A stretch of 64,000 nucleotides of DNA from Chloroflexota bacterium (GTDB lineage: Bacteria; Chloroflexota; Dehalococcoidia; Tepidiformales; Tepidiformaceae). The position numbers and the translations under genes were made by a program. Of this stretch, positions 1 to 64,000 are shown one piece after another (position 1 is the stretch's first letter; every line of letters begins with the position of its first letter). The stretch spans positions 588,737 through 652,736 of the forward strand of contig JACRBT010000004.1 of the NCBI GenBank assembly GCA_016234445.1. The letters run 5' to 3'. Under the pieces are notes generated by a model. That model saw only the letters and a program-made list of their open reading frames with translations. It was not told the origin of the DNA and made no database searches.

Positions 1-528
1 GACCACGGGGTCCTGGTCATCGGTTGCGGGGGGCTGGGCCAGTACGGGATCAAGCTGCTTAGGATCCTGGCCGGGTCCCCGATCATCGCCGTGGACCTCG
101 ACCCGGCGAAGCGCCAGATCGCGATCTGCCTTGGCGCGGCCCATGCCCTCGACGCCTCGGACCCGGAGACGGCGGCTCGCATCCTCGAACTGAGCGGCGG
201 CGGCGTCGCGGCGGCATTCGACTTCGTCGGCTCGGAGGCGACGCTCGCGCTCGCGGCGGGGTCGACTCGGAGCGGCGGGAAGGTCACGCAGGTTGGGCTC
301 GCGGGAGGCGAGGCCCGCCTGCGGGTGCGGGAGAGCATCCGCTGGGAGGTCGCCTTCGAAGCCACGCTCTGGGGCAACGTCAAGGAGCTGCGGGAGGTAG
401 TGGCGCTGGCGGAAAGCGGGCTGCTGACGCCTATCGAGGTCGAGTACGCGACGCTCGACCGGATCAACGAGGTCTGCCAGCGCCTGGAGCGCGGCGAGGT
501 GAAGGGCAGGGTGGTGGTGACGCCGTAG
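1..528 (+). CDS. Zinc-type alcohol dehydrogenase, C-terminal part (5' truncated by window edge)
   Basis: The reading frame is open from base 1, so the N-terminal catalytic zinc domain lies outside the window; 175 residues remain. The visible part is the Rossmann nucleotide-binding domain of medium-chain dehydrogenases: a glycine-rich GCGGLGQYG turn near the start of the fragment, then an acidic residue after the second strand (AVDLDPAKR) that suggests NAD(H) preference, then a C-terminal return to the catalytic fold. Family membership is clear, but substrate cannot be told from this half. The next gene is convergent on the opposite strand, so this is the end of its transcription unit. Confidence 0.85.
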   Translation, partial: DHGVLVIGCGGLGQYGIKLLRILAGSPIIAVDLDPAKRQIAICLGAAHALDASDPETAARILELSGGGVAAAFDFVGSEATLALAAGSTRSGGKVTQVGLAGGEARLRVRESIRWEVAFEATLWGNVKELREVVALAESGLLTPIEVEYATLDRINEVCQRLERGEVKGRVVVTP

Positions 529-594
529 CCTCCGGGCGCTGGCGACTCCAGCCGGGGCCGGCGCACTCCAGCCCCGGCTTCGCTGTTCCGACGG

Positions 595-1776
595 CTACGC
601 CCGGGGCAGGCCGAGACCGCGGGTGGCGATGATGTTGCGGTTGATCTCGCTCGTGCCGCCTTCGATCGTGTTGGCGATGGAGCGGAGGTACATGTACTTG
701 ATCCGCCCCTTCATCGGAGCGGCCACGCCTTCGCTCTTGGAGTCGAGCTGCCCGTACATGCCGGCGATCTTCATCCCCGTGCGATAGACACGCTGGTTGA
801 GTTCGGTGCTGAACATCTTGGCGACGCTCGCTTCGTGGCCGGGGGCGACGCCTTCCTTCGCCTGGATGGAGACGATCTTGTAGCTCATCATCGTCGCCAC
901 GTTGGCCTCGATGAAGCGGTCGACGATCTCCGTGCGCACCGCCTCGTTGTGGCCAAGGGTGCTCGAACCGTCCTTCGCGTGCTCACGCGCGAACTCGGCG
1001 AGGTCTTCCACGGTCTGGCGTGCGCCAACGGCCGAGCCGATGTTCGAACGTTCGAAACTGAGCGTCGTCTGGGCGAGGTACCAGCCGCGGTTCTCCTCCC
1101 CGATCATGTTCTCCTTGGGGATGCGCACGTCCTCGAAGAAGACTTCGTTGAACTCGTGCGAGTAGGCAGCGTTGATCAGCGGGCGCACCGTCACCCCCGG
1201 CGACTTCATGTCGACGATGAAGTAGCTGATGCCGCGGTGCTTCGGCGCGTCGGGGTCCGTGCGCGTCAGGAGGATCATCCACTTGGCCATGTGGCCGCCA
1301 GAGGTCCAGATTTTCTGGCCGTTGACCACGTAGTCGTCGCCATCGCGGACGGCGCGGGTCTGGAGCGAGGCGAGGTCGGAGCCGGCGCCCGGCTCGGAAT
1401 AGCCCTGGCACCAGGTGACGTCGGCGTTGAGGATCTCCGGGAGGTACTTCTGCTTCTGGGCCTCGGTGCCGTGGACGATGAGGGTGGGCCCGGCGAAGCC
1501 GACGGCGATGCCGCCCGGCCGCGGGGCGCGCGCTTCCGCAAGTTCGCAGTTGAAGATGAACTGTTCCATGACGCTCATCCCGGCGCCGCCATACTCCTTC
1601 GGCCAGGCCGGGGCCACCCAGCTCCGCGCCGCGAGCTTCTTCATGAATTCGCGGTAGCCCCGGCCGCCGTACATCTCCTCGCCGTTGCGGTCGGCGGCCT
1701 TCGGGGCTTCGGCGGCGACGAAATCGCGGACCACTTTGCGGAAGGCGGCTTCTTCGGCGGTGTCGTGGAAGTTCAT
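595..1776 (-). CDS. Acyl-CoA dehydrogenase family protein
   Basis: A 393-residue flavoprotein of the usual acyl-CoA dehydrogenase length. Visible marks are the N-terminal helical domain, the FAD-contacting stretch WCQGYSEPGAGSDLA, the substrate-side stretch NGQKIWTSGGH, and the C-terminal IEGGTSEINRNIIATRGLG, whose first Glu matches the catalytic-base position of medium-chain type enzymes. It would oxidise an acyl-CoA thioester at the alpha-beta bond and pass electrons to ETF. It is the large-subunit-like type common in Actinobacteria and Chloroflexota for branched, aromatic or steroid side-chain substrates, but the substrate is not determined. It stands alone here, convergent with the alcohol dehydrogenase fragment. 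Confidence 0.92.
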   Translation of the reverse strand: MNFHDTAEEAAFRKVVRDFVAAEAPKAADRNGEEMYGGRGYREFMKKLAARSWVAPAWPKEYGGAGMSVMEQFIFNCELAEARAPRPGGIAVGFAGPTLIVHGTEAQKQKYLPEILNADVTWCQGYSEPGAGSDLASLQTRAVRDGDDYVVNGQKIWTSGGHMAKWMILLTRTDPDAPKHRGISYFIVDMKSPGVTVRPLINAAYSHEFNEVFFEDVRIPKENMIGEENRGWYLAQTTLSFERSNIGSAVGARQTVEDLAEFAREHAKDGSSTLGHNEAVRTEIVDRFIEANVATMMSYKIVSIQAKEGVAPGHEASVAKMFSTELNQRVYRTGMKIAGMYGQLDSKSEGVAAPMKGRIKYMYLRSIANTIEGGTSEINRNIIATRGLGLPRA

Positions 1777-1886
1777 GGCTTACCTCGGATGTGTTTCGGG
1801 GGAGTCGATGCTGCGATTCTACCGCCGCGGGAGCGCGCCGTCAGTTCGCGGACAATTCGGCGAAACGGCCGGCGGCATCCCCGGGC

Positions 1887-3191
1887 CTAGAAGATCGGGT
1901 TGACGATGACCGCCTGTTCGCGCGACGGCCCGACGGAGATCAGGTCCACCGGGCAACCAAGCAGCACCTCGACGCGGCGGACGAAGGCCTGCGCCTGTTC
2001 CGGCAGGTCGTCGAAGTTGCGGACCTCGGTCGTCGGCTTCCTCCAGCCGGGGAGCTCTTCGTAGATCGGCTTGCAGCGGTCGAGCACCGAGAGGCTCGCC
2101 GGGACCGTGTTCACGATCTTGCCGTCGAGTTCGTAGCCGGTGCAGATCTTGATGCTTTCGAGCCCGTCGAGGACGTCCAGCCGGGTGAGGGCGACCGCGG
2201 AGAGTCCGTTGAACCGGACGCTGTAGCGCGCGGCCACCGCATCCAGCCAGCCGATCCGCCGGGGACGGCCGGTGGTCGTGCCGTATTCGCCGCGGCCGTA
2301 CTCCTTGCCGTGATCACGGAGCCGGTTGGCGATCTCGCCTTCGAGTTCCGTGGGGAACGAGCCGTTGCCAACGCGTGTGCAGTAGCTCTTGAAGACGCCG
2401 ACGACGCGCTGGATGTCGGTGGGGCCGATGCCGATGCCGATCGCCGCGCCGCCGCTGGTGCTGCTGGGGACGCTCGAAGTGACGTACGGGTAAGTGCCGT
2501 GGTCGAGGTCCAGGAGCGACCCCTGGGCGCCTTCGAGGAGCACGTACTCGCCCCGCTGGTGGGCGTCGAGGACAACCGCCTGGGTGTCGGTGACGTAGGG
2601 GTGCAGGCGGCGGCCAAACTCGCGGTAGGTTTCGAGGCAGTCGCGGAAGTCGATGGGGTCACCGCCGTAGACGCCGGTGATCACCCGGTTCTCGAATTCG
2701 AGGACCGTCTTGATCCGCTCGGCGAATTCGTCGGTGCGGAGGAGGTCGGCGACCCGGATGCCGCGGCGGGCCACCTTGTCGGCGAAGCAGGGCCCGACGC
2801 CCTTCCCCGTGGTGCCGATCGCAGCGTCGCCCCGCAGCTTTTCGTCCAGCTGATCGATGAGCTTGTGCCACGGCATGATCAGCTGGGCACGGTCGCTGAC
2901 GACGAGCCTGGCGGTGCTGACACCCTTCGCTTCGAGGTTGTCGATCTCTTCGAGGAGGACCTCGGGGTCGATGGCGACGCCGTTGCCGATGACGCAGGTC
3001 TTTTCGGGGTAGAAGATGCCGGCGGGGACGAGGTGGAGCTTGAACTCGCCGCGTTCGTTCACGATCGTATGGCCCGCGTTATTCCCTGCGGAATAGCGGG
3101 CGACGACTTTGGCTTTGCGAGCGAGGAGGTCGACGATCCGGCCCTTGCCTTCGTCGCCCCACTGCCCGCCGACAACGACGACGATTGGCAT
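1887..3191 (-). CDS. purA: Adenylosuccinate synthetase
   Basis: 434 residues from the ATG at 3191, which gives the canonical N-terminus MPIVVVVGGQWGDEGKG containing the GTP-binding P-loop. The NNAGHT motif, the GTTGKGVGPCFADKVARRGIR stretch (catalytic region) and the C-terminal TTTGRPRRIGW segment are all present. It joins IMP and aspartate using GTP, the first committed step to AMP. The frame stays open upstream to 3404, but that extension has no family similarity. A GGAG Shine-Dalgarno lies about 10 bases upstream of this ATG, next to a strong leader hairpin (3206-3231). Divergent from the permease gene. Confidence 0.97.
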   Translation of the reverse strand: MPIVVVVGGQWGDEGKGRIVDLLARKAKVVARYSAGNNAGHTIVNERGEFKLHLVPAGIFYPEKTCVIGNGVAIDPEVLLEEIDNLEAKGVSTARLVVSDRAQLIMPWHKLIDQLDEKLRGDAAIGTTGKGVGPCFADKVARRGIRVADLLRTDEFAERIKTVLEFENRVITGVYGGDPIDFRDCLETYREFGRRLHPYVTDTQAVVLDAHQRGEYVLLEGAQGSLLDLDHGTYPYVTSSVPSSTSGGAAIGIGIGPTDIQRVVGVFKSYCTRVGNGSFPTELEGEIANRLRDHGKEYGRGEYGTTTGRPRRIGWLDAVAARYSVRFNGLSAVALTRLDVLDGLESIKICTGYELDGKIVNTVPASLSVLDRCKPIYEELPGWRKPTTEVRNFDDLPEQAQAFVRRVEVLLGCPVDLISVGPSREQAVIVNPIF

Positions 3192-3205
3192 GGTAGACAC
3201 ACTCC

Positions 3206-3231
3206 GGGCCTCCCATTCTGCCGGGAGGCCC
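3206..3231 (-). promoter_or_regulatory. Hairpin in the purA 5' leader
   Basis: Nine-base perfect inverted repeat: GGGCCTCCC at 3206-3214, an eight-base loop, and GGGAGGCCC at 3223-3231. In purA orientation it ends just before the GGAG Shine-Dalgarno and about 14 bases before the ATG. There is no U-run after it, so it is not a standard terminator. It could protect the transcript's 5' end or tune ribosome access. A purine-responsive role is speculation. Confidence 0.5.
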
Positions 3232-3342
3232 GTTGGCGAATGGTACACCAATTTGGCCTTCGGTTGAACCCAATCGCCGCGCTCAGCCCGGAAGGGGCCC
3301 GCCGAATGCGCCAACCCCCGCCGGGGCATAAGCTTCGCTGGT

Positions 3343-5349
3343 ATGCCTGAGGGACAGAACGAACCCCACATCCGGCCGGTGGGCACCAGCCGCCGGATAA
3401 GCACCTACCGTGTCGCTCGCCCCCACGCCGGGATCGTCCCCCTCAGCCGGGACCGTTTCGAAGCGACGGAGTACGCGGAGCAGCGCACCGGCTGGCGTGG
3501 CCGCGTCCTCAACGCGAAGGACAAGGTCATTGGCTCGAGCATGTCCAACGCGCGGTTGGTGGAAGAACGGCTGAGCAAGCGAGTCGCGCTCGCCATCTTC
3601 TCCTCCGACGCGCTTTCCTCGACTGCCTACGCGACCCAGGAGATCCTGCTCATCCTCGTGCTCGCCGGGGCCGGCGCGATCACCTACAGCTTGCCCATCG
3701 CGGCCGCCATCGTCGTCCTCCTCGCGATTGTCGTCGCCAGTTACCGCCAGACCATCCGGGCCTACCCCAACGGTGGCGGCGCCTACATCGTTGCCCACGA
3801 AAACCTCGGGGTGTGGGCGGGGCTCACGGCGGCAGCGGCGCTCCTGATCGACTACGTGCTGACGGTCGCGGTGTCGATCGCTGCCTGCACCGAAGCGATC
3901 TACTCCGCCGCGCCCTCTGTTCATGCCTACGCTGTGCCCCTCGCCGTTGGCCTGACGACGGTGATCGCGATGGGCAACCTCCGCGGGATCCGGGAATCGG
4001 GGACGCTGTTCTCGATCCCCACCTACGGCTTCATCTTCGTGCTTTCAGGGACGATCGCCTGGGGCGTCATGAAAGTCGTCACCAGCAGCGACCCGAATAT
4101 CTTCGCCGCCGGAGAACCGTCGCACGAAATCCACCAGGTTTCCCAGACGCTGACGCTGTTCCTCATCCTCCGGGCGTTCTCGGCGGGCTGTACGGCCCTG
4201 ACGGGCGTGGAGGCGATTTCCAACGGCGTCGCCGCCTTCAAGAAGCCGGAAGCGAGGAACGCCGCCACGACGATGACGGCGATGGCGCTCATCCTCGGCG
4301 CCCTCTTCCTCGGCACAACCCTGCTCGCCCGCCATTTCGGCATCGTCTACCAGCACGGCGACAAAGAGACGGTGATGTCCCAGATGGGCGAGCAGGTCTT
4401 CGGCCGCAACGTCGTGTACTACACGCTCCAGGCCTTCACCGCCGGGATCCTCTTCCTCGCCGCGAACACCAGCTTCGCGGGGTTCCCCCTCCTCGGGGCG
4501 ATCCTCGCGCGCGACGGCTACCTGCCCCGGCTCTTCCACCAGCGCGGCAACCGGCTTGTCTTCAGCTATGGCATCGCCGCCCTCACCGGCTTCGCGGTGC
4601 TGCTCCTTATCGCCTTCGGGGCGAGCACCACCCGCCTCATCCCGCTCTACGCCCTCGGCGTCTTCCTTTCCTTCACCCTGGCCCAGAGCGGCATGGTTCG
4701 GCGTTGGCTGACGATCAAGGAGAGTGGCTGGAAGAGGTCCGCGATTATCAACGGCGTCGGCGCGGTCGCCACCTGTGTGGTCTTCTTCATCATCCTCATC
4801 ACCAAGTTCTCCGAAGGTGGCTGGATGGTCGTGGTGCTCCTCCCCATCATCACCGTCTGGCTGTGGATGATCGGGCGGTTCTACCGGCGCCTGGCGACCG
4901 CGCTCAAGGTGCCCGAGCAGGCGGTCTTCGAACTTCGGCCAAAGGGCGCCTCCCGCGTCCCCGTCCTCGTCCCGGTCGAAGAGATCAACCTCGCGACGGT
5001 CATCGCCATCGACGCTGCCTGCCAGCGGTCGAAGGCCGTCACCGCGGTCCACGTGAACTACGACGCCGAGGACGGGCGGGTGCTGATCCAGAAGTGGAAC
5101 CAGCAGTTCCCCGGCGTACCGCTGGTGGTTATCGAGTCGCCCTTCCGGACCGTGGCCGAGCCGCTCAGCCTCTACGTCACCGACCGTCTGAAGGAATGGC
5201 CGCACGAAGTCACCATCATCCTGCCGGTGGTGAAGGTGCGGCACTGGTACCAGAGGCCGCTGGTGAACCAATCGCTCAAGCGGATGCGGACCCTCGTGGG
5301 CAAGCGGCGAACGGTGGAACTGATCGAACAGCCCTTCGCCGTGGGGTAG
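3343..5349 (+). CDS. APC-superfamily amino acid permease with cytosolic C-terminal domain
   Basis: 668 residues. A polar N-terminal tail of about 80 residues leads into the conserved first helix region (FSSDALSSTAYATQEIL), followed by about 12 hydrophobic segments to roughly residue 520. The remaining 150 residues form a soluble domain that looks universal-stress-protein-like, with alternating beta strands such as VPVLVPVEEIN and EVTIILPVV. This architecture is common among uncharacterised bacterial permeases annotated as APC or KUP-like. The protein probably imports an amino acid or a cation. It is monocistronic, divergent from purA; the next gene converges 8 bases after its stop. The start at 3343 is the first ATG, and later starts in the polar tail cannot be excluded. 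Confidence 0.88.
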   Translation: MPEGQNEPHIRPVGTSRRISTYRVARPHAGIVPLSRDRFEATEYAEQRTGWRGRVLNAKDKVIGSSMSNARLVEERLSKRVALAIFSSDALSSTAYATQEILLILVLAGAGAITYSLPIAAAIVVLLAIVVASYRQTIRAYPNGGGAYIVAHENLGVWAGLTAAAALLIDYVLTVAVSIAACTEAIYSAAPSVHAYAVPLAVGLTTVIAMGNLRGIRESGTLFSIPTYGFIFVLSGTIAWGVMKVVTSSDPNIFAAGEPSHEIHQVSQTLTLFLILRAFSAGCTALTGVEAISNGVAAFKKPEARNAATTMTAMALILGALFLGTTLLARHFGIVYQHGDKETVMSQMGEQVFGRNVVYYTLQAFTAGILFLAANTSFAGFPLLGAILARDGYLPRLFHQRGNRLVFSYGIAALTGFAVLLLIAFGASTTRLIPLYALGVFLSFTLAQSGMVRRWLTIKESGWKRSAIINGVGAVATCVVFFIILITKFSEGGWMVVVLLPIITVWLWMIGRFYRRLATALKVPEQAVFELRPKGASRVPVLVPVEEINLATVIAIDAACQRSKAVTAVHVNYDAEDGRVLIQKWNQQFPGVPLVVIESPFRTVAEPLSLYVTDRLKEWPHEVTIILPVVKVRHWYQRPLVNQSLKRMRTLVGKRRTVELIEQPFAVG

Positions 5350-5356
5350 GCCGCCG

Positions 5357-5656
5357 CTACGGCACCCGGATCGGGGTCGCTTCGTAGACCGTCATCCGCG
5401 ACTGCCCATCGGAGAGCGCCGTCGCGGCCCGGACGAATTCGCGCGAGGCCGGCACTGCGAAGTGGGCGGCAAGCGCATCGCGGTCGGCCCATTCTTCAAC
5501 GAACGTAAACCGGAGCGGGTCCTCGACGTCGCGGTGGACGCCGTGGCTGACGCACCCTGGCTCGGTCCGCGAGCGCCGCACATGCGCCAGGCAGAGCTCC
5601 GCGAGCTGGTCCACGGAATCCGGGCGGGCAACGAAACCCCCGGTAACCACGATCAT
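5357..5656 (-). CDS. Antibiotic biosynthesis monooxygenase (ABM) domain protein
   Basis: A 99-residue single-domain protein of the dimeric alpha-beta barrel type. Supporting features are an N-terminal strand (MIVVTGGFVARP), the helix LAELCLAHVRRSRTEPGCVSHGVHRDVEDP, and FTFVEEWADRDALAAHFAVPASREF, the typical ABM core. Relatives include quinone or anthrone monooxygenases and small stress proteins such as YgiN; most are of unknown substrate. Convergent with the permease. Confidence 0.85.
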   Translation of the reverse strand: MIVVTGGFVARPDSVDQLAELCLAHVRRSRTEPGCVSHGVHRDVEDPLRFTFVEEWADRDALAAHFAVPASREFVRAATALSDGQSRMTVYEATPIRVP

Positions 5657-5727
5657 GAACGCACCTTCTTCCCGGGTAGTGCGGCGATGCTACCGCGCCT
5701 GGAGGCGAGGCGCGCCCGGCCTGACGC

Positions 5728-7971
5728 TCAGGCGCCCCCCGTTCCCTGGTCCGCGGCTTCGTCGATGGTCGCCAGGAACTGGCGGACGTCAAACGGCTTC
5801 GCGAGGTAAGCCCGGGCGCCGCCCGCGAGCATTCGTTCGACGGTCCCGGGCGTGGCGTCGGCGCTTGCAATGACGACGGGGATGTTGCGCGTCGCGGGGT
5901 CGCCACGAAGCTCCGCGAGCACATGGTCCCCCGGCACATCCGGCAGGTGAAGGTCGAGGACGATGACGTCGGGGCGGTGCTGGCGTGCGAGTTCGAGCCC
6001 GAGGCTACCTTGCATCGCGACGATCAGGCGCGTGTTTGGCCGGCGCTGCATCAGGCGTTCTACCAACCCGATGTTCGCCAGGTTGTCCTCGATGTAGAGG
6101 ACGACGAGGGGGCCGTGAGGCGCGGGGAGGGCGAGCGCGTCAACCGCCGCTGAGCCGCCGATCAGTGCCGGGCCGGGTTCGAGGGCAACCGGGAGGTCCA
6201 GCCAGAAGGTGCTCCCTTCGCCAAGGACGCTCTCGGCGCCCATCTCGCCGTTCATGGCCTCGACGAGGCCCCGGGAGAGGCTCAGGCCGAGCCCGGTGCC
6301 TTCGATCGAGGTGGTCTCCGCGCCGAGGCGGTCGAACGCTGTCCCCCAGCGAGCCAGCCTCTCCGGGGCGATACCACGGCCCGTGTCGCGCACCGCGATT
6401 CGCCACCGCTCGTTCTCGCCCTCGCTGCAACTCAGGAAGACGCTGCCTCCTTCACGGTTGTACTTGATCGCATTCGAAAGGACGTTCAGCAGCACCTGCT
6501 TGATGCGCTGTCTATCGACGAAGACGTATCTCTGGCAGTCATCCGTGTCCAGCTCGATCGAGATCCCCCGCCCATCCGCCAGCGGCCGCACGAGGTCGGT
6601 CGACTCGGTCAGAATGGTGTCCACCAGTACTGGCTCGAGGGAGAGCGGCAGGCGGCCGGCCTCGATCCGCGAGAGGTCCAGGATTTCGTCGATGAGGTTG
6701 AGGAGGTGGCGGCCCGCGGTGAGGATGTGCGTCACGGAGTCGTCCTGCCCCGGCGTGAGCGGGTCCAACTGCAGCACCTGGCCAAAACCAAGCACGACAT
6801 TGAGCGGCGTCCGGAGCTCGTGGCTCATGCGGGAGAGGAAGTCGCTCTTCGCCCGGTTTGCGGAGCGGGCTTCTTCCGTGGCCGTTCGCAGTGCTTCTTC
6901 CGCGGCCTTCCGCTCCGACACGTCACGCAGAATGCCCGAGAAGACGGGTTTGCCCCCTACCTGTGTCACACCCACCGCCAGGTCCAGCGGGAAGGTCGTC
7001 CCATCCTTGCGCAGCCCGGTCACCTCGCGGCCACTGCCGATGAGCTTCGCGACGCCGGTCTCCAGGTAGTTCCGCAGATAGCTGTCGTGTTCATCCCGGT
7101 GAGGCGGGGGCATCAGCTTCGAGACGTTCTTCCCGATGACCTCGCCGGGAGCATAGCCGAACATTCGCTCCGCGGCCGGGTTGAAGCTCTCGACGATCCC
7201 GCTGGCTCCAATCGTGATGATCGCGTCCGGAGCCGTTGCCAGGATGGCGCGGAGGCCTTCCTGTGCGGCCTGCAGGTCCGCGGCTACCTGCAGCTCGCCC
7301 TGCTGGGCGCGGAGGGTGCGCTGCACGACAACGCCGACCGTACCAAGCAACAGCACAACGGCGATCATCAGGCCGCCCATGACCAGGTTCGTCCTGAGTG
7401 TGGCGGTATCGGAGCTCTCCTGCCGGGCAGCGAGCAGTTCTTGCTCCCGCGCCTCCATCCGGCCGACGATCGCGCGCACGTCGTCCATGATGGTCTTGGG
7501 GAGCCCGCTTGCGAGATGCTCGGCGGCCCCGGCGCTCCCTCGCTCGCGGAAAAGCGTCTGGCCAAGCACGATGTTCGCGAGCTTGTCGGCAGCGCGTTGG
7601 CGGAGCAGCGGCAGCTCGGGCTGTTCCGCCGGGTCGGCCGCCGTTAGCGCCTCGAGGGCGCTGAGGTGGCTCTCAACAGCAACCACCCCGCGATCGTAGA
7701 CATCCAGGAACTTCGGGTCGGACGTAAGAAGAAACCCACGCGATCCGGTCTCTGCGTCGGTGAGACCCTGCAGGGTGGCGTTGAGCTCCTCGATCACCTG
7801 GTGCGTGTGGACAACGAGGTCCTGGTTCTCGCTGGCGGTGACGGCGTTCTGGTAAACCAGCCAGCCAGCGAGAGCGACGGCCACGACTAACGCCGAGACG
7901 CCGGCCCAGAGGAGCCAGCGCGAGCGCGTTGCCCTTGACGCCATCCAGTCGCTCATCCGGCTCGCACGCAT
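5728..7971 (-). CDS. Hybrid sensor histidine kinase (CHASE3-PAS-HisKA-HATPase-REC)
   Basis: 747 residues. Order of parts: transmembrane helix around residues 20-40; extracytoplasmic CHASE3-like four-helix sensor (TDAETGSRGFLLTSDPKFLD) to about residue 190; second helix (LVMGGLMIAVVLLLGTVGVVV); PAS domain (FNPAAERMFGYAPGEVIGKN); HisKA with phospho-acceptor His in FLSRMSHELRTPLN; HATPase_c with N-box LSNAIKYN and G-boxes DTGRGIAPERL and GTGLGLSLSRGLVE; and a C-terminal receiver with acceptor Asp in VIVLDLHLPD. It lies 51 bases downstream of the LuxR-type regulator on the same strand, so the two probably form one two-component system. The signal is unknown. Confidence 0.93.
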   Translation of the reverse strand: MRASRMSDWMASRATRSRWLLWAGVSALVVAVALAGWLVYQNAVTASENQDLVVHTHQVIEELNATLQGLTDAETGSRGFLLTSDPKFLDVYDRGVVAVESHLSALEALTAADPAEQPELPLLRQRAADKLANIVLGQTLFRERGSAGAAEHLASGLPKTIMDDVRAIVGRMEAREQELLAARQESSDTATLRTNLVMGGLMIAVVLLLGTVGVVVQRTLRAQQGELQVAADLQAAQEGLRAILATAPDAIITIGASGIVESFNPAAERMFGYAPGEVIGKNVSKLMPPPHRDEHDSYLRNYLETGVAKLIGSGREVTGLRKDGTTFPLDLAVGVTQVGGKPVFSGILRDVSERKAAEEALRTATEEARSANRAKSDFLSRMSHELRTPLNVVLGFGQVLQLDPLTPGQDDSVTHILTAGRHLLNLIDEILDLSRIEAGRLPLSLEPVLVDTILTESTDLVRPLADGRGISIELDTDDCQRYVFVDRQRIKQVLLNVLSNAIKYNREGGSVFLSCSEGENERWRIAVRDTGRGIAPERLARWGTAFDRLGAETTSIEGTGLGLSLSRGLVEAMNGEMGAESVLGEGSTFWLDLPVALEPGPALIGGSAAVDALALPAPHGPLVVLYIEDNLANIGLVERLMQRRPNTRLIVAMQGSLGLELARQHRPDVIVLDLHLPDVPGDHVLAELRGDPATRNIPVVIASADATPGTVERMLAGGARAYLAKPFDVRQFLATIDEAADQGTGGA

Positions 7972-8022
7972 CCCCGGCTGGAGGGCTCTGCCCGGCCGTT
8001 CCGACGCACCGCCGGCACTCGC

Positions 8023-8736
8023 CTACCCCGCCTGATCCGCCGCGTCCATAGCCACCATCCCCGTCTTGAGCGCGAAACGCAGCAGCTCGATCCGGTTCTT
8101 CGCTCCAATCTTTCCCATCGCGCGCGCCTTATGACCCTCCACCGTCTTTTCGCTGATTACCAGCTTACTGGCGATTTCGCGCGCTGTCTTGCCTTCCGCG
8201 ATCAGCTGGACGATCTCGCGCTCGCGCGCCGTGAGCACTTCCCGGGCTGTCGGCGATTCGGGCCGCTTCGACTCGTAAATCAACTGGTTGACGTCCATGC
8301 TCTCGGCCAGTGAAGCGGAAAAGTAGGTGTTCCCGTGGCAGACGGTGGTTATCGCGAGAATCAGCTCGTCGATGTCGGACCGCTTCAGGACGTAGCCCGA
8401 GGCGCCCGCGCGGAGGGCCTCGCGCACCTGCCCGTAGTCGGCATAGGAACTGAGGACGAGGACTCGAACACCCCGGACCCGCTGGCGGATCTGGCGCGTC
8501 GCCTCAATCCCGTTGAGGTTCGGCATGTTGAGGTCCATCAGGACGACGTCCGGCTGGAGCTCCTGCGCCGCCGTCACGGCGTCGTGGCCGTCGGCGCACT
8601 CGCCCACCACCTTCATGCCGGGCCGGGCGTCCAGGAGGATGCGGAGCGGCGTCCGGAGCATCCCGTGGTCATCACACAGGAGGACGCGGATTGAACCGGG
8701 CGCCGCGTCCGAAGATGCTGTCAAAGTGTTTCCCAC
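8023..8736 (-). CDS. NarL/LuxR-family response regulator
   Basis: 237 residues with a receiver domain (acceptor Asp in VVLMDLNMPN; conserved Lys in GYVLKRSDI) and a C-terminal LuxR-type helix-turn-helix (LTAREREIVQLIAEGKTAREIASKL). The start is GTG at 8736. It precedes the hybrid kinase gene by 51 bases and is the likely output of that kinase. An 18-bp near-perfect palindrome sits 125 bases upstream and could be its own operator. Confidence 0.93.
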   Translation of the reverse strand: MGNTLTASSDAAPGSIRVLLCDDHGMLRTPLRILLDARPGMKVVGECADGHDAVTAAQELQPDVVLMDLNMPNLNGIEATRQIRQRVRGVRVLVLSSYADYGQVREALRAGASGYVLKRSDIDELILAITTVCHGNTYFSASLAESMDVNQLIYESKRPESPTAREVLTAREREIVQLIAEGKTAREIASKLVISEKTVEGHKARAMGKIGAKNRIELLRFALKTGMVAMDAADQAG

Positions 8737-8860
8737 CTTTCCCAGGCCCCACCAGCCGCGGTTTCCAGCCTCGTTGCCTGGCCGGTGAGGGCCGCGCCAT
8801 TCAAGTGCGCGCTCAGACGGCTGTTATGAGGGCATTCTCTGATTACCATCGGATTTGCCT

Positions 8861-8878
8861 ATAAGGGTTTACCCTTAT
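8861..8878. promoter_or_regulatory. Palindromic candidate operator upstream of the response regulator
   Basis: ATAAGGGT TT ACCCTTAT: two eight-base arms around a two-base centre in the 186-base spacer between the response-regulator start (8736) and the ABC permease stop (8923). It is AT-richer than the surroundings. It could be a dimeric LuxR-type binding site giving autoregulation. A second, 7-bp GC-rich hairpin (8884-8904) next to the permease stop may serve as a weak terminator for the ABC operon. Confidence 0.4.
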
Positions 8879-8922
8879 CTTCCGAGACGCCGCCGGCGCG
8901 TCTCACGGCGCCCGTGGAGTGC

Positions 8923-11900
8923 TCATTCGTAGCGCAGCGCCTCGGCGATCGGGACGGCTGCAGCGCGCCGGCTGGGCCACCAGGACATCGCCAGCGCGCA
9001 GCCGAAGGCAAGCACGGAGTAGACGACGACCTCACCCCAGGGGACGTAGAACTCCACGTTGCTGTTGCCCTGGAAGTAGGTCGAGTCGATGAGGTTCCAC
9101 GACAGGATCGTTGCGCCGACGACCCCGGAGGCGATCCCTGCGAGGGCGACGAAGCCCGACTCGAGCATGAAGCTCATCGCCACCGAGCCCCGCTGGTAGC
9201 CGATCGCCCGGAGCATCCCGATCTGCTGGCGGCGTTCAACCACCGAGCGGAGGGCGATGACCCCAAGCGAGGCGATCCCCACGAACAGCCCGAGGCCCAT
9301 GAACGCCTGGAAGATGCGGAGGAACCCGACCGACATGGCGATCGCGTCGTCGATCGTCTCCTTGATCGAATCGGCCTGGACGCCCTGGGTCACGAGCGCG
9401 GCCTCGATGGCGTGGGCCGCCTGGCGGTCGTCGGCCCCCGGCGCCAGGCGCAGGTAGCTGATCGCATATTCCGGCGTCCCGAAGACCGCGGCCCAGGTCG
9501 GCTCGTTCGTGTAGATCCCCCAGAGCACATTCGCCGGGATTCGCCCCGAGAGCACGCCGACGATGGTGATCCGGATCGTCTTCCCGCTGACGGCGTCGCG
9601 GATGTCCACTTCGAACGCGTCGAATTCGCCTTCTTCCACCTTGACCCCCGTGATGTGGACGCCCTCCGGGTTCCCGCCGAATCCCATCGCCTGGAGCGCC
9701 GACGAATCGATCAGGCCGGTGTTCGGCTGCGTACGGACGGCGGCGATCGCGGCCTCGTCGCTGGGGAACGAACGGGCGTGCCCCTCCAGGGTGAGGTTCG
9801 CTTCCGCGAGAAAGGTGGCGTCGAGCGCCTGGACCGGGTAGGCCTTGAACTCCTCCTTGCCCGCCTGCCGGGCCTGCTGGACGTTGTCGTCGTAGCGCGT
9901 CGCCCTGCCGACAGCGGCGATCTGGGAGGTGTCGAAGGAGCCTTCGAGGTCCAGGGCGGCGCGGAGGTCTCCGATGGGGTTGTTCCAGTTGCTCGTGGCG
10001 ACGACGTCCCAGCCCGCACGTCCTTCGTCGGTGGCGAACGACCGCAGCACGGTGGCGTTGAGGATCCCCATGACGGTGATCGAGAAGACGACGAGCGAAA
10101 ACATCGCGATCGTCATTCCCGTGCGGAAGCGGTTGGCCAACGGGTAGGCGATGGCCATCTTCAGGGCGGGGGCGAACCAGGGCGTCCGGGCGGCGAGGAA
10201 CCCCGTCGCCGCGAAGACCCCGCAGGCCACCGCCAGGATGAAGAAGACCTGCCCGAGTCCGTCGGCCGCGTCCCCGAACCAGATGCCTGCGGCGAGCGTA
10301 ACGACGGCCATGGCCGTGAGGGCAGCCGGCGCCCGGAAGCGCCCGGGGCCTGAGGCGAAGACGGTGGTCAGCAGGCGGGCGTTGAAGACGATGACCATCG
10401 TGAAGCTGCTCACGATCATGATCCCGGAGAAGACGAACATCTCCATGCTCCCGCTGGTCTTCCCGAAGACCGCCTCGTGCCAGCCGGTCGGCGACAGCCA
10501 GTAGACCGCGAGGAGGGCGCCCGTGGTGCTCCAGACCGGGCGGGCGCGCACGCCGAGCATCCGCACAATCGTGCCCCCGGAAAGCAGCGCCAGGGAGACG
10601 CCCAGGGTCAACGGGAAGTCGAGGTTCGTGTCCATCCCGAGGATGACCAGGGGGATAGCCACGAGCAGCCCGGCCGGGCCGGTGATCCAGGCCCAGGGGA
10701 TGCCGAGTCCCTTTCGCAGAAGGAAGTAGAGCCCAAGGGGCGGGATGACCATGGCCAGGCAGCCGACCACAACCCACGTCCACCGCGTCCGGCGGCGATA
10801 GGCAGGACGGCCCCGTTCCGACTGTCCCCGCACCGCCGCCACGATGGTCAGCAGGCTGATCCGCAGCGATGAGATGACCACCGTCACGAATGTGAGGACG
10901 GCCCCGAGGGTGAAGCTGATGACCAGCGTCCTCGCGGTCACGTGCGGGCGGATCCAGCCCAGTTCTTCGCCGGCGACAAGCTGTATCCCCCCAACGATGA
11001 TCACGGCGCCGGCGATGACCCCCAACACCACGCCCACGACCCCCGCCAGGACGTCGTAGACCATCCCCTCGGCGACGAACGCCTGGACCAGGTTGGTGCG
11101 CTGGGCCCCCACGGCCCGGGCGATGCCCATGTCGCGGCGGCGTTCGGCGGCGAGCATGACAAAGAGGGTGAAAATCAGCATGATCCCGGCCGCGATCGAG
11201 AAGAGCCCGAGGACGAGGAAGAGCGTGGTGAAGAGGCTGCTGGCGAGTTTGGCCCCGTCCACGCCGTCCTGCTTGTTCTTCTCCACCTGGAAGTCCACCG
11301 GGGCCAGCCCTGCGGCCGCCTTCGCGGCGGGGTCGGCTTCGAATGCCTCCAGCCGCCCCGCCGCCGAATCCGAGCGCTTCATGCTGCTCCGGACGTCGCC
11401 ATAGAGGACCACGTTCACCGAGTCGATGAGCCCTTCGCGCCCGACGATCTCCTGCGCCGTCGCCAGCGGGACGACGAGGCCGAGCATCGGCGCGCCGCCG
11501 AACTCCAGCGAACCGCTCGCGCGCTCGTCCCTCACGATGCCCACCACGGTGAGGTCCCAGGTGGCGTCGCGCGCGAAGACGCGGATGACGTCCCCCGTGC
11601 GGGCGTCGAGCTTCTTCGCCGTGGTCTGGTTGATGAAGGTGTCGCGCGGGCCGAGCGCCGTGAGGCTGGCCCGGCCGCCGCCCACGAGGTGAAGGCCACC
11701 GAAGCGCTCCTGCCTGGTAGCGTCGATCCCGGCGAGCATGGCGAGCGGCTCCGCCTGGCGCGTCCGCGGATTCAACAACGGGACAGGCTCGAAGAGGAAC
11801 GGCACGAAGCCTTCGATGTCGGCGTCGCCCGCGAAAACGCTCTCCATCGCGGCCGTGAAGCCTTCGTCGACATAGCCCTCCTCCGGTGCGATCTCCGCGG

Positions 11901-12210
11901 CGCCCTCGGCCGGGAGGAAGTGGTGGAGGCTCAGATCCGTCCGCTGGAGGTTGTCGAAGGCGATGTTCGTGGCGCTGTAGTCGATGGTGTCGCCCGTGCT
12001 GAAGGCGGCAGTGATGATGACCGTCGCCAGCATCAGCCCGGCGACAACCAGCGAACTCTGGGCCCGGCGGCGGCCGATGTTGCGAAGGCCCCAGCGAAAC
12101 ATCATCCGGTTGGAGAGGTAGATCCCGAGCACCGCGACCACGCAGGCGGCGAAGCTGGCGACCAGCACCACCATGATGACGTTCATCGAGAGGCCGAAGA
12201 TCTCGCTCAT
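8923..12210 (-). CDS. ABC transporter permease of the MacB/FtsX type
   Basis: 1095 residues, large for the family. An N-terminal helix ([22 protein letters not shown]) is followed by a large extracytoplasmic MacB-like periplasmic-core domain, an FtsX block of helices around residues 330-460, a middle hydrophobic region with about eight helices, a second external domain, and a C-terminal FtsX block ending in the conserved [20 protein letters not shown] stretch. It looks like two permease halves joined in one chain (duplicated FtsX arrangement), as in lipoprotein or peptide exporters. It is translated from an ATG overlapping the end of the ATPase gene by four bases, so the pair is coupled. The substrate is unknown. 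Confidence 0.9.
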
Positions 12211-12941
12211 CCCGGCCGGTCCTCTCCCACGATCCGCCCGTCCCGCATCCGCACGATCCGGTCGCAGCGGGCGCCGATGGCGGGGTCATGGGTCACGATC
12301 ACGAACGTCTGGCGCTGTTCCCGGTTCAGCTGTTCGAGGAGCCGCATGACGTCGTCGGCCATCTGGGAGTCGAGGTTCCCCGTCGGTTCGTCCGCCCAGA
12401 CGATGGCCGGGTTGTTCACGAGCGCGCGGGCAATGGTCACGCGCTGGCGTTCGCCGCCGCTCAACTGCCCGGGCCAGTGCTCCGCCCGGTCGCGGAGGCC
12501 CACCATCTCGAGCGCCGTCAGCGCCCGTTCGCGCGCGCCTGGCCCCCCGACCCCGGAGACGATCAGCGGCAGTTCGACATTCTCAGCCGCCGACAGCACC
12601 GGCAGGAGATTGTAGGTCTGGAAGACGAAGCCCATCCGCCGCGCGCGGTAGAGCGTCCGGTCGTGGTCACTCAAGGTGGCGATGTCGACGCCTTCGATCA
12701 GCACGCGCCCCGAGTCGATCGTGTCGAGCCCGCTGAGGCGGTTGAGGAGCGTCGTCTTGCCGCAGCCAGAGGGCCCCATGATGGCGACCATCTCCCCGCG
12801 TTCGACGGTAAGCGAAACGCCCTGGAGGGCCTGCACCGAGCCGGCGCCGCCGTCGCTGTCGTACACCTTCGAGACGTCTGCCGCGGCCACCATAGCCACG
12901 GCCGCCGCCTCGGTCCTGGGGCTCCCGCTCATCGCCACCAT
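12207..12941 (-). CDS. ABC transporter ATP-binding protein (LolD/MacB type)
   Basis: 244 residues from the ATG at 12941, chosen because a GGAGG Shine-Dalgarno lies five bases upstream; the frame continues open to 13010. Walker A (GPSGCGKTT), Q-loop ([21 protein letters not shown]), signature [15 protein letters not shown], Walker B ([12 protein letters not shown]) and the H-loop His (VIVTHDP) are all visible. The [17 protein letters not shown] stretch is typical of the LolD/MacB class that powers mechanotransmission exporters. It overlaps the permease gene by an ATGA junction. Confidence 0.94.
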
Positions 12942-13046
12942 TGGTTCCTCCGGCCGCTTCTCGATTGTCGCGCGGGGACACGGAGCCGCCATGGCCAAAG
13001 GGCCCGCCACGCGAAGCCGTTCGGCCGGAGATGGGGAACCCCAGGG

Positions 13047-14561
13047 CTACGCCAGGAAGCTTTGGCCTTCGAAGTGGGGCATGGGGTCGACGCCGAAGCG
13101 GCTGAGAAGCGTGGGCGCGAAGTCGAGGCAGTCCACCTCGGCGCGGAGTACAGACGCCGCGGTCCCTGGCCGGAAAAAGCAGAAGCCGCGCCCGGTGTGC
13201 CGCCCGTTCCGGATCTCCGCGCTGTCGCTCGTGAGGATGCGACCCTCGGCGTCGCGGACCGAGTCCGCCGCGGGAAGTTCCGGGTTCGTCGGGAGGAGCG
13301 CGTCCGGGAGGTGGTGGGCGTTGCGCCCGGGGTACCGCTGCGGGGGCCGGGCGAGCGGTTCGAATGCCAGCTCCGCCCCATCGACGGTGAACCCGCGGGC
13401 CAGCTCAGCGACCCGTGCGATCAACGCCTCGCCCTCCTCCGGGGTCACCAGGCCCCCCCGTTCGCGGCCCTGCAGCCGGAGCCGTATGGCCGTGGCGCCG
13501 TCGATCGGGACGATGAGGACGCGGTCATCCGGGCCGAACCCGCGCATGGCGAGCGCGTTGAAGCGGTTCGCCCGGACCTTCGCGGGAACATACCGCCAGA
13601 TAGCTTCCTGGACGGAGAGCGGGAGGAGGTCGCGGACGCGGCGGATGAGGTCGGGCGGCGCCACTTCCGGGACAGGGGGGAGGCCCTGCGCCAGGCGGGT
13701 GATCTGGTGGCCGAGGTCGGTGAAGTCGCGCTGGCCGCTCATCCCGTGGAGCGCCATCAGGAAGATGTCGCAGTCTTCGCCGGCGGCTTCCACAATCCGC
13801 GGCCAGGCGGCGTCGAAGGGGCGGAGGATGGCGAGCATGGCGCCTTCGTTGTCGACCTTCGGGGTCAGTTGCTGGGGGAGCGCGAGGTAGTGCCCGGCCT
13901 TGTGGATTTCGGAGAAGTGGATTGCGAAGAGGTCCCAGTCGCGGCGGCTGGCATAGTCTTCGAGCAGGCGGCAGCGCATCGCCGTTCCCTCCCGCATCGC
14001 CCTGGCCATGCGGAGCTTCTGGGCGGGGGCGAGCGAGTGCATGGTGTCGAACGCGAGGGGGTGGCGACCGTACTGGCGCCGGATGGACTTGAGCAGCGGC
14101 GCCGGGTGAGATCGGGCGGTGAGTTCGTCGTGCGTGCCCCAGCCCATGACCGTCCGCACCCCGGGGTGCTCCACTACAGGCACGTAGGGCACGTCCACGA
14201 GGACGACGCGATGCCCACTTTCGGCCAGCGGCGCCCAGAACGGCTCGAACTGGAGGGCCGGGTGTTCGTTGCGGACGACCCGGTCTTCCCCGGCCATCCA
14301 CTGTGCCCACCAGTAGCGGCCGTGGTAGCCGGGGCCGGCGCCGGCCGCGAACGTCGACCAGATGGAGCCGTGGAAGTCGGCGCCGTTCGAAGTCACGCCC
14401 AGCCGGGTCGTCCCCTCCGCGAAGGCGGCGAGGTTCGGCAGCTTCCCCGCGGCCATGAACTTGTCCAGCAGGCTGAAGTCGAGGGAGTCGAGGGCGACGA
14501 GGAGGACGCGGCGGGGTTCGGTCACGGGCGTATGGTGGGGCGAATCGGCGGCAGGGGCCAC
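13047..14561 (-). CDS. Alkaline phosphatase-superfamily protein (type I phosphodiesterase/nucleotide pyrophosphatase-like)
   Basis: 504 residues. The N-terminal LLVALDSLDFSLLDKFM carries the first metal Asp of the superfamily, and NGADFHGSIWSTFAAG supplies the region where a Ser/Thr nucleophile lies. Later motifs include a WGTHDEL stretch and a metal-site-like region (DIFLMALHGMSGQ). No signal peptide is seen, so it probably acts inside the cell. Relatives hydrolyse phosphodiester, pyrophosphate or phosphonate bonds; the substrate here is unknown. It follows the tRNA terminator and may have its own promoter. Confidence 0.8.
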   Translation of the reverse strand: MAPAADSPHHTPVTEPRRVLLVALDSLDFSLLDKFMAAGKLPNLAAFAEGTTRLGVTSNGADFHGSIWSTFAAGAGPGYHGRYWWAQWMAGEDRVVRNEHPALQFEPFWAPLAESGHRVVLVDVPYVPVVEHPGVRTVMGWGTHDELTARSHPAPLLKSIRRQYGRHPLAFDTMHSLAPAQKLRMARAMREGTAMRCRLLEDYASRRDWDLFAIHFSEIHKAGHYLALPQQLTPKVDNEGAMLAILRPFDAAWPRIVEAAGEDCDIFLMALHGMSGQRDFTDLGHQITRLAQGLPPVPEVAPPDLIRRVRDLLPLSVQEAIWRYVPAKVRANRFNALAMRGFGPDDRVLIVPIDGATAIRLRLQGRERGGLVTPEEGEALIARVAELARGFTVDGAELAFEPLARPPQRYPGRNAHHLPDALLPTNPELPAADSVRDAEGRILTSDSAEIRNGRHTGRGFCFFRPGTAASVLRAEVDCLDFAPTLLSRFGVDPMPHFEGQSFLA

Positions 14562-14572
14562 TCGGCGCCACG

Positions 14573-14601
14573 AAAAAGGCCGGGCGAAATTGCCCGGCCT
14601 T
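14573..14601 (-). terminator. Rho-independent terminator of tRNA-Thr
   Basis: Ten-base perfect stem (AAGGCCGGGC at 14576-14585 with GCCCGGCCTT at 14592-14601), six-base loop, followed on the minus strand by five T residues. It begins about 12 bases after the tRNA 3' end, so it ends the tRNA transcript before the phosphodiesterase gene. Confidence 0.85.
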
Positions 14602-14612
14602 CGGCTTCTCGT

Positions 14613-14689
14613 TGGAGCCTCCTCACGGACTCGAACCGTGGACCTGCCGCTTACGAAGCGGCCGCTCTGGCCAGCTGAGCTAAGGAGGC
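14613..14689 (-). tRNA. tRNA-Thr(CGT)
   Basis: The reverse strand folds as a complete cloverleaf: acceptor GCCTCCT with AGGAGGC, D-arm GCTC/GAGC, anticodon stem GCCGC/GCGGC around loop TTCGTAA (anticodon CGT, reading ACG threonine codons), T-arm CACGG/CCGTG with loop TTCGAGT, discriminator T, and an encoded CCA. Length is 77 bases including CCA. A strong terminator follows. Confidence 0.96.
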
Positions 14690-14739
14690 GAGAGAACTAG
14701 GCTACCCAGACAGCTTCCTCTTGTCTATCAGTTCCGGGC

Positions 14740-15369
14740 TCAGGCGACCGGTTCGGCGAGGCCCTCGATGTGGGCGTGGTCGTTGAACCCGAGGAGCGTG
14801 AAGCGGCCGCTTTTCGAAAACTGGAGCCGCGTCAACGAGGTGTTGTCGACGGCGAACGACCAGGTCGCCTCGATCGGCAGGGCGAGGAACTCCGCGAGCA
14901 TCGCCATGATCGCGTTGCCGTGGGAGACGACCATGACCGTCCCGCCGCGATGGGTGCTGACGGCGTCACGGACGGCCTCCGTGGTCCGGGCGCGGATGGC
15001 TTCGAAGCCCTCGCCGTTCGGCGCTGTCGCCCGGCAGAGGAAGAACTGGCGCATCAGGTCCGGGTGGGCCTCGCCGATCTCGCTGCCGGGGCGGGCTTCC
15101 CAATCGCCGTAGTACATCTCGCGGAGGCGCTGGTCGAGCTGCATCGGCGGCGCTTCGAGCGATTCGAGCGCGTGCTCCCCCGTTTTCACCGCGCGCGAGA
15201 GGTCGCTGCTGTAGACGCCGTCGAAATCCGTGCCGGCGAGCCTGCGCCCCAGTGCCCGTGCCTGGGCGACGCCAAGCGGCGTGAGGTCCGTCTCCGAATG
15301 CCCGCAGAAGCGGCCTTCGATGTTCCCGTAAGTCTGGCCGTGGCGGACGACGAAGACGCGTGTGGTCAT
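14740..15369 (-). CDS. Histidine phosphatase family protein (phosphoglycerate-mutase-like)
   Basis: 209 residues. The N-terminal VVRHGQTYGN contains the phospho-accepting His of the RHG motif; EMYYGDWE gives the acid/base Glu region and VVSHGNAIMAML the second His. The size fits broad-specificity phosphatases of the GpmB/CobC/PhoE type rather than full glycolytic mutases. The metabolic role cannot be set from context: it lies upstream of the tRNA and faces no pathway partners. Confidence 0.9.
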   Translation of the reverse strand: MTTRVFVVRHGQTYGNIEGRFCGHSETDLTPLGVAQARALGRRLAGTDFDGVYSSDLSRAVKTGEHALESLEAPPMQLDQRLREMYYGDWEARPGSEIGEAHPDLMRQFFLCRATAPNGEGFEAIRARTTEAVRDAVSTHRGGTVMVVSHGNAIMAMLAEFLALPIEATWSFAVDNTSLTRLQFSKSGRFTLLGFNDHAHIEGLAEPVA

Positions 15370-15442
15370 GGTTCCGAGTCTAGCGGGCGCTCCGGCTACC
15401 GTCCCCGGCGTTTGCGGGGGCGGAGGTGGGCGGGAAACCGCG

Positions 15443-15462
15443 ACGTTTTACGAACGTTTTAC
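15443..15462. repeat. Tandem direct repeat ACGTTTTAC x2 in the promoter region of the secreted protein
   Basis: Two perfect nine-base copies (15443-15451 and 15454-15462), one helical turn apart (11-base period), in the 210-base spacer between the divergent phosphatase and secreted-protein genes. The copies are AT-richer than the surroundings. They could be a regulator's direct-repeat site; nothing else is recognisable in this spacer. Confidence 0.35.
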
Positions 15463-15579
15463 ATGGCATTGGCAACCCGAATGCGTTCCCGCGCGTTTTC
15501 CTAATGCACGTACAGCGGCCGCTTGCTACGGTAACGTTCACGCAGCCGGGACCGTTCCCGCGCCGCCCCGGGAGGGACA

Positions 15580-15999
15580 ATGAAGTCTGCCACCCACAAG
15601 ATGTTCGCACTCACGGCCGGGATGCTCTTGCTCGCGGCCGTCCTTGGCAGCTCGCTGGGCATCGCCGCTGGACAGGGGCGCAGGGATGCTACCGGCGCGG
15701 CGGTCCCGCTGGTGGTCGGCCAGAACTACACCGGGCCGCTCGGCAACCAACCGGTGACACCAGAATCATGGCTCTCCTGCCTCCCCGCCCAGTCGTGGTC
15801 GGCGCTCTATTCGTGGGACGCCGCCAACCAGCAGTGGAAGCACTACTTCAACACCGCCAGGGGCATTCCCGCGTACGTGAACAAGGCCGAAGTCGGGGGG
15901 ATCCTGACCCTCACTCCGCCCGCGGGTGTGGCTCTGATCATGGAAGTGAAGGTCGATAACCCCTTCTTCAAGGACTTCAGTTACGAAAGCTGCCCGTAG
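15580..15999 (+). CDS. Small secreted protein of unknown function
   Basis: 139 residues. A Sec-type signal peptide is evident: two Lys near the start, then the hydrophobic stretch LTAGMLLLAAVLGSSLGIAAG. The mature part of about 110 residues begins RRDATGAAVPLVVGQNYTG, is rich in beta-strand-like stretches, and has two Cys (LSCLPAQSW and the C-terminal ESCP) that could form a disulphide. No family is recognised. A GGGAGG Shine-Dalgarno precedes the ATG, and a terminator follows at 16028. It is monocistronic. Confidence 0.8.
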   Translation: MKSATHKMFALTAGMLLLAAVLGSSLGIAAGQGRRDATGAAVPLVVGQNYTGPLGNQPVTPESWLSCLPAQSWSALYSWDAANQQWKHYFNTARGIPAYVNKAEVGGILTLTPPAGVALIMEVKVDNPFFKDFSYESCP

Positions 16000-16027
16000 C
16001 CGCGCCCGGCAAGCGCCCGGCCCGGAG

Positions 16028-16056
16028 AAGCCCCTCCCTGTGAGGGGCTTTCGTTC
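16028..16056 (+). terminator. Terminator after the secreted-protein gene
   Basis: Nine-base perfect stem AAGCCCCTC/GAGGGGCTT around a five-base loop, followed by a short T-containing tail (TCGTTC). It lies 28 bases after the stop codon at 15999. Confidence 0.7.
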
Positions 16057-16074
16057 GTCCCCGGCCGTCGCCCG

Positions 16075-16080
16075 TAGAAT
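16075..16080 (+). promoter_or_regulatory. Candidate -10 element (TAGAAT)
   Basis: CGTAGAATAGG occurs here and again at 45092, both a short distance upstream of genes. TAGAAT is a fair -10 hexamer, but no good -35 is seen. If active, the heptamer array at 16101 would lie in the 5' untranslated region of the JAMM protease gene. Confidence 0.3.
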
Positions 16081-16100
16081 AGGACCGAGGGACGAGGACT

Positions 16101-16163
16101 GAGTGCTCAGTGCTCAGAGCTGAGTGCTCAGTGCTCAGTGCTGAGTGCTGAGTGCTGAGTGCG
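16101..16163 (+). repeat. Nine tandem heptamers, consensus GCT-N-AGT
   Basis: The stretch divides exactly into nine seven-base units of the form [G/C]AGTGCT (one CAGAGCT, last unit GAGTGCG), with the variable base alternating between G and C. In rotated form the unit is GCT-N-AGT. Units with C can pair with units with G, so imperfect hairpins are possible. There are no spacers, so it is not a CRISPR. The unit has the same length and GCT-N core as the heptamers (GCT-N-TCG) that bound the IVP cassette at 39221-39688. It sits between a terminator and the JAMM protease start. Confidence 0.85.
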
Positions 16164-16191
16164 AACCCCTACCACCTTCCCGGAGGTCCCG

Positions 16192-16614
16192 TTGGCCGCA
16201 GTGATCAAGCTCCGCAAGGAACACCTGGAGGCGATGATCCAGCACGCGCTGGAGGATGCGCCGGTCGAATGCTGCGGGGTAGTCGCGCTCAACGGTGGCA
16301 CTACCTCCGGCATCTTTCGCGCCCGGAACACCGAAGCGAGCCCCTATCGCTTCAACATCGACCCCCGTGACTACCTGAAGGTGGAGCGCACGATCGACGC
16401 CGAGGGGGGAAGCGTCGCCGGGTTCTACCACTCCCACACCGGCACGGACCCCATCCCCAGTCCCACCGACGTCCGCGCGATGACCGGCGCCGGGTTCACG
16501 CCGCCCTTCATCCACTTCGTCATCGGCGTGAAGGACCGCGACCACCCCGTGGTCCGGGCCTGGCACATCGAGGATGGCGACAAGACGGAGCAGAGCTACG
16601 ACCTCGTCGACTGA
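16192..16614 (+). CDS. JAMM/MPN-domain metallopeptidase (Mov34 family)
   Basis: 140 residues. The zinc-binding JAMM signature is complete: Glu in DAPVECCGVV, then HSHTGTDPIPSPTD (HxH followed by Ser and Asp). Bacterial relatives are partners of ubiquitin-like sulfur carriers, removing or processing C-terminal extensions (cysteine biosynthesis or molybdopterin-type pathways); no sulfur-carrier gene is adjacent, so the role is open. The TTG at 16192 is preferred because GGAGGT lies five bases upstream; GTG at 16201 is the alternative. The longest frame, from GTG 16159, would start inside the heptamer array. The frame of folP overlaps its end. Confidence 0.87.
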   Translation: MAAVIKLRKEHLEAMIQHALEDAPVECCGVVALNGGTTSGIFRARNTEASPYRFNIDPRDYLKVERTIDAEGGSVAGFYHSHTGTDPIPSPTDVRAMTGAGFTPPFIHFVIGVKDRDHPVVRAWHIEDGDKTEQSYDLVD

Positions 16615-17488
16615 ACCCCGCACCCCCTGGCCGCTGCGCCGAAGCTACCGGGCGCCCTACCTCCGGGTGGGCGGAGGCGACTTCACCTGGGGTTCGCGGA
16701 CCTACCTCATGGCGATCATCAACGTCACCCCCGACTCCTTCAGCGGCGACGGCACGGGCGGCGACGTCGAGGCCGCGGTAGCGCTGGCGAAACGCTTCGA
16801 GGCTGAGGGCGCGGACATCCTCGACATCGGGGGCGAATCCACCCGGCCGGGCGCAGCACCGCTTTCGCCCGCGGACGAGGAGGCCCGGGTGATCCCCGCG
16901 ATCGAGGCCGTCCGCGCCGCCACGGCCCTCCCCCTTTCGATCGACACGCGGCACGCGGAGGTAGCCTGCGCGGCGCTGGCAGCAGGGGCGGCGATGGTCA
17001 ACGACGTCACCGGGCTCCGGGGCGACCCCGCGATGGCCGAGGTCGTGGCAGGAGCGGCCGTACCCCTTGTGGCGATGCACAACCAGCGCGGCCGCCCCTT
17101 CAACGACGTCGCCGGTGACATCCGCGCCGGCTTCGAAGCGACCCTCGCCCTCGCCGATGCCGCCGGGATCGACCGCGGCAAGATCATCCTCGACCCCGGC
17201 TTCGGGTTCGGCTGGACGCCGGAACAGAACCTGGAGATGGTCCGCCGCCTGCCCGAACTCTGGGACTTCGGCCTGCCGCTCCTCCTCGGGCCGTCGCGGA
17301 AGTCAACGATCGGCCTCATCCTCAAGGCGGAGGTCGACCAGCGGCTGGAGGGCACGGCCGCAGCAGTCGCGCTTTCTATCGCCGCCGGAGCCGACATCGT
17401 CCGCGTCCACGATGTCGCCGAGATGGCACGGGTGGCGCGTGTCGCCGATGCGATTGCGCGCGGCAATTGGCGGTCCGGGGCGCCATGA
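16574..17488 (+). CDS. folP: Dihydropteroate synthase
   Basis: Condenses p-aminobenzoate with 6-hydroxymethyl-dihydropterin diphosphate. All family signatures are present: MAIINVTPDSFSGDG, DIGGESTRPGA, NDVTGLRGDPAM, ILDPGFGFGWTPEQN, LLGPSRKSTIG and the final RVHDV. The length of 304 residues assumes the outermost ATG, which overlaps the protease gene by 41 bases and has a poor ribosome site; GTG at 16667, just before the conserved core, is a reasonable alternative. The stop overlaps the folK start in ATGA, so the two folate genes are coupled. Confidence 0.94.
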   Translation: MATRRSRATTSSTEPRTPWPLRRSYRAPYLRVGGGDFTWGSRTYLMAIINVTPDSFSGDGTGGDVEAAVALAKRFEAEGADILDIGGESTRPGAAPLSPADEEARVIPAIEAVRAATALPLSIDTRHAEVACAALAAGAAMVNDVTGLRGDPAMAEVVAGAAVPLVAMHNQRGRPFNDVAGDIRAGFEATLALADAAGIDRGKIILDPGFGFGWTPEQNLEMVRRLPELWDFGLPLLLGPSRKSTIGLILKAEVDQRLEGTAAAVALSIAAGADIVRVHDVAEMARVARVADAIARGNWRSGAP

Positions 17489-18054
17489 CGCGCGTCGTCG
17501 TGGCCCTCGGTTCGAACCTGGGCGACCGCGCGGCGAACCTCCAGGCCGCCATCGAATTGATAACGGCGGCAGGCGTCCTCGTCGATGGCGTGTCGTCAGT
17601 TTGGGAGACGGAACCCATACCCGCGGACCAGCCGGCCTACCTGAACGCCGTCGTCACCGGCAAATGGGACGGCGACGCCCACCGTCTGCTGGCCGCCCTC
17701 AAGCAGGTCGAACAGGCGCTGGGACGGCGGCCGGAACGCCGCTGGGGACCGCGCCCCATCGACCTCGACATCCTCTTCTTCGGCGACGAGCAGCTGGACA
17801 CGCCCGAACTGACCGTTCCGCACCCGCGGATCGCCGAGCGCGCGTTCGTCCTGGTGCCGCTGTCGGAAGTCGTGCCCGGGCCGCTGCCGGTGCTCGGCGC
17901 GCGTGCGGTGGAGCTGCTCGACCGAATTGGCCTCCAGGGTGCGAAACGAACGGGAGTGGCGTTGCGGCGGCCCCTCACCCCCGGCCCCGCGCCCGCGGAG
18001 CGGGAGAGGGGAGCCAAACGCATCGCCCGGGGTGGTGAGGTCTCCGGGCGGTAG
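17485..18054 (+). CDS. folK: 2-amino-4-hydroxy-6-hydroxymethyldihydropteridine diphosphokinase
   Basis: Transfers pyrophosphate from ATP to the pterin substrate, the step before FolP. The N-terminal VALGSNLGDRAANLQAAI and the active-site RRWGPRPIDLDILFFG are diagnostic. The start at 17485 gives MTRVVVALGSN and an ATGA overlap with folP. The enzyme domain ends near residue 160; about 30 further residues, rich in Pro, Arg and Gly, are encoded by a G/C-rich intergenic repeat (17971-18013) into which the reading frame runs. folB is absent from the neighbourhood. Confidence 0.93.
   Translation: MTRVVVALGSNLGDRAANLQAAIELITAAGVLVDGVSSVWETEPIPADQPAYLNAVVTGKWDGDAHRLLAALKQVEQALGRRPERRWGPRPIDLDILFFGDEQLDTPELTVPHPRIAERAFVLVPLSEVVPGPLPVLGARAVELLDRIGLQGAKRTGVALRRPLTPGPAPAERERGAKRIARGGEVSGR
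17971..18013. repeat. Dispersed G/C-rich palindromic repeat, copy 1
   Basis: Begins CCCCTCACCCCCGGCCCC and ends GGGAGAGGGGAG, so its ends can pair as a hairpin. A second, diverged copy lies at 26041-26086, also just after a gene. This copy is read through by folK and supplies its C-terminal tail. Confidence 0.6.
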
Positions 18055-18073
18055 GGTCGTGTCAGGCGTGGAG

Positions 18074-18373
18074 CTACACGCAGTCGTGGTCGTCGAACTT
18101 TTCGCCGCCGGTGAGGTGAATGGCAGAGGCCCAGGCCGAGAGCACGGCAGCCCCAAGGAAGCCCAGCGCCACCGGCTTGCCGATGAGGAGCGAGCCCCTC
18201 ACCGCCCATCGCGCCATGCGCAGGGCCAGCAGCGCACCGCCCGCGAACGCCAGGCCGCGCCAGAGCATCGGCATCTCGGGGATGAGCCCTTCGCGCACGC
18301 CCGAATCGGGCTTCGGAGGCATCTCGTGGCCGTGCTCGTGGCCAGCCGTCCCGGGATGGGCCTCGGCGCTCAT
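18074..18373 (-). CDS. Small His-rich membrane protein, unknown function
   Basis: 99 residues from the ATG at 18373. A His/Glu-rich N-terminus (HEHGHEMPP) is followed by two hydrophobic segments (LAFAGGALLALRMARWAV; VALGFLGAAVLSAWASAIHL) and a short acidic tail with His and Cys. No family is recognised; the His cluster suggests metal contact but this is inference. Its ATG overlaps the stop of the Trm112-like gene (TGATG), so it is translated with that gene. Confidence 0.72.
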   Translation of the reverse strand: MSAEAHPGTAGHEHGHEMPPKPDSGVREGLIPEMPMLWRGLAFAGGALLALRMARWAVRGSLLIGKPVALGFLGAAVLSAWASAIHLTGGEKFDDHDCV

Positions 18374-18555
18374 CAGTCGCGCATGTCGGGCGGGAGGAGG
18401 TTGGGGATGCCGTCCTCGATCGGGTACGTCTCGCGGCACCCGCTGCAGACGAGCTTCCCTTCCACCACCTCGCCGTCTTCTTCGCGGTCGGCGGTGAGGG
18501 TCAGCTCGGCCCGGCACATGGGGCAGACGAGGATCTCCATCAGGTCGTGTCGCAT
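18373..18555 (-). CDS. Trm112/YcaR-family zinc-ribbon protein
   Basis: 60 residues. Two Cys pairs (LVCPMCRAEL and LVCSGCRETYPIEDGIPNLLP) form the zinc ribbon, and the YPIEDGIPNLLP ending is the family hallmark. In bacteria these small proteins are cofactor-like partners of methyltransferases and sugar or lipid enzymes (YcaR, Trm112 class). The start at 18555 gives MRHDLMEILVCP; the internal Met five residues later is possible. Overlaps the downstream membrane protein by one base. Confidence 0.88.
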   Translation of the reverse strand: MRHDLMEILVCPMCRAELTLTADREEDGEVVEGKLVCSGCRETYPIEDGIPNLLPPDMRD

Positions 18556-18678
18556 GGCGCCATCGTACATCCGCGGGCGGCTGCGCACATCCAACTTGAA
18601 CCTTGCCGGGTGCTGCCCGAACGTGAGCGCCATGGACAACCCCCGGCCTTCCCCGCGACCGCCCCGGTTCGAAGCCCG

Positions 18679-19236
18679 ATGAACTGGCTCGACGTCGTCC
18701 TCGTCGTGGCGATCGGCGTCATGACCTACCGGGCATGGCGCAACGGTTTCATCCTCGAACTCGTCTCCCTGGGCACGCTCATTCTGGCCGTGCCGATCGC
18801 CGGCATCTTCTACGACGACATGTTCCCGAAGGTGCAGCCGATCGTCGACAACGACTTCCTCGCGAACCTGATCTCGTTTCTCTCGATCCTCATCGCCGTC
18901 GTGGTTGGCGGGCAGGTCGTCGCCCATCTCCTCCGCCAGAGCGTGGCGATGCTCAACCTGGGGCCGCTGGACCACCTCGCCGGGGCCGTCTTCGGCTTCG
19001 TGAAGGCTGCAGTCCTCTGCCAGGTGGTGCTCGTCGCCCTCGTCGTCTTCCCGAAGCCGAACCTGCTCAACGCAATCGACGACTCCAGCGTAGCCGGGAC
19101 GCTGCTCGACTCCGCGCCGGTGGTGCTGGCGATCCTGCCCGGCACCTTCAACGACGGCATCGACCTCTTCACGAGCGGCGTCGCCGCCCTGAACGGCGCC
19201 GTCGGCCCGGACGCGACCCCCACGCCGGCCCGCTGA
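18679..19236 (+). CDS. CvpA family membrane protein
   Basis: 185 residues with four hydrophobic segments: WLDVVLVVAIGVMTYRAW, LVSLGTLILAVPIAGIFY, LISFLSILIAVVVGGQVVAHLL and FGFVKAAVLCQVVLVALVVF. The GxxxG-like packing and N-terminal MNWLDVVL pattern match the CvpA/colicin-V production family, whose role lies in envelope homeostasis. The start at 18679 puts the first helix at the N-terminus; the frame is open upstream without similarity. Divergent from the Trm112-like operon. Confidence 0.85.
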   Translation: MNWLDVVLVVAIGVMTYRAWRNGFILELVSLGTLILAVPIAGIFYDDMFPKVQPIVDNDFLANLISFLSILIAVVVGGQVVAHLLRQSVAMLNLGPLDHLAGAVFGFVKAAVLCQVVLVALVVFPKPNLLNAIDDSSVAGTLLDSAPVVLAILPGTFNDGIDLFTSGVAALNGAVGPDATPTPAR

Positions 19237-19297
19237 CCCGCCGCTTCCCGCCGGCCGAGCAAAGCCCGACAATACCGGCCTGCGCAGGGAGGGAACC

Positions 19298-20257
19298 ATG
19301 GCCGACGTACGGCACCATTTCGTCCAGACAAACGGCATCCGGATGCACGTCGCCGAAGCAGGCGAAGGCTTCCCGGTGGTCATGGTCCACGGCTGGCCCG
19401 AACTCTGGTATTCGTGGCGGCACCAACTGAAGGCGCTTTCCGAGGCCGGCTTTCGCGCCATCGCCCCCGACATGCGCGGCTACGGCGACACCGACGCCCC
19501 GCCCGACCCGGCCCAATACCGGACGAGCGTCATCTGCGCTGACATCGCCGGGCTGCTGGACGCCCTAGAGATCGAGAAGGCCGTCATCGTCGGGCACGAC
19601 TGGGGCGGCTACCACATCTGGCAGTTCGGCCTGCGCTACCCGGACCGCACGGAACGCCTGGTGGGCCTGAACACGCCCTACTCGCCGCCGACGCCCATCC
19701 CCTCGACACAGGCCCTGCACGCGGCCTTCGGCGAAGGCGACCGCGGCTACTACATGCTTTACAACCAGAAGCCCGGCCAGCCCGAAGCCGAGTTCGAAGC
19801 CGACATCCGCGGGAACATCGCCAAGGTGATGCACCCCTACACGCGGGCGCAGGACCTCTGGACGATGGCGACGCTCGGCGGCGATGGCAGCGGCATGTAC
19901 ACCCGCATCCCGACGCCCCCCGCGGACCAGATGCTCCTGACGGAGGCGGACCTCGACGTCTACGCGAAGGCCTTCGAGCGCTCCGGCTCCCGCGGCGCCT
20001 TCAACTGGTACCGGGCCATCGACCTGAACTGGGAAGACGCCCGCGCCCTGCCGGACCCCGTAATCCGTGTCCCGGCGATGATGATCACGGCCGAAAACGA
20101 CCTCATCCTCCGGCCGGAAGCCGCCGAGCCAATGCGGCAGTGGATCCCCAACCTCCGGATCGAGCACATCAAGAAGTGCGCTCATTGGACCCAGCAGGAA
20201 CGGCCGGAGGAGGTCAACCGCCTCCTCATCGACTTCCTCGGGGACCTGCGGGGGTAG
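19298..20257 (+). CDS. Alpha/beta hydrolase, epoxide-hydrolase type
   Basis: 319 residues. The HGWPELWYSWRHQL stretch forms the oxyanion region, the nucleophile is Asp in IVGHDWGGYHIW (Asp rather than Ser points to epoxide hydrolase or dehalogenase), and the catalytic His is in KKCAHWTQQERPEEVN. The C-terminal HWTQQERPEEVNRLLIDFL pattern is characteristic of soluble epoxide hydrolases. It probably opens an epoxide by water addition. A GGGAGG ribosome site precedes the ATG. Confidence 0.9.
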   Translation: MADVRHHFVQTNGIRMHVAEAGEGFPVVMVHGWPELWYSWRHQLKALSEAGFRAIAPDMRGYGDTDAPPDPAQYRTSVICADIAGLLDALEIEKAVIVGHDWGGYHIWQFGLRYPDRTERLVGLNTPYSPPTPIPSTQALHAAFGEGDRGYYMLYNQKPGQPEAEFEADIRGNIAKVMHPYTRAQDLWTMATLGGDGSGMYTRIPTPPADQMLLTEADLDVYAKAFERSGSRGAFNWYRAIDLNWEDARALPDPVIRVPAMMITAENDLILRPEAAEPMRQWIPNLRIEHIKKCAHWTQQERPEEVNRLLIDFLGDLRG

Positions 20258-20430
20258 GCTCGGCCCGCTACATCCGGCGCATGCGGCGGCGGAAGATGCG
20301 CCGGCGGGCGCCCAGTGGCCTGCGGGGGAAGAAGAAGAGCCTGCGAAGAAACATCCCGGTCCTCGGAGGGAAACGCCCTCGGTTCACGATCGAGATGGCA
20401 CCGGGAGCGGGAAAGGTGACGGGCGAAGGC

Positions 20431-20763
20431 TCAGCAGCAGTTCGTTTTGGCCGCGGGGGCCTGTTCCGGCGGGCAGCAGACGTCGTTGCAGAAGCGCGCC
20501 AGCCAGCGCACCGTCTCCGGGTCGAGGCAGTAGCAGGGGTCACCGTCGGAAGAACCACGGACGATGCCGGCCTCCTTAAGCACCTTCAGGTGCTGGGACA
20601 CAGTCGACTGCGCCAGCGGGAGCACCTCCACCAGGTCGGCGGTGATGCAGGCGTCCCGGCGAGCGAGTTCGGTGACGATGCGGATACGGGCGGGATTGCC
20701 GAGCGCGCGGAAGACGGCGGAGGCGCGCTCCTCTTCGTCCGTGAGTCCCTCGATGGCTTTCAT
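20431..20763 (-). CDS. ArsR-family transcriptional regulator with Cys-rich tail
   Basis: 110 residues from the ATG at 20763. The winged helix shows the ArsR pattern (VFRALGNPARIRIVTELARRDACITADL, then LAQSTVSQHLKVLKEAGIVRG). The last 40 residues carry a Cys cluster (CYCLDPE, CNDVCCPPE and a terminal NCC) resembling metal- or metalloid-sensing ArsR proteins. It is divergent from the selenoprotein gene at 20847, with 83 bases between the starts, so it may regulate that gene; this is inference. The 173 bases between it and the hydrolase hold no gene that I can support. Confidence 0.88.
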   Translation of the reverse strand: MKAIEGLTDEEERASAVFRALGNPARIRIVTELARRDACITADLVEVLPLAQSTVSQHLKVLKEAGIVRGSSDGDPCYCLDPETVRWLARFCNDVCCPPEQAPAAKTNCC

Positions 20764-20846
20764 ACCGCGATCGTACCGCCTCCGGGGCACCGGCGTCATT
20801 GCGCAAAGGCGGTGCAGCGGCCCGGCGGTGCCGCTACCATGGGCTC

Positions 20847-21740
20847 ATGGAACCGGTGGACTACATCGCCCGCCTGAAGCGGACCTACGCGAAACTCGGG
20901 TACCCGGCCTACCAGTGGGTGCACAGCGAAACCCCGCCGCCATGGGCGCCGGTCCGCAAGCCGCTTTCGGAATCGCGGCTGGGGCTGATCGCCTCCGGCG
21001 GGATCTACGCCGCGGGACAGGTCGCCTTCCACTTCAAGGACGACACCGGCATCCGCGCCATCCCCCGCGACGTGCCCACAGCCGAACTGCGGACCGCCCA
21101 CTTCGCCTACGACCAGACCGACGCTCGCAGCGACCCCAACGTCGTCTTCCCGATCGACACCCTTCGTAACCTCGTCGCCGAGGGAGTGATCGGCGAACTC
21201 GCGAGCCACGCCTACACCTTCATGGGCGGGATCTACTCGGCCCGGCGCGTCCGCGAAGACGTTGCCCCGGCCCTCCGCCAGCGCCTCCAGGACGAACGGG
21301 TCGACATCGCCCTCCTGGTGCCCGTCTGACCGGTTTGTCACCAGTCCGTGGGACTGGTTGCCCGCGAAGTCGAAGCGGCCGGCATCCCGACGCTCTCGAT
21401 GACCAGCGCCCTCGACATCACCCGCGCGGTGAACCCGCCGCGCGCCGCATTCCTCGACTACCCCCTGGGCCACACCACCGGAAAGCCCCACGAACCCGCC
21501 CTCCAGCGGGCGATCATGCTCGAGGCGCTGGATGCCTTCACCTCCCTCCGCGAGCCCGGCCAGGTGAAGCACCTCCCCTTCCGCTGGGACGAGGACGAAA
21601 GGTGGAAACACGGAATGGCCGGCACCGACACCCGGACGGAGCGGTTCGACACCCCCCAGTACCAGTGTGAAGAGGACCGCCTGAAAGCGGCCGCGCTGGA
21701 ACCGGGCGATTGCCCGGTCTGCGGACTGGAAGACCTTTAG
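20847..21740 (+). CDS. GrdB-family (glycine/sarcosine/betaine/D-proline reductase B-like) selenoprotein with in-frame UGA = Sec161
   Basis: Two adjacent ORFs in the same frame are one gene interrupted by TGA at 21327-21329. The first part (160 residues; KLGYPAYQWVHS, PWAPVRKPLSESRLGLIASGG) and the second part (VGLVAREVEAAGIPTLSMTS, then NPPRAAFLDYPLGHTTGKP) are the two halves of the GrdB/PrdB-type fold. Reading UGA as selenocysteine gives VPV-U-PVCHQS, a UxxC redox motif at the exact place where family members carry Sec or Cys. A hairpin 10 bases after the UGA fits a bacterial SECIS. The C-terminus has CPVCGLEDL. Total length is 297 residues. No other reductase subunits (grdA, C, D, E) are nearby, so the substrate is unknown. 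Pirin follows 50 bases downstream. Confidence 0.88.
21340..21358 (+). promoter_or_regulatory. Candidate bacterial SECIS element
   Basis: Perfect eight-base stem ACCAGTCC/GGACTGGT with apical GTG (loop CGTGG if the closing pair opens). The stem begins 10 bases after the UGA codon, close to the 11-base spacing in E. coli fdhF from memory, and the loop has the G-U that SelB needs. UGA is followed by C. A fold and search would confirm it. Confidence 0.75.
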
Positions 21741-21790
21741 CCTTCAACGGCGTCCGGCGACCCGCTAAGCTGGAAGGACAGGGAGGACCC

Positions 21791-22525
21791 ATGCCCACTC
21801 GCGTCCAGCCATCCATCGACATCCGCCGCGCCGGCGAGCGTTTCCAGACGGAGATCTCGTGGCTCGATTCGCGGCATTCGTTCTCGTTCGGCCACCACTA
21901 TGACCCTGAGAACACCCATTTCGGCCTGCTCCTCGTCAGCAACGACGACGTCGTCCGTCCGGACACCGGCTTCTCCACGCACCCGCACCGTGACATGGAG
22001 ATCGTCACCTGGGTGCTCGAAGGCGAACTCGAACACAAGGACTCCGAGGGCCACACGGGTGTCATCCACCCCGGGCTCGCCCAGCGAATGAGCGCGGGGA
22101 CCGGGATCTGGCACTCGGAGATGAATGCCACCCGCGGCGGTGACGTCCACTTCGTCCAGATGTGGGTTGTGCCTGACACGGAAAGCATCCGGCCCGCTTA
22201 CCAGGAACTCGACATCGGCAAGGAACTGGCGAAGGGCGGCCTCGTACCTGTCGCCTCCGGGCGGGGCCACGAAGCTGCCATCTCCATCCGCCAGGAAGGC
22301 GCGACCCTCTGGGCGGCGCGGCTCAAGGTGCGGGAGTCCGTCCGCCTGCCCACCGCGCCGTTCGTCCACCTGTACGTCGCCGATGGAGACGTGACGGTTG
22401 GCGGCGAGACGCTTGGCCGTGGCGACGCGGCGCGCATGACCCACGCCGCCGAGGGTCAATCGCTCACCGCCGGGTACATGGGCGCCGAGGTGCTGATCTG
22501 GGAGATGCACGGCCGCCTGGGGTAG
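21791..22525 (+). CDS. Pirin family protein
   Basis: 244 residues in the bicupin fold. The iron-site region is visible: STHPHRDMEIVTWVLEGELEHKDS and then GTGIWHSEMNA, giving the His and Glu ligands of the N-terminal cupin. Pirins include quercetin dioxygenases and redox-sensing co-regulators. The start at 21791 has a GGGAGGA ribosome site; the longer frame from 21710 overlaps the selenoprotein's end. Its stop directly abuts the stop of the convergent hydrolase gene. Confidence 0.92.
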   Translation: MPTRVQPSIDIRRAGERFQTEISWLDSRHSFSFGHHYDPENTHFGLLLVSNDDVVRPDTGFSTHPHRDMEIVTWVLEGELEHKDSEGHTGVIHPGLAQRMSAGTGIWHSEMNATRGGDVHFVQMWVVPDTESIRPAYQELDIGKELAKGGLVPVASGRGHEAAISIRQEGATLWAARLKVRESVRLPTAPFVHLYVADGDVTVGGETLGRGDAARMTHAAEGQSLTAGYMGAEVLIWEMHGRLG

Positions 22526-23365
22526 TCAGGCGATGGTGAACGTGGCCCCCTCGAGGCCGGGGCTGTAGCGGAAGGGCCACTGCCTGGAGCCAAGGGCCTC
22601 GGCCGCCATCGCGTCGAGCATCTCGTCGGCGTGGGACGGGTCGTGGTGGAACCCGACCAGGTGCTTCACCCCGGCCAATTCGGCCAGGCGGAACGCGTGC
22701 GTGATGGTGCAATGGCCCCAGCCCGCCCGCACGGCGTACTCGGCGTCGATGTACTGCGTGTCGTGGATGAGCAGGTCGGTCCCGGCGGCGAGGTCGAACC
22801 CTGACATCCAGCGGGCCGGGCCGGGGAAGTCTTTCATGCCGAGCGCCGGTTCGTGATCGGGCATATAGGTGAGGCTCCGCCCGCCTTCGCTGACCCGGAA
22901 CCCGAGCGTGGGCCCGGGGTGCGAGATCAGGTCCGCGGAAACCTGGAAGGGGCCGATCGCGAGTTCGCCGCGCATCAGGTCGTGGATCTGGAGGTCGCAG
23001 GGGAGGTCCCGGAGAAGGACCGGGAAGAGCGGCGGCGAGAGGTAGCGGGTGAGCCGTTCGCGCAGGTGCATGGTGGCCGACGACGGCCCCCAGATGTGAA
23101 CCTCCATCCCCGGCGTGAAGAGCGGCGCGAAGAACCCAAGCCCCTGGACGTGGTCCATGTGGAGGTGCGTGAGGAGGATGTCCACGCGCTTGAGCCCGGG
23201 CTCGAACGACGCCCCCAGGCGGCGGATACCCGTGCCCGCGTCGAGCACGAGGACGGCGCCGCCGGCTGAGCGGACTTCGACGCAGGAGGTGTTGCCGCCG
23301 TAGCGGACGGTCTCAGGGCCGGGCGCGGCGAGCGAACCCCGCGTGCCCCAGAGCGTCGCCTTCAT
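22526..23365 (-). CDS. MBL-fold metallohydrolase
   Basis: 279 residues from the ATG at 23365 (MKATLWGTRGSLAAPGPETVRYGGNTSC). The HLHMDHVQG motif gives HxHxDH; further ligands are in LIHDTQYI and the terminal VGFHHDP. The N-terminus with GTRGS...YGGNTSC is typical of a group of ribonuclease-Z-like or phosphodiesterase-like hydrolases often fused to or next to PAS/receiver signalling parts. Here the upstream gene is exactly a PAS protein, with an ATGA overlap. The likely substrate is a phosphodiester or a cyclic nucleotide, unproven. Confidence 0.9.
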   Translation of the reverse strand: MKATLWGTRGSLAAPGPETVRYGGNTSCVEVRSAGGAVLVLDAGTGIRRLGASFEPGLKRVDILLTHLHMDHVQGLGFFAPLFTPGMEVHIWGPSSATMHLRERLTRYLSPPLFPVLLRDLPCDLQIHDLMRGELAIGPFQVSADLISHPGPTLGFRVSEGGRSLTYMPDHEPALGMKDFPGPARWMSGFDLAAGTDLLIHDTQYIDAEYAVRAGWGHCTITHAFRLAELAGVKHLVGFHHDPSHADEMLDAMAAEALGSRQWPFRYSPGLEGATFTIA

Positions 23366-23757
23366 CGCTTGTGCGCTTCCCAGAACATGGCCACGGCCCC
23401 GAGGAAGCCGCCCTGCTGACCCTCGATGGGAAAGGCGGTGGCTTCGATCAGGCGGGTGACGCCATCGAAGCCGCGGATGTGGAGGCGCCGATGGGCCGGC
23501 TGGCGCCGCAGCAGGGCGACCCCGAGGGGGTGTTTCGTCCGCGAAACCGGGGCGCCGGCCTCGTCCGTGGTGACGAAGATCTCGGCGAGCCGCTCCAGGG
23601 GCACTTCGTCGAATTCGTCGAACCGGTGGCCCAGCAGCGCCTCGGCCGGTTCGTTGAAGAAGAGGAGCTTGCCGTCGGCGCCGGCGATGAACACGGGGAG
23701 CGCCAGGTAGCTCGCCCACTGGCGGAGGAGGATAAGTTCGATGGCTAACTGTGCCAA
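23362..23757 (-). CDS. Single PAS-domain protein
   Basis: 131 residues, essentially one PAS domain: ALPVFIAGADGKLLFFNEPAEALLGHRFDE at the N-terminal half and TAFPIEGQQGGFLGAVAMFWE at the end. There is no output domain. Because its stop overlaps the start of the metallohydrolase, the two are probably made together and may act as a split sensor-effector pair. The ligand is unknown. Confidence 0.85.
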   Translation of the reverse strand: MAQLAIELILLRQWASYLALPVFIAGADGKLLFFNEPAEALLGHRFDEFDEVPLERLAEIFVTTDEAGAPVSRTKHPLGVALLRRQPAHRRLHIRGFDGVTRLIEATAFPIEGQQGGFLGAVAMFWEAHKR

Positions 23758-23864
23758 GGCGGCCCCCCGGCGCGACGACGAACAGGAGCTTGCATCTGGA
23801 GCATTCTAGGCGATGCTCATGCTACCCCGCGCCGTCAGTGTGATGGGCCCAACAGACCGTCCGG

Positions 23865-24620
23865 CTACGGGCGGATTTCCCGGGCGTAGTCGCGCCCGCC
23901 ACGGACCGTCACGCGCATGATCGCCCCCGCCCGCGAATCGTCCTCGACCAGTTCGACGACGCCTGCGGCGATGTCCTCCGGCTGGAGAATCCCCCCGAGC
24001 ATGCGCTTCGTCTCTTCAAGGCGCTCCTCGTTACCGTCGCGGTGGACGAGCGGCGTATCCACGTAGGAAGGGCAGATCGCGTTGACGCGGATGCGCGCCT
24101 CCGGGGCGAGGTAGGCGAGGGAACGGCTGAAGTTCACGACGCCCGCCTTCGAGGCGGCATAGACGGGCGAGACCGGCATCGGCAGCAGGCCGCCCATCGA
24201 GGCGGTGTTGACGATGACCCCCCCGCGGCCGCCCTTGCGAAGCTCACGCACGGCAATCCGGGTCGCGTCGATGACGGCAGTGAGGTTGATGTCGATGATC
24301 CGCTGCCAATCGCCGGAGTCGTCGCCGAAGAGGTCTTCGCCGCCGATGCCGGCGTTGTTGAAGGCGATGTCGAACCGCCCGAAGTGGTCCACGGCCGAGG
24401 CGAAGGCGGCGGCGAGGTCTTCGGTCCGGGTCACGTCGCAGTGACGGTAGATGGCGATCCCGCCGGCCGCGCCGACGAGGTCCACGGTCTCGGCGCCGCC
24501 TGCCTCGTTGATGTCCGCAACGATGACGCGGGCTCCGCGTTTCGCCAGCGCGACCGCCGTCGCCCTGCCAATGCCCGACCCGGCCCCACTGATGACGGCC
24601 GCCGTCCCCTGGATTTCCAT
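23865..24620 (-). CDS. SDR family oxidoreductase
   Basis: 251 residues. The classical SDR marks are all present: dinucleotide-binding VISGAGSGIGRATA, Asp in VIVADINEAG that favours NAD(H), NNAGIG, catalytic Ser in NTASMGG, YAASKAG with the catalytic Tyr and Lys, and a C-terminal region for substrate. The start at 24620 gives MEIQGTAAVISGAG. Substrate not determined. Divergent from the gamma-carbonic anhydrase gene. Confidence 0.93.
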   Translation of the reverse strand: MEIQGTAAVISGAGSGIGRATAVALAKRGARVIVADINEAGGAETVDLVGAAGGIAIYRHCDVTRTEDLAAAFASAVDHFGRFDIAFNNAGIGGEDLFGDDSGDWQRIIDINLTAVIDATRIAVRELRKGGRGGVIVNTASMGGLLPMPVSPVYAASKAGVVNFSRSLAYLAPEARIRVNAICPSYVDTPLVHRDGNEERLEETKRMLGGILQPEDIAAGVVELVEDDSRAGAIMRVTVRGGRDYAREIRP

Positions 24621-24740
24621 CGCCGTTCTCCTCTGCTGTTCGTTCTCCCCGAATGTACCGCGTGGCGAGGATGGCCGCTCGCGGGAGGGCACCGTGCCCG
24701 GCGATAATGGCCGCCGGCCCTTCGCCGCACCGGAGTTCCC

Positions 24741-25292
24741 ATGCCCATCTACGCTGTCGGCGGCAAGGTCCCCAGCATCCACCCTGAGGCATTCATCGCG
24801 CCGACCGCGACCATCGTCGGCGACGTCACGGTCCACGCGGGGGCATCCGTCTGGTATGGGGCCGTGGTCCGTGGTGACACCTCGTACGCCGTCATCGGCC
24901 CCGGCGCGAACGTCCAGGACGGGGCCATCGTCCACGGGCGGGCGGACCTCCCGGCGATCATCGAACGCGAGGCATCGGTGGCCCACAACGCCATCATCCA
25001 CGGCGCCCGGATCGGCGAACGGGCACTGATCGGCAACGGCGCCCAGGTCCTCGACGGGGCCGTGGTCGAGGCGGGCGCGCTCGTCGCGGCAGGGTCGGTC
25101 GTCCTTGCGGGGGCAGTGATCCCGGCGGGCATGCTCGCCGCGGGCACCCCGGCGACGGTAAAGCGCTCCATCGCCGGAACGCCCAGCGAGGAGTGGGTGA
25201 CCGGGAACCCGGGCCGCTACGCCCGGCTTGCGGTCGAACACCGCGAGGGCATCCGCGAGCTGGACCGCGACGACGTGCCTCACCCCGGGTGA
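24741..25292 (+). CDS. Gamma-carbonic anhydrase family protein
   Basis: 183 residues forming a left-handed beta-helix: hexapeptide repeats run from IHPEAFIAPTATIVGDVTV through LVAAGSVVLAGAVIPAG. Three His in the right places (IVHGRAD, VAHNAIIHG) match the zinc ligands of gamma-class enzymes. Many bacterial members are called YrdA/PaaY-like, with activity as carbonic anhydrase or thioesterase-associated protein. A GATAAT hexamer at 24703 may be its -10. Confidence 0.92.
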   Translation: MPIYAVGGKVPSIHPEAFIAPTATIVGDVTVHAGASVWYGAVVRGDTSYAVIGPGANVQDGAIVHGRADLPAIIEREASVAHNAIIHGARIGERALIGNGAQVLDGAVVEAGALVAAGSVVLAGAVIPAGMLAAGTPATVKRSIAGTPSEEWVTGNPGRYARLAVEHREGIRELDRDDVPHPG

Positions 25293-25362
25293 TTGCCCTG
25301 AGATGAACTTCTCAAATCGCCTAATTCCTTAACCGGCGGCTTCACCACGCCACGTTTTCGGC

Positions 25363-25368
25363 TACACT
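25363..25368 (+). promoter_or_regulatory. Candidate -10 element (TACACT) in GGCTACACTTG
   Basis: The same GGCTACACTTG string occurs here (25361) and at 31121, each about 35-45 bases before an ATG. A -10 here argues for the ATG at 25410 rather than the TTG at 25368 as the start of the next gene. Confidence 0.35.
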
Positions 25369-25409
25369 TGGCGGACACTCCAGCGTCCGATTCGAGCGAA
25401 CGGCCAACC

Positions 25410-26039
25410 ATGAACCTTCGCATCCTCCTCAGCCTCCTCCCCGTCGCCGTCTTCTTCGGGTTGAGCCGCGTGGCACCGCCCTGGGTCTCGATTTCCGGCG
25501 GGTTCGCCGCCTCGACGCTCGTCTTCGCGACGAACCGGCGCGACCGGCTGATCGGATCGCTCACGGCCTTTGGGTTCGTCGTCGTCGCCATTTCCGCCGC
25601 CATCGGCATCATCTGGTCGAGCGAAAAGGCGTACCTCGCTTCCGGGCCGATCGCCGAGTTTCTCTTCGTCCCGCTCTTCGGGGTAAGCATGATCATGCGG
25701 CGGCCCCTCGTCGGCGGGATCTCGCAGGAACTCTTCCCGAAGATCGCGGGGCGGCTGGCGAAGGACGCGCCGGTTTTCATGTGGCTCTCCGTGGCCTGGG
25801 CGATCTTCGACTTCTTCCTCGGCCTTACCCGCGCCCTGATGCTCTCCGACCTCTCCGTCGGCGAGTACATCATCTGGAGCCGGGTGGTGACCTGGCCCTT
25901 CAGCGCCGCGCTCCTGGGGGCGACCGCCTACTTCATCTACCGCGAGGCAAAGCGGCTGGAAGCGGACCTGGATTCGCCCGTCGTCGAGCCGGCGCCGTCG
26001 TCTCCGGCCCTCTCCCGGGGCGTCGAAGCCGCGCCCTGA
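25410..26039 (+). CDS. Membrane protein resembling DUF3159/intracellular septation-type family
   Basis: 209 residues from the ATG at 25410. Six hydrophobic segments are visible, beginning ILLSLLPVAVFFGLSRV and FAASTLVFATNRRDRLIGSL, with a DFFLGLTRALMLSDLS segment and a terminal YFIYREAKRLEADL followed by a Pro/Ser/Ala tail. Proteins of this size and layout are annotated as DUF3159-like in Actinobacteria and Chloroflexota; function is not known. Resemblance is by pattern only. A G/C-rich repeat follows the stop. Confidence 0.7.
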   Translation: MNLRILLSLLPVAVFFGLSRVAPPWVSISGGFAASTLVFATNRRDRLIGSLTAFGFVVVAISAAIGIIWSSEKAYLASGPIAEFLFVPLFGVSMIMRRPLVGGISQELFPKIAGRLAKDAPVFMWLSVAWAIFDFFLGLTRALMLSDLSVGEYIIWSRVVTWPFSAALLGATAYFIYREAKRLEADLDSPVVEPAPSSPALSRGVEAAP

Positions 26040-26040
26040 C

Positions 26041-26086
26041 CCTCACCCCCCGGCCCCCTGCTCCCACTGCGTGGGCGAGGGGGAGT
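26041..26086. repeat. Dispersed G/C-rich palindromic repeat, copy 2
   Basis: CCTCACCCCCCGGCCCCCTG with a downstream GGGCGAGGGGGAG that can pair back, diverged from the copy at 17971. It fills the space between two convergent genes (membrane protein and aminotransferase) and might act as a bidirectional terminator or a REP-like element. Confidence 0.55.
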
Positions 26087-26099
26087 GCGGCCTGCGGCC

Positions 26100-27386
26100 T
26101 CAGGGCGAAGTGGACGCCTTCGGCGCGTCGAAGTAGGCGCGCAGGGCCGGGGCCTGTTCTCCCACTTTCCGCATCGCCGCGGCGACCTGCGCCATCAGTT
26201 CCGGGCTGTCTACGTAGTAGTTCCCGCCGACCTGGAACTCGACGTGGGCCATCGCTTCGGCGACGGGGCAGTCGCCCTTATGGTAGACGACAGGTTCGTC
26301 GGCGATCGCCCAGGGGTAGCCTCGGCCGAAGTAGTCGTGGTTCTGGAACCGCGGCCGCAGGTAGAGTGGCACCCGCACGTAGATCCCGGCGTTCACGCCC
26401 TCGGCCTTCAGCGCCTCGACGAACTCGGTGCGCGAAAGGGGGATGATGCCCGGGCGGTAGACGAAGGGGATGTTGTAGTAGGCGTGCCGGTCGGTCTCAG
26501 GGAGTTCCGCCGGGATTTCGATGAAGGGCAGGTCGCGCACCTGGTCGTAGAGGTCGCGGGCGTTCCGTCCCCGGGCGAGCGTCCACTGCTCCAGGTACTT
26601 CAGCTGGACGTTCGCCATCGCCGCCGACATCGAATGCATGCGGTAATTGAAGGCGAGGCTGTCGATTTTCTCCCGGAACTCCGGCAGTTCCAGTTCGGCG
26701 TACAGGCGTTGGGGGTGGGTCCCCATGCTCATCGCGCGCTCGTAGACCACGCGGTCGTCGCAGACGAGGATGCCGCCTTCGCCCCCGGTCAGGTTCTTCG
26801 ACGCCTGGAGCGAGAACGCGCCGACGGTCCCCCACGAGCCGACGAGACGGCCGGCGTGTTTGCCGCCGTGGGCCTGGGCGCAGTCTTCGATGACGGCGAG
26901 GTTATGGCGCTTCGCGACCTCCATAATCCGGGTCATGTCCGCCGGGAAGCCGAAGATGTGGACAACGACGATCGCCTTCGTCCGGGGCGTGATCTTCGCC
27001 TCGATCGAGGCCGGGTCGAGGGTGAAGGTGTTTCGATCGATGTCGGCGAAGATCGGGATGGCCAGGTTCTGGAGCACGCAGCTCACGGAGGCGCCCCAGG
27101 TGAAGGGCGAGCAGATGACCTCGTCGCCCGGCTGCACCCCGGCGCCGTGGAGCGCCAGCATCAGGGCGGCCGTGCCGCCGTTGACCGCGAGGGCGAACTT
27201 GCGCCCGTGGAGCGCAGCGAATGCACGCTCGAAGTCGCCCTGCGTGCCCTCGGCGCCGACCGGGCAGAGCGTCTCCTCGGTGATGACGCGCGTGATCTCG
27301 GCAAGCGCCTCGGCGTCGACCAGCGGCCATGGCGGCAGGGCGGCCGTGACGGCGGGCGTCCCCCCGAGGAGTGCGGGCTGGCTCAT
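26100..27386 (-). CDS. DegT/DnrJ/EryC1/StrS family aminotransferase
   Basis: 428 residues from the ATG at 27386. The PLP-binding Lys is in AFSLQASKNLTGGEGG; the SGGTA-like phosphate turn appears as NGGTAALMLALHG, and VIEDCAQAHGG carries the ring-stacking Asp region. Family members transaminate keto-sugars in lipopolysaccharide, glycan or antibiotic biosynthesis. No sugar-nucleotide genes lie nearby, so the substrate cannot be inferred. Confidence 0.92.
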   Translation of the reverse strand: MSQPALLGGTPAVTAALPPWPLVDAEALAEITRVITEETLCPVGAEGTQGDFERAFAALHGRKFALAVNGGTAALMLALHGAGVQPGDEVICSPFTWGASVSCVLQNLAIPIFADIDRNTFTLDPASIEAKITPRTKAIVVVHIFGFPADMTRIMEVAKRHNLAVIEDCAQAHGGKHAGRLVGSWGTVGAFSLQASKNLTGGEGGILVCDDRVVYERAMSMGTHPQRLYAELELPEFREKIDSLAFNYRMHSMSAAMANVQLKYLEQWTLARGRNARDLYDQVRDLPFIEIPAELPETDRHAYYNIPFVYRPGIIPLSRTEFVEALKAEGVNAGIYVRVPLYLRPRFQNHDYFGRGYPWAIADEPVVYHKGDCPVAEAMAHVEFQVGGNYYVDSPELMAQVAAAMRKVGEQAPALRAYFDAPKASTSP

Positions 27387-27468
27387 CGTTGCACCCACGC
27401 TGCGAAGTGAGGCGAGTATCGGGGCTGCGCTACCACCGCGGCAAGACGCGGCGGGGTACACTCCCGCC

Positions 27469-27813
27469 ATGCCGGAACTGTTCGAACGCCTGCGAGCGCT
27501 TTCGCTCGCCTTCCCGGGCGCCTACGAGGATTGGCCCTGGGGCCACGAAGACCCCGTGTTCAAGGCCGCGAACAAGAAGATCTTCGCGATGACCGGCCAC
27601 GACGCGGAGGGCGTTCTGCGGGTAACGGTAAAGCTCTCGCCGGACGAAGCCGAAGCAGCGCTGATGCTCCCTTTCGTCTCGGTCGCGGCCTACGTGGGCC
27701 GCTACGGCTGGGTGACGGCCCGGGTGGAACAGGGAGTGGAGTTCGACATCGCGACAGAGTGGGTCGCGCGAAGCCATGAACTCGTGACCGCGAAGCCGGG
27801 CCGCCGCCGCTAA
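27469..27813 (+). CDS. MmcQ/YjbR family DNA-binding-fold protein
   Basis: 114 residues, the usual length. The pattern FPGAYEDWPWGHEDPVFKAANKKIFAM and the C-terminal ATEWVARSHELV match the CyaY-like fold of YjbR proteins. Function is not established for the family, though DNA binding has been suggested. Divergent from the aminotransferase gene. Confidence 0.9.
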   Translation: MPELFERLRALSLAFPGAYEDWPWGHEDPVFKAANKKIFAMTGHDAEGVLRVTVKLSPDEAEAALMLPFVSVAAYVGRYGWVTARVEQGVEFDIATEWVARSHELVTAKPGRRR

Positions 27814-27888
27814 CGGGCCAATGGCCCCCAATTTCCGGCCCTTGTGGCCTCGCGAAGGGGTTGACACGTCCGCGACACTGGGACCGTA

Positions 27889-28401
27889 ATGGTTTCCCCA
27901 GCCGATCAGCCACGCCTGCAGGACAGCTGCGAAGTCAGCCGGGTAGCCCGGAAAGACGAGTCCCGGGTGCAGCAATTCTGCGCCTCGCCGGGAGTTCACT
28001 ACATCTGCCTCGGCGCCTGCAGTTCCCACCACGACCCGGCGGGCGCGTTTTTCGGCCCGGCCGCCGCGGCGGGAGACATTGTCCTGGTCGCGACGTCGCC
28101 GCCCGGTGACCTCTCCGGCTTCGCGGGGGTGCGCCGCAAGGAAAGCCCCTGCGAAGACATCGGCGAACTGACCCTCCTCCTCCGCGCCGGCCACCACCGG
28201 GACGAAACCACCGTCGCTCTGCTTCGCGCGGCGGCTCGGGACGCCCGGGCGGCCGGTATGCGGCGGCTGGAGACGCAACTCTGCAGGGAGACGGGCCACA
28301 CCCTGGAGGAGTTCCGGCGGGCGGGGCTCCATGCGCTCTCGACGCTCAACCTGGGTGGGGTGACGGAAGTCGCCCTGGAGATTGACGCGTTCGATTCCTG
28401 A
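27889..28401 (+). CDS. GNAT-like acetyltransferase (divergent)
   Basis: 170 residues. The C-terminal half has the GNAT acetyl-CoA pattern in weak form: a strand ELTLLLRAGHHRDE followed by the helix TTVALLRAAARDARAAGMRRLETQL and then an ending strand. The N-terminal half contains unusual Cys and His residues (QQFCASPGVHYICLGACSSHH) that could bind a metal. A TTGACA hexamer at 27861 is too close to the chosen ATG for a normal promoter layout, so the true start could be further downstream. Confidence 0.6.
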   Translation: MVSPADQPRLQDSCEVSRVARKDESRVQQFCASPGVHYICLGACSSHHDPAGAFFGPAAAAGDIVLVATSPPGDLSGFAGVRRKESPCEDIGELTLLLRAGHHRDETTVALLRAAARDARAAGMRRLETQLCRETGHTLEEFRRAGLHALSTLNLGGVTEVALEIDAFDS

Positions 28402-28420
28402 CATCTGTGATTTTTCGAAC

Positions 28421-28447
28421 AAATACGGCCACAGGGCCGTGTTTTGT
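28421..28447 (+). terminator. Terminator after the GNAT-like gene
   Basis: Stem AAATACGGCC/GGCCGTGTTT (ten pairs with one T-G wobble) around an ACAG loop, followed by TTTTGTT. It lies 20 bases after the stop codon at 28401 and ends the unit before the multicopper oxidase. Confidence 0.75.
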
Positions 28448-28520
28448 TGGGCCTTATGACCTGCATCATTGACGGTAAGGGCGTCACGATGCCCCGAGCG
28501 ATTCAGAGAGGTGCAATGTC

Positions 28521-29615
28521 TTGAGCAAGGAGCCCATTTCTTCGATCCGGGTCGGCCGCCGCCGCTTCCTCAAGGGGGCCGGCGTTGTCGGCGCGGCGCT
28601 TCCGGTGGCGGGCGGGCTGGTCGCAGCCGCCTGCTACAGCGAGCCGGAGACCGCCAAGTCCGAAGGCAGTCCCGCTGCGTCGGGCGCCACGCCAGCCGGC
28701 GGCGGCAGCACCGGCGGCGTCACGGCCCAGGTCGACTGGCAGAAGATCGACAACGACCACAAGAAAGGCGTCGAAGACTTCCTCAAGAACCAGGCGACCC
28801 CTTTGACCAGGGGCAAGGGCATGGTGGCACTCCAGCCCAGGCTCGAAGGGGATGTGAAGGTCTTCGACCTGACGATGGACGAGGTCGAATGGGAAGTCGC
28901 CCCCGGCGTCATCGAAAAGGGCCGCGGCTACAACAACATGATCCCGGGCCCGACCATCCGTGTGACCGAAGGCGACAAGGTCAAGATCAATGTCAAGAAC
29001 AACCTCACGGAGAGTTCCGCCGTCCACTGGCATGGCATCCGCCTGCCGAACAAGATGGACGGTGTCCCCTATGTCACCCAGGACCCCATTGAGCCCGGCA
29101 AGACCTTCACGTACGAGTTCCAGCTCCGCAACCAGGGCTCGCACATGTACCACTCCCACCACAACTCGTCGGACCAGGTGAACCGGGGCATGCTCGGCGC
29201 CTTCATCGTCGAACCCAAGGACAAGTCGACGTACCCGAAGTACGACAAGGAAGCCATCCTGATCATGAACGACACGGCGCTGGGCTTCACGCTCAACGGG
29301 AAGAGCTTCCCGGCGACTGACGCGCTCGTGGCGAAGAAGGGCGAGAAGCTCCTCGTCCGCTGGATGAACGAGGGCATGCAATACCACCCCATGCACCTCC
29401 ACGGCCTTTCGATGACCGTCTTCCAGCGCGACGGCTACCCCATCAACCCGCCCTACGAATGCGACACGATCGACGTCCCCCCGGGGAACCGGTTTGACTG
29501 CATCATCGACTGCAACGAGCCGGGGCTCTGGGCGTTCCACTGCCACGTGCTCTCTCACGCCGAGAGCCCGGCCGGGTTCTTCGGCCTGGTCACCGTCCTG
29601 GTCATCCAGGAATAG
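28521..29615 (+). CDS. Two-domain multicopper oxidase (laccase-like), Tat-exported
   Basis: 364 residues from a TTG start with GAGAGG nine bases upstream. The N-terminus carries a twin-arginine signal (VGRRRFLKGAG) and a lipobox-like AAAC, so it is exported and perhaps lipid-anchored, followed by a Gly/Ser/Ala linker. Copper motifs are His169-Trp-His171, H208MYHSH213, H289PMHLH294 and H340CHVLSH346. All four copper loops are present in two cupredoxin domains, half the length of ordinary laccases, with the Cys between the final His pair. The place of the axial Met after H346 holds non-Met residues (AESPAGFF). The electron donor is unknown. An out-of-frame ATG at 28516 is not the start. Confidence 0.88.
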   Translation: MSKEPISSIRVGRRRFLKGAGVVGAALPVAGGLVAAACYSEPETAKSEGSPAASGATPAGGGSTGGVTAQVDWQKIDNDHKKGVEDFLKNQATPLTRGKGMVALQPRLEGDVKVFDLTMDEVEWEVAPGVIEKGRGYNNMIPGPTIRVTEGDKVKINVKNNLTESSAVHWHGIRLPNKMDGVPYVTQDPIEPGKTFTYEFQLRNQGSHMYHSHHNSSDQVNRGMLGAFIVEPKDKSTYPKYDKEAILIMNDTALGFTLNGKSFPATDALVAKKGEKLLVRWMNEGMQYHPMHLHGLSMTVFQRDGYPINPPYECDTIDVPPGNRFDCIIDCNEPGLWAFHCHVLSHAESPAGFFGLVTVLVIQE

Positions 29616-29635
29616 TTCCCCCGGTTCCCCCTCTG

Positions 29636-29663
29636 AAGAGAGCCCGGCATGCCGGGCTCTCTT
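29636..29663. terminator. Bidirectional terminator between the multicopper oxidase and the MFS gene
   Basis: Perfect 28-base palindrome (two 14-base arms, AAGAGAGCCCGGCA and its complement, no loop bases). It lies between convergent stops at 29615 and 29690. Short T-rich ends occur on both strands. Confidence 0.8.
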
Positions 29664-29689
29664 CATTCCCGGGTGATTCCCACAAGAAC

Positions 29690-30970
29690 TCAGGCGGCCG
29701 GCGGGACGGCCGCGACCGCGGCCGCCGGGCGGGCGCGCGCGCCCACAAGTTCGCGGAAGACGAGGATGAGGACTGCGCATCCCGCGAGTTCCGCCCACCC
29801 CAGCGCGGGGAGGAGCACGTCAAGGCCCGTGCGCTGGCCAACGAGGCCGGCCACGGCCGTCCCCACTTGCGCCAGCCCGAGAGTGAACGGGAAGAGGCTG
29901 AGCACCCGCCCGCGGACCGAGTCGTCGACCATGTGCTGCACCAGCGTGCTCGCCACGAGCATCGTGCCCGTGAAGGCGAACCCCATTCCGTAGTCCGAAA
30001 CGGCGGTCAGGGGAATGAAGCGGGAGTATCCGAACCCGAGGGCCGCGACGCCGAACAGCGTTGAAACGGCGACCAGGGTGGAACCTCGCAGCGTCAGCCC
30101 GCGCATCCGTGCCAACCCCACCGACGCGGTCAGCGAACCAAGCCCCCAGGTCGCGCCCATCAGGCCCACCTGCGCCGCCGTGAAGCCCAGCACCTCGATT
30201 TCGAACATCGGCCCCAGCGGTGTCGCGATCGGCATCCCCAGCACCTGGACGACGGCCACGATCGCGAGCGTCGCCAGGATCGGCCGCCGGCCCCGGGCGT
30301 AGCTGAGCCCGGCCCGGATGTTGGCGACCATCGAAACCGCGGTGGCGCCGCCCCGGCTCTGGAAGCGAAGCATGGCGATTAGCGGGAGGATCCCCAACCA
30401 CGCCAGCAGCGAGCCCGCGTAGACCACGCCCGATGGCATCGCCCCATTGAGGAGCCCCACCAGCGGCAGCGAGAGCGGCATCGTCAGCTGGCCCGCAACC
30501 GACATCAGCGCGATCGCGGCGCCGACGTTCTCGCGCCCGGCGGCGGCAGGGATGCTCGCGCTCCGGGCGGGCGAGTCGATCGACTGCACGCCCGCGGCCA
30601 GGAACGTCCAGGCGGCGACGGCGGCGACCGTCGCTTCCCCGAAGGGCTGCGCGATCATGAGCCCGGCGATGACGGCGTGGGCGCCCAGCGAGAGCGATTC
30701 GCAGACAAGCAGCACCCGCCGCCGTTCGACGCGGTCGGCGATCGCGCCCCCGGCGAGGCTGAACAAGACCATCGCCGCGCCCCGGCTCGCCGCCAGCACA
30801 CCGGAATAGACGACCGCACGCTCCGGGAAGTCGTGGTTCACCCAGAACACCTGGGTCATCAGGTGGAAGGGTGTGAGGATGCCGACGAGCACCGACCCGG
30901 CGAGGAGCAGCCGGTAGTCGCGGCGCGCGAGCGGGCGGAGGGCGGGTCTGCTTTCGAAGTACCCCGGCAT
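29690..30970 (-). CDS. MFS transporter (enterobactin-exporter/MFS_3-like)
   Basis: 426 residues from the ATG at 30970 (MPGYFESRPALRPLARRDYRLLLAG). The N-terminal pattern up to the first helix, about 12 hydrophobic segments, and the GGAIADRVERRRVLLVCE loop between helices 2 and 3 fit MFS_3-type exporters. It probably exports a drug or siderophore; the substrate is open. The C-terminus ends in an Arg/Ala/Pro tail. Convergent with the oxidase and separated from it by a strong terminator. Confidence 0.88.
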   Translation of the reverse strand: MPGYFESRPALRPLARRDYRLLLAGSVLVGILTPFHLMTQVFWVNHDFPERAVVYSGVLAASRGAAMVLFSLAGGAIADRVERRRVLLVCESLSLGAHAVIAGLMIAQPFGEATVAAVAAWTFLAAGVQSIDSPARSASIPAAAGRENVGAAIALMSVAGQLTMPLSLPLVGLLNGAMPSGVVYAGSLLAWLGILPLIAMLRFQSRGGATAVSMVANIRAGLSYARGRRPILATLAIVAVVQVLGMPIATPLGPMFEIEVLGFTAAQVGLMGATWGLGSLTASVGLARMRGLTLRGSTLVAVSTLFGVAALGFGYSRFIPLTAVSDYGMGFAFTGTMLVASTLVQHMVDDSVRGRVLSLFPFTLGLAQVGTAVAGLVGQRTGLDVLLPALGWAELAGCAVLILVFRELVGARARPAAAVAAVPPAA

Positions 30971-31123
30971 CGAAGGGAGCCTTGCGGGAGAAAGGGCGCG
31001 GAGCAATGTCCGCGGTCATACCACGGCCGCGCCCAGGCTGGCTTACATGCGGCCAGCGCGCACATCATCGGCATCCAGTGAATGTGCGGCGGCGGCTGCG
31101 CTCGACCGCGCGGCCGCGTCGGC

Positions 31124-31129
31124 TACACT
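31124..31129 (+). promoter_or_regulatory. Candidate -10 element (TACACT) upstream of the swivel-domain gene
   Basis: GGCTACACTTG at 31121, identical to the string at 25361. The ATG at 31162 is 33 bases further on. CTCGAC at 31101 could be a weak -35 with 17-base spacing. The remaining spacer between this gene and the divergent MFS gene shows nothing else I can name. Confidence 0.35.
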
Positions 31130-31161
31130 TGCTCCCTCATCCGAAAGCCGGAGCGCGCACT

Positions 31162-32886
31162 ATGTCCGCCGGGGTCGACCCAATCACGCCGATCGCCGTT
31201 TCCACCGAACCGCCGCCGGGATACTGGCGCCGCGAGTCGAGCCATTACCCGCAGCCGCTCTCGCCGATGGTGCGGTCGTTGATGGTCGAACCGATCAACA
31301 AGGCCTTTCGCGGCGTCTTCGCCGAAACCGGGGCGCTGCTCGAGGGGATCGAGTTTTGCGAAATCGGCGGCTGGGTCTACAACCGCCAGGTGCCCCTCGG
31401 CGGCAAGGACCGGAAGGCCCCGCCGAAGTGGTTGATGTGGGTCGCCGCACGGACTGTCCCCAGTCTCCGCTCGCGGATCAAGACGAACCTCGCGGCCATC
31501 CGCAGTGACCTCACCTTCCAGTGGGTGGAGCGCTGGTACAACGAGTGGCGGCCCGGCCAGGAAGCGGCCATCACCCGGTTCCGCGCGGTCGACCTGGCTG
31601 CGCTCGACGACAAGGCCTTCCTTCAGTACGTCGAAGAACTCCGCCGCTTCTTCGACGAGAGCATCAACATCCACTTCAAGCTCGCGGTGGTGGCGCTGCC
31701 GATGGTCGAGCTGGTCTTCGCCTGCGAAGAGATGCTGCAGTGGGACGAGCGCCGCGTGCTCTCGCTCCTCACGGGGCTTTCGACGACAAGCACCGAACCC
31801 GCGCGCCGCCTGGCCGAACTCACGCGGATGGCGGCCGGGCGGCCCGCCGTGCGCGACGCGATCTCCCGTGGTGGGCCCGGCACTGCCGCCCGCCTCCCGG
31901 CGATCGACGCGGAGTTCGCGGCCGCCTTCGACGCCTACCAGCACGACTTCGCCTGCCGGGCTATCCGTTACGAAGTTGCAGATCCGACGCTCGCGGAACT
32001 CCCCGACCTCACGATGACACTGATCCGCGATCAACTGACCCGCAACTACGACCCCGAGGCCGATGCGGCCGCGGCTGCGGCGAAACGCGGCGCAACGGCG
32101 TCCGAGGCCCGGGCGGCACTCAACTCACGCCCCGCCGACCTCGCCCGGTTCGACCGCCTCCTTGCCCGGGCGGAGCGCGTCTACCCGGTCCGCGAAGACA
32201 ACGAATTCACGACCGTGAGCGTGCCCCTCGCCCTCGCCCGCTACGCTGGGCTGGAGGCCGGCCGCAGGCTCGTCGCCCGCGAGGAACTCGCTGACCCGAA
32301 CGACGTCTTCTTCCTCGAGTGGGAGGAGATGACCGCGCGCCTGGCGTCCAGCGGCGACGCCCGGGCACTGGTCGCCCATCGTAAGGGCGAACGAAAGTGG
32401 ACGCTCGAACATCCAGCCCCACCCGCATATGGGACGCCACCGGGCCCTCCGCCATCGTTCGACGCCCTGCCGAAGGAGTCGGCCGTGGCGATGAAGGCCA
32501 TCCTCTGGGCCACCCAGCGCGTGTTCGAAGAGGACCGCGCGGCCCAGAAGCAGGTGATCAGCGCGACCCTCAGGGGCATCGGCGCGGCCCCGGGGCGCTA
32601 CACCGGCCCCGTCCGTGTCATCCTCAGCGAAGAAGAATTCGACAAGATCGAAGCGGGGGACGTGCTCGTCTGCCCGATCACGTCCCCCGTCTGGTCGATC
32701 ATCTTCCCCAGCGTCGGCGCCCTGGTCACCGACACCGGCGGGATCCTCTCGCACCCGGCGATCATCTCGCGGGAGTACGGCGTCCCGGCCGTCGTCGCGA
32801 CCGCCAACGCCACCGCCCTCCTGAAGGACGGCCAGGTCGTCACCGTCGACGGCGACCGCGGGGTCATCGAAGTTGCCGTCGCCTGA
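31162..32886 (+). CDS. Stand-alone PEP-utilising phosphohistidine swivel-domain protein
   Basis: 574 residues from the ATG at 31162. The last 110 residues are a PEP-utilizers mobile domain: GDVLVCPITSPVWSIIFP, then TDTGGILSHPAIISREYGVPAVV, whose His is the phosphate carrier, and a terminal VVTVDGDRGVIEV. The preceding 450 residues are helical and resemble the middle part of rifampin phosphotransferase or PEP-synthase-like proteins. The ATP-grasp domain and the PEP-binding TIM barrel are both missing, so it must take its phosphate from a separate partner or have another role. No partner gene is adjacent. Confidence 0.82.
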   Translation: MSAGVDPITPIAVSTEPPPGYWRRESSHYPQPLSPMVRSLMVEPINKAFRGVFAETGALLEGIEFCEIGGWVYNRQVPLGGKDRKAPPKWLMWVAARTVPSLRSRIKTNLAAIRSDLTFQWVERWYNEWRPGQEAAITRFRAVDLAALDDKAFLQYVEELRRFFDESINIHFKLAVVALPMVELVFACEEMLQWDERRVLSLLTGLSTTSTEPARRLAELTRMAAGRPAVRDAISRGGPGTAARLPAIDAEFAAAFDAYQHDFACRAIRYEVADPTLAELPDLTMTLIRDQLTRNYDPEADAAAAAAKRGATASEARAALNSRPADLARFDRLLARAERVYPVREDNEFTTVSVPLALARYAGLEAGRRLVAREELADPNDVFFLEWEEMTARLASSGDARALVAHRKGERKWTLEHPAPPAYGTPPGPPPSFDALPKESAVAMKAILWATQRVFEEDRAAQKQVISATLRGIGAAPGRYTGPVRVILSEEEFDKIEAGDVLVCPITSPVWSIIFPSVGALVTDTGGILSHPAIISREYGVPAVVATANATALLKDGQVVTVDGDRGVIEVAVA

Positions 32887-32907
32887 CCGCCTGCGACCGG
32901 GCGCTGC

Positions 32908-33234
32908 TTAGTCGGGCAACAGCGGCCGGAGGACGTCCTTCGCACCCTCAGGGCCGGTAAGACGAAGCCGGATGGCGGCGCCGTCCCCCGTCGGCCACTC
33001 GAGGGCAAAGTTGAGGAACGAGCAACAGCGGCGTTCTAGCGTGACCCACTCGGCAACCCTGCCGTAGAGCCCCGGTCGAGCCTCCAGAAGCAAGGCAAAT
33101 CCGTCGACAAGTTCCTCGGCCCCCGTGATGGCGCCGCGCAACTCCGCGAGCAGGTCGCGATGGCGCACGGTCTCCGCGGGTTCGAATACGTCCAGGTAGC
33201 AGGCGATAGCCGCTGAGTCGCCGAATGTGCGCAT
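32908..33234 (-). CDS. Small protein with an ERRCC motif, next to arsM
   Basis: 108 residues. The central stretch GRVAEWVTLERRCCSFLNFALEW contains vicinal Cys residues that could bind arsenite or another thiophilic metal. I do not recognise a named family, but similar LERxCCxF proteins are found near arsenic or mercury genes (from memory). It starts 30 bases downstream of the arsM stop on the same strand, so it is probably cotranscribed and may aid arsenic handling. Confidence 0.7.
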   Translation of the reverse strand: MRTFGDSAAIACYLDVFEPAETVRHRDLLAELRGAITGAEELVDGFALLLEARPGLYGRVAEWVTLERRCCSFLNFALEWPTGDGAAIRLRLTGPEGAKDVLRPLLPD

Positions 33235-33264
33235 GTGTCAGCTCTTTCGGCCGCCCGGGCCCGT

Positions 33265-34086
33265 CTACCTCGCCGGCCTCTCGGCGACCACCGCAGCCGA
33301 GGCGATCCCGGCGCCGCCCGGGTATTCCTTCGCGTCGGAGGTGACGTTCACGAACCCGGCAGCGCGGATCTTCGCCAGGTAGTCGCTCTCCAGGAGCGCC
33401 CCGGCAATGCAGCCCGCCCACTTCTCCATGTCGTCCTTCACCGACTCCGGCACCGACTTCGTCCAGACGATGTCCGAAACCTGGAGACGCCCGCCCGGGC
33501 GAAGGACGCGGAAGGCTTCGCGGAAGACCTGGTCCTTGTCGGGCGAGAGGTTGATGACGCAGTTCGAGATTATGACGTCGACGCTGGCGTCCGCCATCGG
33601 GAGGTGCTCGATTTCGCCAAGGCGGAACTCGACGTTCCGGGCGCCAACCTTCTCCTGGTTGCGCCGGGCGAGGGCGATCATCTCCGGGGTCATGTCGACG
33701 CCGTAGACGTTGCCGGTCTCCCCGACCATCTTTGCGGCGAGGAAGCAGTCGATCCCGCCCCCGGACCCGAGGTCGAGGACGACCTGGCCGGGCTTCAAAG
33801 CTTCGATCGCGGTTGGGTTGCCGCAGCCAAAGGCGACGTCCCTGACGCTCGATGGCAGGCTGTCGACGTCGGTGCCGGCGTAGAGCTTCGCGATGTTCGT
33901 GAGGGCGACGTTGTCTTCGCTGACCTCGTCGCCGCAGCAGGAGGCGCCGGAACTGGCCGCCGGCGCAGCGCAACAGGCGCCGGCGTCGGCCTGGATGACG
34001 TCGAGCGATTCAAGCACCGGGCGAACGCGGCCGGCGTAAGCCTTCGAGACGTTTTCGCGGATCTGGGCGTCGGTTCGGGCAGCCAT
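33265..34086 (-). CDS. arsM: Arsenite S-adenosylmethionine methyltransferase
   Basis: 273 residues. The SAM motif is [17 protein letters not shown]; a Cys precedes it in AFGCGNPTA, another follows in [12 protein letters not shown], and a third in [11 protein letters not shown]. These three match the conserved As(III)-binding triad of ArsM. Extra Cys pairs near residues 38-50 ([19 protein letters not shown]) are common in bacterial ArsM. It methylates arsenite stepwise to volatile or less toxic forms. A promoter and palindromic operator lie just upstream (34119-34163). The RCC small protein follows. Confidence 0.94.
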
Positions 34087-34118
34087 GGGGGGTCTCCTCG
34101 GTTCGGGATCATCGATTA

Positions 34119-34163
34119 TTTACGATGCATCGTAAAATTACGATACACCGGAAAAGGCGTCAA
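34119..34163 (-). promoter_or_regulatory. arsM promoter with overlapping palindromic operator
   Basis: On the minus strand, TTGACG (34163-34158), 17 bases, then TAATTT (34140-34135) make a good sigma-70 promoter. Directly over the -10 and start region lies the perfect 18-base palindrome TTTACGATG CATCGTAAA (34119-34136), and a further half-site ATTACGAT begins at 34137. This is the usual layout of an ArsR/SmtB-type repressor operator. No regulator gene is adjacent; the ArsR gene at 20431 is the only one of that family in the window. Confidence 0.65.
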
Positions 34164-34203
34164 GCCCGGCCGCCGGCCTCTGTGAACTTCGCCACACAGG
34201 GCG

Positions 34204-35754
34204 TCAGGCGGAATCCTGCTCTGGCCGGACACCGGGGGGAACCGCCGCGACAGGCGCTGGCGCCGGAGCATGCGACTGTGCCCTGTGCCGGATCATAAAC
34301 GCTGCCAGCGTCGCCAGCGCGCAGACGGCCACTCCGACCGTGGCGATCCGGACGAAACCCTCCACGATGACCTCCTCCGTCTCGACCCTCACGCTCCCTT
34401 CGCCGACGGGGACAAAGTGGTCGGCGGCAGCTACCGCGGCCGCGGACTGCGCCGGTGGAACCGCGGCCAGGCGGTCCGGCAGGGTGGCGTCGACGTGGTA
34501 GAGGAAGACGGCGCCGAAGAGGGCGACCCCGAGCGAGGTGCCAATCTGCCGCGACATGGTGAGCGTCCCCGAGGCCAGCCCCGACTTCGCCACAGGCATG
34601 GCGCTCACCACGGCCAGCGAGGTCGCCGACATCACCAGGCCGATCCCGAGGCCACGGAAGAGGAACGCGGGCAGGAAGTCCACGTAGCTGCTGTCGCGGT
34701 CGAAGAAGAGCAGGATGACGAATGAGATGCCGACGGACAGGGACCCGGCCACCACGACGAAGCGGAGCCTGTGCCCCAACTTCTGGCCGAGGATGCCGGA
34801 TACGGGCATGAGGATCGCCACGAGGGCCGTCGCCGGGAGGAAGGCCAGACCAGCCTGCAGCGGGCTGAATCCCCAGTAGTTCTGCATGAAGATGCTCGTA
34901 TAGGGCTGGGAGCCAAAGACGGCCGCGGAAAACAGCCCGGCGCTCACACACGACATCACGAAGGTCCGGCTGCGAAAGAGCGTGAGGTCGACCAGCGGCG
35001 CGCGGTGGGCGCGTTCGACCGCGACGAAGACCGGCAGGAGGAGGACCCCGGCCGCGAAACAGCCGACGATCACCGGCGACAACCAGCCTTCGTCGTTGCC
35101 CCGGCTGATGGCGAACGCGATCAGGAAGAGGGCCGCCGAGAGGCTCACAAGCCCGCCCCAGTCGAGGACGCGGGGCGCGTGGTCGTCGCGGGATTCGGGG
35201 ACGAACAGCCACGCCATCGCCAGGCCAACGATCCCGACGGGCACGTTGACGATGAAGATCCACCGCCACTGGTCGCCATGGACGAGGAGGCCGCCGAGGA
35301 TGGGCCCGGCGATGAGCCCCAGGCCCGAGACGCCCCCCCAGATCCCGATGGCGAGGCCCCGCTGATGGGGCGGGAACGCCTGGGTGATGATTGAAAGCGT
35401 CCCCGGCATCATGGTCGCGGCGCCAACGCCCTGGAGCACACGAAAGACAATCAGGACCTCGACGCTCTGCGCGGTGGCGCAGGCCGCCGAGGCGAGCACG
35501 AAGACCACAAGCCCGGAGATGTAGATCAGCTTTCGCCCGAAGATGTCGCCAAGGCGGCCCATCGCCACCGGGAAGACGCCGACGACGAGCACGTAGCCCG
35601 TCACTGTCCACTCGGTCGTGCTGAGCGAGGCGTTGAGGTCGCGCCCGATGGCGGGAAAGGCGACGTTCACGACGAAGGTGTCGATCATGAGCATGCCAAG
35701 ACCAAGGCAAGCGGCACTGAGGACGAGCCAGCGGGAGCGGGCGGAATCGGGCAT
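34204..35754 (-). CDS. MFS exporter, DHA2 (14-helix) family
   Basis: 516 residues. The motif-A loop VAMGRLGDIFGRKLIYISGL follows helix 2, and MLMIDTFVVNVAFPAIGRDL in helix 1 is the DHA2 signature stretch. Fourteen hydrophobic segments are visible, with an external loop near the end before a final helix. EmrB/QacA-type multidrug exporters have this shape. It is divergent from the HxlR-family regulator gene, which probably controls it through the inverted repeats in the 131-base spacer. Confidence 0.9.
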   Translation of the reverse strand: MPDSARSRWLVLSAACLGLGMLMIDTFVVNVAFPAIGRDLNASLSTTEWTVTGYVLVVGVFPVAMGRLGDIFGRKLIYISGLVVFVLASAACATAQSVEVLIVFRVLQGVGAATMMPGTLSIITQAFPPHQRGLAIGIWGGVSGLGLIAGPILGGLLVHGDQWRWIFIVNVPVGIVGLAMAWLFVPESRDDHAPRVLDWGGLVSLSAALFLIAFAISRGNDEGWLSPVIVGCFAAGVLLLPVFVAVERAHRAPLVDLTLFRSRTFVMSCVSAGLFSAAVFGSQPYTSIFMQNYWGFSPLQAGLAFLPATALVAILMPVSGILGQKLGHRLRFVVVAGSLSVGISFVILLFFDRDSSYVDFLPAFLFRGLGIGLVMSATSLAVVSAMPVAKSGLASGTLTMSRQIGTSLGVALFGAVFLYHVDATLPDRLAAVPPAQSAAAVAAADHFVPVGEGSVRVETEEVIVEGFVRIATVGVAVCALATLAAFMIRHRAQSHAPAPAPVAAVPPGVRPEQDSA

Positions 35755-35773
35755 TGCGGCGGCCTTTCTCGCC

Positions 35774-35845
35774 AGTCACTTGATAATCTCAAGCTTCTGG
35801 CCCTGCGAAGAACTTCGCGCAGTGCTTGCGAAAAGTCAAGTGACT
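35774..35845. promoter_or_regulatory. Paired candidate operators between the DHA2 exporter and the HxlR regulator
   Basis: AGTCACTTGA (35774-35783) and its exact complement TCAAGTGACT (35836-35845) face each other across 52 bases. Each lies within a local dyad: CTTGA-N5-TCAAG (35779-35793) and AGTCA-AG-TGACT (35834-35845). The location in a divergent spacer suggests the HxlR regulator binds both. Confidence 0.5.
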
Positions 35846-35885
35846 CGCTAGCTTTGTCCTCGGGACTCGACTGCGGAGGGGGCTA

Positions 35886-36236
35886 ATGCCGCGCGTCTAC
35901 CGGGGCCAGGACATCTGCCCCGTTGCCCGGACGATGGACATCATCGGTCAGCGGTGGACGGTACTCATCCTCCGCGACCTCAGCCGGGGCATGCGCCGCT
36001 ATTCGGAACTGCTCGAATCGCTAGGGGGCATCCCCTCGAACTTGCTCTCCGAACGCCTGAAGCAGCTGGAGGCGGATGGCATCGTCACCCGCGTCCTCTA
36101 CAGCGAGCATCCCCCGCGGGCGGAGTACGAGCTGACGGAGAAGGGCAAGGCCCTGGGACCCGTGATCAAGGCGATGTACCGCTGGGGCACCGAATGGCAG
36201 CCCCGGGAAGAGCCGGCCGAGGCGCGGTCGCGCTAG
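35886..36236 (+). CDS. HxlR-family transcriptional regulator
   Basis: 116 residues. The N-terminus MPRVYRGQDICPVARTMDIIGQRWTVLILRDL, with its Cys, and the winged-helix stretch GIPSNLLSERLKQLEADGIVTRV are typical of HxlR/YodB-type regulators, in which the Cys can sense electrophiles or redox state. A GGAGGGGG ribosome site precedes the ATG. It is divergent from the DHA2 exporter and its stop codon overlaps the toxin gene's stop in the shared tetramer CTAG (36233-36236). Confidence 0.92.
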   Translation: MPRVYRGQDICPVARTMDIIGQRWTVLILRDLSRGMRRYSELLESLGGIPSNLLSERLKQLEADGIVTRVLYSEHPPRAEYELTEKGKALGPVIKAMYRWGTEWQPREEPAEARSR

Positions 36237-36529
36237 TCACTCAGCCGCGCCCGCCAATAGCCAGGCTTTCGGCTCGTGTGGGCTACGGCAACAACGAGCA
36301 GCTCGTCCCCGCGCAACCTGTAGACGATGACGTAGGGGTACCCAGACACGACAACCCGGCGAGTTCCGCCCATGTGCGGTGCTCCCGCCGCCGGGAAATC
36401 TCGGACCAACGACAGCGCCGCGTTCAGGCTTGCCTCAAAGCCAGCCAGGGGTTGTTCACCCCAGGCCTGAAACCACTCCAGGGCCTCGACTGCCTCGGCC
36501 AACGCCGCACGTCTGAAGCGGAGTCGCAC
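36233..36529 (-). CDS. ParE/RelE-type toxin
   Basis: 98 residues in the ParE/RelE fold pattern: a helical N-terminus (FRRAALAEAVEALEWFQAWG), an Arg-containing beta turn (FPAAGAPHMGGTRRVVV), then strands PYVIVYRLRGDELLVVAVAHTSRKPGYW. The final HTSRKPGYW is the usual ending of this toxin group. It follows the antitoxin gene with one shared base and is expected to inhibit gyrase or the ribosome. Stop shared with HxlR in CTAG. Confidence 0.87.
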   Translation of the reverse strand: MRLRFRRAALAEAVEALEWFQAWGEQPLAGFEASLNAALSLVRDFPAAGAPHMGGTRRVVVSGYPYVIVYRLRGDELLVVAVAHTSRKPGYWRARLSD

Positions 36530-36759
36530 TAGCGGCGGCGTTCAGGGAACATCGCGGCAAGCGCTTCGTCCCATTCGACCCAGTCGCCATCGCCTGCGTC
36601 GTGGTCCTTGAGCCGACGCTCGATCTCGGCAGCCCATGCTTCCTCGTAGCCCGGGTCGCGGTCCTCGTCGAGGCTCCCGAGCAGCCGCCCGGCGAGAGCT
36701 TCACGCTCTTCCGGCGAGAGTTGCATGGCGGCGGTGAACAGCTGTTCCGCGGTGGTCAT
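36529..36759 (-). CDS. Addiction-module antitoxin component
   Basis: 76 residues, acidic. AEQLFTAAMQLSPEEREALAGRLLGSL and the later WAAEIERRL followed by WDEALAAM match the small antitoxins (addiction-module component family) found with ParE-type toxins. Its stop shares one base with the start of the toxin gene. The order antitoxin-toxin is standard. Confidence 0.87.
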   Translation of the reverse strand: MTTAEQLFTAAMQLSPEEREALAGRLLGSLDEDRDPGYEEAWAAEIERRLKDHDAGDGDWVEWDEALAAMFPERRR

Positions 36760-36794
36760 TGCCTTCGGCCACCAGTATAGCAGCCGCGCCCGGC

Positions 36795-39215
36795 CTACCC
36801 GCCGCGCAGCGTCGCCCCCAGTTCCTTCTCCAGCCGCTTTAGCAGCCCCGCCTGGATCTTCGCCACGTCGTCGTCCGTCAGCGTCCGGTCCGGCGCCTGG
36901 TAGCGAATGCTCACCGCCAGCGACTTCTTTCCAGCCGGGACGCCTTCGCCGCGGTATTCGTCGAAAACGTCGGCCTGGAGCATCACCGAGCCCGACCGGT
37001 GGTTCCGCACAAGCTGGAGCACCCGCCCGGCCGGGATGGCCGCATCCACCAGCAGGGCGATGTCCTGCCGCACCTCCGGGAACCGCGAGGGCGGGGTGTA
37101 CTCCGGCCGCGGAGGGACCGCCCGGGCAATGTCCTCGACCCAGAGTTCCACCAGGAACACCGGCTCGTCGATGTCGAATGCGCGGGCCGTCACCGGGTGG
37201 ACCTGGGCGACGACACCGACGCGCTCCCTGCCCGCCGCGACCTCCGCCGTGTGGCCGTCGAGGAGCCCGTGGACCGACGCAGGCGCCATTGCGGGCGTGA
37301 TCCCGAGACGGTCGAAGACGGATTCGACCGCGCCCTTGGCGTCGTAGAAGTCGAGGCGGTCGCCGCCGCCGCGGCCCCAGCGCGTCTCCCGCGCGCCGCC
37401 CAGCAGCGCGCAGATGACGGTCCGCTCGTGGGGCAGGTCGGCCTCCGTCGGGAGGTATTCGAACCCAACCTCGAAGAGCCGCAGTGGGCCGTCGTGGTGG
37501 CGCCGGTTCGCGGCGTAGGTTTCCAGCAGCGAAGGCCGCATCGAGGTCCGGAGATACGTGTGCTGGGCCGCGACCGGGTTCACCACCGCGAGCGGCGCCA
37601 TCCGGAGCGCGTCGGATGGTTCAACCACGCGCGCAAGCTTCGCCGTCTCAGTGAGCGTGTACGTGATGATCTCCTGGAAGCCCGCCGCCACCATCAGGTC
37701 CCGCAGGCTCTCGCGCGTCTCCTCCACCGGCCGCGGCTCGACGGGCGGGAGGTTGCCGCGAAGCATCGTCGCCGGGAGCTTGTCGTAGCCGTAGATCCGT
37801 CCGATGTCCTCGATCACGTCGTCCGGGATCTCGACGTCAGGGCGCCAGTAGGGCGGCTGGACGCTGTAGCGGTCCAGCGGCAGGTGGTGGCATCCGAACC
37901 CGAGCCCGCCGAGGATGCGCCGCACCTCGTCGACCGGGACGGCGATGCCCAGCACCTGTTCGATCCGGGCGCCTTCGAGGATGATCGTCCGCTGCGGCTG
38001 CTTCCCGGGGAAGACGTCGACCAGCCCGCGGGCGACCTTGCCGCCGGTCAGGCGCTCGAAGAGGTGGAGGGCCCGCCGCTGGGCGTATTCGGCCATCTCC
38101 GGACCAATGCCTTTTTCGAAGCGCAGCGAAGCTTCCGTCCGCAGCTTCAGGATGCCCGACGACCTCCGGATGGAGCCCGCCTTGAAGTTCGCCACCTCCA
38201 GGAGCACAGTCGTCGTCCGGTCGCTGACCTCGCTATTGCCGCCGCCCATGATCCCGGCGACGCCCACGGGGCCTTCGCCGTCACAGATGACGAGCATCTC
38301 CGGGTCGAGTTCGCGATCGGCGCCGTCGAGGGTCTGGAGGCGCTCGCCCGGGCGAGCTCTCCGCGCGACGATTCGCCGCCCACGGACGAGGTCGTAGTCG
38401 AAAGCGTGCAACGGCTGCCCGGTTTCGAGCATCACGTAGTTCGTGATGTCGACGACGTTGTTGATCGGCCGCATTCCGAGCCGCAGGAGCCGTTCCTGCA
38501 TCCAGGCGGGCGACGGGCCAACGGTGACGCCTTCGATGACCGAGGCGGTGAACCGGCGGCAGAGGTCAGGGGCCTCGACCGTCACGGAGATCCGGTCATC
38601 TACCTTCGTCGCGGACTCGCTGTAGGTGCGGTCCGGCTCGCGCAAGGGCGCACCGGTCAGGGTCGAAACCTCGCGCGCGAAGCCGAGCACCCCGAGGAGG
38701 TCGGCCCGGTTCGCCCAGGTGGAGATGTCGAAGACCACGTCGCCGAGCTCTTCGACCAGCGGCCGCCCGATCCTCGCCTCCGCCGGGAGGACGAGGATGC
38801 CTTCGTGGTCTTCGCTCAGGCCCAATTCCTTCTCGCTGAGGACCATCCCGGCCGAGTCGACACCCCGGATCGGCCGCAGCTTCAGCTTCATCGGCTCGCC
38901 CGTGTGGCCGTCGATGAGCGTAGCCCCCTCAGTCGCGAAAGCCACCTTCTGGCCCGCGGCGACGTTCGGGGCGCCGCAAACCACCTGCTGGCGGCCAGAG
39001 CCCGCGTCCACCGTGACCAGCCGCAGGCGGTCGGCGTTTGGGTGCGGCTCGACCGCCAACACCTCGGCTACCCTTATCCGCTCGGGGTCCCATTCGGCGC
39101 CGATCAGTTCGTACGATTCCACCTCGGCCGTGGCATCGAGGAGGATCCGCTTGAGCTCGGCCGGCGGCAGGTCAACGTCGACGTAATCTCGCAGCCAGTT
39201 CAGGGAAAGTTTCAT
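36795..39215 (-). CDS. pheT: Phenylalanine-tRNA ligase, beta subunit
   Basis: 806 residues, full length. Order: N-terminal MKLSLNWLRDYVDVDLPPAEL; tRNA-binding EMAP-like domain (VVCGAPNVAAGQKVAFATEGA); B3/B4 editing domain; B5 domain; core; and C-terminal ferredoxin-fold anticodon-binding domain (PEVRQDIALLVDAAIPAG, ending ELGATLRGG). It forms the (alpha beta)2 enzyme with PheS. Its ATG overlaps the stop of the IVP gene in ATGA and has no Shine-Dalgarno of its own, so it should depend on coupling to that inserted gene. Normally pheT directly follows pheS. Confidence 0.97.
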   Translation of the reverse strand: MKLSLNWLRDYVDVDLPPAELKRILLDATAEVESYELIGAEWDPERIRVAEVLAVEPHPNADRLRLVTVDAGSGRQQVVCGAPNVAAGQKVAFATEGATLIDGHTGEPMKLKLRPIRGVDSAGMVLSEKELGLSEDHEGILVLPAEARIGRPLVEELGDVVFDISTWANRADLLGVLGFAREVSTLTGAPLREPDRTYSESATKVDDRISVTVEAPDLCRRFTASVIEGVTVGPSPAWMQERLLRLGMRPINNVVDITNYVMLETGQPLHAFDYDLVRGRRIVARRARPGERLQTLDGADRELDPEMLVICDGEGPVGVAGIMGGGNSEVSDRTTTVLLEVANFKAGSIRRSSGILKLRTEASLRFEKGIGPEMAEYAQRRALHLFERLTGGKVARGLVDVFPGKQPQRTIILEGARIEQVLGIAVPVDEVRRILGGLGFGCHHLPLDRYSVQPPYWRPDVEIPDDVIEDIGRIYGYDKLPATMLRGNLPPVEPRPVEETRESLRDLMVAAGFQEIITYTLTETAKLARVVEPSDALRMAPLAVVNPVAAQHTYLRTSMRPSLLETYAANRRHHDGPLRLFEVGFEYLPTEADLPHERTVICALLGGARETRWGRGGGDRLDFYDAKGAVESVFDRLGITPAMAPASVHGLLDGHTAEVAAGRERVGVVAQVHPVTARAFDIDEPVFLVELWVEDIARAVPPRPEYTPPSRFPEVRQDIALLVDAAIPAGRVLQLVRNHRSGSVMLQADVFDEYRGEGVPAGKKSLAVSIRYQAPDRTLTDDDVAKIQAGLLKRLEKELGATLRGG

Positions 39216-39610
39216 GGCAAGGCTCTCGGCTGTCGGCTGTCGGCTCTCGGGGCGTCCGCGCCAACACTGAGACGCTTCATGAACGTAACCAACATCCGCT
39301 GGACGGAGCGCGCGAGGACGGCGAGCTCGTCGTAGCGCCCGTCGTCCAGGTAACCGAGATCACGACCCAAGAGCAGGTGATACTCCAATTCTGTGGCGGA
39401 ACCGAGTGCGACGACGAGAGGCTGGCGGAACTCGCGCGGTCCTTTGACGGATCCCTCCACGATATTCGCGGCGATGGACGAAGCTGCGCGCCTGGCCTGC
39501 GACGTCAGCCCGAAGATCTCGGTACGCGGAAACGGCTCCGTGGCCCTGTAGACTGCCAGCGTAAGGCTGTGCGCATCTTGCCAAACGCGGAGGTCGCGGA
39601 ATGGCCTCAT
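39212..39610 (-). CDS. Four-helix-bundle protein of the 23S rRNA-intervening-sequence (IVP) family
   Basis: 132 residues. The family pattern is clear: FRDLRVWQDAHSLTLAVYRAT, FPRTEIFGLTSQARRAASSIAANIVEG, then LGSATELEYHLLLGRDLGYL and a final helix. Usual length is near 115-120; the last 20 residues (GADAPRADSRQPRALP and before) are encoded by the cassette's inverted repeat and by DNA beyond it, and the stop lies in host sequence. IVP proteins are also related to the Avd accessory proteins of diversity-generating retroelements, but no reverse transcriptase is present. It sits between pheS and pheT, overlapping pheT by ATGA. Confidence 0.93.
   Translation of the reverse strand: MRPFRDLRVWQDAHSLTLAVYRATEPFPRTEIFGLTSQARRAASSIAANIVEGSVKGPREFRQPLVVALGSATELEYHLLLGRDLGYLDDGRYDELAVLARSVQRMLVTFMKRLSVGADAPRADSRQPRALP
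39221..39251 (+). repeat. Left heptamer inverted repeat of the IVP cassette
   Basis: Four units GGCTCTC, GGCTGTC, GGCTGTC, GGCTCTC, then GGG. Rotated, the unit is GCT-N-TCG with one variable base, parallel to GCT-N-AGT at 16101. Confidence 0.85.
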
Positions 39611-39657
39611 CCCTGAGCCCCCGTTTCCCGACGTAGCCGCTCACCGGATGCCCCGAG

Positions 39658-39688
39658 CCCGACAGCCGACAGCCGACAGCCGATAGCC
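39658..39688 (-). repeat. Right heptamer inverted repeat of the IVP cassette
   Basis: Read on the minus strand: GGCTATC followed by three GGCTGTC units and GGG. It is the inverted match of 39221-39251 with two differences, both at the variable heptamer position. Confidence 0.85.
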
Positions 39689-39689
39689 A

Positions 39690-40736
39690 TCAAAACTGCC
39701 CCAGAAAACGCAGGTCGTTCTGGTAAAAGTGGCGGATGTCGTCGATGCCCCAGCGGAGCAGGGCGACGCGCTCCACGCCCACCCCGAAGGCGAAGCCGGT
39801 GTAGCGGCTCGAATCCCAGCCGGCGTTCTCGATGATCTCCGGGTGGACCATCCCGGCGCCGAGGATCTCGATCCAGCCCGTCCCGTGGCAGGTCCGGCAG
39901 TCGGCCCCGGCGCCCCGGCAGATGAAGCAGTCGATCGCCATCTCCACGCCCGGTTCGACGAAGGGGAAGTAGCTGTGGTGGAAGATGATCTTGCGGTCCT
40001 GCCCGAAGAGTTTGCGCGCGAATTCGTAGAGCGTGCCCTTCAGGTCCGACATCCGCACACCTTCGTCGACCGCCAGCCCTTCAATCTGGGTGAGCATCCA
40101 TTCGTGGGTCGCGTCGGTTGCTTCCTGGCGATAGCACTTCCCGGGGACGATGACCCGGACCGGGGGCTCCGCCGTCCGTTCCATCACCCGCGCCTGGTTG
40201 GGCGAGGTATGGGTGCGAAGCAGCATCTCGCGTTCGCCGTCGATCAGCGTGTCGACCCAGATCGTGTCCCACATGTCGCGCGCCGGGTGATCTTCGGGGA
40301 TCCGCATGGCGTCGAAGTTGTAGGCTGCGTACTCGACCTCCGGGCCTTCGGCGACCCGGAAGCCCATCTCGGCGAACGCTCGCACGCAGTCGCGCATGGT
40401 CTGGGTCACCGGGTGGAGGCGGCCAAGCGGCTGGGGGCGGCCGGGAAGGGTCACGTCCAGCGCCGCGGTCGTCGCGAGCGCGTCCAGCGCCGCCTTCGCG
40501 ATGGCGTCCTGGCGGGCGGCGAGGGCGTCGTCGAGGGCGCGCTTGAGGGCGTTGGCGGCGGCCCCATAAGAGGCACGTGCGTCGGCTGGCTGGTCTTTCA
40601 CGCCGCGAAGGAGGCTGCTCGCGCGGCCATCCTGGCGCCCGAGCCAACGGATCCGCCAGGCTTCAAGCGCGGCGTCTTCCGCGGCCTGCGAAAGCTCCGC
40701 GAGGGCTTCTTCCTGGAGTGCGGCGAAATCGGTCAT
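39690..40736 (-). CDS. pheS: Phenylalanine-tRNA ligase, alpha subunit
   Basis: 348 residues from the ATG at 40736. Motif 2 region GKCYRQEATDATHEWMLTQIEGLAVDE and motif 3 GFAFGVGVERVALLRWGIDDIR are present, with an N-terminal coiled coil. A four-Cys insert (FICRGAGADCRTCHGTGWIE) probably binds zinc; such inserts occur in a subset of bacterial PheS. The frame is open upstream to 41408 without similarity. The IVP cassette follows its stop codon. No T-box or leader peptide is seen in the 87-base spacer before the divergent gene. Confidence 0.96.
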   Translation of the reverse strand: MTDFAALQEEALAELSQAAEDAALEAWRIRWLGRQDGRASSLLRGVKDQPADARASYGAAANALKRALDDALAARQDAIAKAALDALATTAALDVTLPGRPQPLGRLHPVTQTMRDCVRAFAEMGFRVAEGPEVEYAAYNFDAMRIPEDHPARDMWDTIWVDTLIDGEREMLLRTHTSPNQARVMERTAEPPVRVIVPGKCYRQEATDATHEWMLTQIEGLAVDEGVRMSDLKGTLYEFARKLFGQDRKIIFHHSYFPFVEPGVEMAIDCFICRGAGADCRTCHGTGWIEILGAGMVHPEIIENAGWDSSRYTGFAFGVGVERVALLRWGIDDIRHFYQNDLRFLGQF

Positions 40737-40823
40737 GGAGACACGAGTATAGTTCGGCGGACGGTTAGGCGCGGGGCGCCGCCCTTCCCGAACGTTGCCG
40801 GGCGCCCGGCGTACCATGCCTTC

Positions 40824-42893
40824 GTGGCCCACCTCCGGTTCCCGTCCCACCGCCTGCCAGCGGCTACACTGGTGCTGTCGCTCCTCGCGCTGCTGCTCCT
40901 CGCCGCCTGCAACGGGGGCGGGAAGAAGGCCGGGGAACCGGGAGGGTCCGAGTTGGCCGATTCGAATCCGGGGACGCCCGCCTCCGGCCGCTCCTGGGCC
41001 GGGAAAGACCCGTCGCCGGAGTTCCCGGGCGGGCTGACCTGGTTCAACGTCCAGCAGCCCCCGACCATCACCGGGCTGAAAGGCAAGGTCGTCCTGCTCG
41101 ACTTCTGGACGCTCGGCTGCATCAACTGCCAGCACATCATCCCCGACCTCAAGCGACTGGAAGCCGAGTTCGGCGACGCCCTCGTCGTCATCGGCGTCCA
41201 TTCCGGCAAGTACGCGACCGAGCACGACGACGACAGCGTCCGCGAGGCGATCAAGCGCTACGGCCTCGAACACCCGGTGGTGAACGACCCTGACTTCGTT
41301 TTCTGGCGGACCTTTGGGGCGAATGCGTGGCCGACGCTGGTCCTCATCGACCCCGCGGGCAACCTGGTCGGGGGCCACGCCGGCGAAGGCGTCTATCCGC
41401 TCTTCCAACCGATCCTCGCCTCGCTCGTCGCCGAGTTCGAAGCGAAGGGCGCGGTCAGCCGGGCGCCGTTCCCGCTCGCGCTCGAAGCGACGACGGCCTC
41501 GACCGTGCTTTCCTACCCCGGGGAAGTCCTCGCCGACGAGCGCGGCGGCCGCCTCTTCATCGCTGACTCAGGCCACAATCGCATCCTCGTCGCGTCGCTC
41601 GATGGGAAGCTGGAACGCGCAATCGGCACGGGGAGGGAGGGCTTCGCCGACGGCGGCGCGGCCGAGGCGGCCTTCCGGCAGCCCCAGGGCCTCGCGCTCT
41701 CGGATGACGGCGCAACGCTCTACGTCGCCGACACCCGGAACCATGCTGTCCGCGCCGTCGAACTCGCCACCGGGAACGTGACAACGATCGCCGGCACGGG
41801 TCACCAGCTCGACCGGCTCCCCCGCGGCGAGGCGAAGGCGCGCGAGACGGCGCTGGCCTCGCCCTGGGATGTGCTCGTCCACGAAGGCACCCTCTTCGTC
41901 TCGATGGCGGGAGTGCACCAGATCTGGGCGCTGGACCTGGCCACCGGGAACATCGCCGTCTTTGCGGGCACCAGCCGCGAGGGCATCGACGACGGCGACC
42001 GTCTGACGCGGGCGACGCTCGCCCAGCCCAGCGGCCTCGCCACGGACGGCCGCTACCTCTACTGGGTCGACCCGGAGTCGAGTTCCGTGCGGCGGGTGCC
42101 GTTCGCCGGGCAGGGCGACGTGGAGACCCTCGCCGGCACCGGGCTCTTCGACTACGGCGACGTCGACGGTGACCCGAAGACCGCGCGGCTCCAGCACCCC
42201 CAGGGCGTCGCCTTCGCCAACGGAACCCTCTACGTTGGCGACACCTACAACCACAAGATCCGCACGGTCGATGCCGCGAACTGGCGCGTGGGCACCGCCG
42301 CAGGGACCGGCGACCGCGGCTGGCGGGATGGCACCGCCGCGGCCGGGGCGCTGGACGAGCCGTCCGGCGTGAGCTTCGCCCGCGGGAAGCTGTACATCGC
42401 TGACACCAACAACCACCTGGTGCGCACCTTCGACCCGGCGGATGGGACGCTCGGCACCGTCCGGCTCTCCAACCTGGCGGACGCCTCCGGGGCGCCCGGC
42501 GCGAGGACGGAACAAGCCACGTTGCCGGCACAGGTTGTGGCCCCCGGCGCGGCGACGCTGCGGATAACCGTCACCAGCCCGGCGGGGTTCCACCTCAACA
42601 GCCTGGCGCCTTCCCGCCTCGCCCTGTCGTCGTCGAACAACGCCGTCATTGAGCCGGGCGAGCGAGAGATCGCCTGGTCGAGCGACGAGGGGGCGGTGTC
42701 GATCCCGGTGCCGGTGTCGTTGGGCGAAGGTGCGGCAACCCTGACGGCGCTCGGCGCGGTCTACTACTGCCGGAGCGGCGAAGAGGCCCTCTGCTTCATC
42801 CAACAGGTGGAACTGACGCTCCCTGTGACGGTCGCGAAAGGCGCATCGGGCGGCGAACTGGCGCTCTCCTACACCCTCCCGCCGGGCCCCTGA
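40824..42893 (+). CDS. NHLRC2-like lipoprotein: thioredoxin-like domain plus NHL beta-propeller
   Basis: 689 residues from GTG 40824. The N-terminus has basic residues, a hydrophobic core and a lipobox (LLAAC), so it is an anchored extracytoplasmic lipoprotein. A TlpA-like thioredoxin domain carries CxxC in DFWTLGCINCQHIIP and FGANAWPTLVLI. Six NHL blades follow (repeats like RLFIADSGHNRILV, LYVADTRNHAVRAV, LYVGDTYNHKIRTV, LYIADTNNHLVRTF), then a beta-rich C-terminal domain with two Cys. This is the domain order of NHLRC2. The redox partner is unknown. Divergent from pheS; stop nearly touches the convergent gene. Confidence 0.88.
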   Translation: MAHLRFPSHRLPAATLVLSLLALLLLAACNGGGKKAGEPGGSELADSNPGTPASGRSWAGKDPSPEFPGGLTWFNVQQPPTITGLKGKVVLLDFWTLGCINCQHIIPDLKRLEAEFGDALVVIGVHSGKYATEHDDDSVREAIKRYGLEHPVVNDPDFVFWRTFGANAWPTLVLIDPAGNLVGGHAGEGVYPLFQPILASLVAEFEAKGAVSRAPFPLALEATTASTVLSYPGEVLADERGGRLFIADSGHNRILVASLDGKLERAIGTGREGFADGGAAEAAFRQPQGLALSDDGATLYVADTRNHAVRAVELATGNVTTIAGTGHQLDRLPRGEAKARETALASPWDVLVHEGTLFVSMAGVHQIWALDLATGNIAVFAGTSREGIDDGDRLTRATLAQPSGLATDGRYLYWVDPESSSVRRVPFAGQGDVETLAGTGLFDYGDVDGDPKTARLQHPQGVAFANGTLYVGDTYNHKIRTVDAANWRVGTAAGTGDRGWRDGTAAAGALDEPSGVSFARGKLYIADTNNHLVRTFDPADGTLGTVRLSNLADASGAPGARTEQATLPAQVVAPGAATLRITVTSPAGFHLNSLAPSRLALSSSNNAVIEPGEREIAWSSDEGAVSIPVPVSLGEGAATLTALGAVYYCRSGEEALCFIQQVELTLPVTVAKGASGGELALSYTLPPGP

Positions 42894-42894
42894 G

Positions 42895-44703
42895 TTACTC
42901 CCCGCCCGGGGCGGGAGACGCCGCCGGCGCCGCCGCCTCGCGGGCATACCTCCACACGAGGAAGAGGAGCACGTCGAAGATCGCCACCGCCACCAGCACG
43001 GCGACGACGTTCACCCGGCTGAAGACCTCGATCAGCGAGCCGTTCGGGTTGAAGAGCGTGTGCCAGGCGACGAACGCGGTCGCCGCGAACATCACCGTCC
43101 AGGCTACCCGGCTATAGCGGAAGAGGGCATGCCCGCCGCTCCCCGACCACGGCAGGACCTCGAAGAACATCACCTCGACGCCGGAGAGATAGAGGATGAG
43201 GAGAAAGTCCTGCAGGTAGGGGGCGTCGACAAAGCCGAGCAGGTGGTCGCCAGCGCCGAGCGTTTCGGCGATGAGCCATGCCCCCAACCACCCGATGGCC
43301 GCCACCAGGGCGATGCCCACCCAGCCCATTGCCGACAGGAGGATCCCCTGGCGCTCCGTGAGCTCCTCTTCGTCAACTTCGACGCCGCCGGGGACGCCGA
43401 TGATGAAGCCCGGGACGAACGAGAGGAGCCGGGAAGAGAGCGCCGCGAACATCGCGAAGACCGAATTCGCCGGGTTCATCCGGAAAGTTGTCTTCGCCCG
43501 CAGCTTCAGGGCGTAGAGCAGCCGCCCGAGGTCGTCCGAGAGTTCCACAAGGCCGAGCGAGATACCGAGGCTGACGATGAGGAAGAGCGCTTCCTTGCTG
43601 AAGAAGCCGTGCTCGGAATCCAGCGCGCTGAAGAGGAAGCCGTAGGCGGCCAGGACCACCGGGATGAGGGCTACCAGCACTGCTCGCTGGATTGCCGGGT
43701 GCCACGACGTGAGGCGGTGGAGGCGGTCGCGCACGCCGCCAATCCAGCGGCCGAGGGCGGACTCGCGCGACTCGACGGTGCCGTCGAGCGCAGCCTGCGT
43801 CGTCCCGAAGAGCAACGCAAGCAGCAACGCCAGGAGGAAGTTGGTCGAAACAACCTTCCACTTGAAGGAAACGTCGTTCGGCGTGACGACGTCCGCGGGG
43901 AGCTGGGCGACGTGGGGGAGGTCGCCGCCGCCGCGGGCGTCACCGTGGTCGAGGCGGGGACAGTACTCCTGGGCGCAATCTTCGTCGCCGTCGTCGTCAT
44001 CACCGCCGCCCGACTGGGGGTCCGATTGTCCTGCCACGCCCCCGCCCGGCGTTGCCGTCGCCGTGGGAGACGGGGTAGCAGACGGCGTCGGGACCGGACT
44101 GGGCGTCCCCGTCGCGGTCGGGGTGACCGTGGAGGTGGTTGTTGCCGTAGGGGTATCGGCGCCGCCGCCGGGGAAAGTCTGCTCGGTTGGCGTCGCCGTG
44201 GGGGTCGGAGTCGGTGTCAATGTTGGGGTCTGCGTGGGCGTCCGGGTTGGGGTGGGCGTTGGAGTCTTCGTGGGCGTCGCCGTCGGCGTGGCTGTGTTCG
44301 TGGGTGTGTTCGTGGGTGTGTTCGTTGGCGTCGGCGTGGGCGGTTCGATGACGGTGAAGACCGCCACGACCGCGGATCCCGCACTCGGCTGCACGAAGAC
44401 GCTGTGATCGCCCAGGGTCGCGTCGCCGGGGATGTCGAACGTTCCCGTCCCACTGCCGTTGAGGACGGGGAAGTTCCCAATCGGGGTGGTTCTCAACGCG
44501 CCCCAGTAGATGGTGGCGGTCTTCGCGTCGACGCTGACGCCGGTCACACTGACCTTCACGCCCTGCAGGCCGGCGGGTCCCGCGTCTGGCGAGAGTACCG
44601 CTTCCCCGGACTGCGCCAGGACACCACTCAGCGCAATGAGCGCGCTCGCCAGGAGAGCGCCGATCGCGCAACCAAGCGTAAGGACCAGGCTCCACTTTCG
44701 CAC
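42895..44703 (-). CDS. Membrane protein with extracytoplasmic beta domain and Thr-Pro linker, unknown function
   Basis: 602 residues. A signal peptide ([25 protein letters not shown]) is followed by an IPT/TIG-like domain of about 90 residues, a roughly 100-residue low-complexity Thr-Pro linker ([20 protein letters not shown] and similar), an acidic/Asp-rich spacer with two Cys, and then about eight transmembrane segments to the C-terminus. The linker DNA is an internal minisatellite (about 44080-44340). No enzymatic motif is seen in the membrane part. Thr-Pro linkers in this phylum usually join secreted domains, so its use before a polytopic domain is unusual. Confidence 0.75.
44080..44340. 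repeat. Minisatellite encoding the Thr-Pro linker
   Basis: Short imperfect repeats of 6-12 bases (units such as GTGGGTGTGTTC and GGCGTCGGCGTG on the plus strand) code for Thr-Pro and Thr-Asn runs on the minus strand. Copy number is likely to vary between strains. Confidence 0.7.
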
Positions 44704-44785
44704 GAATCGGCCGCTCCCAGCACTCCGGAAAGGTGGCCTATTCTTACAGGAAGCGCTCGCTGTGTCGCGGGTTCGCCCCGCCTTC

Positions 44786-44813
44786 TTGACACGGGGCCAC
44801 CCCTTCCTATGAT
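44786..44813 (+). promoter_or_regulatory. Near-consensus sigma-70 promoter of the RAM protein gene
   Basis: TTGACA (44786-44791), 16-base spacer, TATGAT (44808-44813). The gene starts at 44845, leaving a leader of about 25 bases with a GGAGGGGG ribosome site. This is the best promoter match in the window and suggests strong constitutive expression. Confidence 0.8.
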
Positions 44814-44844
44814 GACCCTCTAAACCACCTCCGGAGGGGGCGCC

Positions 44845-45096
44845 ATGGCCGTCCGCGGTTATGTCCTTATCGAAACCGATGTCGGGAAGGCAAAGGCCGT
44901 CGGCGCGGCCATCAAGGAGTTCCAGTACCCCGGCGCCCGCGTCGCCGCCGTCGACACCGTCACCGGGCCCTACGACGTCGTCGTCCAGCTCGAAGCCGAT
45001 GACCTGGACGTCCTCGGCAACGCGATCACGGACGCCGTCCAGAAGGTCTCGGGGGTCCAGCGGACCACGACATGCCTGGCGGTCCGCCTCGCGTAG
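44845..45096 (+). CDS. Stand-alone Lrp/AsnC ligand-binding (RAM) domain protein
   Basis: 83 residues, only the RAM effector domain: [19 protein letters not shown], then [29 protein letters not shown] and [13 protein letters not shown]. There is no helix-turn-helix, so it cannot bind DNA alone; stand-alone members sense amino acids or control enzymes. It lies in front of moeA, and the TAG stop is part of the CGTAGAATAGG string. Start and expression are well supported by the promoter and ribosome site. Confidence 0.92.
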
Positions 45097-45099
45097 AAT
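45094..45099 (+). promoter_or_regulatory. Candidate -10 element (TAGAAT) before moeA
   Basis: Same CGTAGAATAGG string as at 16072. It overlaps the stop of the RAM gene and is 37 bases before the moeA ATG. No clear -35 is seen. Confidence 0.3.
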
Positions 45100-45135
45100 A
45101 GGTCACGCACTCGTGCACGAGGACGTGGCCCGCGA

Positions 45136-46422
45136 ATGACTCACCCCGCTTCCTCCATGATCAGCGTCGACGAAGCGCGCGAGCGGATTCTCGCGTTCTT
45201 CGCGCGCCTCCCCGGCGAACGCCAGGGCGTGCTCGACGCCCTCGGCCAGGTGCTCGCCGACGACGTTGTCGCCCCCTTCGACATCCCCCCGCTCGACAAC
45301 ACCGCGATGGACGGCTACGCGGTCCGTGCGGCCGACACCAGCGGCGCGAGCGAGGCGTCCCCGCGCGAACTCCGGGTGGTCGCGGACCTCGCGGCCGGCT
45401 ACATCCTCGAAACCCCTGTGCGTCCCGGCGAGGCCGTGCGAATCATGACCGGCGCGCCGATGCCGCCCGGCTCGGACGCGGTCGTGCCCTTCGAAGAGAC
45501 CGACGAACCACTGCGCGGGCCAAACGAAGCGCCAACGAAGGGCGGCAGCGTCCGCGTCTTCAAAGCCGCCCACCCCGCGGCCAACATCCGCTTCCGGGCA
45601 GAAGACGTACACGCCGGCCAGGTGGTGATCCCCGCCGGGCGTGTGCTCCGTGCCTCGGAGGTCGGCGTGCTCGCGAGCATGGGCCTGACCGAGGTGACCG
45701 TCTATCGCCGCCCCGTCGTCGCCATCCTCTCCACCGGCGACGAAGTGACCGAACCGGGCCAACCGCTGAAGCCCGGCCACATCTACGACGCCAACGCCTA
45801 CAGCGTCGCCGCCATGGTCCGTGCTTGCGGCGGCACGCCCTGGCTCCTCGGCATCGCCCGCGACACCGTCGAAGACCTCACTGCGATGATCCGCAAGGGC
45901 CTCAGCGCCGACATGATCGTCACGAGCGCCGGCGTCTCCCGCGGCGACTTCGACGTGGTCAAGGACGTGCTCGCCCGCGAAGGTTCCATCGACTTCTGGA
46001 CGGTGCGGATGAAGCCGGGGAAGCCGCTCGCCTTCGGGGCGTTCACCGCGCCCGACGGCCGGCGCGTGCCCCACCTCGGCCTCCCCGGCAACCCGGTCAG
46101 CTCCATGGTCTCCTTCGAACTCTTCGGGCGGCCGGCGATCTTCACCATGCTCGGGCGAAGCGACTGGGAGCGGCCCGTCATCCGCGCCATCACCCGCGAC
46201 GCCGTGGTCAACAGCGACGGCCGCCGCTTCTTCGCCCGCTGCATCGTCACGCGGGGCGAAGACGGCCGCTGGTATGCCGACCTCACCGGCCCCCAGGGGA
46301 GCGGCATCCTCACCAGCATGAGCGCCGCCAACGCCCTCACGATCATCCCCGAAGACCAGCCGGAGGCCCGCCCCGGGGACGAAATCGACGTGATGATGCT
46401 CGACTGGGAGCACGCGCCGTAG
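45136..46422 (+). CDS. moeA: Molybdopterin molybdenumtransferase
   Basis: 428 residues. N-terminal DNTAMDGYAVRAADT, the MoCF domain with ILSTGDEVTEPGQPLKPGHIYD and SAGVSRGDFDVVKDVL, and the C-terminal domain are all present. It inserts molybdate into adenylated molybdopterin, the last step of molybdenum-cofactor synthesis. The partner adenylyltransferase (MogA/MoaB type) is encoded at 49146. It follows the RAM protein gene, perhaps in the same transcript. The next gene begins shortly after the stop. Confidence 0.95.
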   Translation: MTHPASSMISVDEARERILAFFARLPGERQGVLDALGQVLADDVVAPFDIPPLDNTAMDGYAVRAADTSGASEASPRELRVVADLAAGYILETPVRPGEAVRIMTGAPMPPGSDAVVPFEETDEPLRGPNEAPTKGGSVRVFKAAHPAANIRFRAEDVHAGQVVIPAGRVLRASEVGVLASMGLTEVTVYRRPVVAILSTGDEVTEPGQPLKPGHIYDANAYSVAAMVRACGGTPWLLGIARDTVEDLTAMIRKGLSADMIVTSAGVSRGDFDVVKDVLAREGSIDFWTVRMKPGKPLAFGAFTAPDGRRVPHLGLPGNPVSSMVSFELFGRPAIFTMLGRSDWERPVIRAITRDAVVNSDGRRFFARCIVTRGEDGRWYADLTGPQGSGILTSMSAANALTIIPEDQPEARPGDEIDVMMLDWEHAP

Positions 46423-46505
46423 GGTCGGGCAGGATCGGCAGGGCCGCCAGGGCCTGTTCGGACTGGTACTGGCGTGTCACGAACGATAGGCGGGTTGCCC
46501 TCGGG

Positions 46506-47447
46506 GTGCTGGCCGCGGGCGTGTTGTTGACAACACCCCTGGCCGTCCTTGCCCTCGGAAGGATCTTCGCCCACGACCGCGTCATCGGGTTCGTCCAGGC
46601 GAACTCGTTCACGTTCTGGGCCTACCTCCCCGCCTACTTCGTGGCCGCCATCGCGCTCGCCGCCCGGAGGTGGATGCTCGCCGTGGTGGCGGCGGCCATC
46701 GTCGCCTGCCACCTCGTCTGGGTCCTGCCCGACTACCGCGGGGCCGACCCCATACCCGCCGAGGCCGCCGGCGCGCCCCACCTTCGCCTGTTCACTGCCA
46801 ACCTCTATCTCGACAACCACGAGCTGGGCCCGATCATCGAAGAGATCCGCCAGGCGGACCCTGACCTCCTCCTCCTCCAGGAGTTCAGCGTCCGGGCCCA
46901 GCGCGCGATCGAAGGCGCCGGCGTCGTCGACTCGCTGCCCTACCGCGTCATCGACACGAGCTCCGGCATCTTCGGGACCGCCATCTATTCGCGCTTCCCC
47001 CTGAGCGAAGGCGGAACATGGCGCGAGGGCCACACCCCGATGACCCGGGCGACCGTGAACGTCCAGGGCCGGCGGCTGCGCGTCTACAACGTCCACACTT
47101 CGGCGCCTTCGACCCCGGACGGTTTCAAGCATTGGAACGATGACCTCCGGGCGCTTGTCGCGGCGGCGGATACAGAGCCCGGGACGCTCATGCTTGCCGG
47201 CGACTTCAACGCCAACCAGCACCACCGCTGGTACGAGCGGCTCAAGGACGTCCCCCTCGACGAATGCCACGAGGCCCGCGGACGCGGCAACGCCACCACC
47301 TGGCCGAACAACACCAACCACCTGCCCGGCATTCGCCTCGACCACGTCTTCGTCTCGCGCGGGGCCGTCTGCCTCTCCATCCGCGAGGGGCGCGGGAAGG
47401 GCAGCGACCACAAGCCGGTCATTGCGGAGATCGCCCTGCTGGAGTGA
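46506..47447 (+). CDS. Endonuclease/exonuclease/phosphatase (EEP) family membrane-anchored hydrolase
   Basis: 313 residues from GTG 46506; the true start is uncertain because the frame is open far upstream and no ribosome site is good. Two N-terminal transmembrane segments (VLLTTPLAVLALGRIF; FWAYLPAYFVAAIALAARRW and following) precede the catalytic domain. Its motifs are TANLYLDNHE, LLLLQEFSV (metal-binding Glu), LAGDFNANQHHRWY and SDHKPVIAEI (catalytic Asp-His). Such proteins are often called YafD-like. They may cleave nucleic acids or phospholipid head groups outside the cell. Confidence 0.85.
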   Translation: MLAAGVLLTTPLAVLALGRIFAHDRVIGFVQANSFTFWAYLPAYFVAAIALAARRWMLAVVAAAIVACHLVWVLPDYRGADPIPAEAAGAPHLRLFTANLYLDNHELGPIIEEIRQADPDLLLLQEFSVRAQRAIEGAGVVDSLPYRVIDTSSGIFGTAIYSRFPLSEGGTWREGHTPMTRATVNVQGRRLRVYNVHTSAPSTPDGFKHWNDDLRALVAAADTEPGTLMLAGDFNANQHHRWYERLKDVPLDECHEARGRGNATTWPNNTNHLPGIRLDHVFVSRGAVCLSIREGRGKGSDHKPVIAEIALLE

Positions 47448-47492
47448 CCGGCCGCTTCCGCCTACCCGGGCCGGGGTGAATGCTAGGAAGCG

Positions 47493-47984
47493 ATGTTGGG
47501 ACCAGTCGCGGACGGACACAGCCCCCACGAACCGCCACGGGCCTCGTTGATTGCCCGCGCCGGTGAACGTCCGGCGCTTGCAGCGAACGTCTGGATGGGC
47601 GGCGCCCACACCTGGGTCGGCGAAGAGATCGTCGCGGAGCGCCTTCGGGGGGCCTGGCTCCTCGACTGCGCCGGCGACATGCCCCGTGCCCACTGTGACG
47701 CCGCCGCCCGCTGGATCGCCTGCGTCTTCCCCGACCTCGACGGCCACCCGGGCCGGTTCGACAGGATCCAGGAACTGGCGAGCGAAGCCGCCGCCGCCGT
47801 CCGGGAAGGCCACGCGACCGACCTCTTCATCGTCTGCGCCCAGGGGATGAACCGCAGCGGCCTGGTCACGGGGCTCGTGCTGCGCGAACTCGGCGTCCCC
47901 GGCGGCGAAGTCCTCGAACGGATTCTCCTCGCCCGGCCAGGGGCGCTTTCGAACCAGGCCTTCCGGCGCCTCGTCCTCGGCTAA
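47493..47984 (+). CDS. Dual-specificity-phosphatase-like protein
   Basis: 163 residues. IVCAQGMNRSGLVTG contains the C-x5-R phosphate loop (Cys, five residues, Arg-Ser), but the usual His before the Cys is replaced by Val. Upstream AWLLDCAGDMP supplies a candidate general-acid Asp. It resembles the small bacterial DSPs; the altered loop may reduce or change activity. Its TAA stop overlaps the TrmD-DinB stop on the other strand (CTAA). Confidence 0.78.
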   Translation: MLGPVADGHSPHEPPRASLIARAGERPALAANVWMGGAHTWVGEEIVAERLRGAWLLDCAGDMPRAHCDAAARWIACVFPDLDGHPGRFDRIQELASEAAAAVREGHATDLFIVCAQGMNRSGLVTGLVLRELGVPGGEVLERILLARPGALSNQAFRRLVLG

Positions 47985-49144
47985 CGCGCCCCGGGCCCGC
48001 GCCGCCCGTAGAGGTCGCGAGTCAGCTGGACCTGCCCCCAGTGCTCGGCGAGGTGCGTGAGTGCGTGCTCGACACACCAGGCGACCGTGAGCTGCCCTGA
48101 CGCCGTCGCGTCGAGGTTGGTCATGGTGCGGACAGTCGCCGGGGGTACCTTCGTGAGCCTGGCAAACTGCCGCCGGTAGCGCGGCCTCGCCATCTCCACT
48201 AGGCCGGCCAGGTCGACCGACGAGGCCGAGCCGCGCAACTCGGCGCTGGCATCACGATCGACCTGGTCGGCAAGCGCGCGGGAGAGCCAGAGGTCCAGGG
48301 CCGCGAAGCCGTGGGGCACCAGCCCGGCTATCGAATTCGCGCCCTCGGCCGGGGGCTGCCAGTTCACGCAGTCGTCGTCCGAGCGGTCGAGCAGGGCCAG
48401 CAGGTCGTCGACTATCGCTTCGAGCACCGCGAGGAGGGCGGCGAGCGGAGCCTCGTAGCGGACCTCGGGCTCCAGCAAGTCCGGGCGGCGGAGGGCGGTC
48501 CGGGCCAAGCGCTGCTCCCGTTTCCACTTCTCGATCGCCGCGTGGTGGCCGCTGAGAAGGACGTCCGGGACCTTCCAGCCGCGGTATTCGGGCGGACGCG
48601 TGTACTGCGGGTGCTCCAGCAGCCCCGCCGCGAACGACTCCTCTTCCGGTGACTGCTCGTCGCCAAGCGCCCCGGGGATGTGGCGGGCGACCGCGTCGAT
48701 CAGCACCATCGCCGGCAACTCCCCGCCCGTGAGGATGTAGTCGCCGATCGAGACTTCCCGGTCCACGCAGTGTTCGACGAAACGCTCGTCGACGCCTTCG
48801 TAGCGGCCGCAGACGAGGACAAGCCGTTCGTGACCCGCGAGCTCGCGCACGAGGGCGTCGTCCAGGCGCTCGCCCTGGGGCGAAAGGTAGACGACGTAGC
48901 CCTCCCCCGGCGCCCGCGACTGGACCTGCTGGAGAGCGGCGTCGAGGACGTCGACCTTCATCACCATCCCGTGGCCGCCGCCAAACGGGTAGTCGTCGAC
49001 CGTGCGGTGGCGGTCGGCGGCGTGTTCGCGGATGTCGTGGAAATGAAGGTCGAGGAGTCCGTCCTCGCGTGCCCGCTTGATGATGGACACGTCGAGCGGT
49101 CCCTTGAATGCCTCGGGGAAAAGAGTGAGGACGTCGATCCGCAC
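47981..49144 (-). CDS. trmD: TrmD tRNA (guanine-37-N1)-methyltransferase fused to a DinB-like domain
   Basis: 387 residues, against about 235-250 for ordinary TrmD. Residues 1-235 are a complete enzyme: MRIDVLTLFPEAF, YPFGGGHGMVM, LVCGRYEGVDERF, SIGDYILTGGELPAMVLIDAV, and the C-terminal WKREQRLARTALRRPDLLE. The remaining 150 form a DinB/DUF664-like four-helix bundle: YEAPLAALLAVLEAIVDDLLALL, VNWQPPAEGANSIAGLVPHG, and the His-rich ending WCVEHALTHLAEHWGQVQLTRDL. The frame is continuous with no stop between. It follows the MogA/MoaB gene by one base and may serve both tRNA modification and a metal-dependent role. Confidence 0.92.
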   Translation of the reverse strand: MRIDVLTLFPEAFKGPLDVSIIKRAREDGLLDLHFHDIREHAADRHRTVDDYPFGGGHGMVMKVDVLDAALQQVQSRAPGEGYVVYLSPQGERLDDALVRELAGHERLVLVCGRYEGVDERFVEHCVDREVSIGDYILTGGELPAMVLIDAVARHIPGALGDEQSPEEESFAAGLLEHPQYTRPPEYRGWKVPDVLLSGHHAAIEKWKREQRLARTALRRPDLLEPEVRYEAPLAALLAVLEAIVDDLLALLDRSDDDCVNWQPPAEGANSIAGLVPHGFAALDLWLSRALADQVDRDASAELRGSASSVDLAGLVEMARPRYRRQFARLTKVPPATVRTMTNLDATASGQLTVAWCVEHALTHLAEHWGQVQLTRDLYGRRGPGAR

Positions 49145-49145
49145 G

Positions 49146-49655
49146 TCAGGCCCCCGGCGCGCCGGCGAGGGGCCCGCCGTGCTCCACCGGCCCGGCCAGC
49201 AGTTCGGCGACGTGGCCGAAGAGCGGCAACAGCACCGCCATTCCCTCCTCGACAGCCTTCGTGCTCCCGGGGAGGTTCACGACCAGCGTGGCGCCGCGGG
49301 TGACGGCGATCCCCCGCGAGAGCGCCGCGAAGGGCGTGCTCCGCAACCCGGCGACGGCGAGCGCGATCGGGATCCCCGGGACGTCGCGTTCGGCGATCTC
49401 GCGGGTCGCCTCCGGGGTCACGTCGCGGGGGGTAAGGCCGGTGCCGCCGGTGGTCACCACGACGCTCGCGAGGCCCTCGTCGCACCACGCGGCGAGCGTT
49501 CGCGCGAGCGCCTCGCGGTCGTCGGGGACGATGGCGCGCCGCACAACCTCATGCCCGGCGGCCCGGCAAAGACGCTCGATCGCGTCGCCACTGAGGTCGG
49601 CACGCGCGCCCGCGGCCCCCTTGTCGGATGCGGTGAGGATCGCCACTCGGGCCAT
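49146..49655 (-). CDS. MogA/MoaB-family molybdopterin adenylyltransferase
   Basis: 169 residues from the ATG at 49655. Motifs: VAILTASDKGAAGARADLSG, then VVTTGGTGLTPRDVTPEAT, then VVNLPGSTKAVEEGM. It adenylates molybdopterin for MoeA. The frame is open upstream to 49862 but has no similarity there and would run through the mraZ operator. It precedes trmD by one base on the same strand, so the two are cotranscribed. Confidence 0.93.
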   Translation of the reverse strand: MARVAILTASDKGAAGARADLSGDAIERLCRAAGHEVVRRAIVPDDREALARTLAAWCDEGLASVVVTTGGTGLTPRDVTPEATREIAERDVPGIPIALAVAGLRSTPFAALSRGIAVTRGATLVVNLPGSTKAVEEGMAVLLPLFGHVAELLAGPVEHGGPLAGAPGA

Positions 49656-49703
49656 GGGAGCATGGTACGAGCGGGGGGTCCGTGGGTCACGCACGCCCAA
49701 ATT

Positions 49704-49780
49704 TGGGGAAAATTGGATCAAATTGGGGATTGACGGGGAGTAATGGGGAGGAATAGAGTGCTCCGTGGGGTGATTTGGGG
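49704..49780 (+). promoter_or_regulatory. MraZ-type operator: ten-base-period TGGGG repeats
   Basis: TGGGG, TGGAT, TGGGG, CGGGG and TGGGG start at 49704, 49714, 49724, 49734 and 49744, an exact ten-base period. A second pair starts at 49766 and 49776. MraZ boxes in other bacteria are direct TGGGN repeats spaced so that they fall on one helical face. The array lies between the MogA/MoaB start (49655) and mraZ (49849-49861), as expected for autoregulation of the dcw cluster. Confidence 0.85.
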
Positions 49781-49848
49781 CAGCGCGGGCGTGCGACGCA
49801 TTCCCCGCGCAGGCTGGCAGCGAAGCTTCCGGCCGCTCCTTCGCCTTC

Positions 49849-50298
49849 GTGAAGGGATCCATGCAGTTCGCCGGGACCTACCCCTACCAGATGGACAAGA
49901 ACCGGGTGCCAATCCCACCCGGCTTCCGTGGCGCCTTCGAAACCGGCGGCGCGGTCTCCACTGGCACGGAACCCTGCCTCGTCCTCCGCACGCCGGAAGC
50001 CTTCGAAGAAGAGGCCGCAGCAGTGAACGCGCTCCCGGACAACGACGACGGGGACGAGGCGCGCCGGGACTTCTTCGCCAACAGCTATCCGATCCAGAAA
50101 GACGGGCAGGGCAGGGCTCTCCTCCCTCTGAAACTCATCGACCACGCCGGGTTGAAGAAGGACGTCATCGTCGCCGGGGTTGGCAAGCAGATCGAAATCT
50201 GGGACCGGGCGACCTGGGAAGTGCGCGAAGAACAGCGCAAGGCCGCCCGCCGGGCCATCCGCAACGCCCAGGCTGCATCGAACGCGCAGGGGAGTTAA
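49849..50298 (+). CDS. mraZ: Transcriptional regulator MraZ
   Basis: 149 residues, or 145 from the ATG at 49861 (MQFAGTYPYQMDKNRVPIPPGFR). The duplicated SpoVT/AbrB-like (MraZ) repeats are recognisable: YQMDKNRVPIPPGFR and YPIQKDGQGRALLPLKLI. First gene of the dcw cluster; represses or tunes the cluster through TGGGG repeats just upstream. The GTG at 49849 is the outermost start. The C-terminus ends in an Ala/Arg helix. Confidence 0.95.
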   Translation: MKGSMQFAGTYPYQMDKNRVPIPPGFRGAFETGGAVSTGTEPCLVLRTPEAFEEEAAAVNALPDNDDGDEARRDFFANSYPIQKDGQGRALLPLKLIDHAGLKKDVIVAGVGKQIEIWDRATWEVREEQRKAARRAIRNAQAASNAQGS

Positions 50299-50299
50299 C

Positions 50300-51265
50300 G
50301 TGAGTGTTATGACGAGTACACCCACGCACGTCCCCGTCCTCCTCAACGAGGCCCTGGAATTCCTCGCCGTCCGCCCCGGCGGCTCCTACATCGACGGGAC
50401 CACCGGGCTCGGCGGCCACAGCGAGGCTATCGCGACCGCAATGGGCCCCGGTGGCCACCTCCTCTGCATCGACCAGGACCGCGAGGCACTGGAGTTCGCG
50501 CGGACGAAGTTGGCGGCGTTTGGGAGCGCCATCAACTTCGTCCACGGGAACTTCCGCGAACTCGCGGAAATCGCGCGGCGCCATGGCTTCAGCGGGGTCG
50601 ACGGCATTCTGCTGGACCTTGGCGTCTCTTCCCTCCAGTTCGGCTCCGCGGAGCGAGGGTTCGCCTTCGCCCTCGAAGGGCCCCTGGACATGCGCATGGA
50701 CCAGGCGTCGGGCGACCTCACCGCCGGTGAGATCGTCAACACCTGGGACGAATCGTCGCTGGCGGACCTGTTCTACCACTACGGCGAGGAGCGGCAGTCA
50801 CGCCGCATCGCCGCCGCCGTGGTCCGGGCACGTCCCCTCCAGACGACGTGGGAGTTAGCCAGAGCCGTCGAGCAGGCCGTGGGGGGCGTAAGGAGGCCGA
50901 CCCAAATTCACCCCGCCACCAAGGTCTTTCTTGCGCTCCGGATCCGGGTCAATCGCGAACTCGACAGCGTTGACGCGGTCCTTCCGCAAGCCCACGGCCT
51001 GCTCGGCTTTGGGACTGATGCCAGCGGCGGCGGCCGCATGGTCGTCATCAGTTTCCATTCTCTCGAAGACCGCATCGTCAAGACGTACATGCGGCGCGAG
51101 TCAACGAACTGCATTTGCCCGCCGGAATTGCCGGTCTGCCGCTGCGGCCACGTCGCCACCCTGCGGTTGCTGACCCGGCGCGCCGTGCGGCCATCCCCCG
51201 CGGAAGTTGCGGCGAATCCGCGCTCGCGCAGCGCCGTGCTGCGGGCCGCCGAACGGGTAGCATGA
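50300..51265 (+). CDS. rsmH: 16S rRNA (cytosine-1402-N4)-methyltransferase
   Basis: 321 residues from GTG 50300, chosen because AGGGGAG lies five bases upstream; ATG 50309 is the alternative. SAM-binding YIDGTTGLGGHSEAI, DLGVSSLQFGSAERGFAF and the substrate region FHSLEDRIVKTYMR with Cys-rich CICPPELPVCRCG are typical. It modifies the ribosomal P site. The stop overlaps ftsL in ATGA. Confidence 0.96.
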   Translation: MSVMTSTPTHVPVLLNEALEFLAVRPGGSYIDGTTGLGGHSEAIATAMGPGGHLLCIDQDREALEFARTKLAAFGSAINFVHGNFRELAEIARRHGFSGVDGILLDLGVSSLQFGSAERGFAFALEGPLDMRMDQASGDLTAGEIVNTWDESSLADLFYHYGEERQSRRIAAAVVRARPLQTTWELARAVEQAVGGVRRPTQIHPATKVFLALRIRVNRELDSVDAVLPQAHGLLGFGTDASGGGRMVVISFHSLEDRIVKTYMRRESTNCICPPELPVCRCGHVATLRLLTRRAVRPSPAEVAANPRSRSAVLRAAERVA

Positions 51266-51705
51266 TGGCGACGCTTCCGCGCCCACTGGGCGCCCACGGC
51301 CGCACCCTCCCGCTCCCGCCAGGCGTCGCCCGGGCGAACTGGTGGGTAATCGCCGCGATCATGCTCGCCGGGATGAGCGCCCTCCTCCCGGTCCTCCAGA
51401 ACAGCTCGGCGACCAGCCGCGGCTTCCGCGTCCAGTCGCTCCAGGCCCGCCAGGCCGAACTCAACGGCCAGATCGGCGAACTCGAATCCGAAGTCGCCCG
51501 CCTCACCTCCCAGGACCGGATCGAGCGGCGTGCCCGGGCGATCGGTCTCGAACCGTCGTCCAACCCGATCTTCATCACCGTCGATGTCCCGGGGCCAGCC
51601 CCCGCGAAAATCCCGGCCGAACTTCTCCCCTCGCCTCAACCGCGAGCGGCCGGGGCTGAACCATGGTGGCGGTCACTCTTCAGGTGGTTGCCGCTGCCGG
51701 ACTGA
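51262..51705 (+). CDS. ftsL: Cell division protein FtsL (septum-formation initiator-like)
   Basis: 147 residues. One transmembrane helix (WWVIAAIMLAGMSALLPVL) is followed by a coiled coil (VQSLQARQAELNGQIGELESEVARL) and a short Pro-rich C-terminus. This shape and position between rsmH and ftsI identify FtsL. It is longer than many FtsL because of the Pro/Trp tail. It overlaps rsmH by ATGA. Confidence 0.88.
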   Translation: MMATLPRPLGAHGRTLPLPPGVARANWWVIAAIMLAGMSALLPVLQNSSATSRGFRVQSLQARQAELNGQIGELESEVARLTSQDRIERRARAIGLEPSSNPIFITVDVPGPAPAKIPAELLPSPQPRAAGAEPWWRSLFRWLPLPD

Positions 51706-51750
51706 TTTCGAACCCGGGCCATTGGCCCGCCGGCTGGAGGCGCGTTCGGT

Positions 51751-53481
51751 ATGTCACGTCACCGGGCCCCTGGCACATTCAGGGTATGGCTGCCCGCTGC
51801 CTTCCTGGCCGCGTTCGCCGTGCTTGTCTGCGTCCAGCTCGTGAAGGTCCAGGTGCTCGACCACGACCGTTACGCAGCCGAGGCCCGGGCCGTCCGCCGG
51901 GGGAACGACACCTTCTACGCCCGTCGTGGCTCCATCCTGGACCGCAACGGCAACGTCCTCGCGACCAGCGTCGACACCTGGGACATCTATGTCAGCCCCC
52001 GCGCCTGGAAAGACGCCGAACGGGCTGCGAACGCCTCCGCCGTTCTTGCCCCCCTCCTCAAGGCCGACCCTGCGAAACTGCGTGTCACGGTCCAGCAGAG
52101 CGAAGGTGGCGACGTCCTCCTCAAGCGCGACGTCGACTACGAGACCGGGCGCCTCATCCTCAAGGCGGCGATCCCCGGCGTCATCGCGCTCGCGAACACG
52201 GCCCGGATGACCCCCGAAGGCGACACCGGCGCGTCGGTCCTCGGCTTCATCGGCCAGGACAACGTCGGCCTCGCCGGCATCGAAGCGCAATACAACGACA
52301 TCCTCCAGGGGAAGCCGGGGCGCGCCGTCTACGAACGCGACACCACCGGTGAGCCCATCCCCTTCGGCCAGTACATCGCGATTAAGCCAGAGGCGGGGAA
52401 GGACCTCGTCCTCACCATCGACCGCCACCTCCAGGCGCTGGCGGAAGAGCGGCTCGCCCAGGCGATGAAGGACCACCGTGCCCAGGGCGGCGCCCTGATC
52501 ATGATGGACCCGGCCACGGGCGAAATCCTCGCCATGGCGACGTCGCCGGGCCTGCGTTACAGCACCCTCGACCTCAGTGACAACAAGCAGATCGAGCTCC
52601 TTCGCAACCGGGCTGTGACCGACCTCTACGAACCCGGCAGCGTGATGAAGGTGATCACGGCGGCGGCCGCCATCGACGCCGGTGTCGTTTCGCCCAACAC
52701 CGAGTACGTCGACAACGGCGTGACCTACATCTACGACGTGCCCATCCGGAACTGGGACAACAACGTCTACGGTCCCCAGACCATGACCGGCGTCCTCCAG
52801 AACAGCATCAACACCGGCGCCGTGTTCATGGCGCAGGCCCTTGGCGCCGACCTCTTCCACAAGTACATGGACGCCTTCGGGTTCGGCCGGCCCACGGGCA
52901 TCGACCTGAGCGGCGAAGCCTCCGGCATCATCCGGCGGCCCGCCGACCGGGACTGGTCGCCGGTTGACCTCGCCACCCAGTCGTTCGGCCAGTCGATCAG
53001 CGTCACGCCGGTCCAGATGCTGACGGCCATCGCTGCCGCCATCAACGGCGGAAACCTTGTGAGGCCCCACCTCGTGAAGGCGTATGTGGGCGCCGACGGC
53101 AAGCGCGAAGAAGTCGCCCCGGAGATCGTCTCCCGGGCAGTCTCCGCCCAGACGAGCGCGGCCATTCGCGACATGCTCTTCCAGGTGGTCAACCCCGGGC
53201 ACGCCCATCCCGCCCAGCCCAAGAACTACACCGCCGGCGGCAAGTCCGGCACCGCCAACGTCCCCATCCCCAACGGCTACGACGACCGCCAGGTCGCATC
53301 CTTTGTCGGCTTCGCCCCAGCCGACGACCCGAAGGTCCTGATCATGGTCAAGCTGGACCAGAACCAGGACCTCATGACTGGCACCCAGGCGGCGGCTCCC
53401 ATCTTCGCGAGCCTCGCCGACGAAGTCCTCGCCTACTTGAACGTCCGGCCTGACGCCCCGAAGTACGTGGTGAAGCCGTGA
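51751..53481 (+). CDS. ftsI: Penicillin-binding protein, FtsI/SpoVD class (septal transpeptidase)
   Basis: 576 residues. An N-terminal anchor helix (VWLPAAFLAAFAVLVCVQLV), a dimerisation domain starting RRGSILDRNGNVLATS, and the transpeptidase domain with SVMK (SxxK serine in YEPGSVMKVITA), SIN (QNSINTGAV) and KSGTA (AGGKSGTANVP). No PASTA domains. Second-gene position after ftsL is standard. The stop overlaps murF by GTGA; the usual next gene, murE, is absent. Confidence 0.95.
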   Translation: MSRHRAPGTFRVWLPAAFLAAFAVLVCVQLVKVQVLDHDRYAAEARAVRRGNDTFYARRGSILDRNGNVLATSVDTWDIYVSPRAWKDAERAANASAVLAPLLKADPAKLRVTVQQSEGGDVLLKRDVDYETGRLILKAAIPGVIALANTARMTPEGDTGASVLGFIGQDNVGLAGIEAQYNDILQGKPGRAVYERDTTGEPIPFGQYIAIKPEAGKDLVLTIDRHLQALAEERLAQAMKDHRAQGGALIMMDPATGEILAMATSPGLRYSTLDLSDNKQIELLRNRAVTDLYEPGSVMKVITAAAAIDAGVVSPNTEYVDNGVTYIYDVPIRNWDNNVYGPQTMTGVLQNSINTGAVFMAQALGADLFHKYMDAFGFGRPTGIDLSGEASGIIRRPADRDWSPVDLATQSFGQSISVTPVQMLTAIAAAINGGNLVRPHLVKAYVGADGKREEVAPEIVSRAVSAQTSAAIRDMLFQVVNPGHAHPAQPKNYTAGGKSGTANVPIPNGYDDRQVASFVGFAPADDPKVLIMVKLDQNQDLMTGTQAAAPIFASLADEVLAYLNVRPDAPKYVVKP

Positions 53482-54854
53482 CCGGCCACCTGACCACTGG
53501 CTTCGTCGCCAAGGAGATGTCGGCCGCGGGATACCGCGTCATCGCCGGCCCCGACCTCGACGTGACCGGAGGCGCGGCAGACTCGCGCCGGGTCCGCCCC
53601 GGCGACCTCTTCACCGCCTTCCGGGGAGAGAACGTCGACGGCAACGCCTTCGTCGGCGACGCCCTCCGCGCCGGGGCCGTGGCCGCCATCTGCGAACGTG
53701 CACCCGTGGGCGACTGGCCGGGAGCGACCGTGATTGTCGTCCCCGAGGCTACCGTCGCCGTCGGGCGGCTGGCCCACGCCTGGCGGCAGGAGTGCAACCC
53801 CCGCGTGGTCGGGATCACCGGCACCGTCGGCAAGACGACCGCCAAGGACCTGACGGCCGCCGTCATCGGGCGTCACTTCGCCACCCACAAGAGCGAGGGC
53901 AACCTCAACTCGCGCGAAGGCCTGCCCCTTGCCCTGATGAGCCTCCGCCGCGACCACCGGGTCAGCGTCCTCGAACTGGCGATGGACAGCCGCGGTGAGA
54001 TCTTCGAACTCTGCGCCATCGCCCGGCCGGAGATCGGGATCGTCCTCAACGTTGGCCTCACCCACGTGGAGAAGCTCGGGAGCATCGAGGCCATCCAGGC
54101 AGAGAAGCTCGCCCTCGCCCGCTACCTCCCCGCCTCCGGCACGGCGATCGTCAACGCCGACGACCGCCTCGTCGCCCCGGTGGCGGACGAACTCAGTTGC
54201 CGCGTCATCAGCTTTGGCGAATGCCGGCGCGCGACCCTCCGCCGCGGCCCGGTGACCGACCTCGGCCTGAACGGGACCACCTTCGACGTCACCTTCGAGG
54301 GCCAGACGGTCGCCGTGGCATCGCCGCTTCCCGGGGCCCACGTCGTCCCGGCTGCGCTCGCCGCGATTGGCGCCGGCGTGGCGTTGGGGATGACCCTCGA
54401 AGACGCCGCCGCCGGGGTCCGCGAATCTGGCATCAGCGGCCGCGCCCGGATCGTCCAGGCCGCGTCCGGCGCGACGATCGTCGACGACCGCTACAACTCG
54501 AGCCCGGCCTCGCTCAACGGGGCGCTGCGGATGCTCGGAGGACTCGCCGGGCGGCGGATCGCGCTGCTCGGGCGGATGGCGGAACTCGGCGCCTTCGAAG
54601 CCGAGGAACACCGCCGGGCCGGCCGCACCGCCGCCGAATGCTGCGACATCCTTGTCGCGGTCGGCGAGACCGCCCGTACGATCGTCGAAGAGGCCGCCGT
54701 CGCTGGCCACCCTGACGCCCGCTGGTTTGCCACGAAGGAAGACGCCGCCGTCGCCGTGGCACGCGAACTCCGTGCAGGGGATTTCCTCCTCGTGAAGGCC
54801 TCCCGGGCGATGGCGTTCGAGACGATCCTCCCGATCCTGGAGGGCCAGCCGTGA
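53478..54854 (+). CDS. murF: UDP-MurNAc-tripeptide--D-Ala-D-Ala ligase
   Basis: 458 residues from GTG 53478 (GTGA overlap with ftsI). N-terminal substrate domain (SRRVRPGDLFTAFRGENVDGNAF), central ATP domain with the P-loop GITGTVGKTTAKDL and EGNLNSREGLPLALM, and a C-terminal Rossmann domain (IVDDRYNSSPASLNGALRML) are all present. It adds D-Ala-D-Ala to the stem peptide. In other dcw clusters murE precedes it; here it directly follows ftsI. Confidence 0.95.
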   Translation: MTGHLTTGFVAKEMSAAGYRVIAGPDLDVTGGAADSRRVRPGDLFTAFRGENVDGNAFVGDALRAGAVAAICERAPVGDWPGATVIVVPEATVAVGRLAHAWRQECNPRVVGITGTVGKTTAKDLTAAVIGRHFATHKSEGNLNSREGLPLALMSLRRDHRVSVLELAMDSRGEIFELCAIARPEIGIVLNVGLTHVEKLGSIEAIQAEKLALARYLPASGTAIVNADDRLVAPVADELSCRVISFGECRRATLRRGPVTDLGLNGTTFDVTFEGQTVAVASPLPGAHVVPAALAAIGAGVALGMTLEDAAAGVRESGISGRARIVQAASGATIVDDRYNSSPASLNGALRMLGGLAGRRIALLGRMAELGAFEAEEHRRAGRTAAECCDILVAVGETARTIVEEAAVAGHPDARWFATKEDAAVAVARELRAGDFLLVKASRAMAFETILPILEGQP

Positions 54855-55819
54855 TCCACGCGCTCGTCTCCGGGGTGATCGCGTTCGGGCTGGCGCTCGT
54901 GCTCGGCTTCCCGATCCTGCGCTACCTCCGCTACCAGAAGGTCGGCAAGAGCATCAGCGAGTACCAGCCGGAGTCGCACCAGAAGAAGGCCGGGACGCCC
55001 ACCTTTGGCGGCTTCATGATCTGGGTGCCGACCGCCATCGTCGCCTCCGTGGCGGTCGACTGGCGCGAGCACGGCTCCATCCTCCTCCCGATCGCGACGA
55101 TCGCCATCGCCGGCTTCGTCGGGTTCGTGGACGACCTCGGCACGCTCCAGCATCGCCGCCAGGGCGGACTGAGCTGGCGCTTCAAGATCGCCTTCGTCCT
55201 GGTCCTCGGCGTCGCCGCAGCCTGGGTGCTTTACAACAAGGTCGAAGTCGAGTCGATCAACATCCCCTGGACCGGGCACTACAAGCTCGGCGCCTGGTAC
55301 ATCCCCATCGCCGTCGCCACGATCGTCGCGACGACCACTTCCGTCGCGATCACCGACGGCCTCGACGGCCTCGCCGGCGGGACCACCCTGATCGCGTTCA
55401 TCGCCTACGGGATCATCGCCTTCATCCAGGGCCAGGAATTCGTCGCCACCTTCGCCTTCATCATCGCCGGGGCGAACCTCGGCTTCCTCTGGTTCAACGC
55501 CCATCCCGCCTTCGTGATCATGGGCGACACCGGGGCGCTGGCGCTGGGTTCGAGCCTGGCGGTCGTCGCGCTGATGACGGGACAGTGGCTGTTGATGCCC
55601 CTGATCGGAATCGTCTTCGTGGCCGAGGCGCTCAGCAACGTCATCCAGATCGGCTACTTCAAGCTTTCCGGCGGCAAGCGAATCTTCCGGCGGGCCCCCC
55701 TCCACCATCACCTGGAGGAGATCGGCTGGCCCGAAACCCGGATCGTCACGCGCGCCTGGCTCATCTCGATCGCGGCGGCCATGCTCGGCGTCGCCTTCGC
55801 GCTGGCGGTGCCCGAATGA
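54851..55819 (+). CDS. mraY: Phospho-MurNAc-pentapeptide transferase
   Basis: 322 residues with about ten transmembrane helices. Conserved loops: GKSISEYQPESHQKKAGTPTFGG, then GFVDDLGTL (Asp pair) and ITDGLDGLAGGT, and RRAPLHHHLEEIGWPE at the end. It makes lipid I from UDP-MurNAc-pentapeptide. It starts at GTG 54851 overlapping murF by GTGA, and its stop overlaps murD by ATGA. Confidence 0.96.
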   Translation: MIHALVSGVIAFGLALVLGFPILRYLRYQKVGKSISEYQPESHQKKAGTPTFGGFMIWVPTAIVASVAVDWREHGSILLPIATIAIAGFVGFVDDLGTLQHRRQGGLSWRFKIAFVLVLGVAAAWVLYNKVEVESINIPWTGHYKLGAWYIPIAVATIVATTTSVAITDGLDGLAGGTTLIAFIAYGIIAFIQGQEFVATFAFIIAGANLGFLWFNAHPAFVIMGDTGALALGSSLAVVALMTGQWLLMPLIGIVFVAEALSNVIQIGYFKLSGGKRIFRRAPLHHHLEEIGWPETRIVTRAWLISIAAAMLGVAFALAVPE

Positions 55820-57225
55820 TGGCGACGGCCCAACGGCGGCCGGGCGAAGGCGCCCCCGAGGTCCGAGGCAAACGGGCGCTTGTCTATTCGCTCGGCATCG
55901 AAGGGCGGGACCTTGCCGGCTGGCTCCTCCGCGAAGGCGCCTCCGTCACGATCTCCGACACCCGCGACGAGGCCGCGCTCGAAGCCGCCGGCGCCCGGGC
56001 CCCGGAAGGCGTCGACCGCGTCGTCAGCGGCGGCCCGCTCCTCGACCCCGAAGGCTACGACCTCGTGGCGGTCTCCCAGTCGGTCCTGCGCCACAACGAG
56101 GCGATGGTCCGCGCCCGCCAGCTCGGCATCCCGGTGACGTCGCAGATGCGGCTCTTCCTCCAGCTCTGCCCCGGACGCCTGGTGGGGATCACCGGCTCCA
56201 GCGGGAAGTCGACCACGACCGCGCTCGCCGGGGCGATGGCGAAGGCCGCGGGGATCGAACACGTCGTCGGCGGGAACATCGGCGAGGCCCTTCTCGGCCG
56301 CCTCGATGAAATCTCCGAAGCGACGACGGTCATCCTCGAGATCAGCCACACCCAGCTCCAGTACACCGACCGCTCGCCCGAGATCGCGGCGGTCACGAAC
56401 GTCACCCCCAACCACCTCGACCAGTTCAGCTGGGACGAATACGTGGGCCTGAAGCGCAACCTCCTGAAGTTCCAGGGCGTCGACGACACCGCCGTCCTCA
56501 ACGTCGACGACCACACCAGCCGGGCCCTCGTCACCGACGTGAAGGGGCGGCTCGTCCGAACCTCGATGACGGGAGAGGTCGCCGGGGACGGCGCCTGGCT
56601 CGAAGGCGGCTCGGTCGTCACCCGCACGGGGCGCATCTCGCGGACCATCGTCCCGGCATCGCGCCTGCGCCTTCGCGGCTCCCACAACGTCGCGAACGTC
56701 GTCATGGCCTGCGCCATCGCCGAGGCCATGGGCCTCCCGCCGGCGGCGATGCGGGCCGCGGCCGAGAACTTCCCCGGTGTCCCCCACCGGCTCGAAGTTG
56801 TCGGGCGGGCGAACGGCGCAACCTGGATCAACGACAGCATCGCCACCTCCCCGGAACGGACGATGGCCGGACTCCGCGCCTTCGCGGAGCCGGTCGTCCT
56901 CCTCCTCGGCGGCCGCGAAAAGAGCCTCCCGCTCGACGGGCTCCAGCAGCTGGCGCGGGAACGCTGCCACACGGTCATCTGCTTTGGCGAAGCCGGGCCA
57001 CTCTTCCATGACGCGCTCCGCCGCGCCGTCGCCGACACCCGGCTGGTGGCCACGCTCGACCAGGCTGTTGCCGAGGCGGCCGGGGCTGTCCGCGCCGGCG
57101 ACGTGGTCCTCCTTTCGCCCGCCGGGACAAGTTTCGACGCTTACCCCAACTTCGAGGCACGGGGCCGGGCCTTCCGCGACCTCGTCGCCACGCTCCCCGG
57201 GTTCGAAGCGGAGGTGACGCCATAG
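55816..57225 (+). CDS. murD: UDP-MurNAc-L-alanine--D-glutamate ligase
   Basis: 469 residues. An N-terminal Rossmann domain (ALVYSLGIEGRDLAGWLLREGASV) binds UDP; the ATP loop is VGITGSSGKSTTTALAGAM, with NVTPNHLDQF and LRGSHNVANVVMA as the mid-domain signatures. C-terminal domain with VVLLLGGREKSLP. It is somewhat longer than the usual 440 residues. Its TAG stop is nested with the proposed ATA start of ftsW. Confidence 0.95.
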   Translation: MMATAQRRPGEGAPEVRGKRALVYSLGIEGRDLAGWLLREGASVTISDTRDEAALEAAGARAPEGVDRVVSGGPLLDPEGYDLVAVSQSVLRHNEAMVRARQLGIPVTSQMRLFLQLCPGRLVGITGSSGKSTTTALAGAMAKAAGIEHVVGGNIGEALLGRLDEISEATTVILEISHTQLQYTDRSPEIAAVTNVTPNHLDQFSWDEYVGLKRNLLKFQGVDDTAVLNVDDHTSRALVTDVKGRLVRTSMTGEVAGDGAWLEGGSVVTRTGRISRTIVPASRLRLRGSHNVANVVMACAIAEAMGLPPAAMRAAAENFPGVPHRLEVVGRANGATWINDSIATSPERTMAGLRAFAEPVVLLLGGREKSLPLDGLQQLARERCHTVICFGEAGPLFHDALRRAVADTRLVATLDQAVAEAAGAVRAGDVVLLSPAGTSFDAYPNFEARGRAFRDLVATLPGFEAEVTP

Positions 57226-58385
57226 CCGCCGCCCAACGGACCGGGGACTGGACCCCTGGCCGCCCCGACTACGCACTCCTGGCGCTGACGGCGGTGCTGA
57301 CGATCACCGGCCTCATCGCCGTCTACAGCGCCAGCTTCGTCATCGGCCTGGCCGAATTCGGCAACCCGAACTACTACATCATCCGCCAGCTGATGTGGGC
57401 CGGCCTCGGCGTCGTGCTCCTGATCGGGGCCGTCAACACCGACTACCGCCGCTACCGCCCGCTGGCGGTGCCGTTCATGGCGATCACGATCGTGATGCTG
57501 GTCGCCGTCCTCGCGGTCGGGATCGACGGTGGCGGCGCCCAGCGCTGGCTCGGTGTCGGCGCCTTCACGATCCAGCCGGCCGAATTCGCCAAACTCACCG
57601 TCTGCATCTACCTCGCGGCCTGGTTGGCGGGCAACGACAGTGTCAGCACGTGGGAGCACGGGCTCTTCCCGTTCATTCTCATCATCAGCGCCGTGAGCCT
57701 GCTGATCATGCTCCAGCCCAACCTCGGGACGACGCTGATCATCCTCGTGATCACCGTCACGATGTTCTGGGTGGCGGGTGCGAGCGTCACCCAGATGGCC
57801 GCCCTCGCCGTCACCGGCATCGTCGCGGTTTCTTTTCTCGCCACCGTCGCCGGCTATCGCGCCGATCGTCTCACCGCCTTCTTCCACGCCGAAGACGACC
57901 CCGCTGGCAACGGCTTCCAGACGCTGCAGGCGGTCATGGCGATGGGCAACGGCGGCATCCAGGGGCTCGGCCTCGGAGCCAGCCGGGCCAAGTTCTTCTA
58001 CGTCCCCGAAAGCCACACCGACGGCGTCTTCGCGATCATCGGCGAAGAACTGGGGCTCGTCTGCACTCTCGCCGTGCTCCTCCTCTACATGATCCTGATG
58101 GTCCGCGGCTACCAGATCGCCTCGCGCTGCCGGGATCCCTTCGGGCGCTACATGGCCGCCGGGATCACGACGTGGGTCACCGCCCAGGCGCTCCTCAACA
58201 TCGGCGGCATAACCCGCGTCATCCCGCTGACCGGCGTGCCCCTGCCCTTCATCAGTTACGGCGGCAACGCCCTTGCCGCGGTCATGCTCGCCACCGGCGT
58301 CCTCATCAGCATCTCCCGCTACGGCAACGACCGCGGCGGCTACATGGACCGCGAACGGACCGTCGTCAGGAGGCAGCCACGATGA
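57222..58385 (+). CDS. ftsW: Lipid II polymerase/division protein FtsW (start codon uncertain)
   Basis: The SEDS family is clear: about ten helices, ISYGGNALAAVML near the end and FIPESHT-like (YVPESHTDGVFAIIGEELG) loop. The only standard start is GTG 57294 (363 residues), which would cut the first helix (YALLALTAVLTITGLIAVYS) in half. An ATA codon at 57222 follows GGAGGTGA by four bases, forms ATAG with the murD stop exactly as the neighbouring genes form ATGA, and gives 387 residues with an intact first helix and N-tail. I therefore infer a non-AUG start there. The stop overlaps murG by ATGA. Confidence 0.88.
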   Translation: MAAAQRTGDWTPGRPDYALLALTAVLTITGLIAVYSASFVIGLAEFGNPNYYIIRQLMWAGLGVVLLIGAVNTDYRRYRPLAVPFMAITIVMLVAVLAVGIDGGGAQRWLGVGAFTIQPAEFAKLTVCIYLAAWLAGNDSVSTWEHGLFPFILIISAVSLLIMLQPNLGTTLIILVITVTMFWVAGASVTQMAALAVTGIVAVSFLATVAGYRADRLTAFFHAEDDPAGNGFQTLQAVMAMGNGGIQGLGLGASRAKFFYVPESHTDGVFAIIGEELGLVCTLAVLLLYMILMVRGYQIASRCRDPFGRYMAAGITTWVTAQALLNIGGITRVIPLTGVPLPFISYGGNALAAVMLATGVLISISRYGNDRGGYMDRERTVVRRQPR

Positions 58386-59470
58386 GGCTCGCTTTGACTG
58401 CCGGCGGCACCGGCGGCCACATCTTCCCCGCCCTGGCGGTGCTCGACGCCGTCCTCGCCCGCGACCCCGCGACGGAAGTGCGCTTCTTCGGCCCGGACAA
58501 CCGGGGCGAACGCCGGATGGTCGAGTCGCGCGGAGTCGCCTTCGAAACCGTGTCTGCCGCCGGCGTCAGGGGCCGGGGGCCGTTGCAGGTCGCCCGCAGC
58601 CTCTGGCGGGTCCTCGCCGGGACGTTGGCCGCCGCGCGCAGACTCCGGGCCTTCCACGCCGACGTAGTCTTCAGCACCGGCGGCTACGCCAGCTTCCCGG
58701 CGAGCCTCGCCGCCCGGCTTCTTCGCCGTCCCCTCGTGGTCTACCTGCCCGACGTCGCCCCGGGCTGGGCGGTGCGGGCCGAGCAGCGCCTCGCCACCCG
58801 GATGGCGACCACCACCGACGCCGCCCTCGCCTACCTGCCCGCGAAGAAGACCGCTGTGACCGGCTACCCCGTCCGGCCCGAATTCTTCAGCGTCACCCGC
58901 GAGGAAGCGCGCGCCCGGCTCGGGATCGACGCCGCCGCACGGCTGGTGCTTGTCGCCGGTGCGAGCCAGGGCGCGCGGGCGCTTAACCGCGCCGTCTTCG
59001 ACAACATCCGCCAGCTGGCCGCCGAGTCCACCGTCATCCACATCACGGGCGCAGCCGACATCGCCGAGGCGCTCGCGCTGAAGGACTCCCTCGACAGCGG
59101 CATCGCGGGCCGATACCTCCCGGCCAGCTTCCGCGACGACATGCCCATCGCCATGCTCGCCGCCGACGTCGCCGTGATGCGCGCGGGGGCGAGCGTCCTC
59201 GGAGAGCTGCCCGCCGCCGGGCTCCCGGCGATCCTCGTCCCCGGGACTTTCGCCGGCGGCCACCAGCGCGACAACGCCCGCTGGCTCGCGGATGCGGGCG
59301 CCGCCGTCATCCTCGAAGAAACAGCGATCGCCACACTCCCGGCCGCGCTTCTTGGGCTGCTCAACGACCGCGCCCGCCTCGAAGCCATGCGCGCCGCCGC
59401 CGAGGGACTGGCCCGCCCGGACGCCGCCGCGGACATCGCCGCGATCATCAGCGAGGTGGCAAAGCGATGA
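58382..59470 (+). CDS. murG: UDP-GlcNAc:lipid I N-acetylglucosaminyltransferase
   Basis: 362 residues. MRLALTAGGTGGHIFPALAV contains the GGTGGH loop, FSTGGYASFPASLAA the acceptor side, AGASQGARALNRAV the second Gly loop and RAGASVLGELPAAGLPAILVP the donor-binding C-terminal signature. It turns lipid I into lipid II at the inner face of the membrane. ATGA overlaps with both ftsW and murC. Confidence 0.95.
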   Translation: MRLALTAGGTGGHIFPALAVLDAVLARDPATEVRFFGPDNRGERRMVESRGVAFETVSAAGVRGRGPLQVARSLWRVLAGTLAAARRLRAFHADVVFSTGGYASFPASLAARLLRRPLVVYLPDVAPGWAVRAEQRLATRMATTTDAALAYLPAKKTAVTGYPVRPEFFSVTREEARARLGIDAAARLVLVAGASQGARALNRAVFDNIRQLAAESTVIHITGAADIAEALALKDSLDSGIAGRYLPASFRDDMPIAMLAADVAVMRAGASVLGELPAAGLPAILVPGTFAGGHQRDNARWLADAGAAVILEETAIATLPAALLGLLNDRARLEAMRAAAEGLARPDAAADIAAIISEVAKR

Positions 59471-60837
59471 GCGAGATTCGCGGCTCCGTCCACCTCGTCG
59501 GCATCGGCGGCATGCACATGTCGGCCATCGCCCAGCTCTTGCTCGAACGCGGCGTCACCGTCAGCGGCAGCGACCTTCGGCGCTCGGCGTTTACGGACAG
59601 GCTGGAGCGCATGGGCGCCCGCGTCTTCGAAGGCCACGCCGCCTCCCAGCTTGGCGACCCGGCCCTCGTCGTCACCACCGCAGCCGCGGGCGACGACAAC
59701 CCGGAGATCGTCGAGGCCCGCCGGCGTGGCATCCCCGTCATCCTCCGCGCCCAGATGGTCGCCCGGCTGATGGAAGGCAAGCGCGTTATCGCCGTCGCCG
59801 GCGCCCACGGCAAGACCACCACCTCCAGCCTCATCGCGTTCATCCTCAGCGAAGCCGGCCTTCGCCCCATGTACCTCCTCGGCGGCGAGAGCGTTGACCT
59901 CGGCGGCCATGCAGCCTGGGGCGAGGGCGAGCTCTGCGTGGTCGAGGCCGACGAATACAAGCGCGCGTTCCACGAATACACGCCGTCCATCGCCGTCGTC
60001 ACGAACGTCGAACCCGACCACCTGGACTACTACGGCACCCCGGCCGCCTACCACCAGGCGTTCGTCGAATTCGGCCGCAAGGTGAAGCCCGGCGGGTTGC
60101 TCCTCTGCTGCGCCGACGACCCCGGCGCCCGGCGGCTCAGCGACGAACTCGGCGACGACCCCCTCCGCCACGAGACCTACGGCGTCGAGGGCGTCCGCTA
60201 CTGGATGGCCCGCAACATCGTCTTCCGCGACGACGGCGGCAGCTTCACCGTCACCCGGGGCGGCGTCCCCGTGGGCGACCTCACGGTGACCGTCCCCGGG
60301 ACCCACTTCGTCCTCAACACCGTCGCCGCGACGGCGGTGGCGCTGCACGTTGGCGTGCCGTTCGAGACGATCGCGGCCGCCGTGGCCCGGTTCCGCGGCG
60401 CCCGGCGCCGGTTCGAACGCGTCGGGGAAGCGGGCGGCGTCCTCGTCATGGACGACTACGCTCACCACCCGACCGAGGTCCGCGCCACGATCGCTACCGC
60501 CCGCCGCCGCTTCCCGGAGCGCCGGTTGATCGGCATCTACCAGCCGCACACCTACAGCCGCATCGCCTACCTCTGGGACGAATGGCTGGCTTGCTGGGAG
60601 GGCCTCGACGCCCTGATCGTCGTCGAGACCTACGCCGCCCGCGAAGACCCCGAAGCCGGGAGGAGCGCAGCCGACCTCGCCGCCGCAATCACCAGCCCGA
60701 AGGCCTCCTACGCGCCTGACTTCGACACCGCCGCTCGCATGGCCGCCGCCTCCGCCACCCCCGGCGACGTCATCTTCACGATCGGCGCCGGCGACGTCGT
60801 CGAGGTTGGCCCGAAGCTCCTGGAGTTGCTGCGATGA
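59467..60837 (+). CDS. murC: UDP-MurNAc--L-alanine ligase
   Basis: 456 residues. N-terminal HLVGIGGMHMSAIAQLLLERG (UDP-binding), P-loop AVAGAHGKTTTSSLIAF, NVEPDHLDYYGT, and C-terminal MDDYAHHPTEVRATI with ALYQPH-like IGIYQPHTYSR. First amino-acid addition in stem-peptide synthesis. Four-base overlaps with murG and murB. Confidence 0.96.
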   Translation: MSEIRGSVHLVGIGGMHMSAIAQLLLERGVTVSGSDLRRSAFTDRLERMGARVFEGHAASQLGDPALVVTTAAAGDDNPEIVEARRRGIPVILRAQMVARLMEGKRVIAVAGAHGKTTTSSLIAFILSEAGLRPMYLLGGESVDLGGHAAWGEGELCVVEADEYKRAFHEYTPSIAVVTNVEPDHLDYYGTPAAYHQAFVEFGRKVKPGGLLLCCADDPGARRLSDELGDDPLRHETYGVEGVRYWMARNIVFRDDGGSFTVTRGGVPVGDLTVTVPGTHFVLNTVAATAVALHVGVPFETIAAAVARFRGARRRFERVGEAGGVLVMDDYAHHPTEVRATIATARRRFPERRLIGIYQPHTYSRIAYLWDEWLACWEGLDALIVVETYAAREDPEAGRSAADLAAAITSPKASYAPDFDTAARMAAASATPGDVIFTIGAGDVVEVGPKLLELLR

Positions 60838-61748
60838 CCGCCATCGACCGCCTCCACGACGCCCTGGCCGCCCACGGCGAGATTCGCCGCGACGAGCCGA
60901 TGTCGCGTCACACCACCTTCGGCATCGGCGGCCCGGCCGACCTCTTCGTGACCGTCCGCAGCAGCGAGGGCCTTGGCGCCGCCGACCGCGCTGCCCGCGA
61001 CGCCGGCGTGGAGGTGTTCGTCCTCGGCAGCGGCAGCAACATCCTCGTCGCTGACGGCGGCATTCGCGGCGTCGTGCTCGACAATCGCGCCCGCACCGAA
61101 CACCCCGGCAGCGACGGCCTCACCTTCCGGCTGGAAAGTGGCACCAGCTTTGCCGCCTTTGCCCGAAAGATGTGCCGCGCCGGCCTCGACGGCCTCTCCT
61201 GGGCGGTTGGCATCCCCGGCACCCTAGGCGGCGCCGTGGTCTACAACGCCGGCGCCTACGGTGGCTGCCTCGCCGACGTCCTCACCCGCGTGCTCCTCCA
61301 GGACGCCTCGGGCAGGCGCGACTGGGTCCCGGCCCCGGCGCTCGGGCTCGTCTATCGCGGCAGCGCCTTCACCCGCGGCCAGTTCGCGGGCAAGACCGTG
61401 CTCGAAACCGAAGTCCGGCTCGCACCCGGCGACGCGGCAGCCCTCGTTGAACGCGCCGCGGGCCACGACAAGAAGCGGCTCGCCGCACAGCCGCGCGGCC
61501 GCAACGCCGGCTCCATGTTCAAGAACCCCGCCGACCGCCCGGCCTGGAAGCTCATCGACGACGTTGGCCTGCGCGGCGCCCGCCGGGGAGACGCCGCCAT
61601 CAGCGAACAGCACTGCAACTTCTTCGTGAACTACGGCAACGCCCGCGCCAGCGACGTCGCCTCGCTGGTGGAAGAAGCCGAGCGGCGCGTCTTCGACCAG
61701 TTTGGCGTCCGCCTCGAACGCGAAGTCGCGTTTGTGGGGGCGTGGTGA
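60834..61748 (+). CDS. murB: UDP-N-acetylenolpyruvoylglucosamine reductase
   Basis: 304 residues, type II (short) form. FAD-binding LGSGSNILVADGGIRGVVL, GIPGTLGGAVVYNAGAYGG and the catalytic Ser in NAGSMFKNP are visible, followed by the C-terminal HCNFFVNYGNARASDV. It reduces the enolpyruvyl group to lactate. It overlaps murC by ATGA and ddl by TGATG. Confidence 0.96.
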   Translation: MTAIDRLHDALAAHGEIRRDEPMSRHTTFGIGGPADLFVTVRSSEGLGAADRAARDAGVEVFVLGSGSNILVADGGIRGVVLDNRARTEHPGSDGLTFRLESGTSFAAFARKMCRAGLDGLSWAVGIPGTLGGAVVYNAGAYGGCLADVLTRVLLQDASGRRDWVPAPALGLVYRGSAFTRGQFAGKTVLETEVRLAPGDAAALVERAAGHDKKRLAAQPRGRNAGSMFKNPADRPAWKLIDDVGLRGARRGDAAISEQHCNFFVNYGNARASDVASLVEEAERRVFDQFGVRLEREVAFVGAW

Positions 61749-62794
61749 TGGCACAGCGTGTCGCGGTCCTCTTTGGCGGCCGTTCGGGCGAACACGAAGT
61801 CAGCGTCGTCAGCGCGAAGAGCGTGATGGCCGCGCTCGACCCTGCGCGCTGGGAAGTCGTGCCGATCGCGATCACCCGCACCGGGTCGTGGCTGAGCCCT
61901 GAAGAGACGCAGACCGGCCTTGCCGCGGATGTGCGAGGGTTCGAAGCCGACCGCGGCTCCGTGCTGCGCAACACCGACGCCCTCGCCGCCCTCGCCGGCT
62001 GCGACATCGCCTTCCCCCTGGTCCACGGAACCTACGGCGAGGACGGCACCCTCCAGGGCTTCCTCGAAATCGCCGACCTGCCCTACGCCGGGGCCGGCGT
62101 CGCCGCCAGCGCCATCGGCATGGACAAAGCCCTGATGAAGGCGCTCTTCTCGGAAGCAAACATCCCTGTGCCGCGCTACGGCGTCGTCCGCGCCTGGGAG
62201 ATCGACGGCTTCGAAAAGGTCGCCGAACGGTACGTCGAGCAAGAGCTGGGCTACCCCTGCTTCGTGAAGCCCGCGAACGGCGGCAGCTCCGTCGGCGTCA
62301 CCCGCGTCCGCTCGCGCGAAGACCTCCACGAAGCCTTCCGCAGCGCCTTCACCTTCGACGACAAGGCCGTCATCGAGTCCGCGGTCAGCGGCATCGAAGT
62401 CGAGTGCTCGGTCCTCGGGAACGAACACCCCGAGGCCAGCATCGTCGGCGAAATCACCCCCGACCGCGAGTTCTACAGCTACGAAAGCAAGTACGACCCG
62501 GCCTCCCGGACCGAACTTCACATCCCGGCGCGCATCGCCCCGGAAGTCGCCGAAGAGGTGCGCGAACTCTCGGTGCGGATGTTCAAGCTGATGGGCTGCG
62601 AAGGCTACGCGCGAGTGGACTTCTTCGTCACGGCCACGGGCGTTGTCGCCAACGAGATCAACACCATCCCCGGGTTCACGAGCATCAGCATGTACCCAAA
62701 GCTCTGGGAAGCGGGCGGGCTCAGCTACCGCGACCTCCTCACCCGGATCCTCGAACTCGGGTTCTCCCGCCACGAAAGGAGGGCGCGGCGATGA
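61748..62794 (+). CDS. ddl: D-alanine--D-alanine ligase
   Basis: 348 residues from ATG 61748 (GTGs at 61742 and 61745 are alternatives). VAVLFGGRSGEHEVSVVSAKSV, HGTYGEDGTLQGFLEIADLPYAGAG, the ATP-grasp region CFVKPANGGSSVGVT and ANEINTIPGFTSISMYPKLW are diagnostic. It supplies the D-Ala-D-Ala used by MurF. ATGA overlap with ftsQ. Confidence 0.96.
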   Translation: MAQRVAVLFGGRSGEHEVSVVSAKSVMAALDPARWEVVPIAITRTGSWLSPEETQTGLAADVRGFEADRGSVLRNTDALAALAGCDIAFPLVHGTYGEDGTLQGFLEIADLPYAGAGVAASAIGMDKALMKALFSEANIPVPRYGVVRAWEIDGFEKVAERYVEQELGYPCFVKPANGGSSVGVTRVRSREDLHEAFRSAFTFDDKAVIESAVSGIEVECSVLGNEHPEASIVGEITPDREFYSYESKYDPASRTELHIPARIAPEVAEEVRELSVRMFKLMGCEGYARVDFFVTATGVVANEINTIPGFTSISMYPKLWEAGGLSYRDLLTRILELGFSRHERRARR

Positions 62795-63657
62795 TCGTGA
62801 AACGCAAGCCCCAGCAGCGCTGGCCGCGGACCGTCGTCCGGCGCACCCGTGCCAGCGTCGGCGAACGGAAGCGGATGATCGTCCGCCGCGGCAGCCGGGG
62901 CGTCCAGCCGCCCCGCAACGACGGCGGCGGCGGGTCGTGGCGACCGAATTTCCACTTCGGCAAAGGCTGGCTCTGGGGGCTGGGGGTTGTCGCCGCGTTC
63001 GCCCTCGTTATCGGCGGCGGCGCCTGGCTCTGGCGGTCGCCGTTCTTCGAAGTGAACGACGTCGAGGTCCAGGGCACCGAGCGGATCAGCCCCGAGACCG
63101 TGGTGGAGCGCAGCGGACTCCTCGGACAGCGGATGTTCGACGCGGACCTTGCGACTGCTCAGGATGAACTCTACCGGCTCCCCCTCGTCTCCTCCGTCCG
63201 CGTGGAACGGCAGTGGCCCGACACGATCAAGATCGTCGTCGTCGAACGCCAGCCCTGGGGTGTCTGGGAGCAGGCCGGCGTGCGCTACACCATCGACCGC
63301 GAGGGCGTCGTCCTCGGCACCATCCCTCCCTCGCCGAACGCCCCCGTCATCCGAAGCTCCGAGCTCACCTCGCTCATCCAGGGCGACCGCGTGAGCTACC
63401 AGGCCGTCGACGCGGCGGCCGAGATCTACGACCGGCTCCCCCGCCAGCTCGGGACGACGGTGACGGAAGTCGCCTACGTCGCCGGCAAGGGCGTCCAGGT
63501 CACCACTGCCGACGGCCAGGTTGGCCTCCTCGGCGACTCCAGCTCCATCGCCTACAAGCTCGCCGCATGGGCCGCCATGTCGCGACAGGCCCAGTCTCGC
63601 GGCATCAACTACACGACCATCGACCTCCGATTTGGGAACCGGCCGGTCCTGCAATAG
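62791..63657 (+). CDS. ftsQ: Cell division protein FtsQ/DivIB
   Basis: 288 residues from ATG 62791. A basic cytoplasmic tail of about 65 residues, one transmembrane helix (LWGLGVVAAFALVIGGGAWLW), then the POTRA domain (FFEVNDVEVQGTERISPETVVERSGLLGQ) and a FtsQ-type beta domain (TIKIVVVERQPWGVWEQ). It links FtsL/FtsB/FtsI to the divisome. It is coupled to ddl, and ftsA follows after 22 bases. Confidence 0.94.
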   Translation: MIVKRKPQQRWPRTVVRRTRASVGERKRMIVRRGSRGVQPPRNDGGGGSWRPNFHFGKGWLWGLGVVAAFALVIGGGAWLWRSPFFEVNDVEVQGTERISPETVVERSGLLGQRMFDADLATAQDELYRLPLVSSVRVERQWPDTIKIVVVERQPWGVWEQAGVRYTIDREGVVLGTIPPSPNAPVIRSSELTSLIQGDRVSYQAVDAAAEIYDRLPRQLGTTVTEVAYVAGKGVQVTTADGQVGLLGDSSSIAYKLAAWAAMSRQAQSRGINYTTIDLRFGNRPVLQ

Positions 63658-63679
63658 CCCACCCACGAAGGACATGTCC

Positions 63680-64000
63680 ATGAAGCGCCGTAGCACCGTA
63701 GCAGCCATCGATGTGGGGTCCACGAAAGTCGCTGTGATCGTCGGGGACCTTGGGGAAGGCGGTGAGACCCGCATCCTCGGGGTGGGAGTCGCCCCGGCGG
63801 CGGGCCTTTCGCGCGGCGTGATCGACAACATCCAGTCGGCGCGCGAAGCGATCTCGATAGCCGTGGAGAAGGCCGAGCAGTCCTGCGGGATGCGGATCCT
63901 GAGCGCCGTTGTGGGGATCTCCGGCAACCACATCAGTTCCCAGAACAACCGCGGCATCATCGCCATCCCCGACCGTGGCCGCCCGATCAACAGCGACGAC
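63680..64000 (+). CDS. ftsA: Cell division protein FtsA (3' truncated by window edge)
   Basis: At least 107 residues: MKRRSTVAAIDVGSTKVAVIVGDLGEGG contains the actin-fold phosphate-1 loop (AIDVGSTKV), followed by the SHS2-like insertion start (SRGVIDNIQSAREAI) and IVGIS-like VVGISGNHI. ATG 63680 is seven bases after AAGGA; ATG 63674 is two codons earlier. The frame is open to the last base. It anchors FtsZ to the membrane. Confidence 0.93.
   Translation, partial: MKRRSTVAAIDVGSTKVAVIVGDLGEGGETRILGVGVAPAAGLSRGVIDNIQSAREAISIAVEKAEQSCGMRILSAVVGISGNHISSQNNRGIIAIPDRGRPINSDD

Follow-up and report, generated by a model that had tools for sequence, protein, structure and literature searches.

D-proline reductase and glycine reductase bind their substrates to the pyruvoyl group of a partner protein. 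The PrdB proteins annotated in Terrisporobacter petrolearius (L147) and Peptoclostridium acidaminophilum (L146) carry selenocysteine (Sec) in a UGTCHR motif, and their genes adjoin prdA, by annotation in the former and by tblastn in the latter. In P. acidaminophilum, the prdA-like stretch lies directly before prdB (L146:3672-4940), at a place where the plasmid table has no listed gene. FarB of Cloacibacillus porcorum is described, in the accessible text of PMC10838667, as a component of a proposed fluoroacetate reductase in which the Sec of this GrdB-type protein is proposed to attack the C-F bond; FarB is encoded in an operon with a partner, FarE, and a transporter, whereas the gene described here has no such partner beside it.

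Selenoproteins under the name "proline reductase PrdB" have also been reported from marine metagenomes. According to the accessible parts of these papers, 42 with a UxxC motif were found in the Sargasso Sea in 2005 (PMC1088965), 235 together with 110 Cys homologues were found in the GOS data in 2008 (PMC2398784), and proline reductase makes up 6.4 percent of GOS selenoprotein genes (PMC9402790); a proline reductase selenoprotein family also appears in the accessible parts of PMC13188914, PMC9312934, PMC5029168 and PMC1794560. Here we describe a gene that bears on what these proteins are, in a window of 64,000 nucleotides (the whole stretch of DNA that was analyzed) from a Chloroflexota bacterium.

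Results

One reading frame with a single internal UGA

The gene occupies one frame, from ATG to TAG, in which a TGA is the sole internal stop (Table 1). The initial annotation had described two ORFs in this frame that are split by TGA and 18 bases without a stop, and both the ORF reading and the translation bear this out, with the second mechanical ORF starting at a GTG at 21348. Read through, the translation runs ...LLVPV-U-PVCHQSVGLVARE..., which places U161 within VPVUPVCHQ in a protein of 297 aa and yields the UxxC motif that had been proposed after VPV-U. The gene is flanked by a divergent gene for an ArsR-type regulator (20431-20799, minus strand) and by a pirin gene (21791-22525).

Table 1. 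Features of the predicted selenoprotein gene (positions in the window)
Feature	Position	Strand	Basis or detail
Predicted selenoprotein CDS, read-through	20847..21740	+	297 aa, ATG to TAG; homologues full-length
In-frame UGA, predicted selenocysteine codon 161	21327..21329	+	TGA in 78/80 named loci
UxxC motif U161-P-V-C164, then H165, Q166	21327..21338	+	translation, alignments
SECIS-like hairpin	21340..21358	+	stem 21340-21347 with 21351-21358, loop GUG 21348-21350
Lower extension of hairpin, beyond a 1x1 mismatch	21336..21362	+	folding, alignment

The genome encodes the selenocysteine machinery

The initial annotation had predicted that the genome would encode selA, selB, selC and selD, and we found all four in the source assembly (3.54 Mb, 20 contigs, 97.07 percent complete). 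SelA matched at 540.8 bits and SelB at 317.5 bits; the 623-codon frame of the latter also includes a weak match to the C-terminal part of SelB (19.1 bits). SelD matched at 360.7 bits and has an in-frame TGA of its own, in ECGG-U-ASK (G000:C10:286703-287638, L012). The tRNA-Sec was recognized by Rfam (66.9 bits) and by ARAGORN, which called it SeC with anticodon tca. The same contig as selD also holds a gene for a UGSC-family (seleno)protein with one in-frame TGA (G000:C10:400138-400566, L178; NF041046, 153.1 bits with a cut-off of 125).

Across 393 genomes of the class, we obtained a match to the selenoprotein in 133 and a match to SelA in 271, of which 15 weak ones (E 9e-18 or worse) were set aside. 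A strong selA was present in 114 of the 133 genomes with a selenoprotein match, compared to 142 of the 260 without one (Fisher p 2.4e-10, uncorrected for relatedness). Since the other 19 matching genomes have no strong selA, a strict rule is weakened; incomplete bins or other explanations remain for these genomes, some of which are nearly complete and have the TGA (G018, G341).

The UGA and both halves of the gene are conserved

The initial annotation had raised the question of whether relatives carry Sec or Cys at position 161. A protein search returned 1719 homologues, and among the 120 of them that are listed, this position is occupied by Cys in 53, by Thr in five and by Trp in one. The 61 other listed entries, which are protein records and not DNA, end at the residue before position 161, such that they lack the half in which the conserved Cys and His lie. 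This is the splitting by standard gene calling that had been foreseen for the gene. At the DNA level, we retrieved loci from named genomes with patterns for the FMGGIYS-type stretch before the UGA and for the Cys/Thr form of the motif, and kept the best 80 of 571 confirmed loci. Codon 161 is TGA in 78 of these 80, TGC in one (L084) and ACT in one (L132), and is TAA or TAG in none, and P.CHQ stands between the TGA and the GTG in all 80. By titles and tree labels, the phyla spanned are Pseudomonadota, Myxococcota, Actinomycetota, Acidobacteriota, Chloroflexota, Binatota, Tectimicrobiota, Thermodesulfobacteriota and Spirochaetota. A PrdB-like selenoprotein gene was also found on a contig that bears the title Klebsiella pneumoniae (L088); the place of this gene in the tree is beside Pseudomonadales rows, with weak support, and the title looks like that of a mislabelled metagenome bin.

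Residues P162, C164, H165 and Q166 are invariant across the 16 sequences of alignment A1. The base after the UGA is indeed C, as the initial annotation had pointed out, yet this cue has no independent weight, since this C opens a proline codon that is conserved in 80 of 80 named loci. We compared substitution rates on the two sides of the UGA, and found pN/pS values of 0.30 before it and 0.31 after it relative to orthologue L135, and of 0.34 and 0.33 relative to orthologue L136, both orthologues being from the same family; past the UGA, the two alternative frames gave values above 1. Constraint is thus equal before and after the UGA in the comparison with L135 and L136. Moreover, the Cys homologues of the selenoprotein are continuous and full length.

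We considered that the UGA might be a true stop, such that the locus is a pseudogene, contains a sequencing error, or encodes two proteins, the second from GTG 21348. Both ORFs do exist mechanically, and TGA is the normal stop for seven of the 10 other window genes checked, from which it follows that the genetic code as a whole is unchanged. However, a true stop is highly improbable given the same TGA in nearly all named loci of many phyla, the retention of P.CHQ between TGA and GTG in every one of them, the equal constraint on the two halves and the continuity of the Cys homologues. Decoding of UGA as tryptophan or as another amino acid in this genome would fit the single listed public protein with W at the site (P0036), but its probability is close to nil, with seven window genes stopping at TGA, a tRNA-Sec with anticodon UCA in the genome, and Cys or Thr at the site in listed full-length relatives. 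The stop-codon, error and tryptophan readings were therefore rejected on the basis of conservation, TGA stops and tRNA-Sec. Taken together, the comparative tests argue that the gene is real and that it would depend upon selenocysteine.

A hairpin behind the UGA is maintained by compensatory changes

The initial annotation had described a perfect 8-bp hairpin with a GUG apex, beginning 10 nt after the UGA, and we recovered it exactly, with 18 nt from the UGA to the loop and G as the first base of the loop. In the window, the lower extension consists of the pairs of 21337-21338 with 21360-21361 (G-C, U-G), and a third lower pair, 21336/21362, is absent. Folding of the RNA, the check that had been suggested, did find the stem, with an unremarkable energy (z -1.10 for the single hairpin; 26 of 200 shuffles fold as well), and the argument for the hairpin therefore rests on comparison. 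To this comparison we brought 97 Sec-type sequences (96 of them distinct), made up of the window gene, its paralogue L002, 17 loci of the class and 78 named loci. They were chosen by the motif P[VIL]CHQ behind TGA, which means that P, C, H and Q are invariant in the 97 by construction; the set is without 12 of the 29 class loci L024-L052, the third paralogue (C20) and the two named loci lacking TGA.

Base pairing is retained in these sequences through changes on both sides of the stem. The codons of Q166 and L170 contribute a core pair that is G-C in 89 of the 97, A-U in six (CAA with TTG) and G-U in two. Codons 167 and 169 form U-A in 73 sequences, U-G in 10 and A-U in 10, and fail to pair in four. 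The codon of H165 pairs with that of residue 171 by U-A in 60 and by C-G in 18, with no pair in 19. At the top of the stem, the pair next to the loop is open in 22 sequences, and L170 has G as its third base in 96 of the 97. On the protein tree of the 97 rows, the A-U state (CAA...TTG) requires at least four changes. Among the 96 distinct sequences, both-sided changes that keep the pair occur in 33 cells, compared to a shuffled mean of 9.1, and none of 500 shuffles was as high, although two of the five covariation measures (pairs with both-sided change, and further pair types) were not above shuffles. When the structure was slid along the sequence, pairing was 21 to 36 percent, compared to 89.9 for the hairpin.

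The choice of synonymous codons points in the same direction. We redrew synonymous codons according to the genes' own codon usage, ignoring relatedness, and found that 5.74 of the six core pairs were intact in the observed sequences, relative to a mean of 3.67 and a maximum of 4.04 in 1000 draws; all six were intact in 77 of the 97 sequences, with 4.0 expected and a maximum of 11. Among five Cys/Thr forms, three keep three of the six core pairs and two keep five, so that the hairpin does not cleanly separate Sec from Cys forms, which counts against the reading. RNAalifold on alignment A3 recovered the six core pairs only, with a small covariation term of -0.34 kcal/mol, and no Rfam family matched at the hairpin site. 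Of the 24 loci L152-L175, 21 were matched by a covariance model (R1) at E of 1 or less and three (L166, L168 and L174) were not; the matches of L157 and L172 are weak, and L175 is a Cys form. Since Cys forms score 18.6 to 26 bits under R1 and sequence likeness contributes to these scores, we do not lean on this model. The compensatory changes and the excess of pair-keeping synonymous codons indicate that selection acts not only on the protein but also on the RNA. The locus has one of the features expected of a bacterial selenoprotein gene, a SECIS-type hairpin directly behind the UGA with compensatory changes, and we infer from its position that this hairpin may be the SelB site.

The protein is PrdB-like and has two paralogues in the genome

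The initial annotation had assigned the protein to the GrdB family. We found that it matches PF07355 at 45.9 bits (cut-off 22), which places it in the GRDB superfamily, and that it passes TIGR01918 (68.3 bits, cut-off 65.45) in the C-terminal part of the profile only (from 263 of 431). Its score on TIGR04483 (PrdB) was 170.4 bits over profile positions 15-234 of 238, below the equivalog cut-off of 300, and on TIGR01917 (GrdB) 64.4 bits, far below the cut-off of 602.2, with a match that starts at profile position 261. Thus, membership in the GrdB/PrdB superfamily held up (PF07355, TIGR01918), but judged by profile scores the nearest named family is PrdB, rather than GrdB. Because the score lies below the TIGR04483 cut-off, we call the protein PrdB-like, and not PrdB.

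Alignment led to the same comparison in residues. The Sec columns coincide among PrdB (UGTCHRS), the window protein (UPVCHQS) and the GrdB of G235 (UGTDTRCG). The window protein has the domain, the Sec column, UxxCH and FMGG in common with the PrdB proteins of T. petrolearius and P. acidaminophilum, but it is ~60 residues longer (an N-terminal lead and a C-terminal tail), has UPVCHQ where PrdB has UGTCHR, and is encoded in a genome without a PrdA-type match. Relative to GrdB, GrdF and GrdH (of glycine, sarcosine and betaine reductase), it is homologous to the C-terminal half, with the same Sec column, but it is without the N-terminal half and has C164 three residues past Sec, in contrast to the UGTDTRCG of GrdB. 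A sequence search of the Protein Data Bank gave no match for the window protein or its alignment, and an annotated PrdB gave weak matches only, mostly to asparaginases.

The gene had been taken for an isolated member of its family, which proved incorrect: the same genome holds two diverged paralogues, at C8:109659-110519 (L002) and C20:45672-46433 (L138), each with one TGA, before PVCHQ, which makes three copies with that of the window. A diverged relative from the same bacterial family, G118:C3:15280-16038 (L143), has Cys at the Sec position (LVALCPVCHQ); it is the sole row without an internal stop among the matches listed, and the genome, one of the 19 without a strong selA, yielded no match to selA at all. 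A sister group was observed in further genomes of the phylum (L154-L156, L161-L164, L167, L169, L170) with the motif TP[AG]-U-G[LI]CNQSVGL behind one TGA, in which the base after the UGA is G (U-GLCNQ). Cys forms also occur on plasmids of Haematobacter and Roseomonas, where they are annotated as "glycine/sarcosine/betaine reductase selenoprotein B family protein".

No pyruvoyl partner was found

Other Grd subunits had been said to be absent nearby, and the whole-genome searches agree with this. The pyruvoyl proprotein profile PF09338 (PrdA/GrdE) had no match in the 97.07 percent complete genome, and neither did the GrdA profile (PF04723), for which the control genomes were likewise unmatched. 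Elsewhere in the class, PF09338 is found in 14 of the 393 genomes, at up to 653 bits; by a comparison of the two genome lists by eye, 13 of them also have a selenoprotein match, and 120 of the 133 selenoprotein genomes, many of them incomplete bins, have no PF09338 match. Furthermore, PrdA and GrdE queries had no match in the 80 named loci or in the window, and did match in the controls L133, L146 and L147.

These results bear on the question of whether the gene encodes the PrdB of a true D-proline reductase (or the GrdB of a glycine, sarcosine or betaine reductase), with partners that are encoded in the 3 percent of the genome absent from the assembly or have diverged so far that the searches missed them. 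PrdB is the best named model for the protein, true PrdB has FMGG, the H and YD positions and UxxCH in common with it, and the marine PF07355 selenoproteins with UxxC carry the label "proline reductase PrdB" in the accessible parts of PMC1088965 and PMC2398784. Nevertheless, we regard such an identity as improbable: the score is far under the cut-off of 300, compared to 424.7 and 310.2 for the two annotated PrdBs (Terrisporobacter and Peptoclostridium), PF09338 has no match in this genome or in those 120 class genomes, and no PrdA/GrdE relative turned up in the named loci or the window, with queries that did detect the controls.

We found no conserved neighbor of the gene, and hence no hint from its surroundings at a substrate or a reductant. 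In a scan of 134 of 153 mechanically chosen ORFs (ORFs of at least 700 aa were left out), the most frequent neighbor was an enoyl-CoA hydratase, with eight of the 134, and by clustering this enzyme lies within 3.5 kb of 13 of 81 loci. The ArsR-type regulator, the pirin and the other window neighbors tested had no match beside the two closest orthologues; the exception was an alpha/beta hydrolase, which matched in part, at 37 percent along 123 to 126 of its 319 residues and at a distance of 5 to 8 kb. The ArsR-type regulator has a Cys-rich tail (DVCCPPEQ...TNCC), and a metalloid or redox link between it and the selenoprotein is possible.

Discussion

We consider it likely, from the comparisons of sequence, that the UGA of this gene is read as Sec and that the product is a stand-alone relative of PrdB, a predicted selenol-thiol reductase that would work without a pyruvoyl partner. 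In the structure model (mean pLDDT 92.4, pTM 0.92), U161 comes after strand 154-158 and just before the first turn of helix 162-177. A position at the passage from a strand to the start of a helix favors a reactive selenolate.

In the mechanism that we propose, SelB would bind the hairpin while tRNA-Sec decodes the UGA. In the finished protein, U161 would be the attacking selenolate, and C164 would resolve the selenenyl intermediate to give an Se-S bridge, which thioredoxin or another general thiol donor might then reduce again. The analogy with GrdB-type proteins would suggest a substrate that is either a disulfide or small and electrophilic (C-N, C-halogen); since no pyruvoyl partner was found, it would need to be electrophilic by itself. 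The role as a reductase is predicted from the motif and the family. Counting against it, the Thr that replaces Sec in five of the 120 listed relatives would leave C164 as the sole redox residue. That the product is a Sec protein with a binding, sensor or selenium-handling function, and not a reductase, is a reading to which we give a small but appreciable probability; the stand-alone reductase is the one that we prefer.

The initial annotation had called the protein an uncharacterized member of its family, but its kind is very probably not an unreported one, since PF07355 selenoproteins with UxxC are described in the accessible parts of PMC1088965 and PMC2398784. As described there, the "proline reductase PrdB" proteins of the Sargasso Sea and GOS data are PF07355 selenoproteins that have a UxxC motif and Cys homologues, as does the family of the window protein; these papers file them as proline reductase, and, judging by such descriptions, they are very probably the window protein's family. 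A limited search of the open-licence literature, as far as its texts were accessible, yielded no statement that "proline reductase PrdB" selenoproteins lack PrdA.

With no pyruvoyl partner found in 120 of the 133 class genomes that have the protein, "proline reductase" is probably a misnomer here, and the family of the window protein has probably been mislabelled as D-proline reductase. We lean toward the view that one of the most abundant marine "proline reductase PrdB" selenoproteins is no proline reductase but a separate selenoenzyme family, present in phyla as distant as Chloroflexota, Actinomycetota, Myxococcota and Pseudomonadota, that would cleave or reduce its substrate through the Sec-Cys pair alone and without a pyruvoyl subunit. 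A widespread PrdB-like family is probably filed under an enzyme whose partner is unfound in most of the class genomes that encode the PrdB-like protein. The Cys form in a genome without a selA match (G118) offers a natural Sec-to-Cys contrast, and now that the gene model has been corrected and variants with Sec or Cys are available from nature, the chemistry of this family is directly testable.
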